Virus record (IMG/VR): IMGVR_UViG_3300042519_002267
Coordinates: 1-35,129 of that record
Source: a virus
DNA: 35,129 bases
Reading direction: 5' to 3' (one strand)
Part shown: positions 1-35,129 of the stretch, in pieces
Numbering within the stretch: the stretch's first letter is position 1
Layout of the letters: every line of letters begins with the position of its first letter
Made by a program: the position numbers and the translations under genes
Notes under the pieces: model-generated
Seen by the model: the letters and a program-made list of their open reading frames with translations, nothing else
Databases searched by the model: none
Told to the model about the DNA's origin: nothing

Positions 1-127
1 GTTGGCTCACTATTCCCGCGCACCGAGGAAATTCTCAGTGTGCGGGTTTGCGCGCTCACGTTGCGCACTTGGACCATTCTCGACCTGACTGGAAGCAGTC
101 TGGTTCGAGGTGGCGAGCTGAAGGTTG
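1..127. repeat. Terminal direct repeat, left copy (circular assembly overlap)
   Basis: Bases 1-127 are identical to 35003-35129. An exact 127-base overlap is what an assembler using k=127 leaves at the ends of a circular contig. The repeat falls inside one reading frame that is continuous across the junction, so it is best read as one locus written twice rather than a biological long terminal repeat. The genome is therefore complete, with circular or circularly permuted (or cos-joined) topology. Confidence 0.95.
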
Positions 128-603
128 AGGATTGCTTGCGCGCCCTTTGGATTCTGCGGGCAGATTGGCTCGACATTAAGGAAACATCTAGGCTCGCAAA
201 GTTTCTTCGCCGTTGGCGCGCGGTTGGCGTTTTGCGGCGTGCTGGATATGACGAGGACAAGGTGCGCCACTTGGTTTCATCGCATATCGACTACGCCTTT
301 TTAGACATGCCTGGGCGATTTAACACGGAAGAACCAGAAGCGCCGAATCCCGTGCACCACCCTCGCATCAGCCTAGAAATCCGCCTCGCTTCCGAAGTCA
401 TGGAGGCGTTCCCATCCATGAAATTTGAAGAGCTGCGCAACATGCCACTCGCTCAATTTTGGCAATGGCTTCACCGCGCGCGGGCAATTGACGATCCAAA
501 ATACCGCAACGACCAACTCACCGACATGGTGAACCGACGCTATCTCGGGAAGCTCAACGCAATGCGCCGAGCAGATAAAGCATTTCAAGAAAATGGCCGA
601 TAA
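1..603 (+). CDS. Tail assembly chaperone-position protein, C-terminal part (gene split by contig ends)
   Basis: The frame is open from base 1 and continues the gene starting at 34922. Joined across the 127-bp overlap it gives a 227-residue protein (27 codons at the right end, then 200 codons here). It lies between the tail tube gene and the tape measure, the place where siphoviruses encode tail assembly chaperones (lambda gpG/gpGT). It is helical, rich in Arg and Leu, and has no recognisable motif. The GTG at position 40 is an internal codon, not the true start. Its end overlaps the tape measure start at 593 by 11 nt in another frame. I saw no clear slippery-sequence extension, so the chaperone role rests on position only. 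Confidence 0.75.
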   Translation, partial: VGSLFPRTEEILSVRVCALTLRTWTILDLTGSSLVRGGELKVEDCLRALWILRADWLDIKETSRLAKFLRRWRAVGVLRRAGYDEDKVRHLVSSHIDYAFLDMPGRFNTEEPEAPNPVHHPRISLEIRLASEVMEAFPSMKFEELRNMPLAQFWQWLHRARAIDDPKYRNDQLTDMVNRRYLGKLNAMRRADKAFQENGR

Positions 604-1951
604 AATAACTACAACTTTCGGGGCGGATACCGCCGATTTAGAGGGCGGCATGATGCGAGCATACCGCTCAATGACGCATCTTGAGCGAAAGACAGTTGAA
701 CTGGCAAAAGCGCAGGAGCTTGCCGGAAGTGCGGGCGGCATGGAAAAAATGTCAGCTGGTGCATCCAAGGGCATTGGATTAGTTAAGCAGTTGGCGTCTG
801 CCTTCGGCATGGCTGAGGCCGGTGCGCTACTTGTGCCAGGAATTGGCATTGCTGCCGTCGGGGTTGCAGGTCTCTCGGCTGCCGTTCGCTACGTTGCCAC
901 GAAATACGAAGAGGCGGCGGAGGCGGCTAAATCTATCGCCGAAAGCGAAGATCGAATATTGAGGGCCAAAATGTCGACGGCTAATTTTGGCAAAACCGAG
1001 GCGCAGCTGGCCAAAGATAAGCAAATGTCCGCACAGGCCGAGCTTGACGATTTAATGGCTTCCACGCGCAGAACAGTAACCAATAAGAGCACCGGCACTG
1101 ATGGCAAGGTGGTGGAGCGCGAGCTAACAACTAAAGAGGCCGTTCGCGCTGCGGAACTTAACGCGCAAATTGAGGAGTCGAAAGCGGCGCTTTTAATTCT
1201 TTCAAGCAAAGAGCTAGAAGAATCAAACAAAAAATCCAAAGCCGAAAAAAAAGCAAATGACGAAAAATTTTTAGCTTGGAAATCGGCTATGCGCGATAAA
1301 ATTTCAGCATTGGAAGAAGAGGCGGCATTTGAGAAAAAGTCCGATGATAACAAGTTGAAGGCGCTTGAGTCGCAGCGCGCCATGGAGGCCGTAAAGCAAA
1401 GCTGGGATTACGGGGCGAGATTGGCAGTACTTGAGTTGGATAAAAAGATAGCGGCGCAAAAGGATAAGATAGCCAAGGCAGAGCAAGCGGCTAAAGACAA
1501 GGCGCAAAAGACGCAGGAAGATAACAATAAGATGGCAGAGGCCGCTGCGAAAATCCGCTACGATTATATATGGAAGAATGCGACCGATGAACAGAAACTT
1601 GAGCAGGCACGCAAGGAAGGTGCCGAGGCTTTGGCTCGATACCAAGCCAAAGCATCAGCGGAAAACTTGCTCGCCTTGACCAAAGCCCGCGCCAAATACC
1701 TAGAAATAAAAGATGAAATTGCAGGCAAAAACTCTGCCGGCTCCGGCGCATCCACTGACCCGCTTGCCACCGGAGGCCGCACGCGCAACGAGCAGGGAAG
1801 ACTAACCCGTAATGGCGTCATCATCAGCGAAGAAGACGCATTGCGGGCCGAGAAAACGCGTGCTGAAAACCTAGGCAAAGAAGGCAAAAAAGGAGAGTCG
1901 GAATCACTGCTGAAAGAGATTCGGGACTACCTAAAGCCCACCGGAAAATAA
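593..1951 (+). CDS. Tail tape measure protein
   Basis: Protein of 452 residues, predicted to set tail length and occupy the tail lumen. The N-terminus resembles tape measure openings (an ADxxxLEGG-type stretch). A Gly/Ala/Val-rich hydrophobic segment lies at about residues 65-102. A long, highly charged Lys/Glu/Ala coiled-coil body follows, from about 105 to 390. At roughly 1.5 angstrom per residue the tail would be short for a siphovirus (about 65-70 nm, inferred). The start overlaps the preceding gene, suggesting translational coupling. Fold and gene order support the call; there is no specific catalytic motif. Confidence 0.85.
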   Translation: MADKITTTFGADTADLEGGMMRAYRSMTHLERKTVELAKAQELAGSAGGMEKMSAGASKGIGLVKQLASAFGMAEAGALLVPGIGIAAVGVAGLSAAVRYVATKYEEAAEAAKSIAESEDRILRAKMSTANFGKTEAQLAKDKQMSAQAELDDLMASTRRTVTNKSTGTDGKVVERELTTKEAVRAAELNAQIEESKAALLILSSKELEESNKKSKAEKKANDEKFLAWKSAMRDKISALEEEAAFEKKSDDNKLKALESQRAMEAVKQSWDYGARLAVLELDKKIAAQKDKIAKAEQAAKDKAQKTQEDNNKMAEAAAKIRYDYIWKNATDEQKLEQARKEGAEALARYQAKASAENLLALTKARAKYLEIKDEIAGKNSAGSGASTDPLATGGRTRNEQGRLTRNGVIISEEDALRAEKTRAENLGKEGKKGESESLLKEIRDYLKPTGK

Positions 1952-1955
1952 CACC

Positions 1956-2648
1956 ATGTCATCCTACGAAACACACGTCACGACTTCGGCAATCTTCGAA
2001 AAGCCCGCCAAGATCATTTATCCATTTGCGCGACTTGGTGACGTTGCGACCAAGGAGATTCACCAGCCGCTTGTGCAGCTTGCGGATCGCTACGCGCCGC
2101 CAACCCTTGGCAGCGTGTTTTCCTCTGGGTTGGCCAACTTGTCTGGCTCGCCCGTGGCGATTGGTGATGCTTATTGCATCGGCGACACGGAGCCGCAAGA
2201 AACCGAATCCGGGCTCGTTTCATTCGTGCGCAAGTGGTCAAACATTCCTGCCACACGCTCCGATTATTCGACCATCTGCTACTCTTATCCATCGACCAAG
2301 TATAATACCGGGTTCGGGCTTGTTGACAATACGCCGTCGCGGGCAACGAGCACATCGCTCCGCTCATACGTTGAATATTTTCTCTGCCAAGCCGGGCAGA
2401 CTTACACGACCCCGGCGGCAATCCCATTGGTTAGCCGCCAGCGATATATCCTAATTGCTGGGTTCGAAACTTCGGATGTGGATTACGTGCTCTCCTCCGC
2501 GTATCCAACATATACGACAAGCCCAACAGCCGCTGCATACGCGGCGCTCGTTGCAGCCGGAACCGAGATTGTCGCCGAAGAGTCCTTCGTCGAACGCTAC
2601 GCCGGGAACATCTACTCACGGACAACTAAATACGTCGTCGCAAAATGA
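1956..2648 (+). CDS. Putative distal tail protein, unknown family
   Basis: Protein of 230 residues starting 4 bp after the tape measure stop, with no Shine-Dalgarno sequence. It is rich in Tyr, Thr and Ser with no transmembrane segment, as expected of a beta-rich virion protein. In siphoviruses the gene after the tape measure is usually the distal tail protein or the start of the tail-tip complex. I do not recognise the family, so the assignment is positional. It overlaps the next gene by an ATGA junction. Confidence 0.6.
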   Translation: MSSYETHVTTSAIFEKPAKIIYPFARLGDVATKEIHQPLVQLADRYAPPTLGSVFSSGLANLSGSPVAIGDAYCIGDTEPQETESGLVSFVRKWSNIPATRSDYSTICYSYPSTKYNTGFGLVDNTPSRATSTSLRSYVEYFLCQAGQTYTTPAAIPLVSRQRYILIAGFETSDVDYVLSSAYPTYTTSPTAAAYAALVAAGTEIVAEESFVERYAGNIYSRTTKYVVAK

Positions 2649-2917
2649 GCATACAGCCGCTGAGTTCATGGCCCGTCGCCTTTGATGCGCAGGCGCAAAA
2701 GATCAACGAGTTGATTGCGGCGCTTGAGCCTATCATTAACGCGCAGGGACTGGGAACGGTTAAAATCGTGAAGTCCGACACGAACTGGGTGATTCAAGGC
2801 CTGTCTGCCCCGGCAGATGAAAGCGGGCTGCCGAGCGGCTACGGTCCCGAGGAATGGACCGTGTACGACGGCGGCGTGGTGACCACGCGCAATTTCTTGA
2901 CCGACAATCCTGATTAA
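2645..2917 (+). CDS. Small tail-region protein, unknown
   Basis: Protein of 90 residues. Its ATG overlaps the preceding stop (ATGA), indicating coupled translation in the tail operon. The N-terminal half is helical; the C-terminal half is Gly/Trp rich. No known motif is visible. The operon position suggests a tail-tip or baseplate component. Confidence 0.6.
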   Translation: MSIQPLSSWPVAFDAQAQKINELIAALEPIINAQGLGTVKIVKSDTNWVIQGLSAPADESGLPSGYGPEEWTVYDGGVVTTRNFLTDNPD

Positions 2918-2918
2918 C

Positions 2919-3578
2919 GTGCCTACGTCTCCGACATTCAAATACAGAGGCCCTGACAAGCGCTGCCCGTTCCCGTTCAATCGGGACGCGGCGACATCGC
3001 CAGGCGGAGGCTATAAATACGTCACGCTAACCGAAACCAGCGGCGACGAAGGATTGGCCGAGGCGTGCCGGTTGTGGTGGCTGCTCCAAGAGGTCGTTTT
3101 CACGCCCACGGGTTCTTCAGAGTATCCACAGACCCCGTATCCTCCAATTACGGCATCATTTAGCGAGGTCCATACGGCCAATAATTCTGTCGAGCCGGTT
3201 GATAGGGTCGCATCAACCGATCGCGAGTTCTTGGGGGATAGTGGTAATAGTGGAGGTGGCAGTGAAGATGGGTGGAGCTACTACGCGTTCCTTAGAATAG
3301 CCTACGTATCCTCCGAGTGGCGACTTTATTACCAGTTTTCCTTTAGCGCTCGGACTTTTGTAGGTGAGTATTTTCCTGGTGAGCCTGACCCTCAACCTTA
3401 TTTTTTTAGCGTTTACATAAGTTCCAGTGAGGACGACAGCGCCGGAAGCGGAACATTTAGCCTGTTTGGGTACACTCTTAATTGGTATGGTGCGGGGTAT
3501 ATGGATGGAATCGGCGAGTATATGCCTATTACAGGCGGAGGTATTACCGCGACTTCCACGTTTTACTCGCTCGTTTGA
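2919..3578 (+). CDS. Tail-region structural protein, unknown
   Basis: Protein of 219 residues starting at a GTG one base after the upstream stop; no nearby ATG would preserve the N-terminus. The composition is strongly Tyr, Ser, Gly and Thr rich (many YYF/WSYY-type stretches), typical of beta-structured tail-tip or receptor-binding proteins. No signal peptide or membrane helix. The function is not recognised; context is the tail-tip gene cluster upstream of the fibre. Confidence 0.6.
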   Translation: MPTSPTFKYRGPDKRCPFPFNRDAATSPGGGYKYVTLTETSGDEGLAEACRLWWLLQEVVFTPTGSSEYPQTPYPPITASFSEVHTANNSVEPVDRVASTDREFLGDSGNSGGGSEDGWSYYAFLRIAYVSSEWRLYYQFSFSARTFVGEYFPGEPDPQPYFFSVYISSSEDDSAGSGTFSLFGYTLNWYGAGYMDGIGEYMPITGGGITATSTFYSLV

Positions 3579-3605
3579 CGTATTGACAAACCGGATACGC
3601 CTTGC

Positions 3606-3986
3606 ATGCTCGGCGGCATGAGTTGCGCGCCTGAATTAAACCTTTGCTTGCCGGTCGGAACCGCGCCCAGTTGGCCGGTAGCAATCGTCATCCCCGACCA
3701 AGCCGCGCAGGCCGTTGACCTCACCGGCGCGTCCTTCGTTTTTATCGTCAAAGCGCTTGAGTCCGACGCCGATGCCGATGCGCTGTTTACGCTCTCCACC
3801 GCAGGCGGTGAAATCGTCATCGTAAACGCCGCGCTCGGGACGATCCAAATCGACGCGACCGCAGCCAAGTCGTCTCTACTAACCCCGATTTCATCCTACT
3901 TTTGGCAGCTACGCATGACCCTAGCTAGCGGAGAAATTCGCATCGTGCGCAAGGGCAAGCTCGCCAGCGAATACGGCATCGCTTGA
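3606..3986 (+). CDS. Small beta-sandwich tail/baseplate-type protein
   Basis: Protein of 126 residues. The pattern DLTGxxFxFxVK ... FTLSTAGGEI ... LGTIQIDxT ... YFWQLRMTxxSGEIxIVxxGKL matches a small domain common in tail-fibre regions of many phages, where it is annotated hypothetical or as a fibre-attachment domain. This is from memory of the pattern, not a search. ATG at 3606 or 3618 are both possible. It lies two genes upstream of the fibre, so it may act as a fibre adaptor (inference). Confidence 0.6.
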   Translation: MLGGMSCAPELNLCLPVGTAPSWPVAIVIPDQAAQAVDLTGASFVFIVKALESDADADALFTLSTAGGEIVIVNAALGTIQIDATAAKSSLLTPISSYFWQLRMTLASGEIRIVRKGKLASEYGIA

Positions 3987-3989
3987 CCC

Positions 3990-4148
3990 ATGCTCGCCGT
4001 CTTCAAGCACATCTTAAAATCAGCGGTGTTTAAGCACCTCGCCAAGTTGGCGGTGTTCACGAAAAAGAACCCCCTTTCACGCGCCCGTTACCGCACGGTT
4101 ATCGGCGTAAAACGCACCATCCCCAACGGCTCAATTCGCCACGTTTAA
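3990..4148 (+). CDS. 52-residue basic protein between tail genes
   Basis: Short frame beginning 3 bp after the upstream stop and ending 3 bp before the fibre ATG, filling the gap exactly. The N-terminal half repeats an AVFKH(I/L)xK unit twice and then AVFTKK, forming a cationic amphipathic segment. The C-terminal half is Arg rich. No homologue recognised. The tight packing in the operon supports a real gene; it could be a small fibre-associated or membrane-active peptide (speculative). Confidence 0.5.
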   Translation: MLAVFKHILKSAVFKHLAKLAVFTKKNPLSRARYRTVIGVKRTIPNGSIRHV

Positions 4149-4151
4149 AAA

Positions 4152-5879
4152 ATGGAAATCAACGAACTTCCCATCAACGCGGCCCCAAATTCCGCCCTTA
4201 ACATTGAGCTGTCTGACGGCCAACGTGCTACGCTTGCATCATTGCCGATTCAAAGCGCAGTCACTAATGCACTCGCCCTAAAGGCCCCGCTTGCCTCGCC
4301 TGCGTTGACCGGGACTCCGACTGCGCCTACCGCGGCAACGGCCACGAGTACCACGCAACTCGCTACGACGGCTTTCGTGCAACAAGAACTAGCCGCCGGC
4401 GGATCTACTGCCAGGTCTTTAGTGGTGTCGGTGCGCAATCAGTCGGGTGGGACTATGGCTGCGGGCACCGTGGTTTACCTCAACGGCGCGACGGGGAATC
4501 TTCCCACCATTGCAAAGGCTTTAGCGACCTCAGACGCCACCTCAGCGCAGACCATCGGGCTTGTTCAGACCAGTATCGCCGACAATGGAACGGGACTGGT
4601 CGTCATTCGAGGCATCGTCAGCGGGCTCAACACCCAATCATTGACCGAGGGGCAACAGCTTTATCTGTCGTCAACCGTTGCCGGCGCATACACTACCACA
4701 AAGCAGTACGCCCCGGATCACTTGGTCTATGTAGGCATTGTCACGCGAGCACACCCGACGCTTGGTTCTATCGAGGTTGCAATCCAGAACGGATATGAGA
4801 TGGACGAGATCCACGATGTCTCGGCGCAGAACCCGACGAACGGCGACGTGCTGCGCTACAACTCGGCAACGGGCTTGTGGGAGAAATCCACCCTCGGCAC
4901 CGCCGCTGTGCTTAACGCCGGATCTTCTGCCGGAAATGTGCCCGTCCTCGACGCCAACGGCGACCTAGTAGGGCCAATTATCGGGCGCATGATGTTGGCG
5001 TCGGATAACGTGGTGCCCGCGTTGGGCGAGCAATGCACCGTGGTTAATTCGCTCACGGCACCCACGGTGATCGAATATCGTTTGGGCGATGGGGTTACGG
5101 TGAGGGGAAAGCCCTCGTTGACGGGTCTTATTAAAGTCGGAACCGCCTACATCGGCGGCGATTTTACAGGTGATACCCGTGGCGATTACGCGGTGGATAT
5201 TCAATCCTATCGGAACGGGCCAACAGTGGTCGCCAGTGGATATTACGCCAGTGCGTTGGGCTACGGTAACACCGCCAGTGGCGATTCCTCCAGTGCGATT
5301 GGTAAAGGTAACACCGCCAGTGGCGGTCTCTCCAGTGCGATTGGTAACTATAATACCGCCAGTGGCAATTCCTCCAGTGCGATTGGTTACTATAACACCG
5401 CCAGTAACAGTATCACCAATGCGATTGGTAACTATAATACCGCCAGTGGCGATTCCTCCAGTGCGATTGGTTACTATAATACCGCCAGTGGATATTACGC
5501 CAGTGCGATTGGTAAAGGTAACACCGCCAGTGGCGGTCTCTCCAGTGCGATTGGTTACGATAATACCGCCAGTGGCACTAGTTCTGTCGCCCTAGGTTTT
5601 GCGACTAGGACTTCTATAGATAACACGTTAGAGATTGGGTCTTGGAACACTACATCTATCCGATCGGGCAGCATCCGCGTACACCAGACCGGCATGGTGG
5701 CCATGACCGTGCAAGCCCGTAGTACCGAATACGCGGATACCGCCGCACCCGCAGGCAGCGAGCCGGATAACACTCTCGCCCGGGGTATGTTTGCTATCCG
5801 CCGCAACGGTTTACAATTCATCCTCGACTACAACGACGCGGGCACGGTGAAGAACATCGTCCTTGGCACTGCCGCATAA
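4152..5879 (+). CDS. Tail fibre with YadA-like head repeats
   Basis: Protein of 575 residues. Residues 45-80 carry the PLASPALTGTPTAPTA...TTQLATTAFVQ signature of lambda- and P2-type tail fibres. Residues about 85-215 form a Thr/Gly-rich beta region. Residues 358-487 are nine or so 14-residue units with consensus GNTASGxxSSAIGx, the sequence type of YadA/trimeric-autotransporter head domains that fold as left-handed beta-rolls. A C-terminal domain (about 490-575) ends in a beta-rich tip. The protein is inferred to be a trimeric receptor-binding fibre. A sulfotransferase gene follows directly. Confidence 0.85.
   Translation: MEINELPINAAPNSALNIELSDGQRATLASLPIQSAVTNALALKAPLASPALTGTPTAPTAATATSTTQLATTAFVQQELAAGGSTARSLVVSVRNQSGGTMAAGTVVYLNGATGNLPTIAKALATSDATSAQTIGLVQTSIADNGTGLVVIRGIVSGLNTQSLTEGQQLYLSSTVAGAYTTTKQYAPDHLVYVGIVTRAHPTLGSIEVAIQNGYEMDEIHDVSAQNPTNGDVLRYNSATGLWEKSTLGTAAVLNAGSSAGNVPVLDANGDLVGPIIGRMMLASDNVVPALGEQCTVVNSLTAPTVIEYRLGDGVTVRGKPSLTGLIKVGTAYIGGDFTGDTRGDYAVDIQSYRNGPTVVASGYYASALGYGNTASGDSSSAIGKGNTASGGLSSAIGNYNTASGNSSSAIGYYNTASNSITNAIGNYNTASGDSSSAIGYYNTASGYYASAIGKGNTASGGLSSAIGYDNTASGTSSVALGFATRTSIDNTLEIGSWNTTSIRSGSIRVHQTGMVAMTVQARSTEYADTAAPAGSEPDNTLARGMFAIRRNGLQFILDYNDAGTVKNIVLGTAA
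5223..5612 (+). repeat. Tandem 42-bp repeats inside the fibre gene
   Basis: About nine in-frame 42-bp units encode the 14-residue YadA-like repeat. Units are nearly identical except at the two codons after the AS(G) position (GD, GG, GN, NS, GY, GT variants). Because the period is a multiple of three, another forward frame is also open here (5170-5595); that is a by-product. Such repeats can expand or contract by recombination, altering fibre length. Confidence 0.9.
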
Positions 5880-5886
5880 GTAGCCA

Positions 5887-6696
5887 ATGAAGTTCATTTT
5901 TAACACCTCAATGCCGCGTAGTGGTAGCGAACTCCTCCAAGTCGCTATCCACCAGAATCCTCGTATCTACGGGTCGGCCACCTCACCCGTGCTGGAGTAC
6001 CAGTTCGCTATGCGCGCTAACTACGATTTGCCCGAGGTTAAGAGCCAAGACCCCCTCCTCATGCAGAAGGCGTTCTTGTCAGCCTGCAAGGGCGTGGCCG
6101 AGGGATACTATTCGGAGCTTACTACCCGCACCATCGTCTGCGATAAAAACCGGGGTTGGTCGCATTATTACGAGTGGGTGGAACAGTGGTCCGCCGAGCC
6201 CAAGATGATCTGCATGGTGCGCGACCTTCGCTCGGTGATAAGCTCTATGGAGAAAGCCTACCGCGCCAATCGCCACAAACCAAGCGGCCCAGATAACCCT
6301 GCCCAGTTGCAGGGCATGACGGTGGGCCAACGCGCCCAGCATTGGCTTTCTTCCCAGCCCGTAGGTCTCGCCCTACAGCGTACCGCCGATTGTTTTCAGC
6401 GCGGGGTGGCAAAGAACCTCTTGTTTATCCGCTATGAGGATTTCACCCGAGACCCACAGGGGGAGATGAATAAGGTTTACGACTTCATTGGGGAGGAACG
6501 ATTCACCCACGATTTCAGCAATCTGAAAAAAGAAGTGTACGAGGACGACTCCCACTTCGGCGTTTATGGAAGCCACCGTGTTGCCCCGAAGGTTACGCCC
6601 TCTAAGGCACGGGACTGGGAGGACGTTCTACCAAAGGAGGTCGCGCAGGCGATTCGCCAAAACCACAACTGGTACTTTGAGACCCTCGGCTACTAA
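5887..6696 (+). CDS. PAPS-dependent sulfotransferase-like protein
   Basis: Protein of 269 residues. Residues 6-17 hold a 5'-phosphosulfate-binding loop of the PRSGSxLL type. Residues 84-91 (VCDKNRGW) correspond to the DKxP region of sulfotransferases. Residues 111-121 (VRDLRSVISSM) match the 3'-phosphate-binding VRDPRxxxxS motif. The family moves sulfate from PAPS to hydroxyl or amine groups of glycans, proteins or small molecules. No membrane segment is visible, so it is probably cytosolic. It is 7 bp downstream of the fibre, so it may modify fibre residues or host-surface glycan precursors (inference). The acceptor is unknown. Confidence 0.85.
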   Translation: MKFIFNTSMPRSGSELLQVAIHQNPRIYGSATSPVLEYQFAMRANYDLPEVKSQDPLLMQKAFLSACKGVAEGYYSELTTRTIVCDKNRGWSHYYEWVEQWSAEPKMICMVRDLRSVISSMEKAYRANRHKPSGPDNPAQLQGMTVGQRAQHWLSSQPVGLALQRTADCFQRGVAKNLLFIRYEDFTRDPQGEMNKVYDFIGEERFTHDFSNLKKEVYEDDSHFGVYGSHRVAPKVTPSKARDWEDVLPKEVAQAIRQNHNWYFETLGY

Positions 6697-6767
6697 CCCT
6701 TTTCCCTACCACACGGCTTACCGGAACGCAAGTGGCGGGGCCTTTTAACTATCCGGTCCAAAACAGC

Positions 6768-6995
6768 ATGTCCCCCATCGCCCTCACCTCCCCGAAAGTT
6801 GTCTCGCCAGCCATCGTCGTGACAGAAGTCACCATCGAGCGTCTCGTCGATCTACCCAATAAAAAAATCGTCCGCGCCTTCTGCAAAGAACTGCCGCAAC
6901 CGATCAACCTTTGGGAAGGTGAAGCCTACGACGCCATCGGCAACTGGACCCAAGCGCAAGCCGAGGTCCGCCTCGCTGAAATCCTCAACGCCTGA
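6768..6995 (+). CDS. Small protein of the fibre/protease region, unknown
   Basis: Protein of 75 residues from ATG 6768; an in-frame GTG at 6732 would add 12 residues but has no better signal. The sequence is a Val/Ile-rich N-terminal strand region, then WEGEAYDAIGNWTQAQAEVRL, which resembles small fibre-adjacent or chaperone-like phage proteins. It ends 4 bp before the protease gene. Function not recognised. Confidence 0.55.
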   Translation: MSPIALTSPKVVSPAIVVTEVTIERLVDLPNKKIVRAFCKELPQPINLWEGEAYDAIGNWTQAQAEVRLAEILNA

Positions 6996-6999
6996 ATAA

Positions 7000-8142
7000 A
7001 TGGCCCGCCGGTTCAGCACCACTGGGGTTAAGTCAAGGGGACCCAAGACTACCGACTTCCCGTTTAGTGCGGGAGTAATCCCAACTACCCGCTCAACCGG
7101 CGGGGAAACCTCCGTGTCCACCGTGTACGATGAGGCCGTCTCGACCGTGAGTTCGGCAGGTGTGATTACGGAAGGCATGGTCACAACGTCGGCAAGTTTG
7201 GAGGGGGTTGTCCCTATGCGGATAAATTTGACCCCTTCGGTTGCTACTCTCAACACGACGACAGGCCAACTTACGCGGGTGACGAGTGGGACCGCGCTAG
7301 TAAACGTGTCTATTGATAAGTTCGTTTTGCAGGTGAGCATACCAATAGGCTTTGATAGTACTGCCTCAACTTCAACAGTGGTAGGCTTCGCTTCCGGATC
7401 TTTAGCCAAGCATTGCTACGACTGGTTCATCGCTGCCGTTGCGGGCAAGACGGCATCGGACACCACGCAGAACTTTCTCTCAGGCAGCGCCCGCAGCGCG
7501 ACGATCTGGGCCAACGCCGTTGACCTATCTTGCATCATCACAGGTGCTGCGAACGGCTGGCAGCAGGGAGCTTTGATCGCCCCGCGCTTCGCAGTGGTCG
7601 CCTCACACGTCGGCGTCGACACCAGTTACACTTGCCGCGACAACTCGGGCAATGCGGTCACACGCACTGTGACGGGTTCAACCAGCTTAGGCAGCGACCG
7701 CACGCTCGTTTGTTTTGCTTCCGATTTCACGGGTATCACGCCCGCGAAGATACTGCCCTCGACTTTTGCCAACAAGTACAAGCCCAACCAACTCCTTCGC
7801 CAAGGCGTGCCAGTCATGAAGTGGAAGCGTATGGGCGCAGCTTGGAGGGTCGGCATCGGGGTTGGCAATGGGGGCACAGGGCTTTCCCACACCCGCCCCG
7901 CTGAGCTAACCCCATGGTACATGGAGTGGGAAGGAGGCGACTCTGGCTCGCCCTTCGGCACCGTCATCAACGGCAACTTTGTGTTCCTCGGCAACGCATG
8001 GACAGGCCCGGGCACAAACGATGACGGGGGCAGCTTTATCGCCTCCAATATCTCGGGGCTTGTTTCAGCGATGGACGCGCTGGTAGCCAGCTCATCTTCG
8101 ACTCTCAGCTACGCGGATTTGTCGGGATTCAACACCTACTAA
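7000..8142 (+). CDS. Trypsin-like (chymotrypsin-fold) serine protease in the tail/lysis region
   Basis: Protein of 380 residues. Residues about 74-116 resemble a bacterial Ig-like (BIG2) segment. The C-terminal half carries a chymotrypsin-fold triad: His203 in FAVVASHVG (compare TAAHC), Asp233 in SDRTLVCF (compare DIALLKL), and Ser315 in GGDSGSPF (compare GDSGGP). No signal peptide is evident. Trypsin-like proteases are uncommon as phage tail-module products; possible roles are degrading host surface protein during entry, processing a virion protein, or aiding lysis. The stop overlaps the next start (TAATG), coupling it to a second peptidase-like gene. The fold call is motif-based and the substrate unknown. 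Confidence 0.75.
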   Translation: MARRFSTTGVKSRGPKTTDFPFSAGVIPTTRSTGGETSVSTVYDEAVSTVSSAGVITEGMVTTSASLEGVVPMRINLTPSVATLNTTTGQLTRVTSGTALVNVSIDKFVLQVSIPIGFDSTASTSTVVGFASGSLAKHCYDWFIAAVAGKTASDTTQNFLSGSARSATIWANAVDLSCIITGAANGWQQGALIAPRFAVVASHVGVDTSYTCRDNSGNAVTRTVTGSTSLGSDRTLVCFASDFTGITPAKILPSTFANKYKPNQLLRQGVPVMKWKRMGAAWRVGIGVGNGGTGLSHTRPAELTPWYMEWEGGDSGSPFGTVINGNFVFLGNAWTGPGTNDDGGSFIASNISGLVSAMDALVASSSSTLSYADLSGFNTY

Positions 8143-8501
8143 TGAAGCCCAAAGCACTGCCACCCTCCTTCACCGTCGCCCCGCATGAAATCGACAGGAT
8201 GCTGCGCGAGGGCTATCCACTCGTGGCCATCCTCGGCACCGGCTCGATGCAACCCTACATCCCCGCCGGCGAAGGCCGCGTGGCCTGGTGCATGACCGAG
8301 CGGTGCGATTTTAATTTACTAGGGAAGGGGGACCTCGTAGTTTTCCGCACGCCCTCGGGCAACATCCTCCACCAGCTCGCGCAGCTCACCGCCGCGGGCT
8401 GGATCACCTCTGGCCTCCACAATTCCAAATACGACAATACCCGTGTCACCGCCGAGATCTTCGTCGGGCGCGTGGTCAAAACGTACCTTTTAAAACCATG
8501 A
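8142..8501 (+). CDS. S24/S26 signal-peptidase-fold protein
   Basis: Protein of 119 residues. GTGSMQPYIP (Ser35) matches the GxSMxP nucleophile box of signal peptidase I and LexA-type folds. GDLVVFRTPSGNILHQL places His77 where ER/archaeal-type (S26B) signal peptidases have a His base instead of Lys. HNSKYD with Asp98, and IFVGRVV, match the later boxes. There is no transmembrane anchor, unlike true signal peptidases. It is coupled by TAATG to the trypsin-like protease and by ATGA to the following membrane protein, so it may process one of these (inference). Confidence 0.7.
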   Translation: MKPKALPPSFTVAPHEIDRMLREGYPLVAILGTGSMQPYIPAGEGRVAWCMTERCDFNLLGKGDLVVFRTPSGNILHQLAQLTAAGWITSGLHNSKYDNTRVTAEIFVGRVVKTYLLKP

Positions 8502-9199
8502 AATCCCAGCGTGGAGCCGCATCACTTGTAATCATCGGCCTTATCGCCCTCGTTGGCGTACTTGTCGCGCCAAAGGTGGTGCCGATCCTCAACGGCGACT
8601 CACGCCGTGCGAAGGATGGCCAAGCGACCACTGCCGCGCTCAACGCCGCCGCCAACGCACCCGCCGCCGCAAACACCGCATCGGCTCAGGTCATCGGCCA
8701 AGCCGCCGCCCGCCTGCCGGACTCGCCCGCCGCCTCGTTTATCCGCAACGAGGTGCCGATCATGCTCGCCCGTGGTCCTGTCCCTGCTGCCGACGAACTC
8801 CTAGCCGCCGAAAAACGCCTTAACGCCTACCTCACAGGCCAGCTTGACGAGGCCCGCAAGCTGCATTCTAGCGCCTTAACACAGGCGGGTGACCTCCGCG
8901 CCGCCTTGGCCGATGCACAGGCCGCAAAACGCAACGCTGACGACGCTATCAGCACCGCCGCCGCCGAGAAGATCGCCGCCAACCGCGCCGCGCTCGGGAT
9001 CGGGGTCTTGGCCGCGTTGGCCCTCGCTGCGTTTGTCTGGGTGAAACTTCAAGTGGGCGGGTTGACCTCAACCCTTTCTAAGATCGTGCCAACGCTCGAC
9101 GCACACGGCACCGACTCAATTTACAGCGACCTATCAAAGCGTTTCGACGCCACGGAAAAACGCCTTATCCACCAACTCCGCGCCAAGCTCACGAAATGA
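8498..9199 (+). CDS. Two-helix membrane protein with coiled coil, lysis-region candidate
   Basis: Protein of 233 residues. A short basic N-terminus is followed by a hydrophobic helix at about 7-26. An Ala-rich coiled coil covers about 95-160, a second transmembrane helix lies at about 165-184, and the C-terminus is charged. The N-terminus (RGAASLVIIGLIALVG) resembles a pilin-like or signal-anchor sequence. It overlaps both neighbours by ATGA junctions, one of them a holin-like gene, so it may belong to the lysis module (spanin- or pinholin-like) or be a substrate of the upstream peptidase. Family not recognised. Confidence 0.6.
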   Translation: MKSQRGAASLVIIGLIALVGVLVAPKVVPILNGDSRRAKDGQATTAALNAAANAPAAANTASAQVIGQAAARLPDSPAASFIRNEVPIMLARGPVPAADELLAAEKRLNAYLTGQLDEARKLHSSALTQAGDLRAALADAQAAKRNADDAISTAAAEKIAANRAALGIGVLAALALAAFVWVKLQVGGLTSTLSKIVPTLDAHGTDSIYSDLSKRFDATEKRLIHQLRAKLTK

Positions 9200-9420
9200 A
9201 TTTCTCCGCAATCGCCGCAGAGCTACTCCAAGACCGCACGATAACAGTCGGCGGAATGTTCTCATTCCCTACTTTCTTCGGCGGAATCACGCTAGCCGAG
9301 GCGCACCAGTGGGTCGGCTTTTACGCCGTCTGCATTGGTGCTGTCGGCTCGACCCTCGTCGTGATTTACACGGCGCTCAAGATCGTGCGCATGAGTCGGG
9401 ACAAAAACGCCAAGGAATGA
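9196..9420 (+). CDS. Holin-like small membrane protein
   Basis: Protein of 74 residues with an N-terminal soluble part, a hydrophobic stretch at about 38-63 (WVGFYAVCIGAVGSTLVVIYTALKI) and a charged C-terminal tail (RMSRDKNAKE). Size, topology and position at the end of the late operon fit a phage holin. It is translationally coupled on both sides (ATGA). No endolysin was recognised next to it, so the holin call is tentative. Confidence 0.6.
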   Translation: MNFSAIAAELLQDRTITVGGMFSFPTFFGGITLAEAHQWVGFYAVCIGAVGSTLVVIYTALKIVRMSRDKNAKE

Positions 9421-9614
9421 GCCTGCCTGACCGCAACAGCGTAGCGCCCGCCGATCTCATGGCCTACGCGCTCATCGACTGGCAGCCGTCGCAGCTTGTC
9501 CGCTGCCCAACGTGCAAGGAGTCCGGCCTCGCTGGCTACTCCGCCCACAAGCTCGTCGCCCTCGCCTGCCAGAAGTGCGGGCCGATTTCGCTGCCTGCCG
9601 GACTGGGCCAATAA
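9417..9614 (+). CDS. Small zinc-ribbon protein, last gene of rightward unit
   Basis: Protein of 65 residues. The start is ATG 9417 overlapping the holin stop (ATGA); a longer frame from 9309 would run antiparallel to operon logic and lacks support. CPTC and CQKC pairs about 20 residues apart form a zinc-ribbon-like site. Its stop lies directly before the terminator stem at 9615. Role unknown; it could bind nucleic acid or be structural. Confidence 0.6.
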   Translation: MSLPDRNSVAPADLMAYALIDWQPSQLVRCPTCKESGLAGYSAHKLVALACQKCGPISLPAGLGQ

Positions 9615-9651
9615 AAAGCCCCACTTGTTACAGTGGGGCTTTGGTTTTTTT
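9615..9651. terminator. Bidirectional intrinsic terminator between convergent units
   Basis: An 11-bp perfect stem (AAAGCCCCACT at 9615-9625 with AGTGGGGCTTT at 9632-9642, loop of 6) is followed by a T7 run on the plus strand at 9645-9651. On the minus strand it is followed by a T-run from 9617-9613. It ends the rightward late unit and can also end the leftward cassette/early unit. Confidence 0.9.
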
Positions 9652-9723
9652 ACAGTGCTTATGGGTTTTTAGCCCCATAAACAAAAAGTTTACTTTTTTC
9701 CAGTTTAGCAGGCTTTAAGCCGA

Positions 9724-9773
9724 CCTAACTGAAGCCGACTAAACTGTAAAATAGTGCGGTTTAGTCGGGCTTA
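9724..9773. repeat. Inverted repeat at left edge of cassette array
   Basis: CCGACTAAAC (9735-9744) pairs with GTTTAGTCGG (9759-9768). The outer arms CCTAA (9724-9728) and TTAGG (9771-9775 region) extend the stem. There is no T-run, so it is not a standard terminator. An RYYYAAC-like box (ACCTAAC, 9723-9729) suggests a decayed or atypical attC/attI-like element beside the first complete cassette boundary at 9810. It could also be an RNA-stabilising hairpin. Confidence 0.5.
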
Positions 9774-9809
9774 GGCGTATCTGACGGTACTATTTTCCAC
9801 CTATCGCTG

Positions 9810-9816
9810 GTTGGGC
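9810..9816 (+). other. Cassette 1 left boundary, R'-type core site
   Basis: GTTGGGC preceded by CTATCGCTG, like the L'/R' ends of the complete sites. It is the exact complement of R'' (GCCCAAC) of the next site at 10151, which marks 9811-10237 as one cassette. No convincing R''/L'' partner lies upstream, so it may be an attI-like or secondary target, or the remnant of a damaged attC. Confidence 0.6.
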
Positions 9817-9826
9817 AATGCAGACA

Positions 9827-10072
9827 TCAGCGCGAAGTGTAGGGAACGGCTGGTTTAGCACCATCCAGAAAAACTTGCTCGGGCTTGTTCATCCCGACGT
9901 AGTAGTTTACCGCATCGGATGGCGTCCATTTTTCAGCCTTCATCACGCGCTCCCAAAGTCTTTGATAGCTCGGGGTGCTTTGTGCGTTGGCGAAGTCATA
10001 CCCAGCTAGAAATGCCTCACGGAATTTAGGGTCATTATTCAGCCTCTCTTGTGTTTCTATTGAAGGACTCAT
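9827..10072 (-). CDS. Cassette 1 protein, unknown
   Basis: Protein of 81 residues from ATG 10072; a frame reaching 10099 would read through the leader. The sequence (FREAFLAGYDFANAQ ... YQRLWERVMKAEKWTPSDAVNYYVG) is soluble and helical, with no known motif. The 43 bp preceding the start are nearly the same as those preceding the cassette 10 gene. Its stop lies 11 bp from the left cassette boundary. Expression is presumably leftward with the early operon. Confidence 0.65.
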   Translation of the reverse strand: MSPSIETQERLNNDPKFREAFLAGYDFANAQSTPSYQRLWERVMKAEKWTPSDAVNYYVGMNKPEQVFLDGAKPAVPYTSR

Positions 10073-10112
10073 GTTTATTTTTCGTCGTTTTTTTAACACG
10101 TTGCCGCGTCAT
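10070..10112 (-). promoter_or_regulatory. Conserved leader with small upstream frame (cassette 1 copy)
   Basis: This 43-bp leader matches 14392-14434 at 38 of 43 positions by eye. On the minus strand both encode an upstream frame beginning MT, then RVKKTxKNKHE, overlapping the start of the main gene. A shared leader on unrelated proteins suggests a translational control or reinitiation element. Confidence 0.5.
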
Positions 10113-10150
10113 GTACATTTATTGGTTATTTCGGAAGGGATACACCAGCC

Positions 10151-10243
10151 GCCCAACCAGGCGCTAGAGCCAAGATGCGCATTGGCCCGCTGATTGTTCG
10201 ATTGGCTGGGAGAGCGCATCCGGCTCAGCTTAAACCGTTAGGC
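10151..10243 (+). other. attC site A
   Basis: R'' GCCCAAC 10151-10157, spacer of 5, L'' GCTAGAGC 10163-10170, stem continuation GATGCGC 10174-10180 with GCGCATC 10214-10220, L' GCTCAGC 10223-10229, spacer of 7, R' GTTAGGC 10237-10243. One L'' base has no partner in L' (extrahelical). Nearly the same sequence recurs at site E. Confidence 0.85.
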
Positions 10244-10467
10244 AGAATGAATTTCAGCACAGCGCGAATGGTGCGTAGCTCTTGTGCGGTGAGTTCTCCG
10301 CACAGCAAGCGCAGCTCAGCGTCACTTGCCCGATCAAGTTTTTTAGCTCTCGCTTGTGTGCCGTGCCACTGACTCACACGCGCCGTCCATTCTTTTTCCA
10401 TAGGTTCAAGTTTGGCGTGGAAGGCTTTGGTTCTTTCGTCTCTTAGGTCTTCTTGGAAGTTTATCAT
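10225..10467 (-). CDS. Cassette 2 protein, unknown
   Basis: Protein of 80 residues from ATG 10467; the only longer start is a TTG at 10503. It is highly charged and helical (DLRDERTKAFHAKLEPMEKEW ... AELRLLCGELTAQELRTIRAVLKF), with no recognised domain. The last codons read into attC A, and the stop lies in its L' box. The C-terminal PNGLS is therefore encoded by the recombination site. Confidence 0.6.
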   Translation of the reverse strand: MINFQEDLRDERTKAFHAKLEPMEKEWTARVSQWHGTQARAKKLDRASDAELRLLCGELTAQELRTIRAVLKFILPNGLS

Positions 10468-10567
10468 AAAAGTGTGGCTCGTTGGTTTATTGCGGAGAGC
10501 CAAGCCGCTAGACTTCTATCGTTGGTCACGTTACCCGTTCGGAGAACGGAAATTAAAAGGCATCAGA

Positions 10568-10656
10568 GCCTAACCAAGCGCTACAGCGAATAGCCCGCCA
10601 CGCCGCTAATTGTTCGGCTAGTTTCAGTGGGCTATCGCTGAGCTTAGACGTTAGGC
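10568..10656 (+). other. attC site B
   Basis: The most regular site. R'' GCCTAAC 10568-10574, spacer of 5, L'' GCTACAGC 10580-10587, L' GCTGAGC 10637-10643, spacer TTAGAC, R' GTTAGGC 10650-10656. An 8-base L'' faces a 7-base L' (extrahelical T on the bottom strand), and spacers of 5 and 6 give standard plus-strand polarity. The stem extends as AATAGCCC with GGGCTAT. Confidence 0.9.
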
Positions 10657-10790
10657 AGAAATAAAGACCACCATGTGCGGTCGAAGTTGTGCCAGAAATC
10701 GAAGCGGTGCCCTTGCTCGCCCGCTGGCCAAAGCACGAATTGAACTGCTCCGGTTTTCTGGTTTCGGCGCGCACGGCATTTGTCGCACAT
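10644..10790 (-). CDS. Cassette 3 protein, unknown, CxxC-containing
   Basis: Protein of 48 residues from ATG 10790. The frame is open upstream through attC C to 10904 but that part is site sequence. It begins MCDKCRARR and continues to HRFDFWHNFDRTWWSLF, a Trp-rich C-terminal half. The CxxC may bind metal with other residues. The stop TAA lies in the spacer of attC B. An overlapping minus frame (10553-10870) is less protein-like. Confidence 0.5.
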   Translation of the reverse strand: MCDKCRARRNQKTGAVQFVLWPAGEQGHRFDFWHNFDRTWWSLFLPNV

Positions 10791-10831
10791 GCCATATTCC
10801 CACTCGCGGGCGTGTGCTCTTCGACGATATA

Positions 10832-10924
10832 GCCTAACCAAGCGCCGCAGCGAATGACCACGCTTGTCACGCAAATTGATCGTGTACCGCTTAGAGGTGG
10901 TCATCGCTAGGCTTTACGTTCGGC
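10832..10924 (+). other. attC site C
   Basis: R'' GCCTAAC 10832-10838, L'' GCCGCAGC, stem ATGACCAC with GTGGTCAT, L' GCTAGGC 10906-10912, R' GTTCGGC 10918-10924. R'' and R' do not match each other. R' is instead the exact complement of R'' of site D, showing that the cassette between them was inserted at the G/TT point of R'. Confidence 0.85.
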
Positions 10925-10925
10925 A

Positions 10926-11339
10926 ATGAAGATGAATCACGAAAAGCAATCCATACTTCTCCCGCCCAAATGGCTAAAAGAGTGGCTACCGATCCTAGCC
11001 AGCTTTGGAATACCAGGATCAGCCATAGTGGCGTATCTGAAGGTTGTCTGGCGAAATACAGACTCAACGGCGTTGGTAAGCACACGGACATTAATAATAG
11101 CATCGCTCGGAATAGTGTTCTGCTTGGTTGGATTGTTTTGGGTGTCATTTGAAAGAAAAATCAAAATGAATGAAATGGAAAATACTATTAAACAGATGAA
11201 TGAAATTATGGAGCTTAAAAACAAGGAGATTGAAGAACTAAAGAAGAAGCAAAAGTCAGAATTCAAACTACCAGATTATATTCCGATGTCAGAAAGAATT
11301 AAACCGTCCGGCGAAGGTGACGTTATTTTTAAGGCATGA
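10926..11339 (+). CDS. Cassette 4: membrane-anchored coiled-coil protein with TerL-like C-terminal tail
   Basis: Protein of 137 residues, the only cassette gene reading with attC polarity. The ATG is 1 bp after R', and the stop is 10 bp before R'' of site D. Hydrophobic segments lie at about 20-40 and 52-76, the second clearly a membrane helix (LIIASLGIVFCLVGLFWVSF). A Lys/Glu coiled coil follows (about 80-115). The last 23 residues match the last 23 of the TerL at 26529 without gaps: pattern LPxY(I/V)PMS(E/Q)RI(K/R)xxGxG(D/E)x(I/M)FKx, 12 identities. The gene is visibly more AT-rich than its neighbours, suggesting separate origin. Role unknown; it may bind a TerL partner such as the portal (inference). 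Confidence 0.8.
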   Translation: MKMNHEKQSILLPPKWLKEWLPILASFGIPGSAIVAYLKVVWRNTDSTALVSTRTLIIASLGIVFCLVGLFWVSFERKIKMNEMENTIKQMNEIMELKNKEIEELKKKQKSEFKLPDYIPMSERIKPSGEGDVIFKA

Positions 11340-11349
11340 AAACCAAGGA

Positions 11350-11452
11350 GCCGAACCAGACGCTACAGCGAATGAACTGCATTGTCACGGTGTGTGCTCC
11401 GAGCAGCACACACCGCGCCAACGCACTTCATCGCTGAGCTTAGACGTTAGGC
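11350..11452 (+). other. attC site D
   Basis: R'' GCCGAAC 11350-11356, L'' GCTACAGC 11362-11369, stem GAATGAA with TTCATC, L' GCTGAGC 11433-11439, spacer TTAGAC, R' GTTAGGC 11446-11452. Its inner region also holds an inverted repeat (GGTGTGTGCTCC with GAGCAGCACACACC). Confidence 0.85.
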
Positions 11453-11459
11453 AAGGCGA

Positions 11460-11618
11460 TCAATCGCAATCCCTCGCCAGTTCATGCCCAGCTAAGAATG
11501 CGTTTACCGTCCACTTTTTAAGGTAGTATGCCGCCATACCCAGAAGCGCAAAAGGCAGCGCGATAACTATGACTGGGGCGTTATCGAAAAGCCAGTCACC
11601 GATTTTTTGTTTGTTCAT
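11460..11618 (-). CDS. Cassette 5 small membrane protein B
   Basis: Protein of 52 residues. A transmembrane helix at about 14-33 (PVIVIALPFALLGMAAYYL) follows a short charged N-terminus. The start overlaps the end of the other cassette 5 gene by 23 bp, suggesting coupled translation. It is too short for family recognition. It could be holin/antiholin-like, toxin-like, or a superinfection-exclusion peptide. Confidence 0.55.
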   Translation of the reverse strand: MNKQKIGDWLFDNAPVIVIALPFALLGMAAYYLKKWTVNAFLAGHELARDCD

Positions 11619-11763
11619 TTATTTTTTCGTTTTTGCCGTGCATCATAAATCCAAGGATTATTATTCCGCACGGGATTTTATATCGGCCTGTTTCCCCTAG
11701 TGCGCTGATCGCCAGAATCCAGACGAAAAGCCACTCGTAAAATCTTGTCCAGTTGAAGTTCAT
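11596..11763 (-). CDS. Cassette 5 small membrane protein A
   Basis: Protein of 55 residues with hydrophobic stretches at about 10-22 (EWLFVWILAISAL) and 30-42 (IPCGIIILGFMM), then a charged tail (HGKNEKINEQTKNR). It is the upstream member of a two-gene cassette and overlaps its partner. Upstream sequence GGAAGGGATACACCAGC before site E is shared with cassette 1. Function unknown. Confidence 0.5.
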   Translation of the reverse strand: MNFNWTRFYEWLFVWILAISALGETGRYKIPCGIIILGFMMHGKNEKINEQTKNR

Positions 11764-11791
11764 TTAGTTATTCGGAAGGGATACACCAGCC

Positions 11792-11884
11792 GCCCAACCA
11801 GGCGCTGGAGCCAAGATGCGCATTAGCCCGCTGATTGTTTACTGTCGGGGGTGTTGCGCATCCGGCTCAGCTTGAGCGTTAGCC
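11792..11884 (+). other. attC site E
   Basis: R'' GCCCAAC 11792-11798, L'' GCTGGAGC 11804-11811, L' GCTCAGC 11865-11871, spacer TTGAGC, R' GTTAGCC 11878-11884. The left flank and left arm are almost identical to site A from about 20 bp upstream of R'', so one is probably a recent copy of the other. Confidence 0.85.
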
Positions 11885-12550
11885 AAGGCAGAGCGATTTC
11901 GGAAGCTCGTCCTTATCGAGCGTCTTTTTGAAGCCCACGTTTGCCGCCGTGTGAAAGCAGACTACGCCCTCGGGCTTCATGAATCCAGGCGCGGCTTTGC
12001 TTCCGTTCGTGCGGAGATCGTCAAGCGCAGCTTCCACCGCATCCGTCGTGAATATACCGCGATACAGCACCGGCACCAGCCCAACGCAAGCCGGAAGCAC
12101 GTCTTGCATTTTCACGATTCGCGGGTCAGCGCTCGGAATGCGTTGCGGCTCGGTTCCGTGCAAGCACCAGCGCGACACGTTGAAGAGGCTGAATCGTTTC
12201 TCGCCGATTCCGTATTTGCGCTGGATGCCAGCGCCCCACCATTCGCCAAAGTGACGCCCAGCGCCGAGTGTTTTCAGTTGGTCGAAGTTGCGAGCGACCC
12301 AACCAGCAAAGCCGAAGTTATCATCCTGCGGGGTTATCCAGCGGGTGCGGGAACCAGCGGCCATATAGTGCAACGCACCGTCAAGGTCGAAGACGCCAAG
12401 CGAGTGTTCGGGTATTGGTTCGTTTGCGGATAGTGGCGCGATATAGATTTGCGCGTTGGTGCCGTCGATCTTCTCAGTGATTATACATTCGCGGGAGAGT
12501 CGCGCCATATTCGGGAAGTCGGTGAAGTCTTTGTTTGTTTTATCGTTCAT
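11879..12550 (-). CDS. Cassette 6: ATP-dependent RNA ligase
   Basis: Protein of 223 residues. Motif I is EKIDGTN with the presumed adenylated Lys27. GSRTRWIT (about 66-73), DDNFGF, and HFGEWWGAGIQRKYG (100-114) match motifs of phage RNA ligases of the Rnl2/DRB0094 type. EGVV (194-197) is motif IV and GFKKTLDKDE (206-215) motif V. The enzyme seals nicked or cleaved RNA; in phages RNA ligases can repair tRNAs cut by host anticodon nucleases. The stop codon TAA lies inside R' of attC E. It is co-directional with the early operon but inverted relative to attC. Confidence 0.85.
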   Translation of the reverse strand: MNDKTNKDFTDFPNMARLSRECIITEKIDGTNAQIYIAPLSANEPIPEHSLGVFDLDGALHYMAAGSRTRWITPQDDNFGFAGWVARNFDQLKTLGAGRHFGEWWGAGIQRKYGIGEKRFSLFNVSRWCLHGTEPQRIPSADPRIVKMQDVLPACVGLVPVLYRGIFTTDAVEAALDDLRTNGSKAAPGFMKPEGVVCFHTAANVGFKKTLDKDELPKSLCLG

Positions 12551-12588
12551 AGTAATTTTAAGTTTATCGGAAATTAAAAAGCATCAGA

Positions 12589-12684
12589 GCCCAACCAGTC
12601 GCTAGACCTAATGTCCGCGCTGTGCCCGCTGATTATTTTATTGGTTTTAGGTTTTGCGGCCATAGGTCACCTCAAGCGTTAGGC
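12589..12684 (+). other. attC site F
   Basis: R'' GCCCAAC 12589-12595, L'' GCTAGACC 12601-12608, L' GGTCACC, spacer TCAAGC, R' GTTAGGC 12678-12684. The right end TCAAGCGTTAGGC is the same form as in classical resistance-cassette attC sites, supporting plus-strand polarity. Confidence 0.85.
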
Positions 12685-13389
12685 AGAAGGAACCCCGACC
12701 CACTGATCGGCCATTGCATCAGCGATTCCTTGGTATGTTTTCGAGCGCAGCTTCCAACGGTTGGCGGAAGGCGCGAGTTTGTTTTGTCCGCTGTCGGTTT
12801 GGTTCGACCAGCGTTCGACCATCTTCCCCGAGCCTATTGGCCATTCGACCATTCGACCGTTGAAGCGTTTCGTTCCGGTGAGCTTTGGCAGTTTATTCAG
12901 CCATAGGCAGGTTCGCTTGCTGGCGTCCTCGTAGAAGTCGTAGGGCTGTATGGTCTGGGTTGGTTTCTTGATTCGGGTTGAGATTATAGACACAGGGTTT
13001 TCGAGATACCACGGACGATCTCCGGCAATCTCGATCACCTCGCGGACGAAAGCCAAAGCCGCGTTTGTTTTATCATGCCCACGGCCTCGGTTATTCCAGT
13101 GGATTCCGGCGACGGTTAGATAGGTGCAGTCGGGATGCAGTCCGAAGCCGTCCCAATGCCCCGCTTTCATGGCTTCGCGGCAGTCGCCTTGGATATGATA
13201 GGGCGAGTTATCATCTGCGGGCAGTAGGTCACAGCTCCAGGCATCCAGACCGCGACTGCGGAAGGCTTCGCGCACGATTCCAGAATGCTCACAGCATACC
13301 AGGAAACGGGCATCAGAGCCCAACAAGGCGCTGGACTCAATGACCACGCTTGGCCCTTCGATTGTTTTGGTGTCAGGTAGAGTGGTCAT
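12679..13389 (-). CDS. Cassette 7: DNA methyltransferase-like protein
   Basis: Up to 236 residues. RFLVCCEHSGIVREAFRSRG (28-47) followed by DAWSCDLLPADD matches the SAM-binding start of a family of phage DNA cytosine-methyltransferase-like proteins. LHPDCTYLTVAG (85-94) corresponds to their HPPCTYL catalytic-loop region. A later stretch has RTCLWL and LPKL. In relatives the protein begins just before RFLV-type sequence; here that point has no ATG, and the open frame runs back through attC G to ATG 13389. A TTG near 13321 or that ATG must serve as start. The stop TAA lies in R' of attC F. Possible role: anti-restriction. Confidence 0.75.
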   Translation of the reverse strand: MTTLPDTKTIEGPSVVIESSALLGSDARFLVCCEHSGIVREAFRSRGLDAWSCDLLPADDNSPYHIQGDCREAMKAGHWDGFGLHPDCTYLTVAGIHWNNRGRGHDKTNAALAFVREVIEIAGDRPWYLENPVSIISTRIKKPTQTIQPYDFYEDASKRTCLWLNKLPKLTGTKRFNGRMVEWPIGSGKMVERWSNQTDSGQNKLAPSANRWKLRSKTYQGIADAMADQWVGVPSA

Positions 13390-13409
13390 GAGTCAGCTTT
13401 ACGTTGGGC
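13318..13409 (+). other. attC site G
   Basis: R'' GCCCAAC 13318-13324 and R' GTTGGGC 13403-13409 are fully complementary. L'' is GCTGGACTC, L' GAGTCAGC, and the stem ATGACCAC pairs with GTGGTCAT. It overlaps the 5' end of the methyltransferase-like frame. Confidence 0.85.
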
Positions 13410-13622
13410 ACACAGATGAGTCCACGGTATCGGCTTGGTGTTTGACGGTGCCGAATGCTCGTCCGGCTGCGGGTCACGGATTCGCAACCATCCATAGCCC
13501 TGCGGGTCTTCTCGATTGATCGTTTCAGCAATGGTCTTAAGGTCTTCGGGGGATGCACAGATATTGAATCCCGTGCCTTCGATGAGGCGTTTTACGCCGT
13601 TATGTTCGATGATGATTTTCAT
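13386..13622 (-). CDS. Cassette 8 protein, unknown
   Basis: Protein of 78 residues from ATG 13622. The N-terminal MKIIIEHNGVKRLIEGTGFNIC and the later EDLKTIAETIN suggest a small alpha/beta protein. The C-terminal part from about residue 68 is encoded by attC G, and the stop lies in its L' arm. A shorter native C-terminus may have been replaced on cassette formation. No family recognised. Confidence 0.6.
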   Translation of the reverse strand: MKIIIEHNGVKRLIEGTGFNICASPEDLKTIAETINREDPQGYGWLRIRDPQPDEHSAPSNTKPIPWTHLCAQRKADS

Positions 13623-13652
13623 GGTTTCGTTGGGTTAAAATTCGGAGACTGA

Positions 13653-13748
13653 GCTCAACCAGTCGCTACAGGCGAATGACCACGCTGTTACCTCTGATGC
13701 TTCGGGAGTCTCTGGTGTTGGGGTCATCGCTGAGCTTGAACGTTAGAC
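13653..13748 (+). other. attC site H
   Basis: R'' GCTCAAC 13653-13659, L'' GCTACAGG, stem CGAATGACC with GGTCATCG, L' CTGAGC, spacer TTGAAC, R' GTTAGAC 13742-13748. Slightly degenerate, but the box order and spacing match the other sites. Confidence 0.8.
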
Positions 13749-13991
13749 AGAAGGAAAACGGGAGCGGCGCACGCCCTTTTCGTCCACGATGCGGATTCCT
13801 TCGTCGATCATGGAAGACGCTTCATGCGATAAAACAATCCACGCACCCCAAGCACGATCCCTGTTTGTAAACATATAGTAAAAGCTCCACTCCCATTTAT
13901 TTGTTTCATGGTTAAAGTCGGCATATTCAATGCGCGCCCACTCGCCTTTAATTGGGTTTTTAGAGTCTTCTTTTAGATTTTTTGTTTTCAT
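13743..13991 (-). CDS. Cassette 9 protein, unknown
   Basis: Protein of 82 residues. It is Trp/Tyr rich in the middle (NHETNKWEWSFYYMFTNRDRAWGAWIVL), compatible with a small beta-sheet protein, and soluble. The stop TAA is within R' of attC H. The gene is more AT-rich than the structural genes. Unrecognised; as a cassette gene it is a candidate accessory or anti-defence factor. Confidence 0.65.
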   Translation of the reverse strand: MKTKNLKEDSKNPIKGEWARIEYADFNHETNKWEWSFYYMFTNRDRAWGAWIVLSHEASSMIDEGIRIVDEKGVRRSRFPSV

Positions 13992-14028
13992 GCTTTCGGT
14001 TGGTTATTAAGAATTAAAAGGCATCAGA

Positions 14029-14115
14029 GCCTAACCAGTCGATACAGCAAACGCATGTAATCGTCACGGGTTTGGCTAGTGGTTAGGGCTGCGCCTCTGA
14101 GCTTAGACGTTAGGC
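14029..14115 (+). other. attC site I
   Basis: R'' GCCTAAC 14029-14035, L'' GATACAGC, L' region CTGAGC, spacer TTAGAC, R' GTTAGGC 14109-14115. The left stem is more degenerate than in B or D, but the right end is identical to that of B. Confidence 0.8.
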
Positions 14116-14394
14116 AGATTTTAAGACAAAGTATGCGTGCTCCACATTGCATTCGTCCCATTCACCATGAAAGCACTTAGCCAGTGGTTGATATGCCTCA
14201 TGGATGATCTTACTGAGCCGTGCGTTTTCAGCTTCCAGCTCTTTAACCTTTTCGTGGTATTCGTGTGCCCATTTGGTTTCACTAGCCAACTCGCGCTCTA
14301 GTTCGCGGGCGAAGTCGGCATCGACGTATTCCTCGTCAGGATGCGCGTGGATTCCGCTAAATTTAGCATCCTCGGTTCTTGGTGTGTCACTCAT
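14110..14394 (-). CDS. Cassette 10: coiled-coil phage protein, unknown
   Basis: Protein of 94 residues from ATG 14394. SDTPRTEDAKF ... VDADFARELERELASE ... KVKELEAENARLSKIIHEA is the pattern of a common small phage protein with a C-terminal coiled coil. The stop TAA is in R' of attC I. It carries the same 43-bp leader as cassette 1 and follows rusA directly, so it is the first cassette in the transcribed direction. No complete attC lies on its rusA side. Confidence 0.7.
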   Translation of the reverse strand: MSDTPRTEDAKFSGIHAHPDEEYVDADFARELERELASETKWAHEYHEKVKELEAENARLSKIIHEAYQPLAKCFHGEWDECNVEHAYFVLKSA

Positions 14395-14434
14395 GTTTAT
14401 TTTTCGGCGTTTTTTTAACACGTTTAAACGTCAT
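14392..14434 (-). promoter_or_regulatory. Conserved leader with small upstream frame (cassette 10 copy)
   Basis: Same 43-bp leader as at 10070-10112. Here the upstream frame is complete: 15 codons from ATG 14434, with a TGA at 14387-14389 that overlaps the cassette 10 start region. This arrangement allows termination-reinitiation. Confidence 0.5.
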
Positions 14435-14465
14435 GTTTATTTATTAGTTATTTTAGAAACGGCCA

Positions 14466-14891
14466 TCAGAGCTCACTGATTTCAACGTGAATCGCTGGAG
14501 TCCATCCACTTCGCTTGCACAAAATTAGCGTGGTTACTTGCGAGTCATCGACCCAAAATCCCTGTTTCGTAAGCACGTCCATGAGGGTTTTTGCGCAGTT
14601 GTCCACGTCGGGGCGGGTTATTTTTGGCGTCGAAAAATCCAAATCTTCAGCCCGCTCCTTGTGCTTTTTTTCCTCGGCCTTGGTGAATGGAAAGACAAAG
14701 GTTATCGTCGCTTGAACTGCCCCAAAAAAAGGCGACTTGGGGCAATGCAACATGCAAAGGCGTGTAAGCCGATTCTCCTCTGCCACGATTTCCTTTTTCT
14801 TAAAGAACATGACGCGCCCGCATCGAACCATTACGCCCTTGTGCTGCGCGGTTGTTTTAGACGCGCCTGGAATGGTGAATGCGATTTTCAT
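14466..14891 (-). CDS. rusA: RusA-family Holliday junction resolvase
   Basis: Protein of 141 residues. RPDVDNCAKTLMDVL (about 93-107) and GFWVDDSQV (about 111-119) are the RusA signature, with the conserved Asp residues that bind metal. The enzyme cuts four-way junctions, probably to resolve replication or recombination intermediates before packaging. It is the last non-cassette gene of the leftward unit. Its stop TGA overlaps an ATG (TCTGATGG), the same boundary sequence that recurs at cassette edges. The start overlaps the upstream stop by ATGA. Confidence 0.9.
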   Translation of the reverse strand: MKIAFTIPGASKTTAQHKGVMVRCGRVMFFKKKEIVAEENRLTRLCMLHCPKSPFFGAVQATITFVFPFTKAEEKKHKERAEDLDFSTPKITRPDVDNCAKTLMDVLTKQGFWVDDSQVTTLILCKRSGWTPAIHVEISEL

Positions 14892-15070
14892 TCGTTGGCT
14901 TTGTGGTTGGCGATCACGTCGCGGGCGATAGCGAGAAGGCAGTCTTCAGCCTCGCCAATTTCGGCGGGCGTGTACCTCATGGCCACGGGCACATCTCGGT
15001 GATAGGGCGGCTTTCCGCGTCTCCATTTTTGGTAATCGGTCACGATTTCAACGGCTTTGCGTAGGGTCAT
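14888..15070 (-). CDS. 60-residue protein of replication operon
   Basis: Small soluble helical protein (TLRKAVEIVTDYQKWRRGK ... YTPAEIGEAEDCLLAIARDVI). It overlaps rusA downstream and the DnaA-domain gene upstream, both by ATGA, so it is surely translated with them. This type of small phage protein is common beside rusA, but I know no function for it. Confidence 0.7.
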   Translation of the reverse strand: MTLRKAVEIVTDYQKWRRGKPPYHRDVPVAMRYTPAEIGEAEDCLLAIARDVIANHKANE

Positions 15071-15516
15071 TGTATTTTTGTTTTCTTGGTTTTATTGGCT
15101 GCAAACAAAGGAATTTCGTGGGCGTCAAGCCGTGCTCGGCATTCGGCGCGGATTGTGATCATTTCGGCGGCGAACTTAGCATCCACATCCATGCGCTTCT
15201 TGGCGGCATCTACGCCGTGCCAAACGGTACCATGCGCAGCCCCAGTCCAGAAGCTAGCGGCGATTTGGGCGTCGCTTAGTTCGGTCAGCTCGCGGCAGAG
15301 GAGAAAGCAGGCGTGTCGGGCATTGGCAACTTTTTCGCTGCGGCCCTTGTTTTGGAGCACCATTAGTGGCACGTTGAAGGCGGCGGAAACGCATCGCTGC
15401 ACGATTTCGACGCGCTTGTTTTTGGGCGAGTAAACGAAGCGGCTCAGTCGCTCGTTAAGCTCGATTGACTCTGTGTTAATTTCGATGAGTCGTTTTATGA
15501 TGTCTTGCGGTGTCAT
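15067..15516 (-). CDS. Stand-alone DnaA domain IV-like DNA-binding protein
   Basis: Protein of 149 residues from ATG 15516 (a TTG-type extension to 15555 is less likely). Residues about 38-110 align with the DnaA C-terminal DNA-binding domain: VSAAFNVPLMVLQNKGRSEKVANARH, then LLCRELTELSDAQIAASF, then the HGTVWHG helix corresponding to DnaA DHTTVxHA. No AAA+ ATPase domain is present. It probably recognises a DnaA-box-like site, as a replication initiator accessory, regulator or host DnaA competitor (inference). Confidence 0.75.
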   Translation of the reverse strand: MTPQDIIKRLIEINTESIELNERLSRFVYSPKNKRVEIVQRCVSAAFNVPLMVLQNKGRSEKVANARHACFLLCRELTELSDAQIAASFWTGAAHGTVWHGVDAAKKRMDVDAKFAAEMITIRAECRARLDAHEIPLFAANKTKKTKIQ

Positions 15517-15526
15517 TATTGGTTTT

Positions 15527-15820
15527 TCAATCGTCAATCGTTGCGTAAGTTTCAAACATGGAGACGGTCAGCTTTGCGCCTGTGGCTCCACGGATTGTAA
15601 GGCGGTAATCAGGTATGGCGCTAGGCCCGCGCCTGCCGATGTATTCCAAGGCGATAACCTCGCCAACTAGGCTGCGTCCTTCGTGGATGAATCGGCAGGT
15701 CTTGCATATCCATTGGCGAGGGCGGCAGGGGTGAGGGTCTTTTTCGCCTTCAGGTGCTCCATGCGCGCGCGGATCATGGCCGCTCGCACTTCCATTTTTG
15801 CTTGCTCCGGTGTTTTGCAT
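15527..15820 (-). CDS. Overlapping or frameshifted frame, CxxC protein
   Basis: The 97-residue frame overlaps the basic protein gene by 154 bp. Its C-terminal half (WICKTCRFIHEG ... GEVIALEYIG ... YRLTIRGATGAKLTVSMFETYATIDD) is clearly protein-like, but the N-terminal part looks like shadow sequence and ATG 15820 is the only early start. A -1 slip of the basic protein gene at GAAAAAG (plus strand 15739-15745) would join the two frames exactly at DPHPCRPRQWICKTC. Alternatives are a true overlap or an assembly error in the A-run. Confidence 0.45.
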   Translation of the reverse strand: MQNTGASKNGSASGHDPRAHGAPEGEKDPHPCRPRQWICKTCRFIHEGRSLVGEVIALEYIGRRGPSAIPDYRLTIRGATGAKLTVSMFETYATIDD

Positions 15821-16005
15821 GTGGGTGATTTTCGCTTTGGTTTATCCGATCCAGCGCACTTGGGACGACATCCCGCAGCTTGACGCCGCTTGGCATCGCA
15901 CTTGCGCCGAGACTCTCGCGCTCGCTCGGGGTGTCGGTCTCGATAGGCTTGCGACCGCCGGCGGTTGCGTTCGTCCTGATGCTCTTTCGTGGTTGTAGCT
16001 GGCAT
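15667..16005 (-). CDS. Small basic protein, unknown
   Basis: Protein of 112 residues from ATG 16005. The N-terminal region is very Arg/Lys rich (RNRRRSQAYRDRHPERARESRRK), a pattern seen in phage HNH-adjacent or DNA-binding proteins, with a few Cys residues (CRPKC, PTCKT). The C-terminal 50 residues overlap another open frame, see 15527-15820. Confidence 0.6.
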   Translation of the reverse strand: MPATTTKEHQDERNRRRSQAYRDRHPERARESRRKCDAKRRQAAGCRPKCAGSDKPKRKSPTCKTPEQAKMEVRAAMIRARMEHLKAKKTLTPAALANGYARPADSSTKDAA

Positions 16006-16042
16006 TATTTTAGGCAATCGTCATTCCGACCTCGTCAACCAT

Positions 16043-16213
16043 CTATTGCACGCTTGCCGCATCCAGCGGCAGCAGCCCCACGGGATTAACTTTCGGCGCG
16101 TCAAACCCGCTGAAGTACTGCGCATCCTTGCAGCTCCGATAAAGGTTGATGCTATCCGGCGCGGCCCAGTATTTCACGGCCTTCACTTGTTTCGTTTTTG
16201 TTGGTTTTTTCAT
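16043..16213 (-). CDS. 56-residue protein, unknown
   Basis: Minus-strand frame from ATG 16213 in a gap that otherwise would be empty. It has a basic N-terminus (MKKPTKTKQVKAVKYW) followed by a compact region (NLYRSCKDAQYFSGFDAPKVNPVGLLPLD). It sits between the replication protein and the basic protein in the same direction. Unrecognised. Confidence 0.55.
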   Translation of the reverse strand: MKKPTKTKQVKAVKYWAAPDSINLYRSCKDAQYFSGFDAPKVNPVGLLPLDAASVQ

Positions 16214-16226
16214 TGATTTGTTTTGG

Positions 16227-16745
16227 TTACGATTTCCCTTGTGCTTTCATCTGCGCGAGAATCGCCTTTCGGTGATCATCGGGAACTTGGCCCCATTCGT
16301 AATGGTGGCAATCTCCTCCGGGAGCATATGGGCACGTTGGCATCTCCTCTGCTACCCACTCTTTCCACCCAGTTGGCGCGCCAATGGCAGGCTTTAACGG
16401 CGCAGCGTATGGCGTCTTTTTAGTCTTAATCTCAGCGCGTTTCCAGTATTCTATTGCCGATTTCCATGATGTCATCCGCGTGCTTCCGCTTATCTTCCAT
16501 CCTTTTTTTTCGTAGCCGAGGCACCACTCATGCCCATCTAGCGGCCACCCGATGCCGATTGAGTAGGCCGTGACTTCTTGCGGCGTTGGCGGGGTAAAGG
16601 CGGCACGCTTGCCCTTTGTGCTCTTGGCGTAGCACTCGCTAATCACCGCCTTGGCTTCAACTGGAGTCAGCTTATGGTTGCAGATTTGCGCATCCTTCAG
16701 CGCGCTAAAACAGATTTCCGCAAATGCGTCCGATTCTTGGCTCAT
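16227..16745 (-). CDS. Replication protein, DnaD/DnaT-like C-terminal domain
   Basis: Protein of 172 residues from ATG 16745, preceded by an AACCAAC leader. The central region FTPPTPQEVTAY ... GWPLDGHEWCLGYEKKGWKI, then TSWKSAIEYWKR, matches the conserved PTxxEVxxY ... YExxGWxxG ... WKxAxxxW module found in many phage replisome organiser and DnaT-like proteins. The C-terminal part has Cys/His residues (TCPYAPGGDCHHY) that could bind metal. Likely role: loading the replicative helicase or binding the origin (inference). Confidence 0.65.
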   Translation of the reverse strand: MSQESDAFAEICFSALKDAQICNHKLTPVEAKAVISECYAKSTKGKRAAFTPPTPQEVTAYSIGIGWPLDGHEWCLGYEKKGWKISGSTRMTSWKSAIEYWKRAEIKTKKTPYAAPLKPAIGAPTGWKEWVAEEMPTCPYAPGGDCHHYEWGQVPDDHRKAILAQMKAQGKS

Positions 16746-16792
16746 GTTGGTTAATTGGCCGCCCAAGTGTTAGCACTCAGGCGGCATGTTGG

Positions 16793-17026
16793 TTAATGTT
16801 TACTGACTCGATTCCTGCCAGTCGCCCTCATCATCGTGAATTTCCCGTCTTTGCCGTGGCGTGCCTTCTCTTTTTCGATCTTGGCGAAAAAGTAGTCCTG
16901 CCACTCAAGGGCGCGGCCTAGCTTGATTGCTTCGGCGTGGACTTTCTCGAACTTGTGCGCCCTGCCTAGCGCGTAGCCTAGCCCAGCGAAGGCTAGGAAT
17001 AGGCTGGCGGTGATTAGTGTAGGCAT
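16793..17026 (-). CDS. Small membrane-anchored protein
   Basis: Protein of 77 residues with one N-terminal hydrophobic helix (residues 3-20, LITASLFLAFAGLGYALG) and a charged cytoplasmic-type tail. It overlaps the upstream gene by 13 bp. Location in the recombination operon gives no functional clue. Confidence 0.6.
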   Translation of the reverse strand: MPTLITASLFLAFAGLGYALGRAHKFEKVHAEAIKLGRALEWQDYFFAKIEKEKARHGKDGKFTMMRATGRNRVSKH

Positions 17027-17493
17027 GGACTGAAAGGCACGTCACCGAACTCCTCAGAACCTGCCCCGCCCCGGTTCGCCTGCTCTGCCTCGGTCGGCGC
17101 GGCGGGCTTAGGCTTGGCCTTGCTCGGATCTTTAGGCTTGTTCGTGTATTGGGGCGGAACATACGCACCGGAATCAATCTCGGCTTGCGCCTGATCGAGT
17201 AATTTGCGCATTGCCAAGTCTTCCGGCTTAGGCGGCGCGCCTTGGTATCCCTTTGGCTGATACCCAAGCCAGAAGGCCAACGCCTTGCCGCTCAGGTCGC
17301 CAAACTGAATCCCGCCGTCGAACTTCGCCCACATGGGCACGCGGGCGGCTTTCCAGCCGTCGAATACGCCCTCTTTGTGGCCGCTCGCATTCTTTACCCC
17401 TCCCCCGCTTCCGTTGGCCTTAATCGCCGTTAGAATGTCCTTCAGCAGTCCGATTATTTGGTCGTTTTGTTCTAATGTGTTTGGGTCGCTCAT
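17014..17493 (-). CDS. Recombination-operon protein, unknown
   Basis: Protein of 159 residues. A short N-terminal helical segment is followed by a Gly-rich linker, a conserved-looking core (VPMWAKFDGGIQFGDLSGKALAFWLGYQPK), a Pro/Lys-rich linker, and an acidic C-terminal EEFGDVPF. That tail resembles the DDxIPF tip of single-strand binding proteins but is followed by five more residues. It is directly downstream of the exonuclease, so a single-strand DNA role is possible but unproven. Confidence 0.55.
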   Translation of the reverse strand: MSDPNTLEQNDQIIGLLKDILTAIKANGSGGGVKNASGHKEGVFDGWKAARVPMWAKFDGGIQFGDLSGKALAFWLGYQPKGYQGAPPKPEDLAMRKLLDQAQAEIDSGAYVPPQYTNKPKDPSKAKPKPAAPTEAEQANRGGAGSEEFGDVPFSPCLH

Positions 17494-17496
17494 TGG

Positions 17497-18132
17497 TTAT
17501 CCGTTAAGTTTGAGTTTAGGAATAGTGATTTCGCGGGCGGCCTTGTAATCGGCTACGAATAGATCGAGCGAAGTGGCGAGCTTTTCCGTGTAGTCGTCCC
17601 AATGGACTTGCACATGATGCGGCTTCATTCCTGGGAAATAAGACCAGAAATGCCACTCGGTGAGGCCGGTTACGGCCATTGACCCGTGTACCTGCTGCTT
17701 GTAATCGTCTGGCAGGCCACCGTCTAAAACGTAGCCGATGTGGGTCTTGGGCGACGGGCATTTGATCTCGAGTCCGGCCATGTATTCGCCGGCGGCATCG
17801 GTAATGAGGCCATCGGGCGAGCATCCTGTGACTCCATCGTCCCGAATGCAAAAGCCGACCTGGGCCACGCTCAGACCGGTGGCATCGACGAACGCGCGCC
17901 GAGCCTCCGGCTCAAGGTCGTTGCCGCGCTGCATCTCGGCGCTCTTAAAGCTGTAGCTCCACTCGGGGCAGAAGGTCTGGCCGATTAGCTCGCGAATGTA
18001 ACCCTTGGCCGTCTTGCTCAAATCTCCCTTCGCGGCGGTGATGATGTCGGAGAAACGGGAGGCAGTAGGCCGTCCGCAGCGGGCCTGTAACCATTCGGCG
18101 CTGCCTTGCTCAAGCTCAAGAATAACTCTCAT
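17497..18132 (-). CDS. YqaJ/lambda-type exonuclease
   Basis: Protein of 211 residues. GSAEWLQARCGRPTASRFSDII near the N-terminus, RGNDLEPEARRAF, GCSPDGLI (catalytic Asp), GLEIKCPSP (Glu and Lys of the PD-(D/E)xK core) and YKQQVHGSMAVTG are the ordered motifs of lambda-type exonucleases. It digests 5' strands of duplex ends to make 3' single strands for the annealing protein encoded just upstream (ATGA overlap). Together they form a Red-like recombination pair. Confidence 0.93.
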   Translation of the reverse strand: MRVILELEQGSAEWLQARCGRPTASRFSDIITAAKGDLSKTAKGYIRELIGQTFCPEWSYSFKSAEMQRGNDLEPEARRAFVDATGLSVAQVGFCIRDDGVTGCSPDGLITDAAGEYMAGLEIKCPSPKTHIGYVLDGGLPDDYKQQVHGSMAVTGLTEWHFWSYFPGMKPHHVQVHWDDYTEKLATSLDLFVADYKAAREITIPKLKLNG

Positions 18133-18932
18133 TGTGCGACCTCCCCTTGTACGTCAGCGCCCACCAGCGCAAACGGGTCAAGAGGATCTGATAGCGCAAC
18201 GGTGTCGCGCTTGGTCGTCGCTTTGGCATCTATCTCAATAACGTCATCGTCGTTTTCGGTCGCGTCCCGAACTTCTGGCGACAAGGGCAACCACTTAGAG
18301 AGGCGGCGGAATGCCGTCTTTTTAGCCATCTCGTTAAAGTCAGTGACCCACGGGCCAGACGTGCCGGCGCGGCTACGCTTGCGGATCGCCTCAACCTCAT
18401 CGCGGTGCATTACTTCGGCCTTTATGGTGCCGTCCTTAAACCGGCAAAGCGCGTAAAAAGCATATGCCTCGCCGCGTGGTGTCTTGAGGTTGATCGTGTG
18501 TTTTTTGATCTCGCCCATATCCCATTCAAAAACATCGTTTTCGCAAACGATGTCCGCGTGTAGGTAGCTGACCAATCCGCTGCGCATGACCAGCTCGGCA
18601 ATGCCCTTGTAGTCGATGATAAGCGTGCATTGATCTTTGTACGGGATCAGGTGGGCGCGGCGTCCATCCGGCTCAAGGCCGTACTGGGCGAGCTGAAGCA
18701 GGCTGTTAAGCAAGCTCGCCTGCGTGCACTCTGCCAGCTTTGGCGTTTTAAGCATCGCCGTGATTGCCACCCTCACGAATCGCTCGGGGCTTAGGATTTT
18801 TGGCAAAACCTTGGCAATCTGTTCAGCAAACTTCGGGCTTTCGATCTGCTCCCGAATAGTCGCTGGTTTCTTCGGAACTGCGGGCGCACTTGGCGCGGCT
18901 TGCGTGACTGTCGTTTGTGTGTTTTCGTTCAT
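18129..18932 (-). CDS. recT: RecT-family single-strand annealing protein
   Basis: Protein of 267 residues. An Ala/Pro-rich disordered N-terminus is followed by the RecT core: LSPERFVRVAITAMLKTP, the LLNSLLQLAQYGLEPDGRRAHLIPY segment, CTLIIDYKGIAELVMRSG, and the C-terminal GPWVTDFNEMAKKTAFRRLSKWLPLSPE. It pairs complementary single strands produced by the downstream exonuclease. The acidic tail may contact partner proteins. Confidence 0.95.
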   Translation of the reverse strand: MNENTQTTVTQAAPSAPAVPKKPATIREQIESPKFAEQIAKVLPKILSPERFVRVAITAMLKTPKLAECTQASLLNSLLQLAQYGLEPDGRRAHLIPYKDQCTLIIDYKGIAELVMRSGLVSYLHADIVCENDVFEWDMGEIKKHTINLKTPRGEAYAFYALCRFKDGTIKAEVMHRDEVEAIRKRSRAGTSGPWVTDFNEMAKKTAFRRLSKWLPLSPEVRDATENDDDVIEIDAKATTKRDTVALSDPLDPFALVGADVQGEVAQ

Positions 18933-18947
18933 GTTTTTGGTTTTTTG

Positions 18948-19190
18948 TTACTTGGTTGAGTCGTACCCTTTAGCCTTGGCCCATGCCGTAAGATGGTCAA
19001 AAAGGTCGCCCATTTTGGTGATAGGATGCACCGCGTGCCGTGCCTGGCGCCATGCCTTGAGTTCATCCGCCGTAGCAGCATCCACGCTGCCCGCTACGCA
19101 TTCGCGTTTTCTCCCGCTTGCCGATAAAACAGGCCTTCCGCATTTTCGAGGGTGCCCGCTTGCCATTTGGTATCCGTTGTTTTCGTGCAT
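18948..19190 (-). CDS. Small ribbon-helix-helix-like protein
   Basis: Protein of 80 residues. CGRPVLSASGRKRECVAGSVDAATADELKAW resembles the GRPxxxxxxR(x)VxVRLxxxxxxxL opening of ribbon-helix-helix regulators, followed by an amphipathic helix. It starts the recombination block next to a large hairpin (19241-19320). It may bind DNA in the control of the operon; family not firmly identified. Confidence 0.5.
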   Translation of the reverse strand: MHENNGYQMASGHPRKCGRPVLSASGRKRECVAGSVDAATADELKAWRQARHAVHPITKMGDLFDHLTAWAKAKGYDSTK

Positions 19191-19240
19191 TGTTAGTTTT
19201 TTGGTTTAGTTGGCCGTCCAACTTTCGGCCGGAAAATTGA

Positions 19241-19320
19241 ACCCCTCCCGCCGCTTGGTATCTCCCGACTTTGTCGCGTTACCACACGGAGACAAATCGG
19301 GTTCAAGCGGTCGGTGGGGT
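19241..19320. other. Large nested hairpin in the leftward operon
   Basis: CCGCTTG (19251-19257) pairs with CAAGCGG (19304-19310). CCCGACTTTGTC (19264-19275) pairs with GACAAATCGGG (19291-19301, one bulge). ACCCC (19241-19245) pairs with GGGGT (19316-19320). A smaller GGCCG/CGGCC stem lies at 19212-19230. There is no T-run, so it is not a simple terminator. It occupies a 138-bp non-coding gap and may be an mRNA processing, attenuation or replication structure. Confidence 0.6.
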
Positions 19321-19328
19321 AAGTGGTT

Positions 19329-19466
19329 TTATCGCATCGCGCCCGCAAAAACGTAGGAGGCAAAGAATGCAAAGCCAGCCATTACAAGGCCGCTGGCGAG
19401 CCATTCAGGCCAGTTTAAGCGCTTTTTCGGCGTGAAGCGGCCCGTCAATCCGTAGTTTGGTGTCAT
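19329..19466 (-). CDS. 45-residue membrane protein
   Basis: Frame from ATG 19466, 5 bp after the upstream stop. A basic N-terminus (TGRFTPKKRLNW) is followed by a hydrophobic helix (WLASGLVMAGFAFFASYVFAGA). A longer frame to 19631 would overlap the zinc-knuckle gene and is rejected. Unknown function. Confidence 0.5.
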   Translation of the reverse strand: MTPNYGLTGRFTPKKRLNWPEWLASGLVMAGFAFFASYVFAGAMR

Positions 19467-19470
19467 TGGC

Positions 19471-19698
19471 TTAAATCGCAGGCCTTTTGGTTTGGCCGTA
19501 AATCGAGATAAAGTGGCCAATGATTTCGGATACCGCGTCAAACGGCTCCTCAGCTTGGCACTCCTCCCCTTCGCTCTCGGCTTTAATCTCGGCTGCAATC
19601 CGCATCTCGGCAAGCTCCCAGATGCGCTCACCCTCGGGGCATCCGATTAAATGGTGACCAAAGCATCCGCATTCGCTGCACTGTGTTTGGCGGCTCAT
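19471..19698 (-). CDS. Small protein with CCHC zinc-knuckle
   Basis: Protein of 75 residues. Residues 7-20 read C-x2-C-G-x2-G-H-x4-C, the exact spacing and Gly pattern of a retroviral-type zinc knuckle that binds single-stranded nucleic acid. The rest is acidic (EAESEGEECQAEEPFD) and ends in a hydrophobic strand. It overlaps the upstream gene by 4 bp. It may bind RNA or single-stranded DNA in the recombination operon (inference). Confidence 0.65.
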   Translation of the reverse strand: MSRQTQCSECGCFGHHLIGCPEGERIWELAEMRIAAEIKAESEGEECQAEEPFDAVSEIIGHFISIYGQTKRPAI

Positions 19699-19901
19699 TT
19701 ATCGCCCTCCTCTGGGTGCCACCTTTTGGAATTTTCAACCGCCAAATCAATAAACTTTGCCAGCATGGCGCAAGAAATAGAATCACCAGGCTCAGTCATC
19801 ACCCCGAGCGCGCCGATTAAATAATTAAAAGCTGCTGCTTGGCGCTCATGCCCGCTCAACACTACGCTTTTGATTCGTTTCGATTCATCGGAATGTTTCA
19901 T
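19695..19901 (-). CDS. 68-residue protein, unknown
   Basis: Small helical protein (SGHERQAAAFNYLIGALGVMTEPGD ... AMLAKFIDLAVENSKRW). Coupled by ATGA to the zinc-knuckle gene. No motif recognised. Confidence 0.55.
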   Translation of the reverse strand: MKHSDESKRIKSVVLSGHERQAAAFNYLIGALGVMTEPGDSISCAMLAKFIDLAVENSKRWHPEEGDK

Positions 19902-19907
19902 GGTCGT

Positions 19908-20108
19908 TTAATTGGTTGCCTTAACAATTCGCGCCAGCTTCATAAGCTGAATCGCCTCCTTGGCAGTCTTGCCGACTCCCTGCCGATAGCCGCCTTCCGC
20001 TGGCATCATCTCGACGGCGTGCCAATGGCACTCACCGGCGCGGGTAATTACTGAGAGCTCGCAGCGTGATGCCGTCGCTAGCTTTGTAATTTGGTTGTTG
20101 AGTTTCAT
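19908..20108 (-). CDS. 66-residue protein, first gene of leftward unit
   Basis: Starts at ATG 20108 after an AACCAAC leader without Shine-Dalgarno. The sequence CELSVITRAGECHWHAVEM ... GYRQGVGKTAKEAIQLMKLARIV suggests a small alpha/beta fold, the last part resembling HicB-like or DUF-type antitoxin strands, but this is not firm. Its position makes it the first product of the early leftward transcript. Confidence 0.55.
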   Translation of the reverse strand: MKLNNQITKLATASRCELSVITRAGECHWHAVEMMPAEGGYRQGVGKTAKEAIQLMKLARIVKATN

Positions 20109-20269
20109 GTTGGTTTAATGGACCCGCCGAATAATTTCAGAAGGTCTAATAAACCGCCCAGTTCCGGGCGGAGTAGTAAAGAGGGACCGGATTTTTTCTT
20201 CGCCCCTCGGACTTGACTGTCAAAAAACTCGGCTCGCTTGCGCTTGGCTCACTTGCCGATTAAAAAAAT

Positions 20270-20284
20270 ATGAATTACCTTTTG
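20270..20284. repeat. 15-bp direct repeat, copy 1
   Basis: ATGAATTACCTTTTG is identical to 20376-20390, 106 bp apart, within the AT-rich control region. A likely binding site for a regulator or initiator. Confidence 0.6.
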
Positions 20285-20336
20285 TTAATTGTCTAGCATT
20301 TCTTTTAGGAAATTCAGGCATGCAAGGTAAGTGCCT

Positions 20337-20342
20337 TATAAT
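20337..20342 (+). promoter_or_regulatory. TATAAT box, possible -10
   Basis: A perfect TATAAT sits between the two 15-bp repeats. There is no good -35 (TTGACA-like) at 17 bp, so promoter activity, if any, may need an activator or a non-standard sigma factor. Confidence 0.3.
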
Positions 20343-20375
20343 TTTCTACTTACGCACGATTTATTTTGCCAGAAA

Positions 20376-20390
20376 ATGAATTACCTTTTG
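20376..20390. repeat. 15-bp direct repeat, copy 2
   Basis: Second copy of ATGAATTACCTTTTG. Both copies are followed by a related AATT-containing sequence. Confidence 0.6.
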
Positions 20391-20464
20391 CAAATTCAGT
20401 AGTGCCTTTTTCGATACACGCCTAAAAATAGCGCTTTACACCTCGCGCTCTCGCTGTCCTTTTC

Positions 20465-20554
20465 GCTCTCAAGCCGAACGGGTGCAACTGTGAGGCAACT
20501 CACTAAGCCCGTTCGAGAGAGCCCGCCTAGTCTGCACCCCTAGGCGGGCTTTTT
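20465..20554 (+). ncRNA. Candidate small structured RNA with GNRA loop and intrinsic terminator
   Basis: GCTCTC (20465-20470) pairs with GAGAGC (20517-20522). CGAACGGG (20475-20482) pairs with CCCGTTCG (20508-20515). Inside, GTGAG-GCAA-CTCAC forms a hairpin closed by a GCAA (GNRA) tetraloop. A perfect terminator stem follows at once. No reading frame accounts for the pairing. This looks like an RNA with its own terminator; its promoter was not identified. Confidence 0.55.
20520..20554 (+). terminator. Intrinsic terminator
   Basis: AGCCCGCCTAG (20520-20530) pairs perfectly with CTAGGCGGGCT (20540-20550), loop of 9, followed by TTTTTG. It terminates rightward transcription upstream of the HTH gene, either for the candidate RNA or as an attenuator of the rightward unit. 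Confidence 0.85.
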
Positions 20555-20891
20555 GTTTCCTAAAGCCTAAACCCTCTCTATGGGGTGGAAACAAGCGGGG
20601 CAATCCCTCGCGCTGGCCGGTCTAAACCACCCCGCCCGCAAGTCTCATCTGGCGGCTGAACGATCACCCAAACAGCCTTAAAGTGACTGTTCGCGCAAGC
20701 GAGCGGTGAATGACGGAAGATGCCTTTACAGGCAACGCGGGCACAGAGTCGAACCAGCGCGGTCTTTCGTGAGTTGCAACGCAATCCCCATACGAGGCGA
20801 TTTCCCTTTGCATACTTCATCCCCCTAAAAATAGGGTGAAGTGTGCTCGCTTCACGCCCAAAACGTAACGATAACCCTTAACCTAACCAAC

Positions 20892-21140
20892 ATGCCCACA
20901 CCCTTAGTCATCAATTCTAAAGCGGCTAAAACGCTAACGCCTTACAACCGCATCACTCCAGCCAAAGAGTCCCGCGTCATCGCCATGAAACAGGCGGGCG
21001 CTTGCTCAGTCGAAATACTTGAATCACTTGGCGTACCTGCCCACGTTGTCACCCGCATTTGGCGCAAATACCGCGAAGCCAATCCATCGCAGCCGGTCAT
21101 GCCTAAAAACCACAACACCCGCCGAGGCAGCTGGAAATAA
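20892..21140 (+). CDS. Small HTH DNA-binding protein
   Basis: Protein of 82 residues from ATG 20892, preceded by CCTAACCAAC; a GTG at 20841 is less likely. KESRVIAMKQAGACSVEILESLGVPAHVVTRIWRKYRE is a homeodomain-like helix-turn-helix of the transposase/regulator type (xxIxxLxxxG.S..EIA..LGVS...V.R..R.YR). First gene of the rightward unit, so a candidate regulator of the early-late switch. Confidence 0.65.
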   Translation: MPTPLVINSKAAKTLTPYNRITPAKESRVIAMKQAGACSVEILESLGVPAHVVTRIWRKYREANPSQPVMPKNHNTRRGSWK

Positions 21141-21150
21141 AGGCCACCCG

Positions 21151-21561
21151 ATGAACGTAAAACTATTCCAAGGCGGAACACTGCCCGCCCGCGCTCACCA
21201 CGACGACGCCGGTCTTGACTGCTACTCTCGCACCTGCGTCATCATCCACCCCAATCAAACGCTTGTCGTCCCCCTAGGCTTTGGCGTCGAGCTGCCTATC
21301 GGCCTAGAACTGCAAATCAGGGGCCGCTCATCCCTCGCCGCAAAGGGCATTTGGTGCCACCTCGGAACCATCGACAGCGGCTACCGTGGCGAAATTAGCG
21401 CCATCCTCCACAACCTCACCCCAGGCCGCTTCTACATCAGCCGAGGGCAACGCATCGCCCAAGCGGTGATCTCCTCTTACCGCATTCTCCCCCTCAAGCC
21501 ACTCGCATCCTTATCATCCTCTATTCGCGGATCTAATGGTTTTGGCTCAACTGGATTTTAG
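21151..21561 (+). CDS. dut: dUTP diphosphatase (dUTPase)
   Basis: Protein of 136 residues from ATG 21151; a longer frame from 21019 overlaps the HTH gene. All five trimeric dUTPase motifs are present in order: DDAGLDCYS, RGRSSLAAKG, GTIDSGYRGEISAILHN, RGQRIAQAVI, and RGSNGFGSTG. It hydrolyses dUTP to dUMP and pyrophosphate, limiting uracil in phage DNA and feeding dTMP synthesis. Confidence 0.95.
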   Translation: MNVKLFQGGTLPARAHHDDAGLDCYSRTCVIIHPNQTLVVPLGFGVELPIGLELQIRGRSSLAAKGIWCHLGTIDSGYRGEISAILHNLTPGRFYISRGQRIAQAVISSYRILPLKPLASLSSSIRGSNGFGSTGF

Positions 21562-21563
21562 GC

Positions 21564-21594
21564 TTGACTTTTTAGGCCAGTGACTCGCTAAAAT
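21564..21594 (+). promoter_or_regulatory. Possible sigma70-like promoter
   Basis: TTGACT at 21564-21569 and TAAAAT at 21589-21594 with a long 19-bp spacer, immediately after dUTPase and upstream of the structured leader and the gene at 21725. Weak by consensus. Confidence 0.35.
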
Positions 21595-21642
21595 TAAGTA
21601 TTGACCGAAGAACTACATTAACAATTAACCTCACTCACCGGA

Positions 21643-21718
21643 ACAGGGCGGCGTCTTTCATGCGTCGTTAGGTTAACCGGCGGCGGGCGAGGCCCTGTAA
21701 ACTCCCCGCCAACCTAAC
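21643..21718 (+). ncRNA. Candidate pseudoknot leader RNA
   Basis: ACAGGGC (21643-21649) pairs with GCCCTGT (21692-21698). GTTAGGTT plus GGCGG (21667-21683, 4-nt bulge) pairs with CCGCC plus AACCTAAC (21706-21718). The order a-b-a'-b' makes an H-type pseudoknot, or two mutually exclusive stems, ending 6 bp before the ATG at 21725. It may be a riboswitch-like or protein-binding leader. Confidence 0.5.
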
Positions 21719-21724
21719 CAACAA

Positions 21725-21910
21725 ATGAAAACGAATCTATATATCTGCAACCTCAGCGAGTCCATCAATCGGCTTTATCGAATGTATGCGTTACGCCATG
21801 ATGAAATCGACGAAATTCTAACCGCTTGCATCAACCGCGTTGACTACCCCATTCGCCCCAAGCTCCGCAAATCGCCCGCTAAACGGCAAAAATTGCCTAC
21901 TTGTGCGTAA
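21725..21910 (+). CDS. 61-residue basic protein, unknown
   Basis: From ATG 21725 after CCTAACCAACAA. An N-terminal helical part (SESINRLYRMYALRHDEIDEILTACINRV) is followed by a basic tail (RPKLRKSPAKRQK). It follows the candidate pseudoknot leader, which could control it. Function unknown. Confidence 0.5.
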   Translation: MKTNLYICNLSESINRLYRMYALRHDEIDEILTACINRVDYPIRPKLRKSPAKRQKLPTCA

Positions 21911-22049
21911 AAATTACCACAGGCCAAAGTTTTTAAGCGGGTCCTCCCTTGGCGGGGGGATATTGCAGGTAATGTTCATAGCCGAGCCCCCTATCTAGTT
22001 CCAGAGTTTAGAAGTTGACTTCCCTTCACTACACAAAAAAAGTGGGGGC

Positions 22050-22853
22050 ATGGAAATTGATTTGCCTGCCAAGATTGCGAGACACCCTTTTTGGAGTAAT
22101 AAAACTCCGTTAGATGCCGAGTGGAATTTAATTAAATCAATTCCGTCTGATTACAAGTTTAAGCAGGGAGACAAAATACATGATGACGATGACAGGGTTT
22201 TTTTGAGATACCATAAAGCGTCATCTTCTGGACTGTTATTATGCAGCGTAGCTATACTAGAAAAAAAGAGGCAATACGCTAAACAGCGGCACCGTGATAC
22301 CTACGTTAAAAAAGGGAGGAGTACGAAGCCATTGGATGAAAAACAGAATACGCTTCGCATAAAAGGTAAGCGCAAGCGCGCGGCTATGCGAGAACGCGCA
22401 AAATCAGATCCATTGTATGCAGAAAAGATGAGGACGTTTTGGCGGAAATGCTATCAAAGGAGGCGCGATAAGATTTTGGCCATGCACAAAAACAAGCAGA
22501 AGACTCCATACATGATTGCTCGCGCCAGGCTCAATGGGTCAATTAAACGGCATTTAGCAAACCTTCTAGCTGGATCAAAACATAACCATTGTGAAGGAGC
22601 CAGATTCCTTGTTTGGCTGGCAGATAAACAAGGCGTCGATATGACCAAAAAACACGAATGGCACATTGATCACATTAAGCCAATAAAGAGCTTTGATCTG
22701 CATGCAGATGGAGTTAGGGCAAATGTTAATGCACCAGAGAACGTGCGATGGATGACAGCCAAAGATAATTTGCTTAAGGGGAGCAAGATGCCTACCGAGT
22801 TGGAAGTTATCTCGCACTTGGGGCTCGTTGCCGAATGGCGCGCATCATTATGA
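22050..22853 (+). CDS. HNH endonuclease
   Basis: Protein of 267 residues. The C-terminal HNH module is clear: EWHIDHIKPIKSFDL ... NVNAPENVRWMTAKDNLLKGSK. A long, very basic middle region (RHRDTYVKKGRSTK ... KGKRKRAAMRERAK) would bind DNA. The gene is visibly AT-rich and differs in codon use from the adjacent terminase genes, suggesting a transferred free-standing homing endonuclease. A packaging role (HNH proteins that assist cos cleavage) is an alternative because it overlaps TerS by ATGA. A good Shine-Dalgarno (GTGGGGG) precedes it. Confidence 0.8.
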   Translation: MEIDLPAKIARHPFWSNKTPLDAEWNLIKSIPSDYKFKQGDKIHDDDDRVFLRYHKASSSGLLLCSVAILEKKRQYAKQRHRDTYVKKGRSTKPLDEKQNTLRIKGKRKRAAMRERAKSDPLYAEKMRTFWRKCYQRRRDKILAMHKNKQKTPYMIARARLNGSIKRHLANLLAGSKHNHCEGARFLVWLADKQGVDMTKKHEWHIDHIKPIKSFDLHADGVRANVNAPENVRWMTAKDNLLKGSKMPTELEVISHLGLVAEWRASL

Positions 22854-23344
22854 CCGACATAATCAATGGGCAAGTTCTAGCTGAAATGCTAGGCGTTACC
22901 ACTCGCCACCTTTCCAATTTGGAGAAGTCAGGAGCTGTGGTTAAAGTTGGGCGCGGGGGCTACGACATGAGGGCGAGCGTTCGGTCATTTTGCAATTACC
23001 TGCGGGCTCAAAATTCGCAATCCGACGAAGGCGATTACGAAGCCGACAAGGCTCGAAAGATGAAAGCGGACGCAGACCTTGCCGAGCTGCTTACGGCGAA
23101 AGAGGGTCGCAAGCTCGTCGAGATCGCCAAGATTGAGCGGAGGTGGGCAAACGCATTAAGCGGGCTGCGCGGAAAGTGCATGGCGATGCCTGCGCGGATT
23201 GGCCCGATGGTGGTGATTGCAAAGAGCGCGGGCGATGCGACGAAGCTAATCGAGTCCGAACTTCGTGACGCATTCAAAAGCATCGCGGACGATGGGCCTG
23301 ATGACGGCGCGGAAAGCGAAAGCGAGGAGGGCGAAGCAGAATGA
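22850..23344 (+). CDS. Terminase small subunit (Nu1-like)
   Basis: Protein of 164 residues from ATG 22850, which overlaps the HNH stop; an in-frame ATG at 22835 adds five residues. The N-terminal winged helix (NGQVLAEMLGVTTRHLSNLEKSG ... YDMRASVRSF) matches Nu1/gpNu1-type cos recognition. The central helical region and acidic C-terminus (ESESEEGEAE) suit oligomerisation and TerL contact. Directly upstream of TerL (ATGA). Confidence 0.85.
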   Translation: MTDIINGQVLAEMLGVTTRHLSNLEKSGAVVKVGRGGYDMRASVRSFCNYLRAQNSQSDEGDYEADKARKMKADADLAELLTAKEGRKLVEIAKIERRWANALSGLRGKCMAMPARIGPMVVIAKSAGDATKLIESELRDAFKSIADDGPDDGAESESEEGEAE

Positions 23345-26300
23345 GCCAAGCCATTAAAAAGTATTGCCGCGCCAACGACAAAGCCGCGCTGGTTCGGGCG
23401 TGGAAGTTTCTGCGTTGGCCGATGAAGATGACCGTTGCCGAATGGGCGGAGAAATACCGCATCCTCTCGCGTGGTGCATCGTCGGAGCCGGGTAAATATC
23501 GGTGCGACCGCGTGCCGTACCAGCGCGAGATAATGGAATCCTTCACCGCGCCGGATGTTCGGGAAACGGTCCTTTGCATCGCAAGTCAGGTTGGGAAGGC
23601 ATTAGACATTGAAACGCCAATACCTACGACCAAAGGCATGGTTCGAATGGGAGAATTAAAGCAGGGTGACATCGTTTTTGATGAGAGCGGCAATCCGTGT
23701 CGCGTGACATTTGCAACGGAGGTAATGCACGGCAGGGAATGTTTTGAAGTTAAGTTTTCGGACAACTCAAAGCTTATTGCCGACGCAGACCATTTATGGA
23801 CAGTTGACGATGAGCGCGACACAAGAAACCCCAAGCGAATCACTGCAACAACCTCGCACCTTAAAGCAATGGGCGTAGTCTGGGGCGGGAATCGTAATCG
23901 CTTTGCCGTTCCGGTGTGCGCTGCGGTTGAGCATAAACACAAAGAGCTTCCGATTGATCCATATGTTCTAGGTGTTTGGCTGGGAGACGGGCACTCTTAT
24001 TCGACAAACGTGACAATCCATGAGGCAGACATGGAGATTATGGAGCACGTTAAGGCGCGTGGATATTCTGCTGACATTGTTGATCGAACAGATACCGGAG
24101 TTCTCACGGTTCGTATGGGGCATGACCGACCTGCGCACATTTGCGGGCGCGGCCATGACTTGCGCGTGACCGGAAAGACTAAGGCTGGACATTGCGCGGA
24201 ATGCGGCAGGCTATCGGCGGTTGCTTCATTGCACGGCAAGCCAAGGGGTGACAGCGTAAAGAAAGAACTAAGAAGCCTTGGCATCAGGCTGCGCGATCTT
24301 GGATTGAAGGGCGAAGGCATGGCGAAGCACATCCCCGCAGAATACCTTACCGGAAGCGTTAAGCAGCGGCTTGATCTACTACGTGGGTTAATGGACACGG
24401 ACGGCACCTGCGACAAGCGAGGCGGCGCATCATTCACCGCAACGTCAAAGCCTTTATTTGATGGTTTTTGCGAGTTGATTTGCTCGCTTGGATACAAGGC
24501 CAGCGTAAAAACCAAACGGCCATTTTGCAGATACAAAGAGCGCAAAGTTTACGGCCGAATTGCTTACATCGTAAATATCAGGGCGTATTCCGAAACGCCT
24601 ATTTTTAATCTTAAAAGAAAGCGCGAGCGACAAGTGAGCATGGCGGGCGGGCGTACAAGCGAGACGATGCGGAGGCGCATAATCTCGATTAACCCTGTCG
24701 CGTCCGTTCCAGTGAGGTGCATTCAGGTTGACAGTCCATCTTGCCTTTACCTCGCCGGACGCGACCACATACCTACGCACAATACCGAGCTGATGAACAA
24801 CCTTATCGGCTACATGATTCATGCCGACCCGTCGCCTATCTTGGTAAAATACCCGACGCTTGACGCATCAAAGGGTTACTCGAAGGAGAAGCTTGATCCA
24901 ATGATCCAAGACACGCCTGTATTGGCTGCGCTGATACAAGACGCGAGGTCGCGTGACAGCGGAAACACGATTTTGCAAAAGAGCTTTCCCGGTGGTTTTA
25001 TCCGAATCGCGGGGGCCAACTCACCAAGCGGTCTGAGGCGGGCGTCGTGCCGCGTCGTGCTACAGGATGAAATCGACTCAGACCCATTTTCAGCAGGCGA
25101 GGAAGGCGACCCATGCGCGTTAGCGGATCGACGCGCCTCCAATTTTTCAAACGCGGTCAAAGTCAAGATGTCCACGCCTACGGTCAAGGGCCGCTCAAAG
25201 ATTTGGGCGCTGCTAGAGGATTCCGACTTTCGGACGTGGCGAGCGATTTGCCCGCATTGCAACAAGGCGCAAGAGCTGACATGGGCGGGCGTGCGTTGGG
25301 ACAAAGACGCCGAGGGCAAGGCGATGCCAGAAACCGCCTATTACTTGGGCGAGTGCGGTTGCCGGTGGACTGACCTTGACCGGCAACGTGCAATCGTTCG
25401 CGGGCATTGGCAGGCGCGGCAACCGTTCAAGGGGAGGCGCGGCTACCACTTGAGCGGCCTTTACCGGCTCATGGGTCACAAGCCTCAGTTCACATCCATG
25501 CTCCATGAGTTCGCGGTAGATTTTCTGGAATCGAAGGCGGGCGGGTCGGAGCGCATGAAGCCTTGGATGAACACATTTTTGGCGGAGCCGAGCGAGGAGG
25601 AATTTGAAAAGCTCGACGAAAAATCCGTGCTGGCACGCGCCGAGGACTACAACCCTGAGGAGCTGTTGCCTGCGGGCGTGCTGCGCATCGCGGCGGGTGC
25701 CGACGTGCAGGATGACCGAATCGAGTGTGAGTTCGTTGGATACGGCGAGGGCGAGGAAACGTGGGGGCTCGGGTATTACGTCATCCACGGCGACACGCAG
25801 GCGGATAATGTGTGGGAGGAGCTGGACTTGCTCCTTGCGAAAACCTTCACGCACCCTAGCGGCAAAATAATGGGCGCGGTGACGTCGTTCATCGATTCGG
25901 GGGCAAAGCAAGATCGCGTTTTACAGTTCACCGGCCCGCGCCGGTCGCGTGGGATTTTCGCGTCAAAGGGCCAAAACACCATCGGCAAACAAATTCCGAT
26001 CATGCAACGGAAACCGTCGATTAACAACAAGCGCAAGGTACATCAGTGGATGGTTGGCGTCACGGCGGCCAAAACGGTGATTTATTCGCGCATAATGCTG
26101 CCGGTGCCGGGCGCGGGCTCGATGCACTTCCCGAAAGGCCACGGGTACGACGCGAGGTTTTACCACCAGTTGACGAGTGAAAAGCGGATGACGCGGTACA
26201 GCCACGGGCGGCCGTATTACATTTACGAGGCGGGCAACCGGCGCAACGAGCCGCTAGACATTCGCGTGTATGCGCTCGCGGCACATCGGCGCGTTAACTT

Positions 26301-26529
26301 TGACAGCGTGGCGATCAAGGCGGAAATGGCGGCGATTGTTAAGCCGGTAGATGAGACAGCGCCAGCCGTCAAGGATTCCTTGACGGCTGAGCCTGAGCGC
26401 CTCGCCAGCAACATCATCGTCGTTGAGCGCGCGCCAATCGAACGTTCCGTTGCGCAGTTACCCGCTTACGTCCCCATGTCGCAGCGAATTAGGGATGGCG
26501 GTTCGGGCGAATCCATGTTCAAAAGATAA
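23341..26529 (+). CDS. terL: Terminase large subunit (GpA type) interrupted by an intein
   Basis: The precursor is 1062 residues; removing the 395-residue intein (87-481) leaves 667, the usual GpA size. The N-terminal AEWAEKYRILS ... YQREIMESF opens the ATPase. Walker A is split as ASQVGK (81-86) and TE (482-483). Walker B is VVLQDE (572-577). The C-terminal nuclease begins with AGADVQDDRIECEFVGYGEGEETWGL. GpA terminases cut at cos and drive packaging. The extreme C-terminus (from LPAYVPMSQRI) resembles the tail of the cassette 4 protein; in lambda this end of TerL contacts the portal. Confidence 0.95.
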   Translation: MSQAIKKYCRANDKAALVRAWKFLRWPMKMTVAEWAEKYRILSRGASSEPGKYRCDRVPYQREIMESFTAPDVRETVLCIASQVGKALDIETPIPTTKGMVRMGELKQGDIVFDESGNPCRVTFATEVMHGRECFEVKFSDNSKLIADADHLWTVDDERDTRNPKRITATTSHLKAMGVVWGGNRNRFAVPVCAAVEHKHKELPIDPYVLGVWLGDGHSYSTNVTIHEADMEIMEHVKARGYSADIVDRTDTGVLTVRMGHDRPAHICGRGHDLRVTGKTKAGHCAECGRLSAVASLHGKPRGDSVKKELRSLGIRLRDLGLKGEGMAKHIPAEYLTGSVKQRLDLLRGLMDTDGTCDKRGGASFTATSKPLFDGFCELICSLGYKASVKTKRPFCRYKERKVYGRIAYIVNIRAYSETPIFNLKRKRERQVSMAGGRTSETMRRRIISINPVASVPVRCIQVDSPSCLYLAGRDHIPTHNTELMNNLIGYMIHADPSPILVKYPTLDASKGYSKEKLDPMIQDTPVLAALIQDARSRDSGNTILQKSFPGGFIRIAGANSPSGLRRASCRVVLQDEIDSDPFSAGEEGDPCALADRRASNFSNAVKVKMSTPTVKGRSKIWALLEDSDFRTWRAICPHCNKAQELTWAGVRWDKDAEGKAMPETAYYLGECGCRWTDLDRQRAIVRGHWQARQPFKGRRGYHLSGLYRLMGHKPQFTSMLHEFAVDFLESKAGGSERMKPWMNTFLAEPSEEEFEKLDEKSVLARAEDYNPEELLPAGVLRIAAGADVQDDRIECEFVGYGEGEETWGLGYYVIHGDTQADNVWEELDLLLAKTFTHPSGKIMGAVTSFIDSGAKQDRVLQFTGPRRSRGIFASKGQNTIGKQIPIMQRKPSINNKRKVHQWMVGVTAAKTVIYSRIMLPVPGAGSMHFPKGHGYDARFYHQLTSEKRMTRYSHGRPYYIYEAGNRRNEPLDIRVYALAAHRRVNFDSVAIKAEMAAIVKPVDETAPAVKDSLTAEPERLASNIIVVERAPIERSVAQLPAYVPMSQRIRDGGSGESMFKR
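23599..24783 (+). other. Class 3 intein with LAGLIDADG endonuclease in TerL Walker A
   Basis: The intein has 395 residues, inserted between Lys and Thr of the Walker A. It begins with Ala (ALDIETPIPT) rather than Cys or Ser, and ends HIPTHN followed by Thr+1. The class 3 WCT triplet is present: Trp67 in DADHLWTV (block B position 12), Cys374 in PVRCIQV (block F position 4), and Thr393 in PTHN (block G position 5). Two endonuclease motifs are VLGVWLGDG (123-131) and LLRGLMDTDG (260-269). Between them a Cys/His cluster (C182, H186, C199, C202) forms a likely zinc finger. Splicing is needed for packaging ATPase activity. Confidence 0.93.
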
Positions 26530-26577
26530 TTTGAAATAATGCTTGCAAACAATCAAAGCGCAATCAGGGTCTAACTC

Positions 26578-26790
26578 ATGAACAACACAACTGAACTAAA
26601 GCGCCCAATGGTTACTCTGACACTGGATCATCCGACTGGTTACACTTTCACCCTTGAGCGCGAGTTGAAGCCGATTGCCATGCGCAACGGAAACCGTCGG
26701 TTTGTCGGTGTTGTCGATAACTGGCGCGACATTTTGGCTAAGCTCCCAGCGGTTACAGTGGTAGATGTAGAATTATCCATAATCTACTAA
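26578..26790 (+). CDS. 70-residue protein, unknown
   Basis: Small protein of alternating hydrophobic strands (MVTLTLDHPTGYTFTLERELKPIAM ... AVTVVDVELSIIY), suggesting a beta-rich fold. It lies 48 bp after terL and overlaps the next gene (TAATG). No family recognised. Confidence 0.6.
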   Translation: MNNTTELKRPMVTLTLDHPTGYTFTLERELKPIAMRNGNRRFVGVVDNWRDILAKLPAVTVVDVELSIIY

Positions 26791-26963
26791 TGAGCGCCGG
26801 CGGAAAACGCCAAGGGGCGGGCCGCAAGCCAGCCCCGCCTCGGGTGGCAGTGACGGTGAAAGTTGACGCATGCACGGCTTCACGCTTTCGGCTTTATTGC
26901 CACATTATGAAACTGAGCCAAGCGAGCGCTTTTCAGCGCGTTGTGCGCGAATGTAAAATTTAG
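26790..26963 (+). CDS. 57-residue RHH-like DNA-binding protein
   Basis: Short frame overlapping the upstream stop (TAATG). GGKRQGAGRKPAPPRVAVTVKVDA matches the GGxRxGAGRKP...VxFxV opening common to small phage ribbon-helix-helix or homing-type DNA-binding proteins. The following helix (ASRFRLYCHIMKLSQASAFQRVV) would be the dimer helix. Too short for certainty. Confidence 0.55.
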   Translation: MSAGGKRQGAGRKPAPPRVAVTVKVDACTASRFRLYCHIMKLSQASAFQRVVRECKI

Positions 26964-26981
26964 GATCAACCACAACCGAAC

Positions 26982-27056
26982 ATGATCACGCTAATCACCG
27001 ATCTCGTTCTCATAATCGCCAGCGCATTCTTTGGAGCGGTTGACGCGCTGGGATGA
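26982..27056 (+). CDS. 24-residue membrane microprotein
   Basis: The frame is almost entirely hydrophobic (ITLITDLVLIIASAFFG), with a CAACCGAAC leader. Its stop TGA overlaps the start of the next gene as ATGA, the same coupling used throughout the operon, which favours translation. It could serve only as a coupling peptide. Confidence 0.4.
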   Translation: MITLITDLVLIIASAFFGAVDALG

Positions 27057-27955
27057 ATTTGCATGGTGTATTCATGCGGATAAAAGCCAAGGTAAACGTC
27101 GAGCCGGTAAAATCCTACTTTAACGACCTCGCGGCGTCTTTAAAGCGGACGTTTCCCGAGACGATCCGCATGGAGGCGGCGGCAGTCGTTCGCCGCGCCA
27201 TGCAGATGGTTGCTTACTCCAAGGTTTCGGAGGTCAAGGATAGGGCCTTGCGCAAGGGCGTGGCGTCGTTTCGGCCCGCAAGCATGACGCCATTCGGGGG
27301 AACAACGAACGTGGGCAAGCGCAACAATGACCAGTATCGCCAGTGGATGGTAGGGCGAAAGCCTGCCAACGGGTCGAAGTTCGCCAAGTCCAACGTCATG
27401 CCCATGGGATACTGGCTCGGAGGTTTCAACCCCCCAGCAGACGGCCAAAGGTCAAGCGGCAACAAGGGGAAGACGTTTACACGGTCGAAGGCGCGCATTT
27501 ATAAACGCCGCCAATCGAACGGTTGGCGAGCACCAGATGCCGATTGGGCCAAGTTTAAGGCGGCATGGGCGCAAGATGTAGCTGACACGAAGAAGCGCAT
27601 AAAAGACCGCGTAGGCGCTCGCGGCCTCACCGCTAAGTCATGGCTCGACATTATCATTAAGCTCCACGCGGGCGACAACATGAGCGGCATTCCTGACTTT
27701 GTGCGCCGCGCGCGCCCCATCGCATCGCAAAAGCAACGGGAGGTAACGGACGTTTACCACAACGGCCAGGGCACAAGCCACTACACGCTCACCGTTGAAA
27801 ACGATTCAGGCATCGCCATAGCCACACGCGGGCAGGCGAAGCTGGATTCAGCGATCAGTATTCGCCGAAAGTTTTTTGTGAATAGCATGAAAAAAAACCT
27901 GTACGAAGACGCCGCATTTGTTGGCCGATATTACCCGTGGGCCAAGGTAAGCTAG
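27053..27955 (+). CDS. Structural-region basic protein, unknown
   Basis: Protein of 300 residues between terL and the gpW-like gene. It is very basic, with an N-terminal helix pattern (EAAAVVRRAMQMVAYSKVSEVK) reminiscent of tail-completion or minor tail proteins of the HK97 gp10/gpZ type. ATG 27074 is an alternative start. Lambda has no such gene here, so it is an addition to the usual terminase-joiner-portal order. Function uncertain. Confidence 0.6.
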   Translation: MNLHGVFMRIKAKVNVEPVKSYFNDLAASLKRTFPETIRMEAAAVVRRAMQMVAYSKVSEVKDRALRKGVASFRPASMTPFGGTTNVGKRNNDQYRQWMVGRKPANGSKFAKSNVMPMGYWLGGFNPPADGQRSSGNKGKTFTRSKARIYKRRQSNGWRAPDADWAKFKAAWAQDVADTKKRIKDRVGARGLTAKSWLDIIIKLHAGDNMSGIPDFVRRARPIASQKQREVTDVYHNGQGTSHYTLTVENDSGIAIATRGQAKLDSAISIRRKFFVNSMKKNLYEDAAFVGRYYPWAKVS

Positions 27956-27994
27956 TGTATTGACAAAGCAAATACACGCGGCACAGTCGCGCAA

Positions 27995-28258
27995 ATGGCA
28001 CTAACTGCGCAACAGACTCGCCGCTTGGCAGAGATTGAGGAGGAGATCGGACAAATCGAAAACCGCCTCGCTGTTTCGCATGGGCTAGGCGATAGCCATT
28101 CCGCGCAGGGGATCAGCACATCTTTTAACGACAATCCTCGTTGGCGCAACAAGTTGACGCTGCTTCGCCGTATGCGTGAGCAATACCTTGCCATCGCCGC
28201 AGGCGGAGAAATCCCCGCGCCGTCTGGAATCAATTTAAGCAACTACGTCCCCGAGTAA
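27995..28258 (+). CDS. gpW-like head-tail joining protein
   Basis: Protein of 87 residues. A short helical protein (TRRLAEIEEEIGQIENRLAVSHG ... NPRWRNKLTLLRRMREQYLAI) in the lambda A-W-B gene position between terminase and portal. gpW stabilises filled heads and provides the tail attachment site. The call rests on size, position and helical pattern. Confidence 0.65.
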   Translation: MALTAQQTRRLAEIEEEIGQIENRLAVSHGLGDSHSAQGISTSFNDNPRWRNKLTLLRRMREQYLAIAAGGEIPAPSGINLSNYVPE

Positions 28259-28260
28259 AA

Positions 28261-29868
28261 ATGGCATCATCCACCCCAATGATTCTGGATCGATTCGGCA
28301 GGCCGATGAAGTATTTTATTGGTGAATACGAGGCCAGCCGCAACACCCGCGAGCGCAAGCTGCATGGATCATGGGACTACAACACGCGCCCCGAAACGGA
28401 AATGCTGCCGTTTTCGGATCGCAAAAAGATCATCGCCTACCTGCGCCGCTCACTGCGCAACAATCCAGTTGTGGCGGCGCTGGCCTTCCGCTACGCGCTG
28501 GCAATCGGCTCGCCAACGGTTCACGCAATCACGAATGACGGCGGCTTTAACGACCAAAAAGAACGGTCGCTTGAGCGCCGTTTGCGCTCGATAATGTACG
28601 GTTGCGGGTGGAGCTGGCACCGCATGCACAGGATTATTTCAGTGGAGACGCTAATTGCGGGCGAGGTTTTCGCGGTAGATGCCGAGGATCAAGTTCAGCT
28701 AATTCCTTCAGAGCTTTGCGGATCACCGGCCAAGCCCGAAAAGGGCGAGATCGACGGCATTATTTACGACGAAACGGGCGTTCCTTTGTTTTACCGCTTT
28801 GGCGTTCGCAAGCAGACCACGGATCAATTTCAGTCATCGGTTGTGTCGTTCGAGGAAAAGGACGGCGCGCAACTTATCCCCGCCGAGTTTGTTTCCCACA
28901 TCGGTACGCCCATGCGCATCGAGGAGCGCCGATTCTCGCCCATTCTTTCATCGGTCATCGCGCAGATTCAAAACCTTGACGACATCATAAAGGCCAAAGT
29001 AACGACGGTTAAAAACCAGTCGGCAATGTCGATGTTTTTTACGAAGAACTTTGACCCTGGAATGTTCGCTGAATCATCCGCGCTGTCATCGACGGTCGAG
29101 CAAAACGGCGGCACGATCTTGGCGCAGAGCGTGGCGCGTTCGTCTTATCAGGACATTAAAAACGGGTCGATAATGTACGGCGAAGTGGGCGAGGATGTGA
29201 AGCTCATAGAGCCTAGTTTAAACGCGCAGGACTTTTCATCTTTTGCGCTGATGTTGCTCGATCAAATTTGCGCACCGACCGGCCTATTTCCCGAGGAGGT
29301 TTTGGTTGGGTATCGGAATAGCAACTACTCATCCGCGCGCGCTGACCGCATCCGCTTGACGGACGTACTCAAAGACATTCGCCGCGAGCGGGAAGTGTTT
29401 TGCGACCGTGTGATTGAGCGCCAAACTGCCATTGCCGTTGATTCGGGAGAAATCCCAATCGAGGGCGACGGCATCGCGGACATTTCCTACGGGTGGCCCG
29501 TAGTTCGCGAGATCGACGAAACCAAGCACGTTCTCGCACAGGGCACGGCATTGGCGAACGGGTCGAAGTCTCTCGACGATGTATGCGCGGAAAACGGAAA
29601 ATATGCCGATCAAGTACAGCAACAGGTTGTGCGCTCGGCGGTACGCTGGGCCAAGAACGTGCGGGCTTATGCGATGTACGCGGCCCCGACGAAAGAGCAG
29701 ATCGAAGCGCAACAGGTGACCGCACAGGAGATCATGGCCTACATGCCAAACGCCACCGCCGCGAGCGAGGCAATCAATGCATTGGCAAATGCCGACGCGG
29801 CAGCGGTCAATGCCGAGGCCAACGCGGCGCGGGCAAGTGTTGGCGCAACAGAAATTCCACCCGTCTAA
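28261..29868 (+). CDS. Portal protein (lambda gpB type)
   Basis: Protein of 535 residues, the usual size of the lambda portal family. RRSLRNNPVVAALAFRYALAIGSP, the basic clip/stem region, QIQNLDDIIKAKVTTVKNQSAMSMFF and PTGLFPEEVLVGYRNSNYSSARADRIRL are conserved features. It forms the dodecameric DNA channel and docks TerL. An Ala-rich coiled tail ends the protein (AINALANADAAAVNAEANAARA). Confidence 0.9.
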   Translation: MASSTPMILDRFGRPMKYFIGEYEASRNTRERKLHGSWDYNTRPETEMLPFSDRKKIIAYLRRSLRNNPVVAALAFRYALAIGSPTVHAITNDGGFNDQKERSLERRLRSIMYGCGWSWHRMHRIISVETLIAGEVFAVDAEDQVQLIPSELCGSPAKPEKGEIDGIIYDETGVPLFYRFGVRKQTTDQFQSSVVSFEEKDGAQLIPAEFVSHIGTPMRIEERRFSPILSSVIAQIQNLDDIIKAKVTTVKNQSAMSMFFTKNFDPGMFAESSALSSTVEQNGGTILAQSVARSSYQDIKNGSIMYGEVGEDVKLIEPSLNAQDFSSFALMLLDQICAPTGLFPEEVLVGYRNSNYSSARADRIRLTDVLKDIRREREVFCDRVIERQTAIAVDSGEIPIEGDGIADISYGWPVVREIDETKHVLAQGTALANGSKSLDDVCAENGKYADQVQQQVVRSAVRWAKNVRAYAMYAAPTKEQIEAQQVTAQEIMAYMPNATAASEAINALANADAAAVNAEANAARASVGATEIPPV

Positions 29869-29897
29869 AAAACAAACTTTCAATTATCTAAAACATC

Positions 29898-31214
29898 ATG
29901 GCTGACGCACTCTCACCAAACAGGCTAATCTCTCCCGTTGTATTGGTTAATCCTGATACACTCATACCCTACGACGCAAACGCCGCCTACGAACCGACCG
30001 GCGGCAAGCTCCTCGTCGGCACTTCCCGCGAAAAATTTTTTGATAATTTCCGCGACTTCGACACCAGCCCAACGGGTAATTGGGAGGTGGTCCAAACCGG
30101 CGACGGCATGGCTATCACCGGCCCTCTTGGTGGTGGGGTAGCAGGCGCAACCCCCTACATTAACATCTCCAGCGGCACCACCTCAGGATCAATGACCGTG
30201 ATTCTGTCACGGTCCTCGTTCTCAACTCCGACGGAGGTCCGCTATCAGATCAGCGCATCACAGCGCATCGCCAACAACGCCTTTAGAATCGGCTTTGTTG
30301 AAGTCGATGAAGCGGGCGCGTTGGTTGTTGATACGACCTATGCATCAGCCCCCGGTGTGCTCAATGCTCGCAACGCCGTGTTGCAGGAAATGAGCGGCAC
30401 GACTGCGACGACTGGCACGCTTCTGGTGCGTGCTGCCGCAGCCGCGCAGGACTCTTTTACTACAGCCTTCGGCGTCGGCTCCACCACGGCTGCCACAGGT
30501 TCGACGCCCAACTTCATCGTTGCGGCCACCTACGGTCTCATGTTCGAGCGCGACCGCATCAACGCCCGTTCGTGGGGTCAGAATTTGATCGCCAACACAG
30601 GCGGACAATTTGCCTATGACCGCACGCTCCCCAACCCAACGCGAAAATACAAACTGTGTATCCTTGTGGAGAATACGGGGGTCCCGGCTAGCTCGACGGA
30701 TTGGCGCATCCACCTCGTAAACGTACTGGATGCCGTGCGATTCGATGTCAGTCCCCGGGCTGCGGGCACAAACGACCTGTCGAAAGCATTTCCGGTAAAT
30801 ATCTCGGCTGGTACTTTGACCAGTCTCACCACCTTGACCACGGCGGGCACCCCCGCAGTCCCCGCGACGCCGCTCATCATTAACAGCGCGGCGACCACGA
30901 ACGGCCAGTTGGTGCTTACCGGCAGCTCGGGCCTGCAAGCCTTCTACGCGACCAACATCGGAGCAACTGCCGCATTCGTGAAGCTCTACAACAAAGCCAC
31001 CGCACCCACGGTTGGCACGGACGTACCCGCGATGATTATCCCGGTCCCCGCCGCAGTGGCTGGCGTCCCTGGAGTCGCGCAGATCACGCCGGGATTCCAA
31101 GGCTACCGCTTCGCACTCGGCCTCGGCCTAGCGATCACTGGCGCGGTTGCAGACAACGACACAACCGCCGTCGCAGCCGGCCAAGTGAAAGTAATCCTCA
31201 GTCGCACCGTCTAA
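29898..31214 (+). CDS. Large virion protein between portal and protease
   Basis: Protein of 438 residues with an A-rich leader and no Shine-Dalgarno. Residues about 45-260 form a beta-sandwich-like domain (RDFDTSPTGNWEVVQTGDGM ... ASQRIANNAFRIGFVEVDEAG). Residues about 340-438 match a Gly/Thr-rich domain seen in head-fibre and decoration-type phage proteins (AFVKLYNKATAPTVGTDVPAMIIPVP ... VKVILSRTV). This is an extra gene relative to lambda order. It is inferred to be a capsid- or connector-attached fibre or decoration protein. Confidence 0.6.
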   Translation: MADALSPNRLISPVVLVNPDTLIPYDANAAYEPTGGKLLVGTSREKFFDNFRDFDTSPTGNWEVVQTGDGMAITGPLGGGVAGATPYINISSGTTSGSMTVILSRSSFSTPTEVRYQISASQRIANNAFRIGFVEVDEAGALVVDTTYASAPGVLNARNAVLQEMSGTTATTGTLLVRAAAAAQDSFTTAFGVGSTTAATGSTPNFIVAATYGLMFERDRINARSWGQNLIANTGGQFAYDRTLPNPTRKYKLCILVENTGVPASSTDWRIHLVNVLDAVRFDVSPRAAGTNDLSKAFPVNISAGTLTSLTTLTTAGTPAVPATPLIINSAATTNGQLVLTGSSGLQAFYATNIGATAAFVKLYNKATAPTVGTDVPAMIIPVPAAVAGVPGVAQITPGFQGYRFALGLGLAITGAVADNDTTAVAAGQVKVILSRTV

Positions 31215-31399
31215 TGAGCGCCGAGGTTCAAATCAAAACGGATTTGGCCCCATACTACGAAATAGAGGTGGCGTTTAACGGGTTAAACTTCCCGCAGCTT
31301 ATCACCACGCAGGAGACGGGCGTAGCCCTAGGGGCGCAACTTCAGGGCTACGCCGATGACTACGAGCAGGCGTTTAACGCCGAACAAACCCAACTATAA
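31214..31399 (+). CDS. 61-residue protein, unknown
   Basis: Start overlaps the previous stop (TAATG). Small soluble protein (EIEVAFNGLNFPQLITTQETGVALG ... DDYEQAFNAEQTQL). It may be a head accessory or chaperone; no motif. Confidence 0.55.
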   Translation: MSAEVQIKTDLAPYYEIEVAFNGLNFPQLITTQETGVALGAQLQGYADDYEQAFNAEQTQL

Positions 31400-31402
31400 T
31401 TT

Positions 31403-32437
31403 ATGCCCATCGTTCAATTTTACAACGCAGAGCCGCTCCAACTCACCAACGTCGATGCAGAAAACGGCATCCTCCGCAACGTCGCGCTCATGTCGATTGG
31501 CGAGGCTGCGGGCCACGACTGCCGCGTGGACTTGGGCACCTTGCAAGGGCTCTTTCAGTTAAGCCAAGGCAAGAGCGTAAAAGCCTTTTTAAACCACTCC
31601 TACAACCCCGCGCCAACGGAGGTCGTCGGAGTATTCTCGGGCATCTACATCGACGCCGAAAAAGGTGTTCTCCGCGCCTCGCAATTCAAGGCGCTCGAAG
31701 CATTCAAGAACCACAACCGCCAAGCCTACGACACGCTCTTTGAATTGTCGATTACCGCGCCGGAATCTTTCGGCGTTTCCGTCTCGATTTACCACGATTT
31801 AGAGGACGCGGAAGACGGAGGAAGCGCATTCATCCGCCCGACATCTATCGAGTCAGCCGACTTTGTTTCCGCGCCCGCAGCAAACAAAGCTCTTTTCAGC
31901 AAGGAAACACCGCTTGACGTATCCGAAAAACAAATACACAACGAAATCACCACCGCTTTACCTGTAGTTGAAAAATCACCACACGCCCACTTTATGAGCA
32001 CACTCAAAGACATCCATTCCGCCTTCGGAAAAAATCCCGAACACGTTGCCCGCGCCGTCAAATTCGCTGCCGAAAACCCCGAGGCCAAACCCGAGGATGT
32101 TATTGACGCGGTAAAAGATCAGCTTTCCGAAGAAGACCAAGCCGCCCTGATTGCCGAGCGTGACGCTCTGGTGATTGAGGTCGCCGCTCTTAAAGCCGAG
32201 ATTGCCGCGCTCAAGCCAGACGCGGAAAAAGCCGCTGACCTATCCAAGAAAAACAGCGAGCTCGCCGAGCAAGTCGCCCAGCTTTCCAAGCGCACCGCAC
32301 GTTTCGGTATCCGCCCTGTTAATACCGGAGCTCACGAAGCAAAAGAGGTGAAGTCTATCACCCGCGCTGAGTTCTCCGCGCTTAACCCCGTTGCTCAAGG
32401 CCAGCACGTAGCAGCGGGCGGCAAAATCACCGCCTAA
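31403..32437 (+). CDS. Prohead protease fused to scaffold
   Basis: Protein of 344 residues. The protease part has His65 (KAFLNHSYN), GVSVSI with Ser126 or Ser128, and FVSAPAANKALFS (154-166), matching herpesvirus-assemblin-like (S78/U35-type) prohead proteases. The C-terminal half (about 190-300) is a coiled-coil scaffold (EIAALKPDAEKAADLSKKNSELAEQ), ending in an Ala-rich tail. It would shape the procapsid and then cleave itself and the coat. Confidence 0.85.
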   Translation: MPIVQFYNAEPLQLTNVDAENGILRNVALMSIGEAAGHDCRVDLGTLQGLFQLSQGKSVKAFLNHSYNPAPTEVVGVFSGIYIDAEKGVLRASQFKALEAFKNHNRQAYDTLFELSITAPESFGVSVSIYHDLEDAEDGGSAFIRPTSIESADFVSAPAANKALFSKETPLDVSEKQIHNEITTALPVVEKSPHAHFMSTLKDIHSAFGKNPEHVARAVKFAAENPEAKPEDVIDAVKDQLSEEDQAALIAERDALVIEVAALKAEIAALKPDAEKAADLSKKNSELAEQVAQLSKRTARFGIRPVNTGAHEAKEVKSITRAEFSALNPVAQGQHVAAGGKITA

Positions 32438-32475
32438 TTTCCCATAGCACTCCAACCACTTACACTTAAAATATC

Positions 32476-33642
32476 ATGGCTAACGAACTCACATTGACCT
32501 CCTTCGCGGAAAACATTTTCCGCGCTCGCGACACCGTTTCCCGCGAGCTCATCGGCTTTATCCCCTCCGTTCTCATCAACTCCGAGAGCGACGGCGTAAG
32601 CATCAACGGCACCATCAACTCGCTGACCACCGTCGCCCCTACGCTGAACACCAGCTACACCCCCGCGATGACCATTCCTGCGGGCGATGACCAGACCATC
32701 GGCAACGTGACGATGACCATCGGCCAAGTCGCCAACGTGCGCGTCCCACTGCGCGGCGAGGACGTTAAGAAACTCGACAACGTCGGCCAATATCAGGGCG
32801 TGCTCGACAACATGTTTGCCCAGGCATTCCGCCGCATAGGCAACACCATCGAGGCCCACGTCGGCTCCGTCGCTCAACTCGGCGCATCCCGCGCTTACGG
32901 CACCTCTGGCACAGCTCCATTCGCCTCCGACCTTTCCGACACCGCGCAGCTTCGGAAAATCCTTACCGATAACGGCGCTCCTCTTAGCGACCTCTCGCTG
33001 GTTATCGACACCACCGCAGGCGCGAAGCTCCGCACCTTGACCCAGCTCACCAAGGCCAACGAAGCCGCGTCCGACGCCACCCTTCGCCGTGGCGAGTTGC
33101 TCAATGCTCACGGCTTCGCCTTCCGCGAATCCGCTGGCGTCACGTCCTTCGTCAAGGGCGCTGGCACCGGCGCGCTCGTCAATGCTGGCGGCGGTCTTGC
33201 GGTTGGCGTGACCACGATCCCCTTCGACACGCTCACGGTTAACACCACCGGCATCAAAGCTGGCGACGTTATCACATTCGCCGCTGACACCCTCAATCAG
33301 TACGTCGTTCTGACAGGCACCACGTCCACCGCTGGCAATATCACGATTGCCGCCCCCGGCCTGCGCGTTGCCATCCCGAACGATAACGCTATCACCGTCA
33401 CCAATAGCTTTACCGGCAACGTTGGCTTTGATCGTAGCGCCATCGAGCTCGTTATTCGCCCGCCTGCCCAGCCGATGGGAGGCGACCAAGCCGCCGACCG
33501 CATGACCGTCACCGATCCTGTTTCCGGTCTGGTTTACGAGGTCGCGCTATACAAGGGTTATGGAATGAACATGATCGACATTACCACGCTTTACCAAGCC
33601 AAGGTTTGGAAGCCTGAGCATGTCGCCATCCTGAAGGGCTAA
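32476..33642 (+). CDS. Major capsid protein (P22 coat-like)
   Basis: Protein of 388 residues. The N-terminal helix (SFAENIFRARDTVSRELIGFIPSVL), the middle VRVPLRGEDVKKLD, an inserted beta domain, and the C-terminal RSAIELVIRPPAQPMGG ... SGLVYEVALYKGYGMNMIDI are typical of the P22-type HK97-fold coat family. It follows the protease/scaffold, with an AT-rich leader lacking Shine-Dalgarno. As the main virion protein it is a good reference for host codon use. Confidence 0.88.
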   Translation: MANELTLTSFAENIFRARDTVSRELIGFIPSVLINSESDGVSINGTINSLTTVAPTLNTSYTPAMTIPAGDDQTIGNVTMTIGQVANVRVPLRGEDVKKLDNVGQYQGVLDNMFAQAFRRIGNTIEAHVGSVAQLGASRAYGTSGTAPFASDLSDTAQLRKILTDNGAPLSDLSLVIDTTAGAKLRTLTQLTKANEAASDATLRRGELLNAHGFAFRESAGVTSFVKGAGTGALVNAGGGLAVGVTTIPFDTLTVNTTGIKAGDVITFAADTLNQYVVLTGTTSTAGNITIAAPGLRVAIPNDNAITVTNSFTGNVGFDRSAIELVIRPPAQPMGGDQAADRMTVTDPVSGLVYEVALYKGYGMNMIDITTLYQAKVWKPEHVAILKG

Positions 33643-33646
33643 GTTA

Positions 33647-34021
33647 ATGACCTACGACCCCGCGACGATTCCGCCAATCGACGGTCGAATCCGTCGCGGG
33701 GTTTTTATTTCTACGATTCACCGCAAGCCTACGCTGTTTTTGTATCGCGGCGTGGAATACGTGGGCCGCGTTTCTGAGCCATCTTTTCAGCGCAAAATCG
33801 GCCTTTCGGGTTACACCGAGCAGACTGCCGACCTTGAGCTAATGATGGTTCTTCCGACCGGCTCAGCCCGTCCCGAGCCTAACTCCGCAGACGGCATTAC
33901 GATTTACGAGACCGACGACAGCGGCTTGCGCACCACAACGGGCGTTTACCGTATCACCGACGTTCGAACCGACATGGCCCGCGATTGCTACCAGCTCACA
34001 CTCTCCAAACGCCGCACCTGA
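33647..34021 (+). CDS. Head-completion/stopper-position protein
   Basis: Protein of 124 residues starting 4 bp after the coat gene. It is beta-rich (RRGVFISTIHRKPTLFLYRGVEYVG ... VYRITDVRTDM). The position between coat and tail terminator fits a connector or stopper protein; the family is not identified. Stop overlaps next ATG (TGATG). Confidence 0.6.
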   Translation: MTYDPATIPPIDGRIRRGVFISTIHRKPTLFLYRGVEYVGRVSEPSFQRKIGLSGYTEQTADLELMMVLPTGSARPEPNSADGITIYETDDSGLRTTTGVYRITDVRTDMARDCYQLTLSKRRT

Positions 34022-34539
34022 TGCCCGCCCCAAGCCTAGAGCACCTAATGGACATGCAGGCCAATATCGAGGCCGGTTTCCAAGCGTACCTGACGGCCAA
34101 CGGCGTGACCGCTTACGGGTCGCGATACACGGGCAACATCGCTGACAAGCACGTTCTTATCGCCTACACGCACGGGTCTGGGGAAGGCCACTGCGCGACC
34201 TCCACCACTACGCACACGGGGCAGAAGGAGAACGACTGGTTCAACGGAGAGATCAACTTTTTGATCGCCTCGGAGCGCTCGCTTGCCGAGGCGTCGCCGG
34301 TCGCTGGCTTCGCATCCTCGCACGATTACCGCGTTGCCCAGCTCAAGGCGCTCATGTTGCGAGGCTCGCTCGCTGGCACCATTTCCGGCCGTACCGCGCT
34401 CGCCCTCGATTACCACGCCGTGAACGTACTCAGCCAAGCCGCGGAGCAACAGCGCGTAGAAGATGAGGCATTCGACGTCACGGAGCTCAGCTACTCCATC
34501 CAGACGCAAATAAAGGCCGATGCTTGGCCCGCAGCTTAA
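34021..34539 (+). CDS. Tail-terminator-position protein
   Basis: Protein of 172 residues from ATG 34021, which overlaps the previous stop; an in-frame ATG at 33985 would overlap more and is less likely. ANIEAGFQAYLTANGVTAY ... HVLIAYTHGSGE ... FDVTELSYSIQTQIKADAWPAA fits the small tail terminators that cap the tail tube. The call is based on position and size. Confidence 0.55.
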   Translation: MPAPSLEHLMDMQANIEAGFQAYLTANGVTAYGSRYTGNIADKHVLIAYTHGSGEGHCATSTTTHTGQKENDWFNGEINFLIASERSLAEASPVAGFASSHDYRVAQLKALMLRGSLAGTISGRTALALDYHAVNVLSQAAEQQRVEDEAFDVTELSYSIQTQIKADAWPAA

Positions 34540-34583
34540 CCCCTTTTTTTCTTCCAACTGTATCCAAAATCTAACTACAATTT

Positions 34584-34922
34584 ATGTCCTACGATCCTCT
34601 TACATCTCTCATTACCACTGATGTCACCATCGGCGCTGTCGTTTACATCGTCACCGATTTCTCTGATCCTGGCGCTTCCGCTGTTGGCCCCGACTTCCAA
34701 AATTCTGACGGCTCATATCGAGGCATGCGTAAGGTTTCCGGCCCTCGTGATGCCACGATGACCATCGAGGCCGAGAACGCTGCCGAGGCCCAACCTGCGC
34801 AGTTCGCCGCCGTCGCGTATAAAGGGAACAACTACATTATCCTTCAGTGCGGTAAGAGCATGTCGTCTACCGGCGCTGCAACCTACTCGCTCAATCTTCG
34901 CTGGATTAGCGTAGTCCCCTAA
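34584..34922 (+). CDS. Tail tube protein (probable)
   Basis: Protein of 112 residues with an AT-rich, Shine-Dalgarno-less leader. It is beta-rich with a Gly/Ser/Thr composition (TIGAVVYIVTDFSDPGA ... SLNLRWISVVP). It lies just upstream of the chaperone-position gene and tape measure, the place of the major tail protein, although it is short for that family. Stop overlaps the next start (TAATG). Confidence 0.6.
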   Translation: MSYDPLTSLITTDVTIGAVVYIVTDFSDPGASAVGPDFQNSDGSYRGMRKVSGPRDATMTIEAENAAEAQPAQFAAVAYKGNNYIILQCGKSMSSTGAATYSLNLRWISVVP

Positions 34923-35129
34923 TGATTCCCCGATCCTTCACGCAAGTGGAGGGCTGGCGGGAGGACTTCGACCGAGCGGCGGAAAAGCTCAAAGAGGCCC
35001 GCGTTGGCTCACTATTCCCGCGCACCGAGGAAATTCTCAGTGTGCGGGTTTGCGCGCTCACGTTGCGCACTTGGACCATTCTCGACCTGACTGGAAGCAG
35101 TCTGGTTCGAGGTGGCGAGCTGAAGGTTG
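34922..35129 (+). CDS. Tail assembly chaperone-position protein, N-terminal part (runs off window)
   Basis: ATG at 34922 overlaps the tail tube stop. The frame MIPRSFTQVEGWREDFDR runs to the window end and, because 35003-35129 repeats 1-127, continues in frame at position 1 to the stop at 603. The complete protein is 227 residues. Confidence 0.8.
   Translation, partial: MIPRSFTQVEGWREDFDRAAEKLKEARVGSLFPRTEEILSVRVCALTLRTWTILDLTGSSLVRGGELKV
35003..35129. repeat. Terminal direct repeat, right copy
   Basis: Exact copy of 1-127; assembly overlap of a circular genome. Confidence 0.95.

Follow-up and report, generated by a model that had tools for sequence, protein, structure and literature searches.

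Tail-borne depolymerases that breach sugar capsules are well known in phages. Chymotrypsin-fold proteases are also already known there: Rhizobium phages 16-3 and RHph_TM3_3_14B encode HtrA/COG0265-like proteins that are annotated as trypsin-like proteases, lie 3' of lysis or tail genes and are related to DegP by sequence. Among signal peptidases, a Ser/His pair is what the SipW/archaeal/ER subfamily (MEROPS S26B) normally has, as opposed to the Ser-Lys dyad of the S24 proteases LexA and lambda repressor. Trypsin-like proteases have further been tied to lysis: LypA and LypC are reported to be required for it in the release of gene-transfer agents (PMC13236601).

Two peptidase-like genes and their neighbours

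The window, i.e., the whole stretch of 35,129 bases analyzed here, is a single virus record (IMGVR_UViG_3300042519_002267). Besides a tail fibre, it encodes a portal and RecT and YqaJ recombinases, and relatives of its major head protein carry a coat-protein annotation. A first-pass annotation had singled out two adjacent genes as a coupled pair of serine peptidases, the first specifying a trypsin-like protein of 380 aa (7000..8142) and the second an S26-like protein of 119 aa (8142..8501). Their coordinates, strand and frames were correct, and the stop of the first gene does overlap the start of the second by one base, at the junction TAATG. That the two represent different serine-peptidase folds, and are both unusual as phage genes, agrees with the profiles described below and with the model of the S26-like protein. 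The genes of this region are:

4152..5879, + strand: tail fibre with YadA-head repeats (phrog_4209 tail fiber, 3.8e-14; PF05658, 3.3e-17)
5887..6696, + strand: sulfotransferase, cargo between the fibre and the trypsin-like gene (PF13469, 1.9e-15)
6732..6995, + strand: 87-aa protein directly 5' of the trypsin-like gene
7000..8142, + strand: predicted trypsin-like (chymotrypsin-fold) protein, 380 aa, with His203, Asp233 and Ser315 (family profiles)
7000..7389, + strand: N-terminal part of the trypsin-like protein, probably Ig-like (Big_2-like) and faster evolving (PF22359; profile versus structures; dN/dS)
8142..8501, + strand: SipW/archaeal-type S26-like peptidase domain, 119 aa, with Ser35, His77 and Asp98, membrane segment absent (TIGR02228, model, hydropathy)
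8498..9199, + strand: membrane protein, coiled in its middle, whose gene overlaps the S26-like gene as ATGA (hydropathy, homologue)
9196..9420, + strand: small membrane protein, 74 aa (hydropathy 1.99)

The fibre gene heads the module that holds the trypsin-like gene. Searches of Pfam and PHROGs with the 87-aa protein returned no matches. Downstream of the S26-like gene, the protein encoded at 8498..9199 has hydrophobic segments near residue 10 (by hydropathy) and near residue 165 (by eye) and a homologue in the record of locus L003 (84%), while the 74-aa protein has a homologue in the record of L008 (91%) and no match in PHROGs; its size and position make it a possible holin. Since no endolysin was recognized by eye in the window, the label "lysis module" for these genes rests on holin-like neighbours, and a role of the membrane module in lysis is put forward here as a prediction.

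Two further window genes were noted by eye. Immediately behind its Walker-A lysine, a 1062-aa terminase-like protein (23341-26529) appears to be split by an intein-like stretch (ALDIETPIPTTKGMVRMGELKQGDIV...). The protein at 31403-32437 resembles a prohead protease, and head maturation therefore need not involve either the trypsin-like or the S26-like enzyme.

A family of trypsin-like phage proteins

Queried with the window's trypsin-like protein alone, Pfam, PHROGs, NCBIfam and the PDB gave no peptidase match; tblastn of this protein against phages and plasmids yielded no matches at E<=10. The protein and the S26 alignment were also scanned against 84,980 species, one genome per species, and neither detected a relative. 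In viral contigs, one close relative was found (79%; record G001, locus L002), and the pattern EW.GGDSGSP recovered the same record together with two chance matches. A degenerate DNA scan of viral contigs for G-D-S-G-[S/T-like]-P-x4-I-N-G returned 29 stretches. Twenty of these scored E<=1e-3 with the final 11-member family HMM, which itself contains members; the 20 include the already known G001 relative (as L036) and one sequence (L061, E 5.9e-5) that is probably a separate secreted trypsin. The remaining nine failed the threshold and were rejected as members, L046, L048 and L051 resembling other trypsin-type proteins by eye and the rest chance matches.

The members are phage proteins of about 400 residues which, beyond the serine motif, have in common GSL..H, 'LI.PRH...A.H', 'D...LD...I.P.K.LP....Y.P' and a C-terminal 'DLS.F'. 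A profile of six members, built without the window copy and its close relative, matched the window protein over almost its full length with E 1.4e-37 (computed for one million sequences), against 8 bits for the best of 2000 shuffled sequences. Since the serine motif had served to choose the members, a second test left out that motif and everything after it; the window protein still scored 6e-24, and the best shuffle reached 12 bits. A second copy in the phage contig L042, which does not have the scanned ING motif, scored 1.2e-41, and both this copy and one in the GenBank record MW202510 were found independently of the motif scan. Judged by these profiles, the trypsin-like protein belongs to a widespread and undescribed phage family.

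None of the 11 members matched PHROGs or the Pfam peptidase models. When PF00089 and PF13365 were run against the window and G001 there were no matches at E<=10, although these models did find matches in 13 and 14 of 14 control genomes. Thus the family is absent from Pfam and PHROGs as searched; for NCBIfam, the search covered the window copy only. We recognized no description of the family in the accessible literature on phage signal peptidases, phage trypsin-like proteases and virion-associated proteases (including the available text of PMC10367356, PMC7824862, PMC10783043 and PMC13236601), a scope outside which most subscription papers fall.

The catalytic residues reported for the window copy, His203, Asp233 and Ser315 (in GGDSGSP), are at the positions given and are conserved across the family. 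In an alignment of nine members made without the serine half (16-24% identity to the window copy, 89% for L002; L055, L068 and the second L042 copy left out), the only invariant columns were His203, Asp233, Pro253 and Tyr260. With the serine half included, GDSGSP and its Ser315 were also invariant, as would follow from selecting members by that motif. The automatic alignment misplaces the histidine of L055; judged by eye, a His farther along in that piece fits.

Comparison with structures suggests a chymotrypsin fold. The 11-member profile had 57 matches in the PDB at E<=10, the best being plasma kallikrein (0.018), with the three catalytic residues aligned. We take 56 of them to be chymotrypsin-fold proteins, two 3C-like ones included; the exception, a Hoc-like phage protein, was matched by the N-terminal part. 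All 27 matches of the motif-blind profile were to trypsins, kallikreins or their relatives (best E 0.15). Singly these matches are weak, and it is their uniformity that would count for the fold. Since an AlphaFold model built from two sequences was unusable (mean pLDDT 29), the fold assignment rests on profiles whose single PDB matches are weak. On this basis, the trypsin-like protein is predicted to be a chymotrypsin-fold protease.

Like the S1-like proteases of clan PA (PF00089/PF13365), the family has its catalytic residues in the order His-Asp-Ser. The serine is embedded in GDSG[SG]P, the His is preceded by 'LI.PRHV..A.H' and the Asp is followed by 'D...LD'; where the family profiles match chains of trypsin and kallikrein, the catalytic residues are aligned with one another. 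It differs from them in leaving the Pfam models unmatched, in the linker GSL..H, in 'P.K.LP....Y.P' after the Asp and 'DLS.F' at the C-terminus, in its probable Ig-like N-terminal part and in its location within phage structural modules. It also differs from the DegP-related proteases of the Rhizobium phages, since hhalign gave nothing for the trypsin-like protein against E. coli DegP and DegQ. The present family, rather than the occurrence of a chymotrypsin-fold protease in a phage, is what appears to be new.

The first-pass annotation had also described the N-terminus as Ig-like, a claim that we retain as probable. The window's N-terminal piece matched the Big-like model PF22359 at E 0.062, and a six-member N-terminal profile, run at E<=10, matched two solved structures, one a surface-layer protein from a bacterium (0.02) and the other a Hoc-like protein from a phage (2.6), both of which we take to be Ig-like. 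The two ends of the protein also evolve at different rates: between the window and G001, dN/dS was 0.059 for residues 190-380 and 0.37 for residues 1-120. Purifying selection on the catalytic half is strong.

The neighbourhoods of the family were compared across loci. In the window, the gene comes after those for a fibre and a sulfotransferase; in G001, it comes after those for a fibre and a sulfotransferase-like protein that matched only PF03567 (0.29). In other respects the two phages are different, having few genes in common, and the coat protein of the window has no match in G001. The fibre of G001 (L002 76-2199) contains many NNQLTSFSG-type leucine-rich-like repeats and has its N-terminus in common with the window fibre (93% over 74 aa). 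Elsewhere, the family gene lies between a baseplate hub (phrog_177) and a wedge (phrog_6) in L044, precedes a major tail protein (phrog_1407) in L041, follows the portal in L068 (related to L041), lies between a terminase and a head-tail adaptor (phrog_332) in L055 and follows a tail spike (phrog_4636) in L063. In the podovirus MW202510, the sole GenBank record found, it is annotated as hypothetical and sits, with start/stop overlap, between a gene annotated as rhamnogalacturonan lyase and fN3. One phage contig (L042 1898-6427) contains two tandem pairs, each of a fibre-adaptor-like gene (by eye) and a family gene, and in L047 (1442-4369) the family domain forms the C-terminal end of a 976-residue protein that appears structural by eye and has no database matches, the PDB offering nothing of note for its N-terminal part. 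Among the neighbours scanned in L042, L047, L056, L060 and L066 there was no informative PHROG; a set of 10 neighbouring or long proteins gave one, a tail spike. Since the identified neighbours are all of tail, fibre, baseplate or head-tail type, the neighbourhoods fit a protein of the virion or fibre module.

We tentatively suggest that the family may be a virion component of the fibre/baseplate module, a proteolytic counterpart of tail-spike depolymerases that would open protein surface layers at adsorption, that can be duplicated together with fibre adaptors (L042) or, as in L047, form the end of a large protein of structural type by fusion. We rank this virion role over fibre maturation, which we consider rather unlikely, and in which the protein would cut the fibre or adaptor encoded just upstream, by chaperone removal or fibre activation, and need not stay in the virion. 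Maturation would agree with the position of family genes directly 3' of genes for fibres or fibre-like proteins (their stop and start overlapping in MW202510, L056 and L060) and with the tandem adaptor-protease pairs of L042. However, the upstream genes are dissimilar across loci and are not recognized fibres in L041, L044 and L055, and in the window the 87-aa gene and the sulfotransferase separate the fibre from the protease. Below both we place an intracellular role, improbable in our view, as a defence, counter-defence or lysis-triggering protease similar to the bacterial CARD-NLR trypsin-like proteases. By hydropathy, the 11 family members have neither a signal peptide nor a membrane segment (the 19-residue maximum is <=1.65), which would suit such a role, as would the involvement of LypA and LypC in lysis. 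However, the proteins of that report have helical CARD, ATPase or nuclease domains (PMC13236601), whereas the N-terminal part of the present family is probably of the beta type, and the neighbours of the family are structural-module genes.

The S26-like protein and its downstream partner

The assignment of the second protein to an S26-like class held up. All seven family members matched the NCBIfam signal peptidase I model TIGR02228, the window copy with E 1.1e-6, and three of the seven also matched the SipW model. Since the window copy's 28.6 bits lie below the curated cut-off of TIGR02228 (51.85), it is filed as signal-peptidase-like and not as an equivalog. The structure prediction that had been proposed as a check gave an AlphaFold model with pLDDT 77, which matched the C-terminal domains of LexA (Z 7.2) and lambda repressor (Z 6.3), E. 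coli signal peptidase I (Z 5.8, rmsd 2.8, 87 residues) and a subunit of the human signal peptidase complex (Z 4.8); Z values under 8 are modest. A search in phages with the S26-like protein returned nothing at E<=1, and a match to the S26-like gene in Rhizobium phage PPF1 was discarded as chance, being antisense to a gene.

The Ser35/His77 pair had been identified correctly, and Asp98, which had been missed, completes the set; all three are invariant in the seven members and align with a SipW-like ORF of the gut scaffold MT835485. That scaffold (L033, MT835485.1) is labelled bacteriophage, yet the SipW-like gene is followed by TasA-like and metabolic-type genes, and by eye it is probably bacterial. 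The His base had been presented as an oddity of the window protein. Since the TIGR02228 matches and the alignment place it with the SipW/archaeal type, this base is expected and is no departure. The protein has in common with SipW/archaeal/ER signal peptidase I (TIGR02228, NF046067) the fold, the SM-box Ser, the GD box, the His, a later Asp and the (I/V)G.V box. It differs in that the first Asp of the KGD box is replaced by Leu92 (in all seven members), in its score below the cut-off, in having no anchor and in being a phage gene coupled to a membrane protein.

An alternative that we regard as unlikely would make the S26-like protein a cytoplasmic autoprotease or regulator of the S24 kind instead of a signal peptidase. 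The model shares its fold with the S24 domains of LexA and lambda repressor, which have the highest Z values, the L017 member matches PF00717 (0.0021) and the window copy is unanchored. In contrast to the S24 enzymes, however, the family has no Lys base but a Ser-His arrangement with invariant His77 and Asp98, TIGR02228 is matched throughout, 119 aa are too short for an additional DNA-binding or repressor domain, and six of the seven intact relatives are anchored. A signal-peptidase-like enzyme thus remains our preferred reading of this protein.

The anchor itself calls for comment. As had been claimed, the window copy is without a membrane anchor (KD 0.67), and it has no signal peptide; yet it is untypical in this respect, since an N-terminal hydrophobic segment is present in six of the seven intact relatives (L004-L008 and L017, L005 reading as L004) and absent only from L003. 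Having neither anchor nor signal peptide, the window copy should be cytoplasmic, where a signal peptidase would not act. The S26-like gene is maintained by selection (dN/dS 0.14-0.27), and by this measure neither it nor the trypsin-like gene is decaying. In L018 (310-475) the S26-like gene survives only as a remnant, which has lost the catalytic Ser and His through an internal deletion; a gene of the 3TM-holin family (PF11351, 3.9e-16) follows immediately.

The stop of the S26-like gene overlaps the next start as ATGA in seven of the eight intact records, L017 being the exception. The gene that follows encodes a membrane protein of the 8498..9199 type in the window and L003, and a 144-aa protein in L004-L008, which in L008 has a weak 3TM-holin match (E 0.29).

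Two probable modules side by side

Eight records were searched whole for both genes: the trypsin-like gene was present in two, the S26-like gene in seven, and the two occurred together in the window only. Likewise, no partner turned up when the S26 loci were scanned with the trypsin-family HMM, or the other trypsin loci with the S26 HMM (these loci being parts of records). The trypsin-like and S26-like genes are therefore not a unit, in disagreement with the coupling that had been claimed. The conserved partner of the S26-like gene is the gene downstream of it, and the trypsin-like gene goes with the fibre module.

Since the pair is unconserved, a two-protease cascade is not indicated. Such a cascade, in which the trypsin-like protein and then the S26-like protein would act on a common substrate, had been suggested from the adjacency of the genes, and their TAATG overlap, intactness and purifying selection would be in keeping with it. 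We nonetheless judge it very improbable, given the co-occurrence in a single record and the blank results of each HMM in the loci of the other family; the overlap that is kept is the one with the downstream gene for a membrane protein. Action of the S26-like protein on the 8498..9199 protein would be the better half of that idea.

With moderate confidence, we propose instead that two modules lie side by side, a virion/fibre module with its trypsin-like protease and a membrane/lysis module with its S26-like peptidase, joined by mosaic recombination; the functions are deduced from sequence and gene context. The trypsin-like protease, a divergent member of its family consisting of an Ig-like N-terminal part and a protease domain, would be carried as cargo of the tail-fibre/structural module. 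Most likely it would become part of the virion, or be attached to it, close to the fibre or baseplate, and would there cut a host surface protein at adsorption or, during maturation, the fibre itself. The S26-like gene would head the membrane/lysis module, its product being made jointly with the membrane protein that follows via the ATGA overlap, and this product would most likely trim the membrane or exported proteins of its own module. In the window, the contact of the two genes is the border of the two modules and is also where the S26-like gene is without its membrane segment; the segment was apparently lost at the recombination boundary at which the fibre cargo was swapped in. The anchorless copy may use another membrane partner or may have turned cytoplasmic.

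The finding is thus the family behind the trypsin-like half, and the pair as a system is not real. If the proposal is true, a tail-module family of trypsin-like proteases would make the breaching of protein layers, or the maturation of fibres, by a protease directly testable in phages. The family profile is an annotation aid for many genes now listed as hypothetical, and the S26-like gene offers a test case for whether phages bring their own signal-peptidase-like enzyme for their membrane or lysis proteins.

Follow-up and report, generated by a model that had tools for sequence, protein, structure and literature searches.

A mobile cassette of one phage clade encodes a predicted membrane protein ending in a TerL-like tail, a candidate packaging decoy

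Why should a small cassette gene in a phage genome end with the same peptide as the large terminase subunit (TerL) of that phage? The question is raised by the fourth cassette (cassette 4) of a gene array in the window, that is, the whole stretch of DNA analysed here, an IMG/VR virus record of 35,129 bases. The features compared first are as follows.

10926..11339, + strand: cassette-4 gene, an ORF for a 137-aa protein with two predicted membrane helices, one long helix, and a C-terminal tail resembling that of TerL
11268..11336, + strand: TerL-tail-like C-terminal peptide LPDYIPMSERIKPSGEGDVIFKA of the cassette-4 protein
23341..26529, + strand: terL, GpA-family terminase large subunit with a LAGLIDADG intein (Pfam GpA_ATPase 1.1e-68, GpA_nuclease 2.7e-67, Hom_end 2e-7)
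26458..26526, + strand: TerL C-terminal tail LPAYVPMSQRIRDGGSGESMFKR, kept in all clade TerLs behind a variable linker
28261..29868, + strand: portal protein of the lambda family, presumed partner of the tail (Pfam Phage_portal_2 2.8e-27)

The peptides LPDYIPMSERIKPSGEGDVIFKA and LPAYVPMSQRIRDGGSGESMFKR align without gaps, with 12 of 23 residues identical, and both terminate at a stop codon. A preliminary description of this DNA had reported the match at 11268-11339; it located the tail correctly but included the stop codon, the tail proper being 11268-11336. BLASTP of the cassette-4 protein against TerL gave 35.8 bits (E 5e-7), and against the 4301 frames of the clade the TerL tail was recovered at E 1.7e-4. 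The ungapped BLOSUM62 score of the tail pair was 70, and the top score of 500,000 tail shuffles was 38. The tail core of the clade, L.xY[VI]P[MI]S[QE]R....G.G...F, is present at the extreme C-terminus of the cassette-4 protein, with nothing after it; the cassette tail departs from residues invariant among the TerLs at positions 5 (V to I), 9 (Q to E), and 14 (G to S). A motif of only 23 residues might be thought to recur by accident, but the expected count in the searched set is about 3e-5, both tails end at stop codons, and the second known copy of the cassette retains the motif despite seven changes in the tail. Chance resemblance, which has a negligible probability, is ruled out by these shuffles together with the profile and the scans of sequence collections described below. 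The shared tail is real and far above chance.

The two tails are nevertheless dissimilar as DNA: 37 of 69 bases are identical (53%), and the same codon is used at only 2 of the 12 shared residues. A recent DNA copy of terL is therefore excluded as the source of the tail, as the preliminary description had argued from the codon differences. The GC content is 41% for the tail DNA, 39% for the rest of the cassette gene, and 56% for terL.

A position-specific scoring matrix (PSSM) was built from eight distinct TerL tails, with the cassette tails excluded, and run on 578 kb in six frames. The two cassette tails scored 37.0 and 35.2 bits, whereas the best chance 23-mer of 578,132 scored 8.9 and the next-best C-terminus among other frames of at least 60 aa scored -5.2; nothing stood out besides the tails of TerL and those of the two known cassette copies. 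A first degenerate DNA pattern of the tail, scanned over IMG/VR, gave three matches, all TerL tails of close relatives, and two longer patterns gave 11 matches each, of which 10 were TerL tails and one was the second copy of the cassette; these scans possibly omit the window's own record. A looser pattern had zero matches in GTDB (257 Gb of genomes from bacteria and archaea). Since the PSSM and the pattern scans matched nothing else, the motif appears confined to the TerLs of one phage clade and the cassette protein. A general motif of unrelated proteins is thus excluded, since neither the genomes of bacteria and archaea nor distant TerLs contain the tail; it is uncommon in unrelated proteins and conserved in the TerL relatives of the clade. 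No similar tail mimics were found among the other cassettes of the array.

What, then, does the tail do in TerL? In the comparison of clade TerLs (16 loci listed), the linker between nuclease and tail is hypervariable, whereas the pattern L(P)xYVP(M/I)SQR...GGxG...F is retained in the final 20-odd residues, so that the conservation of the peptide claimed earlier holds across the clade. The TerL of G010, the most distant member (79% to the reference), has an unrelated linker, yet ends in LPSYVPISQRVNGGGGTSMFRQG (LPSYVPISQRV). Of the more distant GpA TerLs (about 40-46% identity), 55 were inspected, and many combine a variable linker with a different short terminal peptide, typically GF[VA]N[SGR]W[RK]; this ending behind a variable linker is seen many times among loci L045-L123. 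A conserved peptide behind a variable linker is what one would expect of a tethered docking peptide, and this role is supported because the tail is kept while the linker is rewritten, also in distant GpA TerLs. The tail region of TerL (607-665) has low confidence in the AF2 model, whose mean pLDDT is 49. As for the intein of the window terL, TerL frames of at least 1045 residues in G001, G007, G008, G009, and G010 suggest a LAGLIDADG intein there too, whereas G002-G006, G011, and G012 have the short form of TerL.

By analogy with lambda, the TerL tail probably grips the portal or capsid. The shared tail might instead bind another partner, such as the small terminase subunit (TerS), a virion-assembly protein, or a host factor, for which the cassette protein would compete or which it would recruit at the membrane. 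The portal is indicated by knowledge of lambda only, and a phage-encoded partner would explain a clade-specific tail without singling out the portal. Moreover, variation in the tail is not matched by variation in the portal: the portals of the window and G004 are 98% identical, and their tails differ at positions 11-13 and 22-23. Tail variants tracking portal type were not seen, and because the variable residues ignore the portal sequence, only the invariant core of the tail could be the contact. On the other hand, TerS binds the N-terminus of TerL in lambda, and a host factor predicts the motif in proteins of hosts or other phages, where none was found. The lambda TerL docks on the portal through a C-terminal portal-binding tether (PMC9026076), in agreement with the preliminary description, and the TerL and portal of the window are of lambda type (Pfam GpA and Phage_portal_2). 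We therefore regard a partner other than the portal as rather unlikely.

By prediction, the cassette-4 protein has a pair of membrane helices and one long helix and ends in a free tail. Hydropathy indicates two membrane segments, with peaks near residues 20-42 and 46-81, and the AF2 model, built from two sequences only (mean pLDDT 62.5), has helices at 15-25 and 31-43 and a long helix at 50-112, the tail being disordered from 113. The membrane anchor proposed earlier is thus upheld at the level of prediction. With two membrane crossings, both ends of the protein would be cytoplasmic. No match was found in Pfam, GpA included, nor among the models of PADLOC-DB 2.0.0 at E 0.1, nor in the PDB, and there was no convincing PHROG family; matches to phrog_1955 (E 0.003) and KcsA (E 0.25-3.5) were attributed to the composition of membrane helices or coils and discarded. 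Annotated phages, plasmids, and GTDB genomes yielded no relatives, the GTDB search detecting close relatives only. The sole relative is a 91% identical gene in contig G003 (IMGVR_UViG_3300046007_008332), which makes two known copies in all; a weak match at 2935-3081 of G002 is an unrelated small membrane ORF.

This architecture allows a different action, in which the portal or procapsid on the tail would cluster the membrane helices, and membrane damage would lead to abortive infection rather than competition. The predicted two-helix anchor, the long helix, and the free, ligand-like tail are compatible with such a sensor-effector, known defences of the Avs family sense portal and TerL, and integrons store defence genes. 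However, the protein has no known toxic or pore-forming domain and no PADLOC, Pfam, or PDB match, and we consider this action quite unlikely.

Whether the gene belongs to the phage or travels through it is addressed by its surroundings.

9615..9642, + strand: terminator-like hairpin closing the late operon, just ahead of the cassette array; conserved in G003
10918..10924, + strand: GTTCGGC R'-type core, left edge of cassette 4; homology to G003 begins here and the flanks are unrelated
11350..11452, + strand: attC of cassette 4 (R'' GCCGAAC ... R' GTTAGGC), with a 27-nt inverted repeat at 11372-11431 and a regex match at 11350

DNA homology between the window and G003 extends exactly from the core (GTTCGGC in the window and GTTGGGC in G003, each divided after the first G) to the attC R' box after the gene. 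The bottom strand of the cassette-4 attC folds at -36.9 kcal/mol (z -7.4), and those of the two cassette copies form long hairpins (z -7.4 and -5.9). The cassette is the first past the late-operon terminator in G003 and the fourth in the window. Cassette 4 is an attC-bounded, integron-type gene cassette that is mobile between array positions. It lies on the + strand, in the usual orientation before its own attC, whereas the other array genes of the window are on the - strand. The array occupies 9600-14600 of the window, and arrays are also present in G003, G004, G006, G011, and G012; attC arrays thus occur in six clade contigs, and cassette 4 in two of the six. No integron integrase (PF00589) was matched in 10 clade contigs, which are possibly incomplete; a complete integron would include a tyrosine recombinase, and the array is without one. 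Clusters of attC without integrase are known in phages (Qi et al. 2023; PMC9892861), and integron cassettes are known reservoirs of anti-phage genes (PMC12409362, reviewing Darracq 2025, Kieffer 2025, and Getz 2025). No host integron with the cassette-4 gene was found.

Several other observations concern the arrays and their vicinity. The arrays of the window and G003 sit directly behind the late-operon terminator, and several stop codons of the - strand cassette genes of the window fall inside attC. An RNA ligase cassette (PF09414; 11879-12550, -) has copies of about 85% identity in G004 and G011. At 12679-13389 (-) lies a gene for a DNA methyltransferase-like protein (phrog_757); its first ~26 residues are encoded inside attC, and other frames of G006 begin with the same stretch. 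A sulfotransferase gene (PF13469; 5887-6696, +) follows a large, repeat-bearing, tail-fibre-like ORF.

No promoter was found for cassette 4, which sits behind the terminator and opposite to the neighbouring cassettes. With no promoter and a terminator ahead, the gene may be silent in the window phage. These data bear on the idea that cassette 4 serves the phage, anchoring procapsids or terminase at the membrane as an aid to late assembly or timing. Its + orientation after the late operon and, in G003, its first place past the terminator would suit such a role; the terminator and missing promoter speak against it, as does the presence of the cassette in a minority of the array-bearing contigs, and assembly functions are unlikely in accessory cassettes. 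A phage-serving gene is accordingly improbable.

The two cassette copies were compared for signs of constraint on the tail. The window and G003 copies differ at 8 of 342 bases in the gene body and at 14 of 69 in the tail; of the 13 residue changes, 7 are within the 23 residues of the tail (Fisher p 0.0014). Each of these seven lies at one of the 12 columns (of 23) that vary among TerLs (p = 0.003), and the core is unchanged. This restriction to TerL-variable columns suggests that the cassette tail and the TerL tail are under the same constraint, and hence may have the same partner. Each cassette tail has 12 residues in common with the TerL of its own phage and 10 with that of the other, and the residue at position 7 (M or I) matches the own TerL in both phages. 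Such matching is only suggestive, because there are just two copies, and the TerLs of other members (G002, G012) score as well or better. The divergence between the window and G003 extends into attC, so that the tail need not have evolved fast: the 3' part may instead have been exchanged by recombination. Per site, we counted roughly as many amino-acid changes as silent ones between the copies, for which reason purifying selection cannot be claimed on the tail alone.

We tentatively propose, at a probability of roughly 40%, that the protein of this mobile cassette imitates the docking tail of TerL while tethered to the membrane and, as the likeliest reading, serves as a packaging decoy hindering this type of phage. 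The clade-specific tail shared by the two proteins, the arrangement of linker and tail in TerL, and the attC-bounded mobility of the gene underlie this proposal. Judged from the sequences, the tail would imitate that of TerL through descent or close mimicry, most likely as a decoy. If expressed, the two-helix protein would insert in the inner membrane, and its long cytoplasmic helix would hold out the C-terminal tail. Several tails presented in this way would occupy the site of the TerL tail on the portal of the procapsid, terminase-DNA complexes would then be unable to dock, and genome packaging of this phage type would be impaired. Cassette 4 would accordingly be an interference or defence gene shuttling between host integrons and phage cassette arrays. 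That a phage should carry a decoy against itself would be odd, unless the gene is not expressed, acts only at certain times, or is directed at other phages. Perhaps the phage acquired the cassette from a host integron, where it would act against these phages, and now carries it without expressing it. The preliminary description had imagined a packaging regulator, a factor against competitors, or a host-derived defence gene; the specificity of the motif, its conservation in TerL, the lambda-type TerL and portal, and the predicted anchor agree with this interpretation in part. Its portal and packaging mechanism is plausible by analogy.

Satellites are known to interfere with packaging, as in the case of Ppi, which blocks TerS, and Rpp, which redirects the terminase. 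As proposed here for cassette 4, these are small proteins of accessory elements that disturb terminase function; they bind the terminase, whereas cassette 4 would mimic the terminase tail and block its docking site, and no sequence relation was found. T4 Imm and P22 SieA are small phage-encoded membrane proteins of superinfection exclusion, directed at competitors, that block DNA entry; cassette 4 also encodes a small, predicted membrane protein carried by a phage but would act on packaging. Like the tether of lambda gpA (TerL), the peptide follows a nuclease domain and a linker, in a genome with a lambda-type portal and a GpA-family TerL; unlike it, the peptide is also found on a non-terminase, predicted membrane protein and has a clade-specific sequence, with portal binding assumed by analogy. 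Cassette 4 resembles integron-borne anti-phage cassettes (PMC12409362) as an attC-bounded gene without known family that is possibly anti-phage, but it lies in a phage array without integrase, has no match to a defence model, and its activity is putative. The attC cluster without integrase resembles those of other phage genomes (PMC9892861), but here arrays are present in six contigs of a single clade, and the TerL tail of the phage reappears in one cassette. Cassette 4 is best filed as a variant of packaging interference, portal binding being putative. In the literature searched, of which coverage was partial, we found no report of a protein joining a membrane anchor to a TerL tail, nor of packaging blocked by imitation of the docking peptide of the motor.

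If this proposal is true, packaging can be blocked through mimicry of the motor's own docking peptide, and the short C-terminal peptides of GpA terminases are contact points copied by other elements. A simple search rule would follow, namely to look for non-terminase proteins ending in a TerL tail, and GF[VA]N[SGR]W[RK] ends on proteins other than TerL could expose further mimics. It is conceivable, though doubtful, that cassette 4 represents a new class of anti-phage or inter-phage weapon, in which a mobile, membrane-tethered tail titrates the portal, stops packaging, evolves under the constraints of the TerL tail, and is exchanged between host integrons and phages via attC recombination. With the decoy proposal, one of the many uncharacterised integron-type cassettes would gain a function, and phage arrays would be tied to conflict between phages or between host and phage. 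Should the mechanism prove wrong, the conserved tail would still be a candidate contact between motor and portal that is directly testable.
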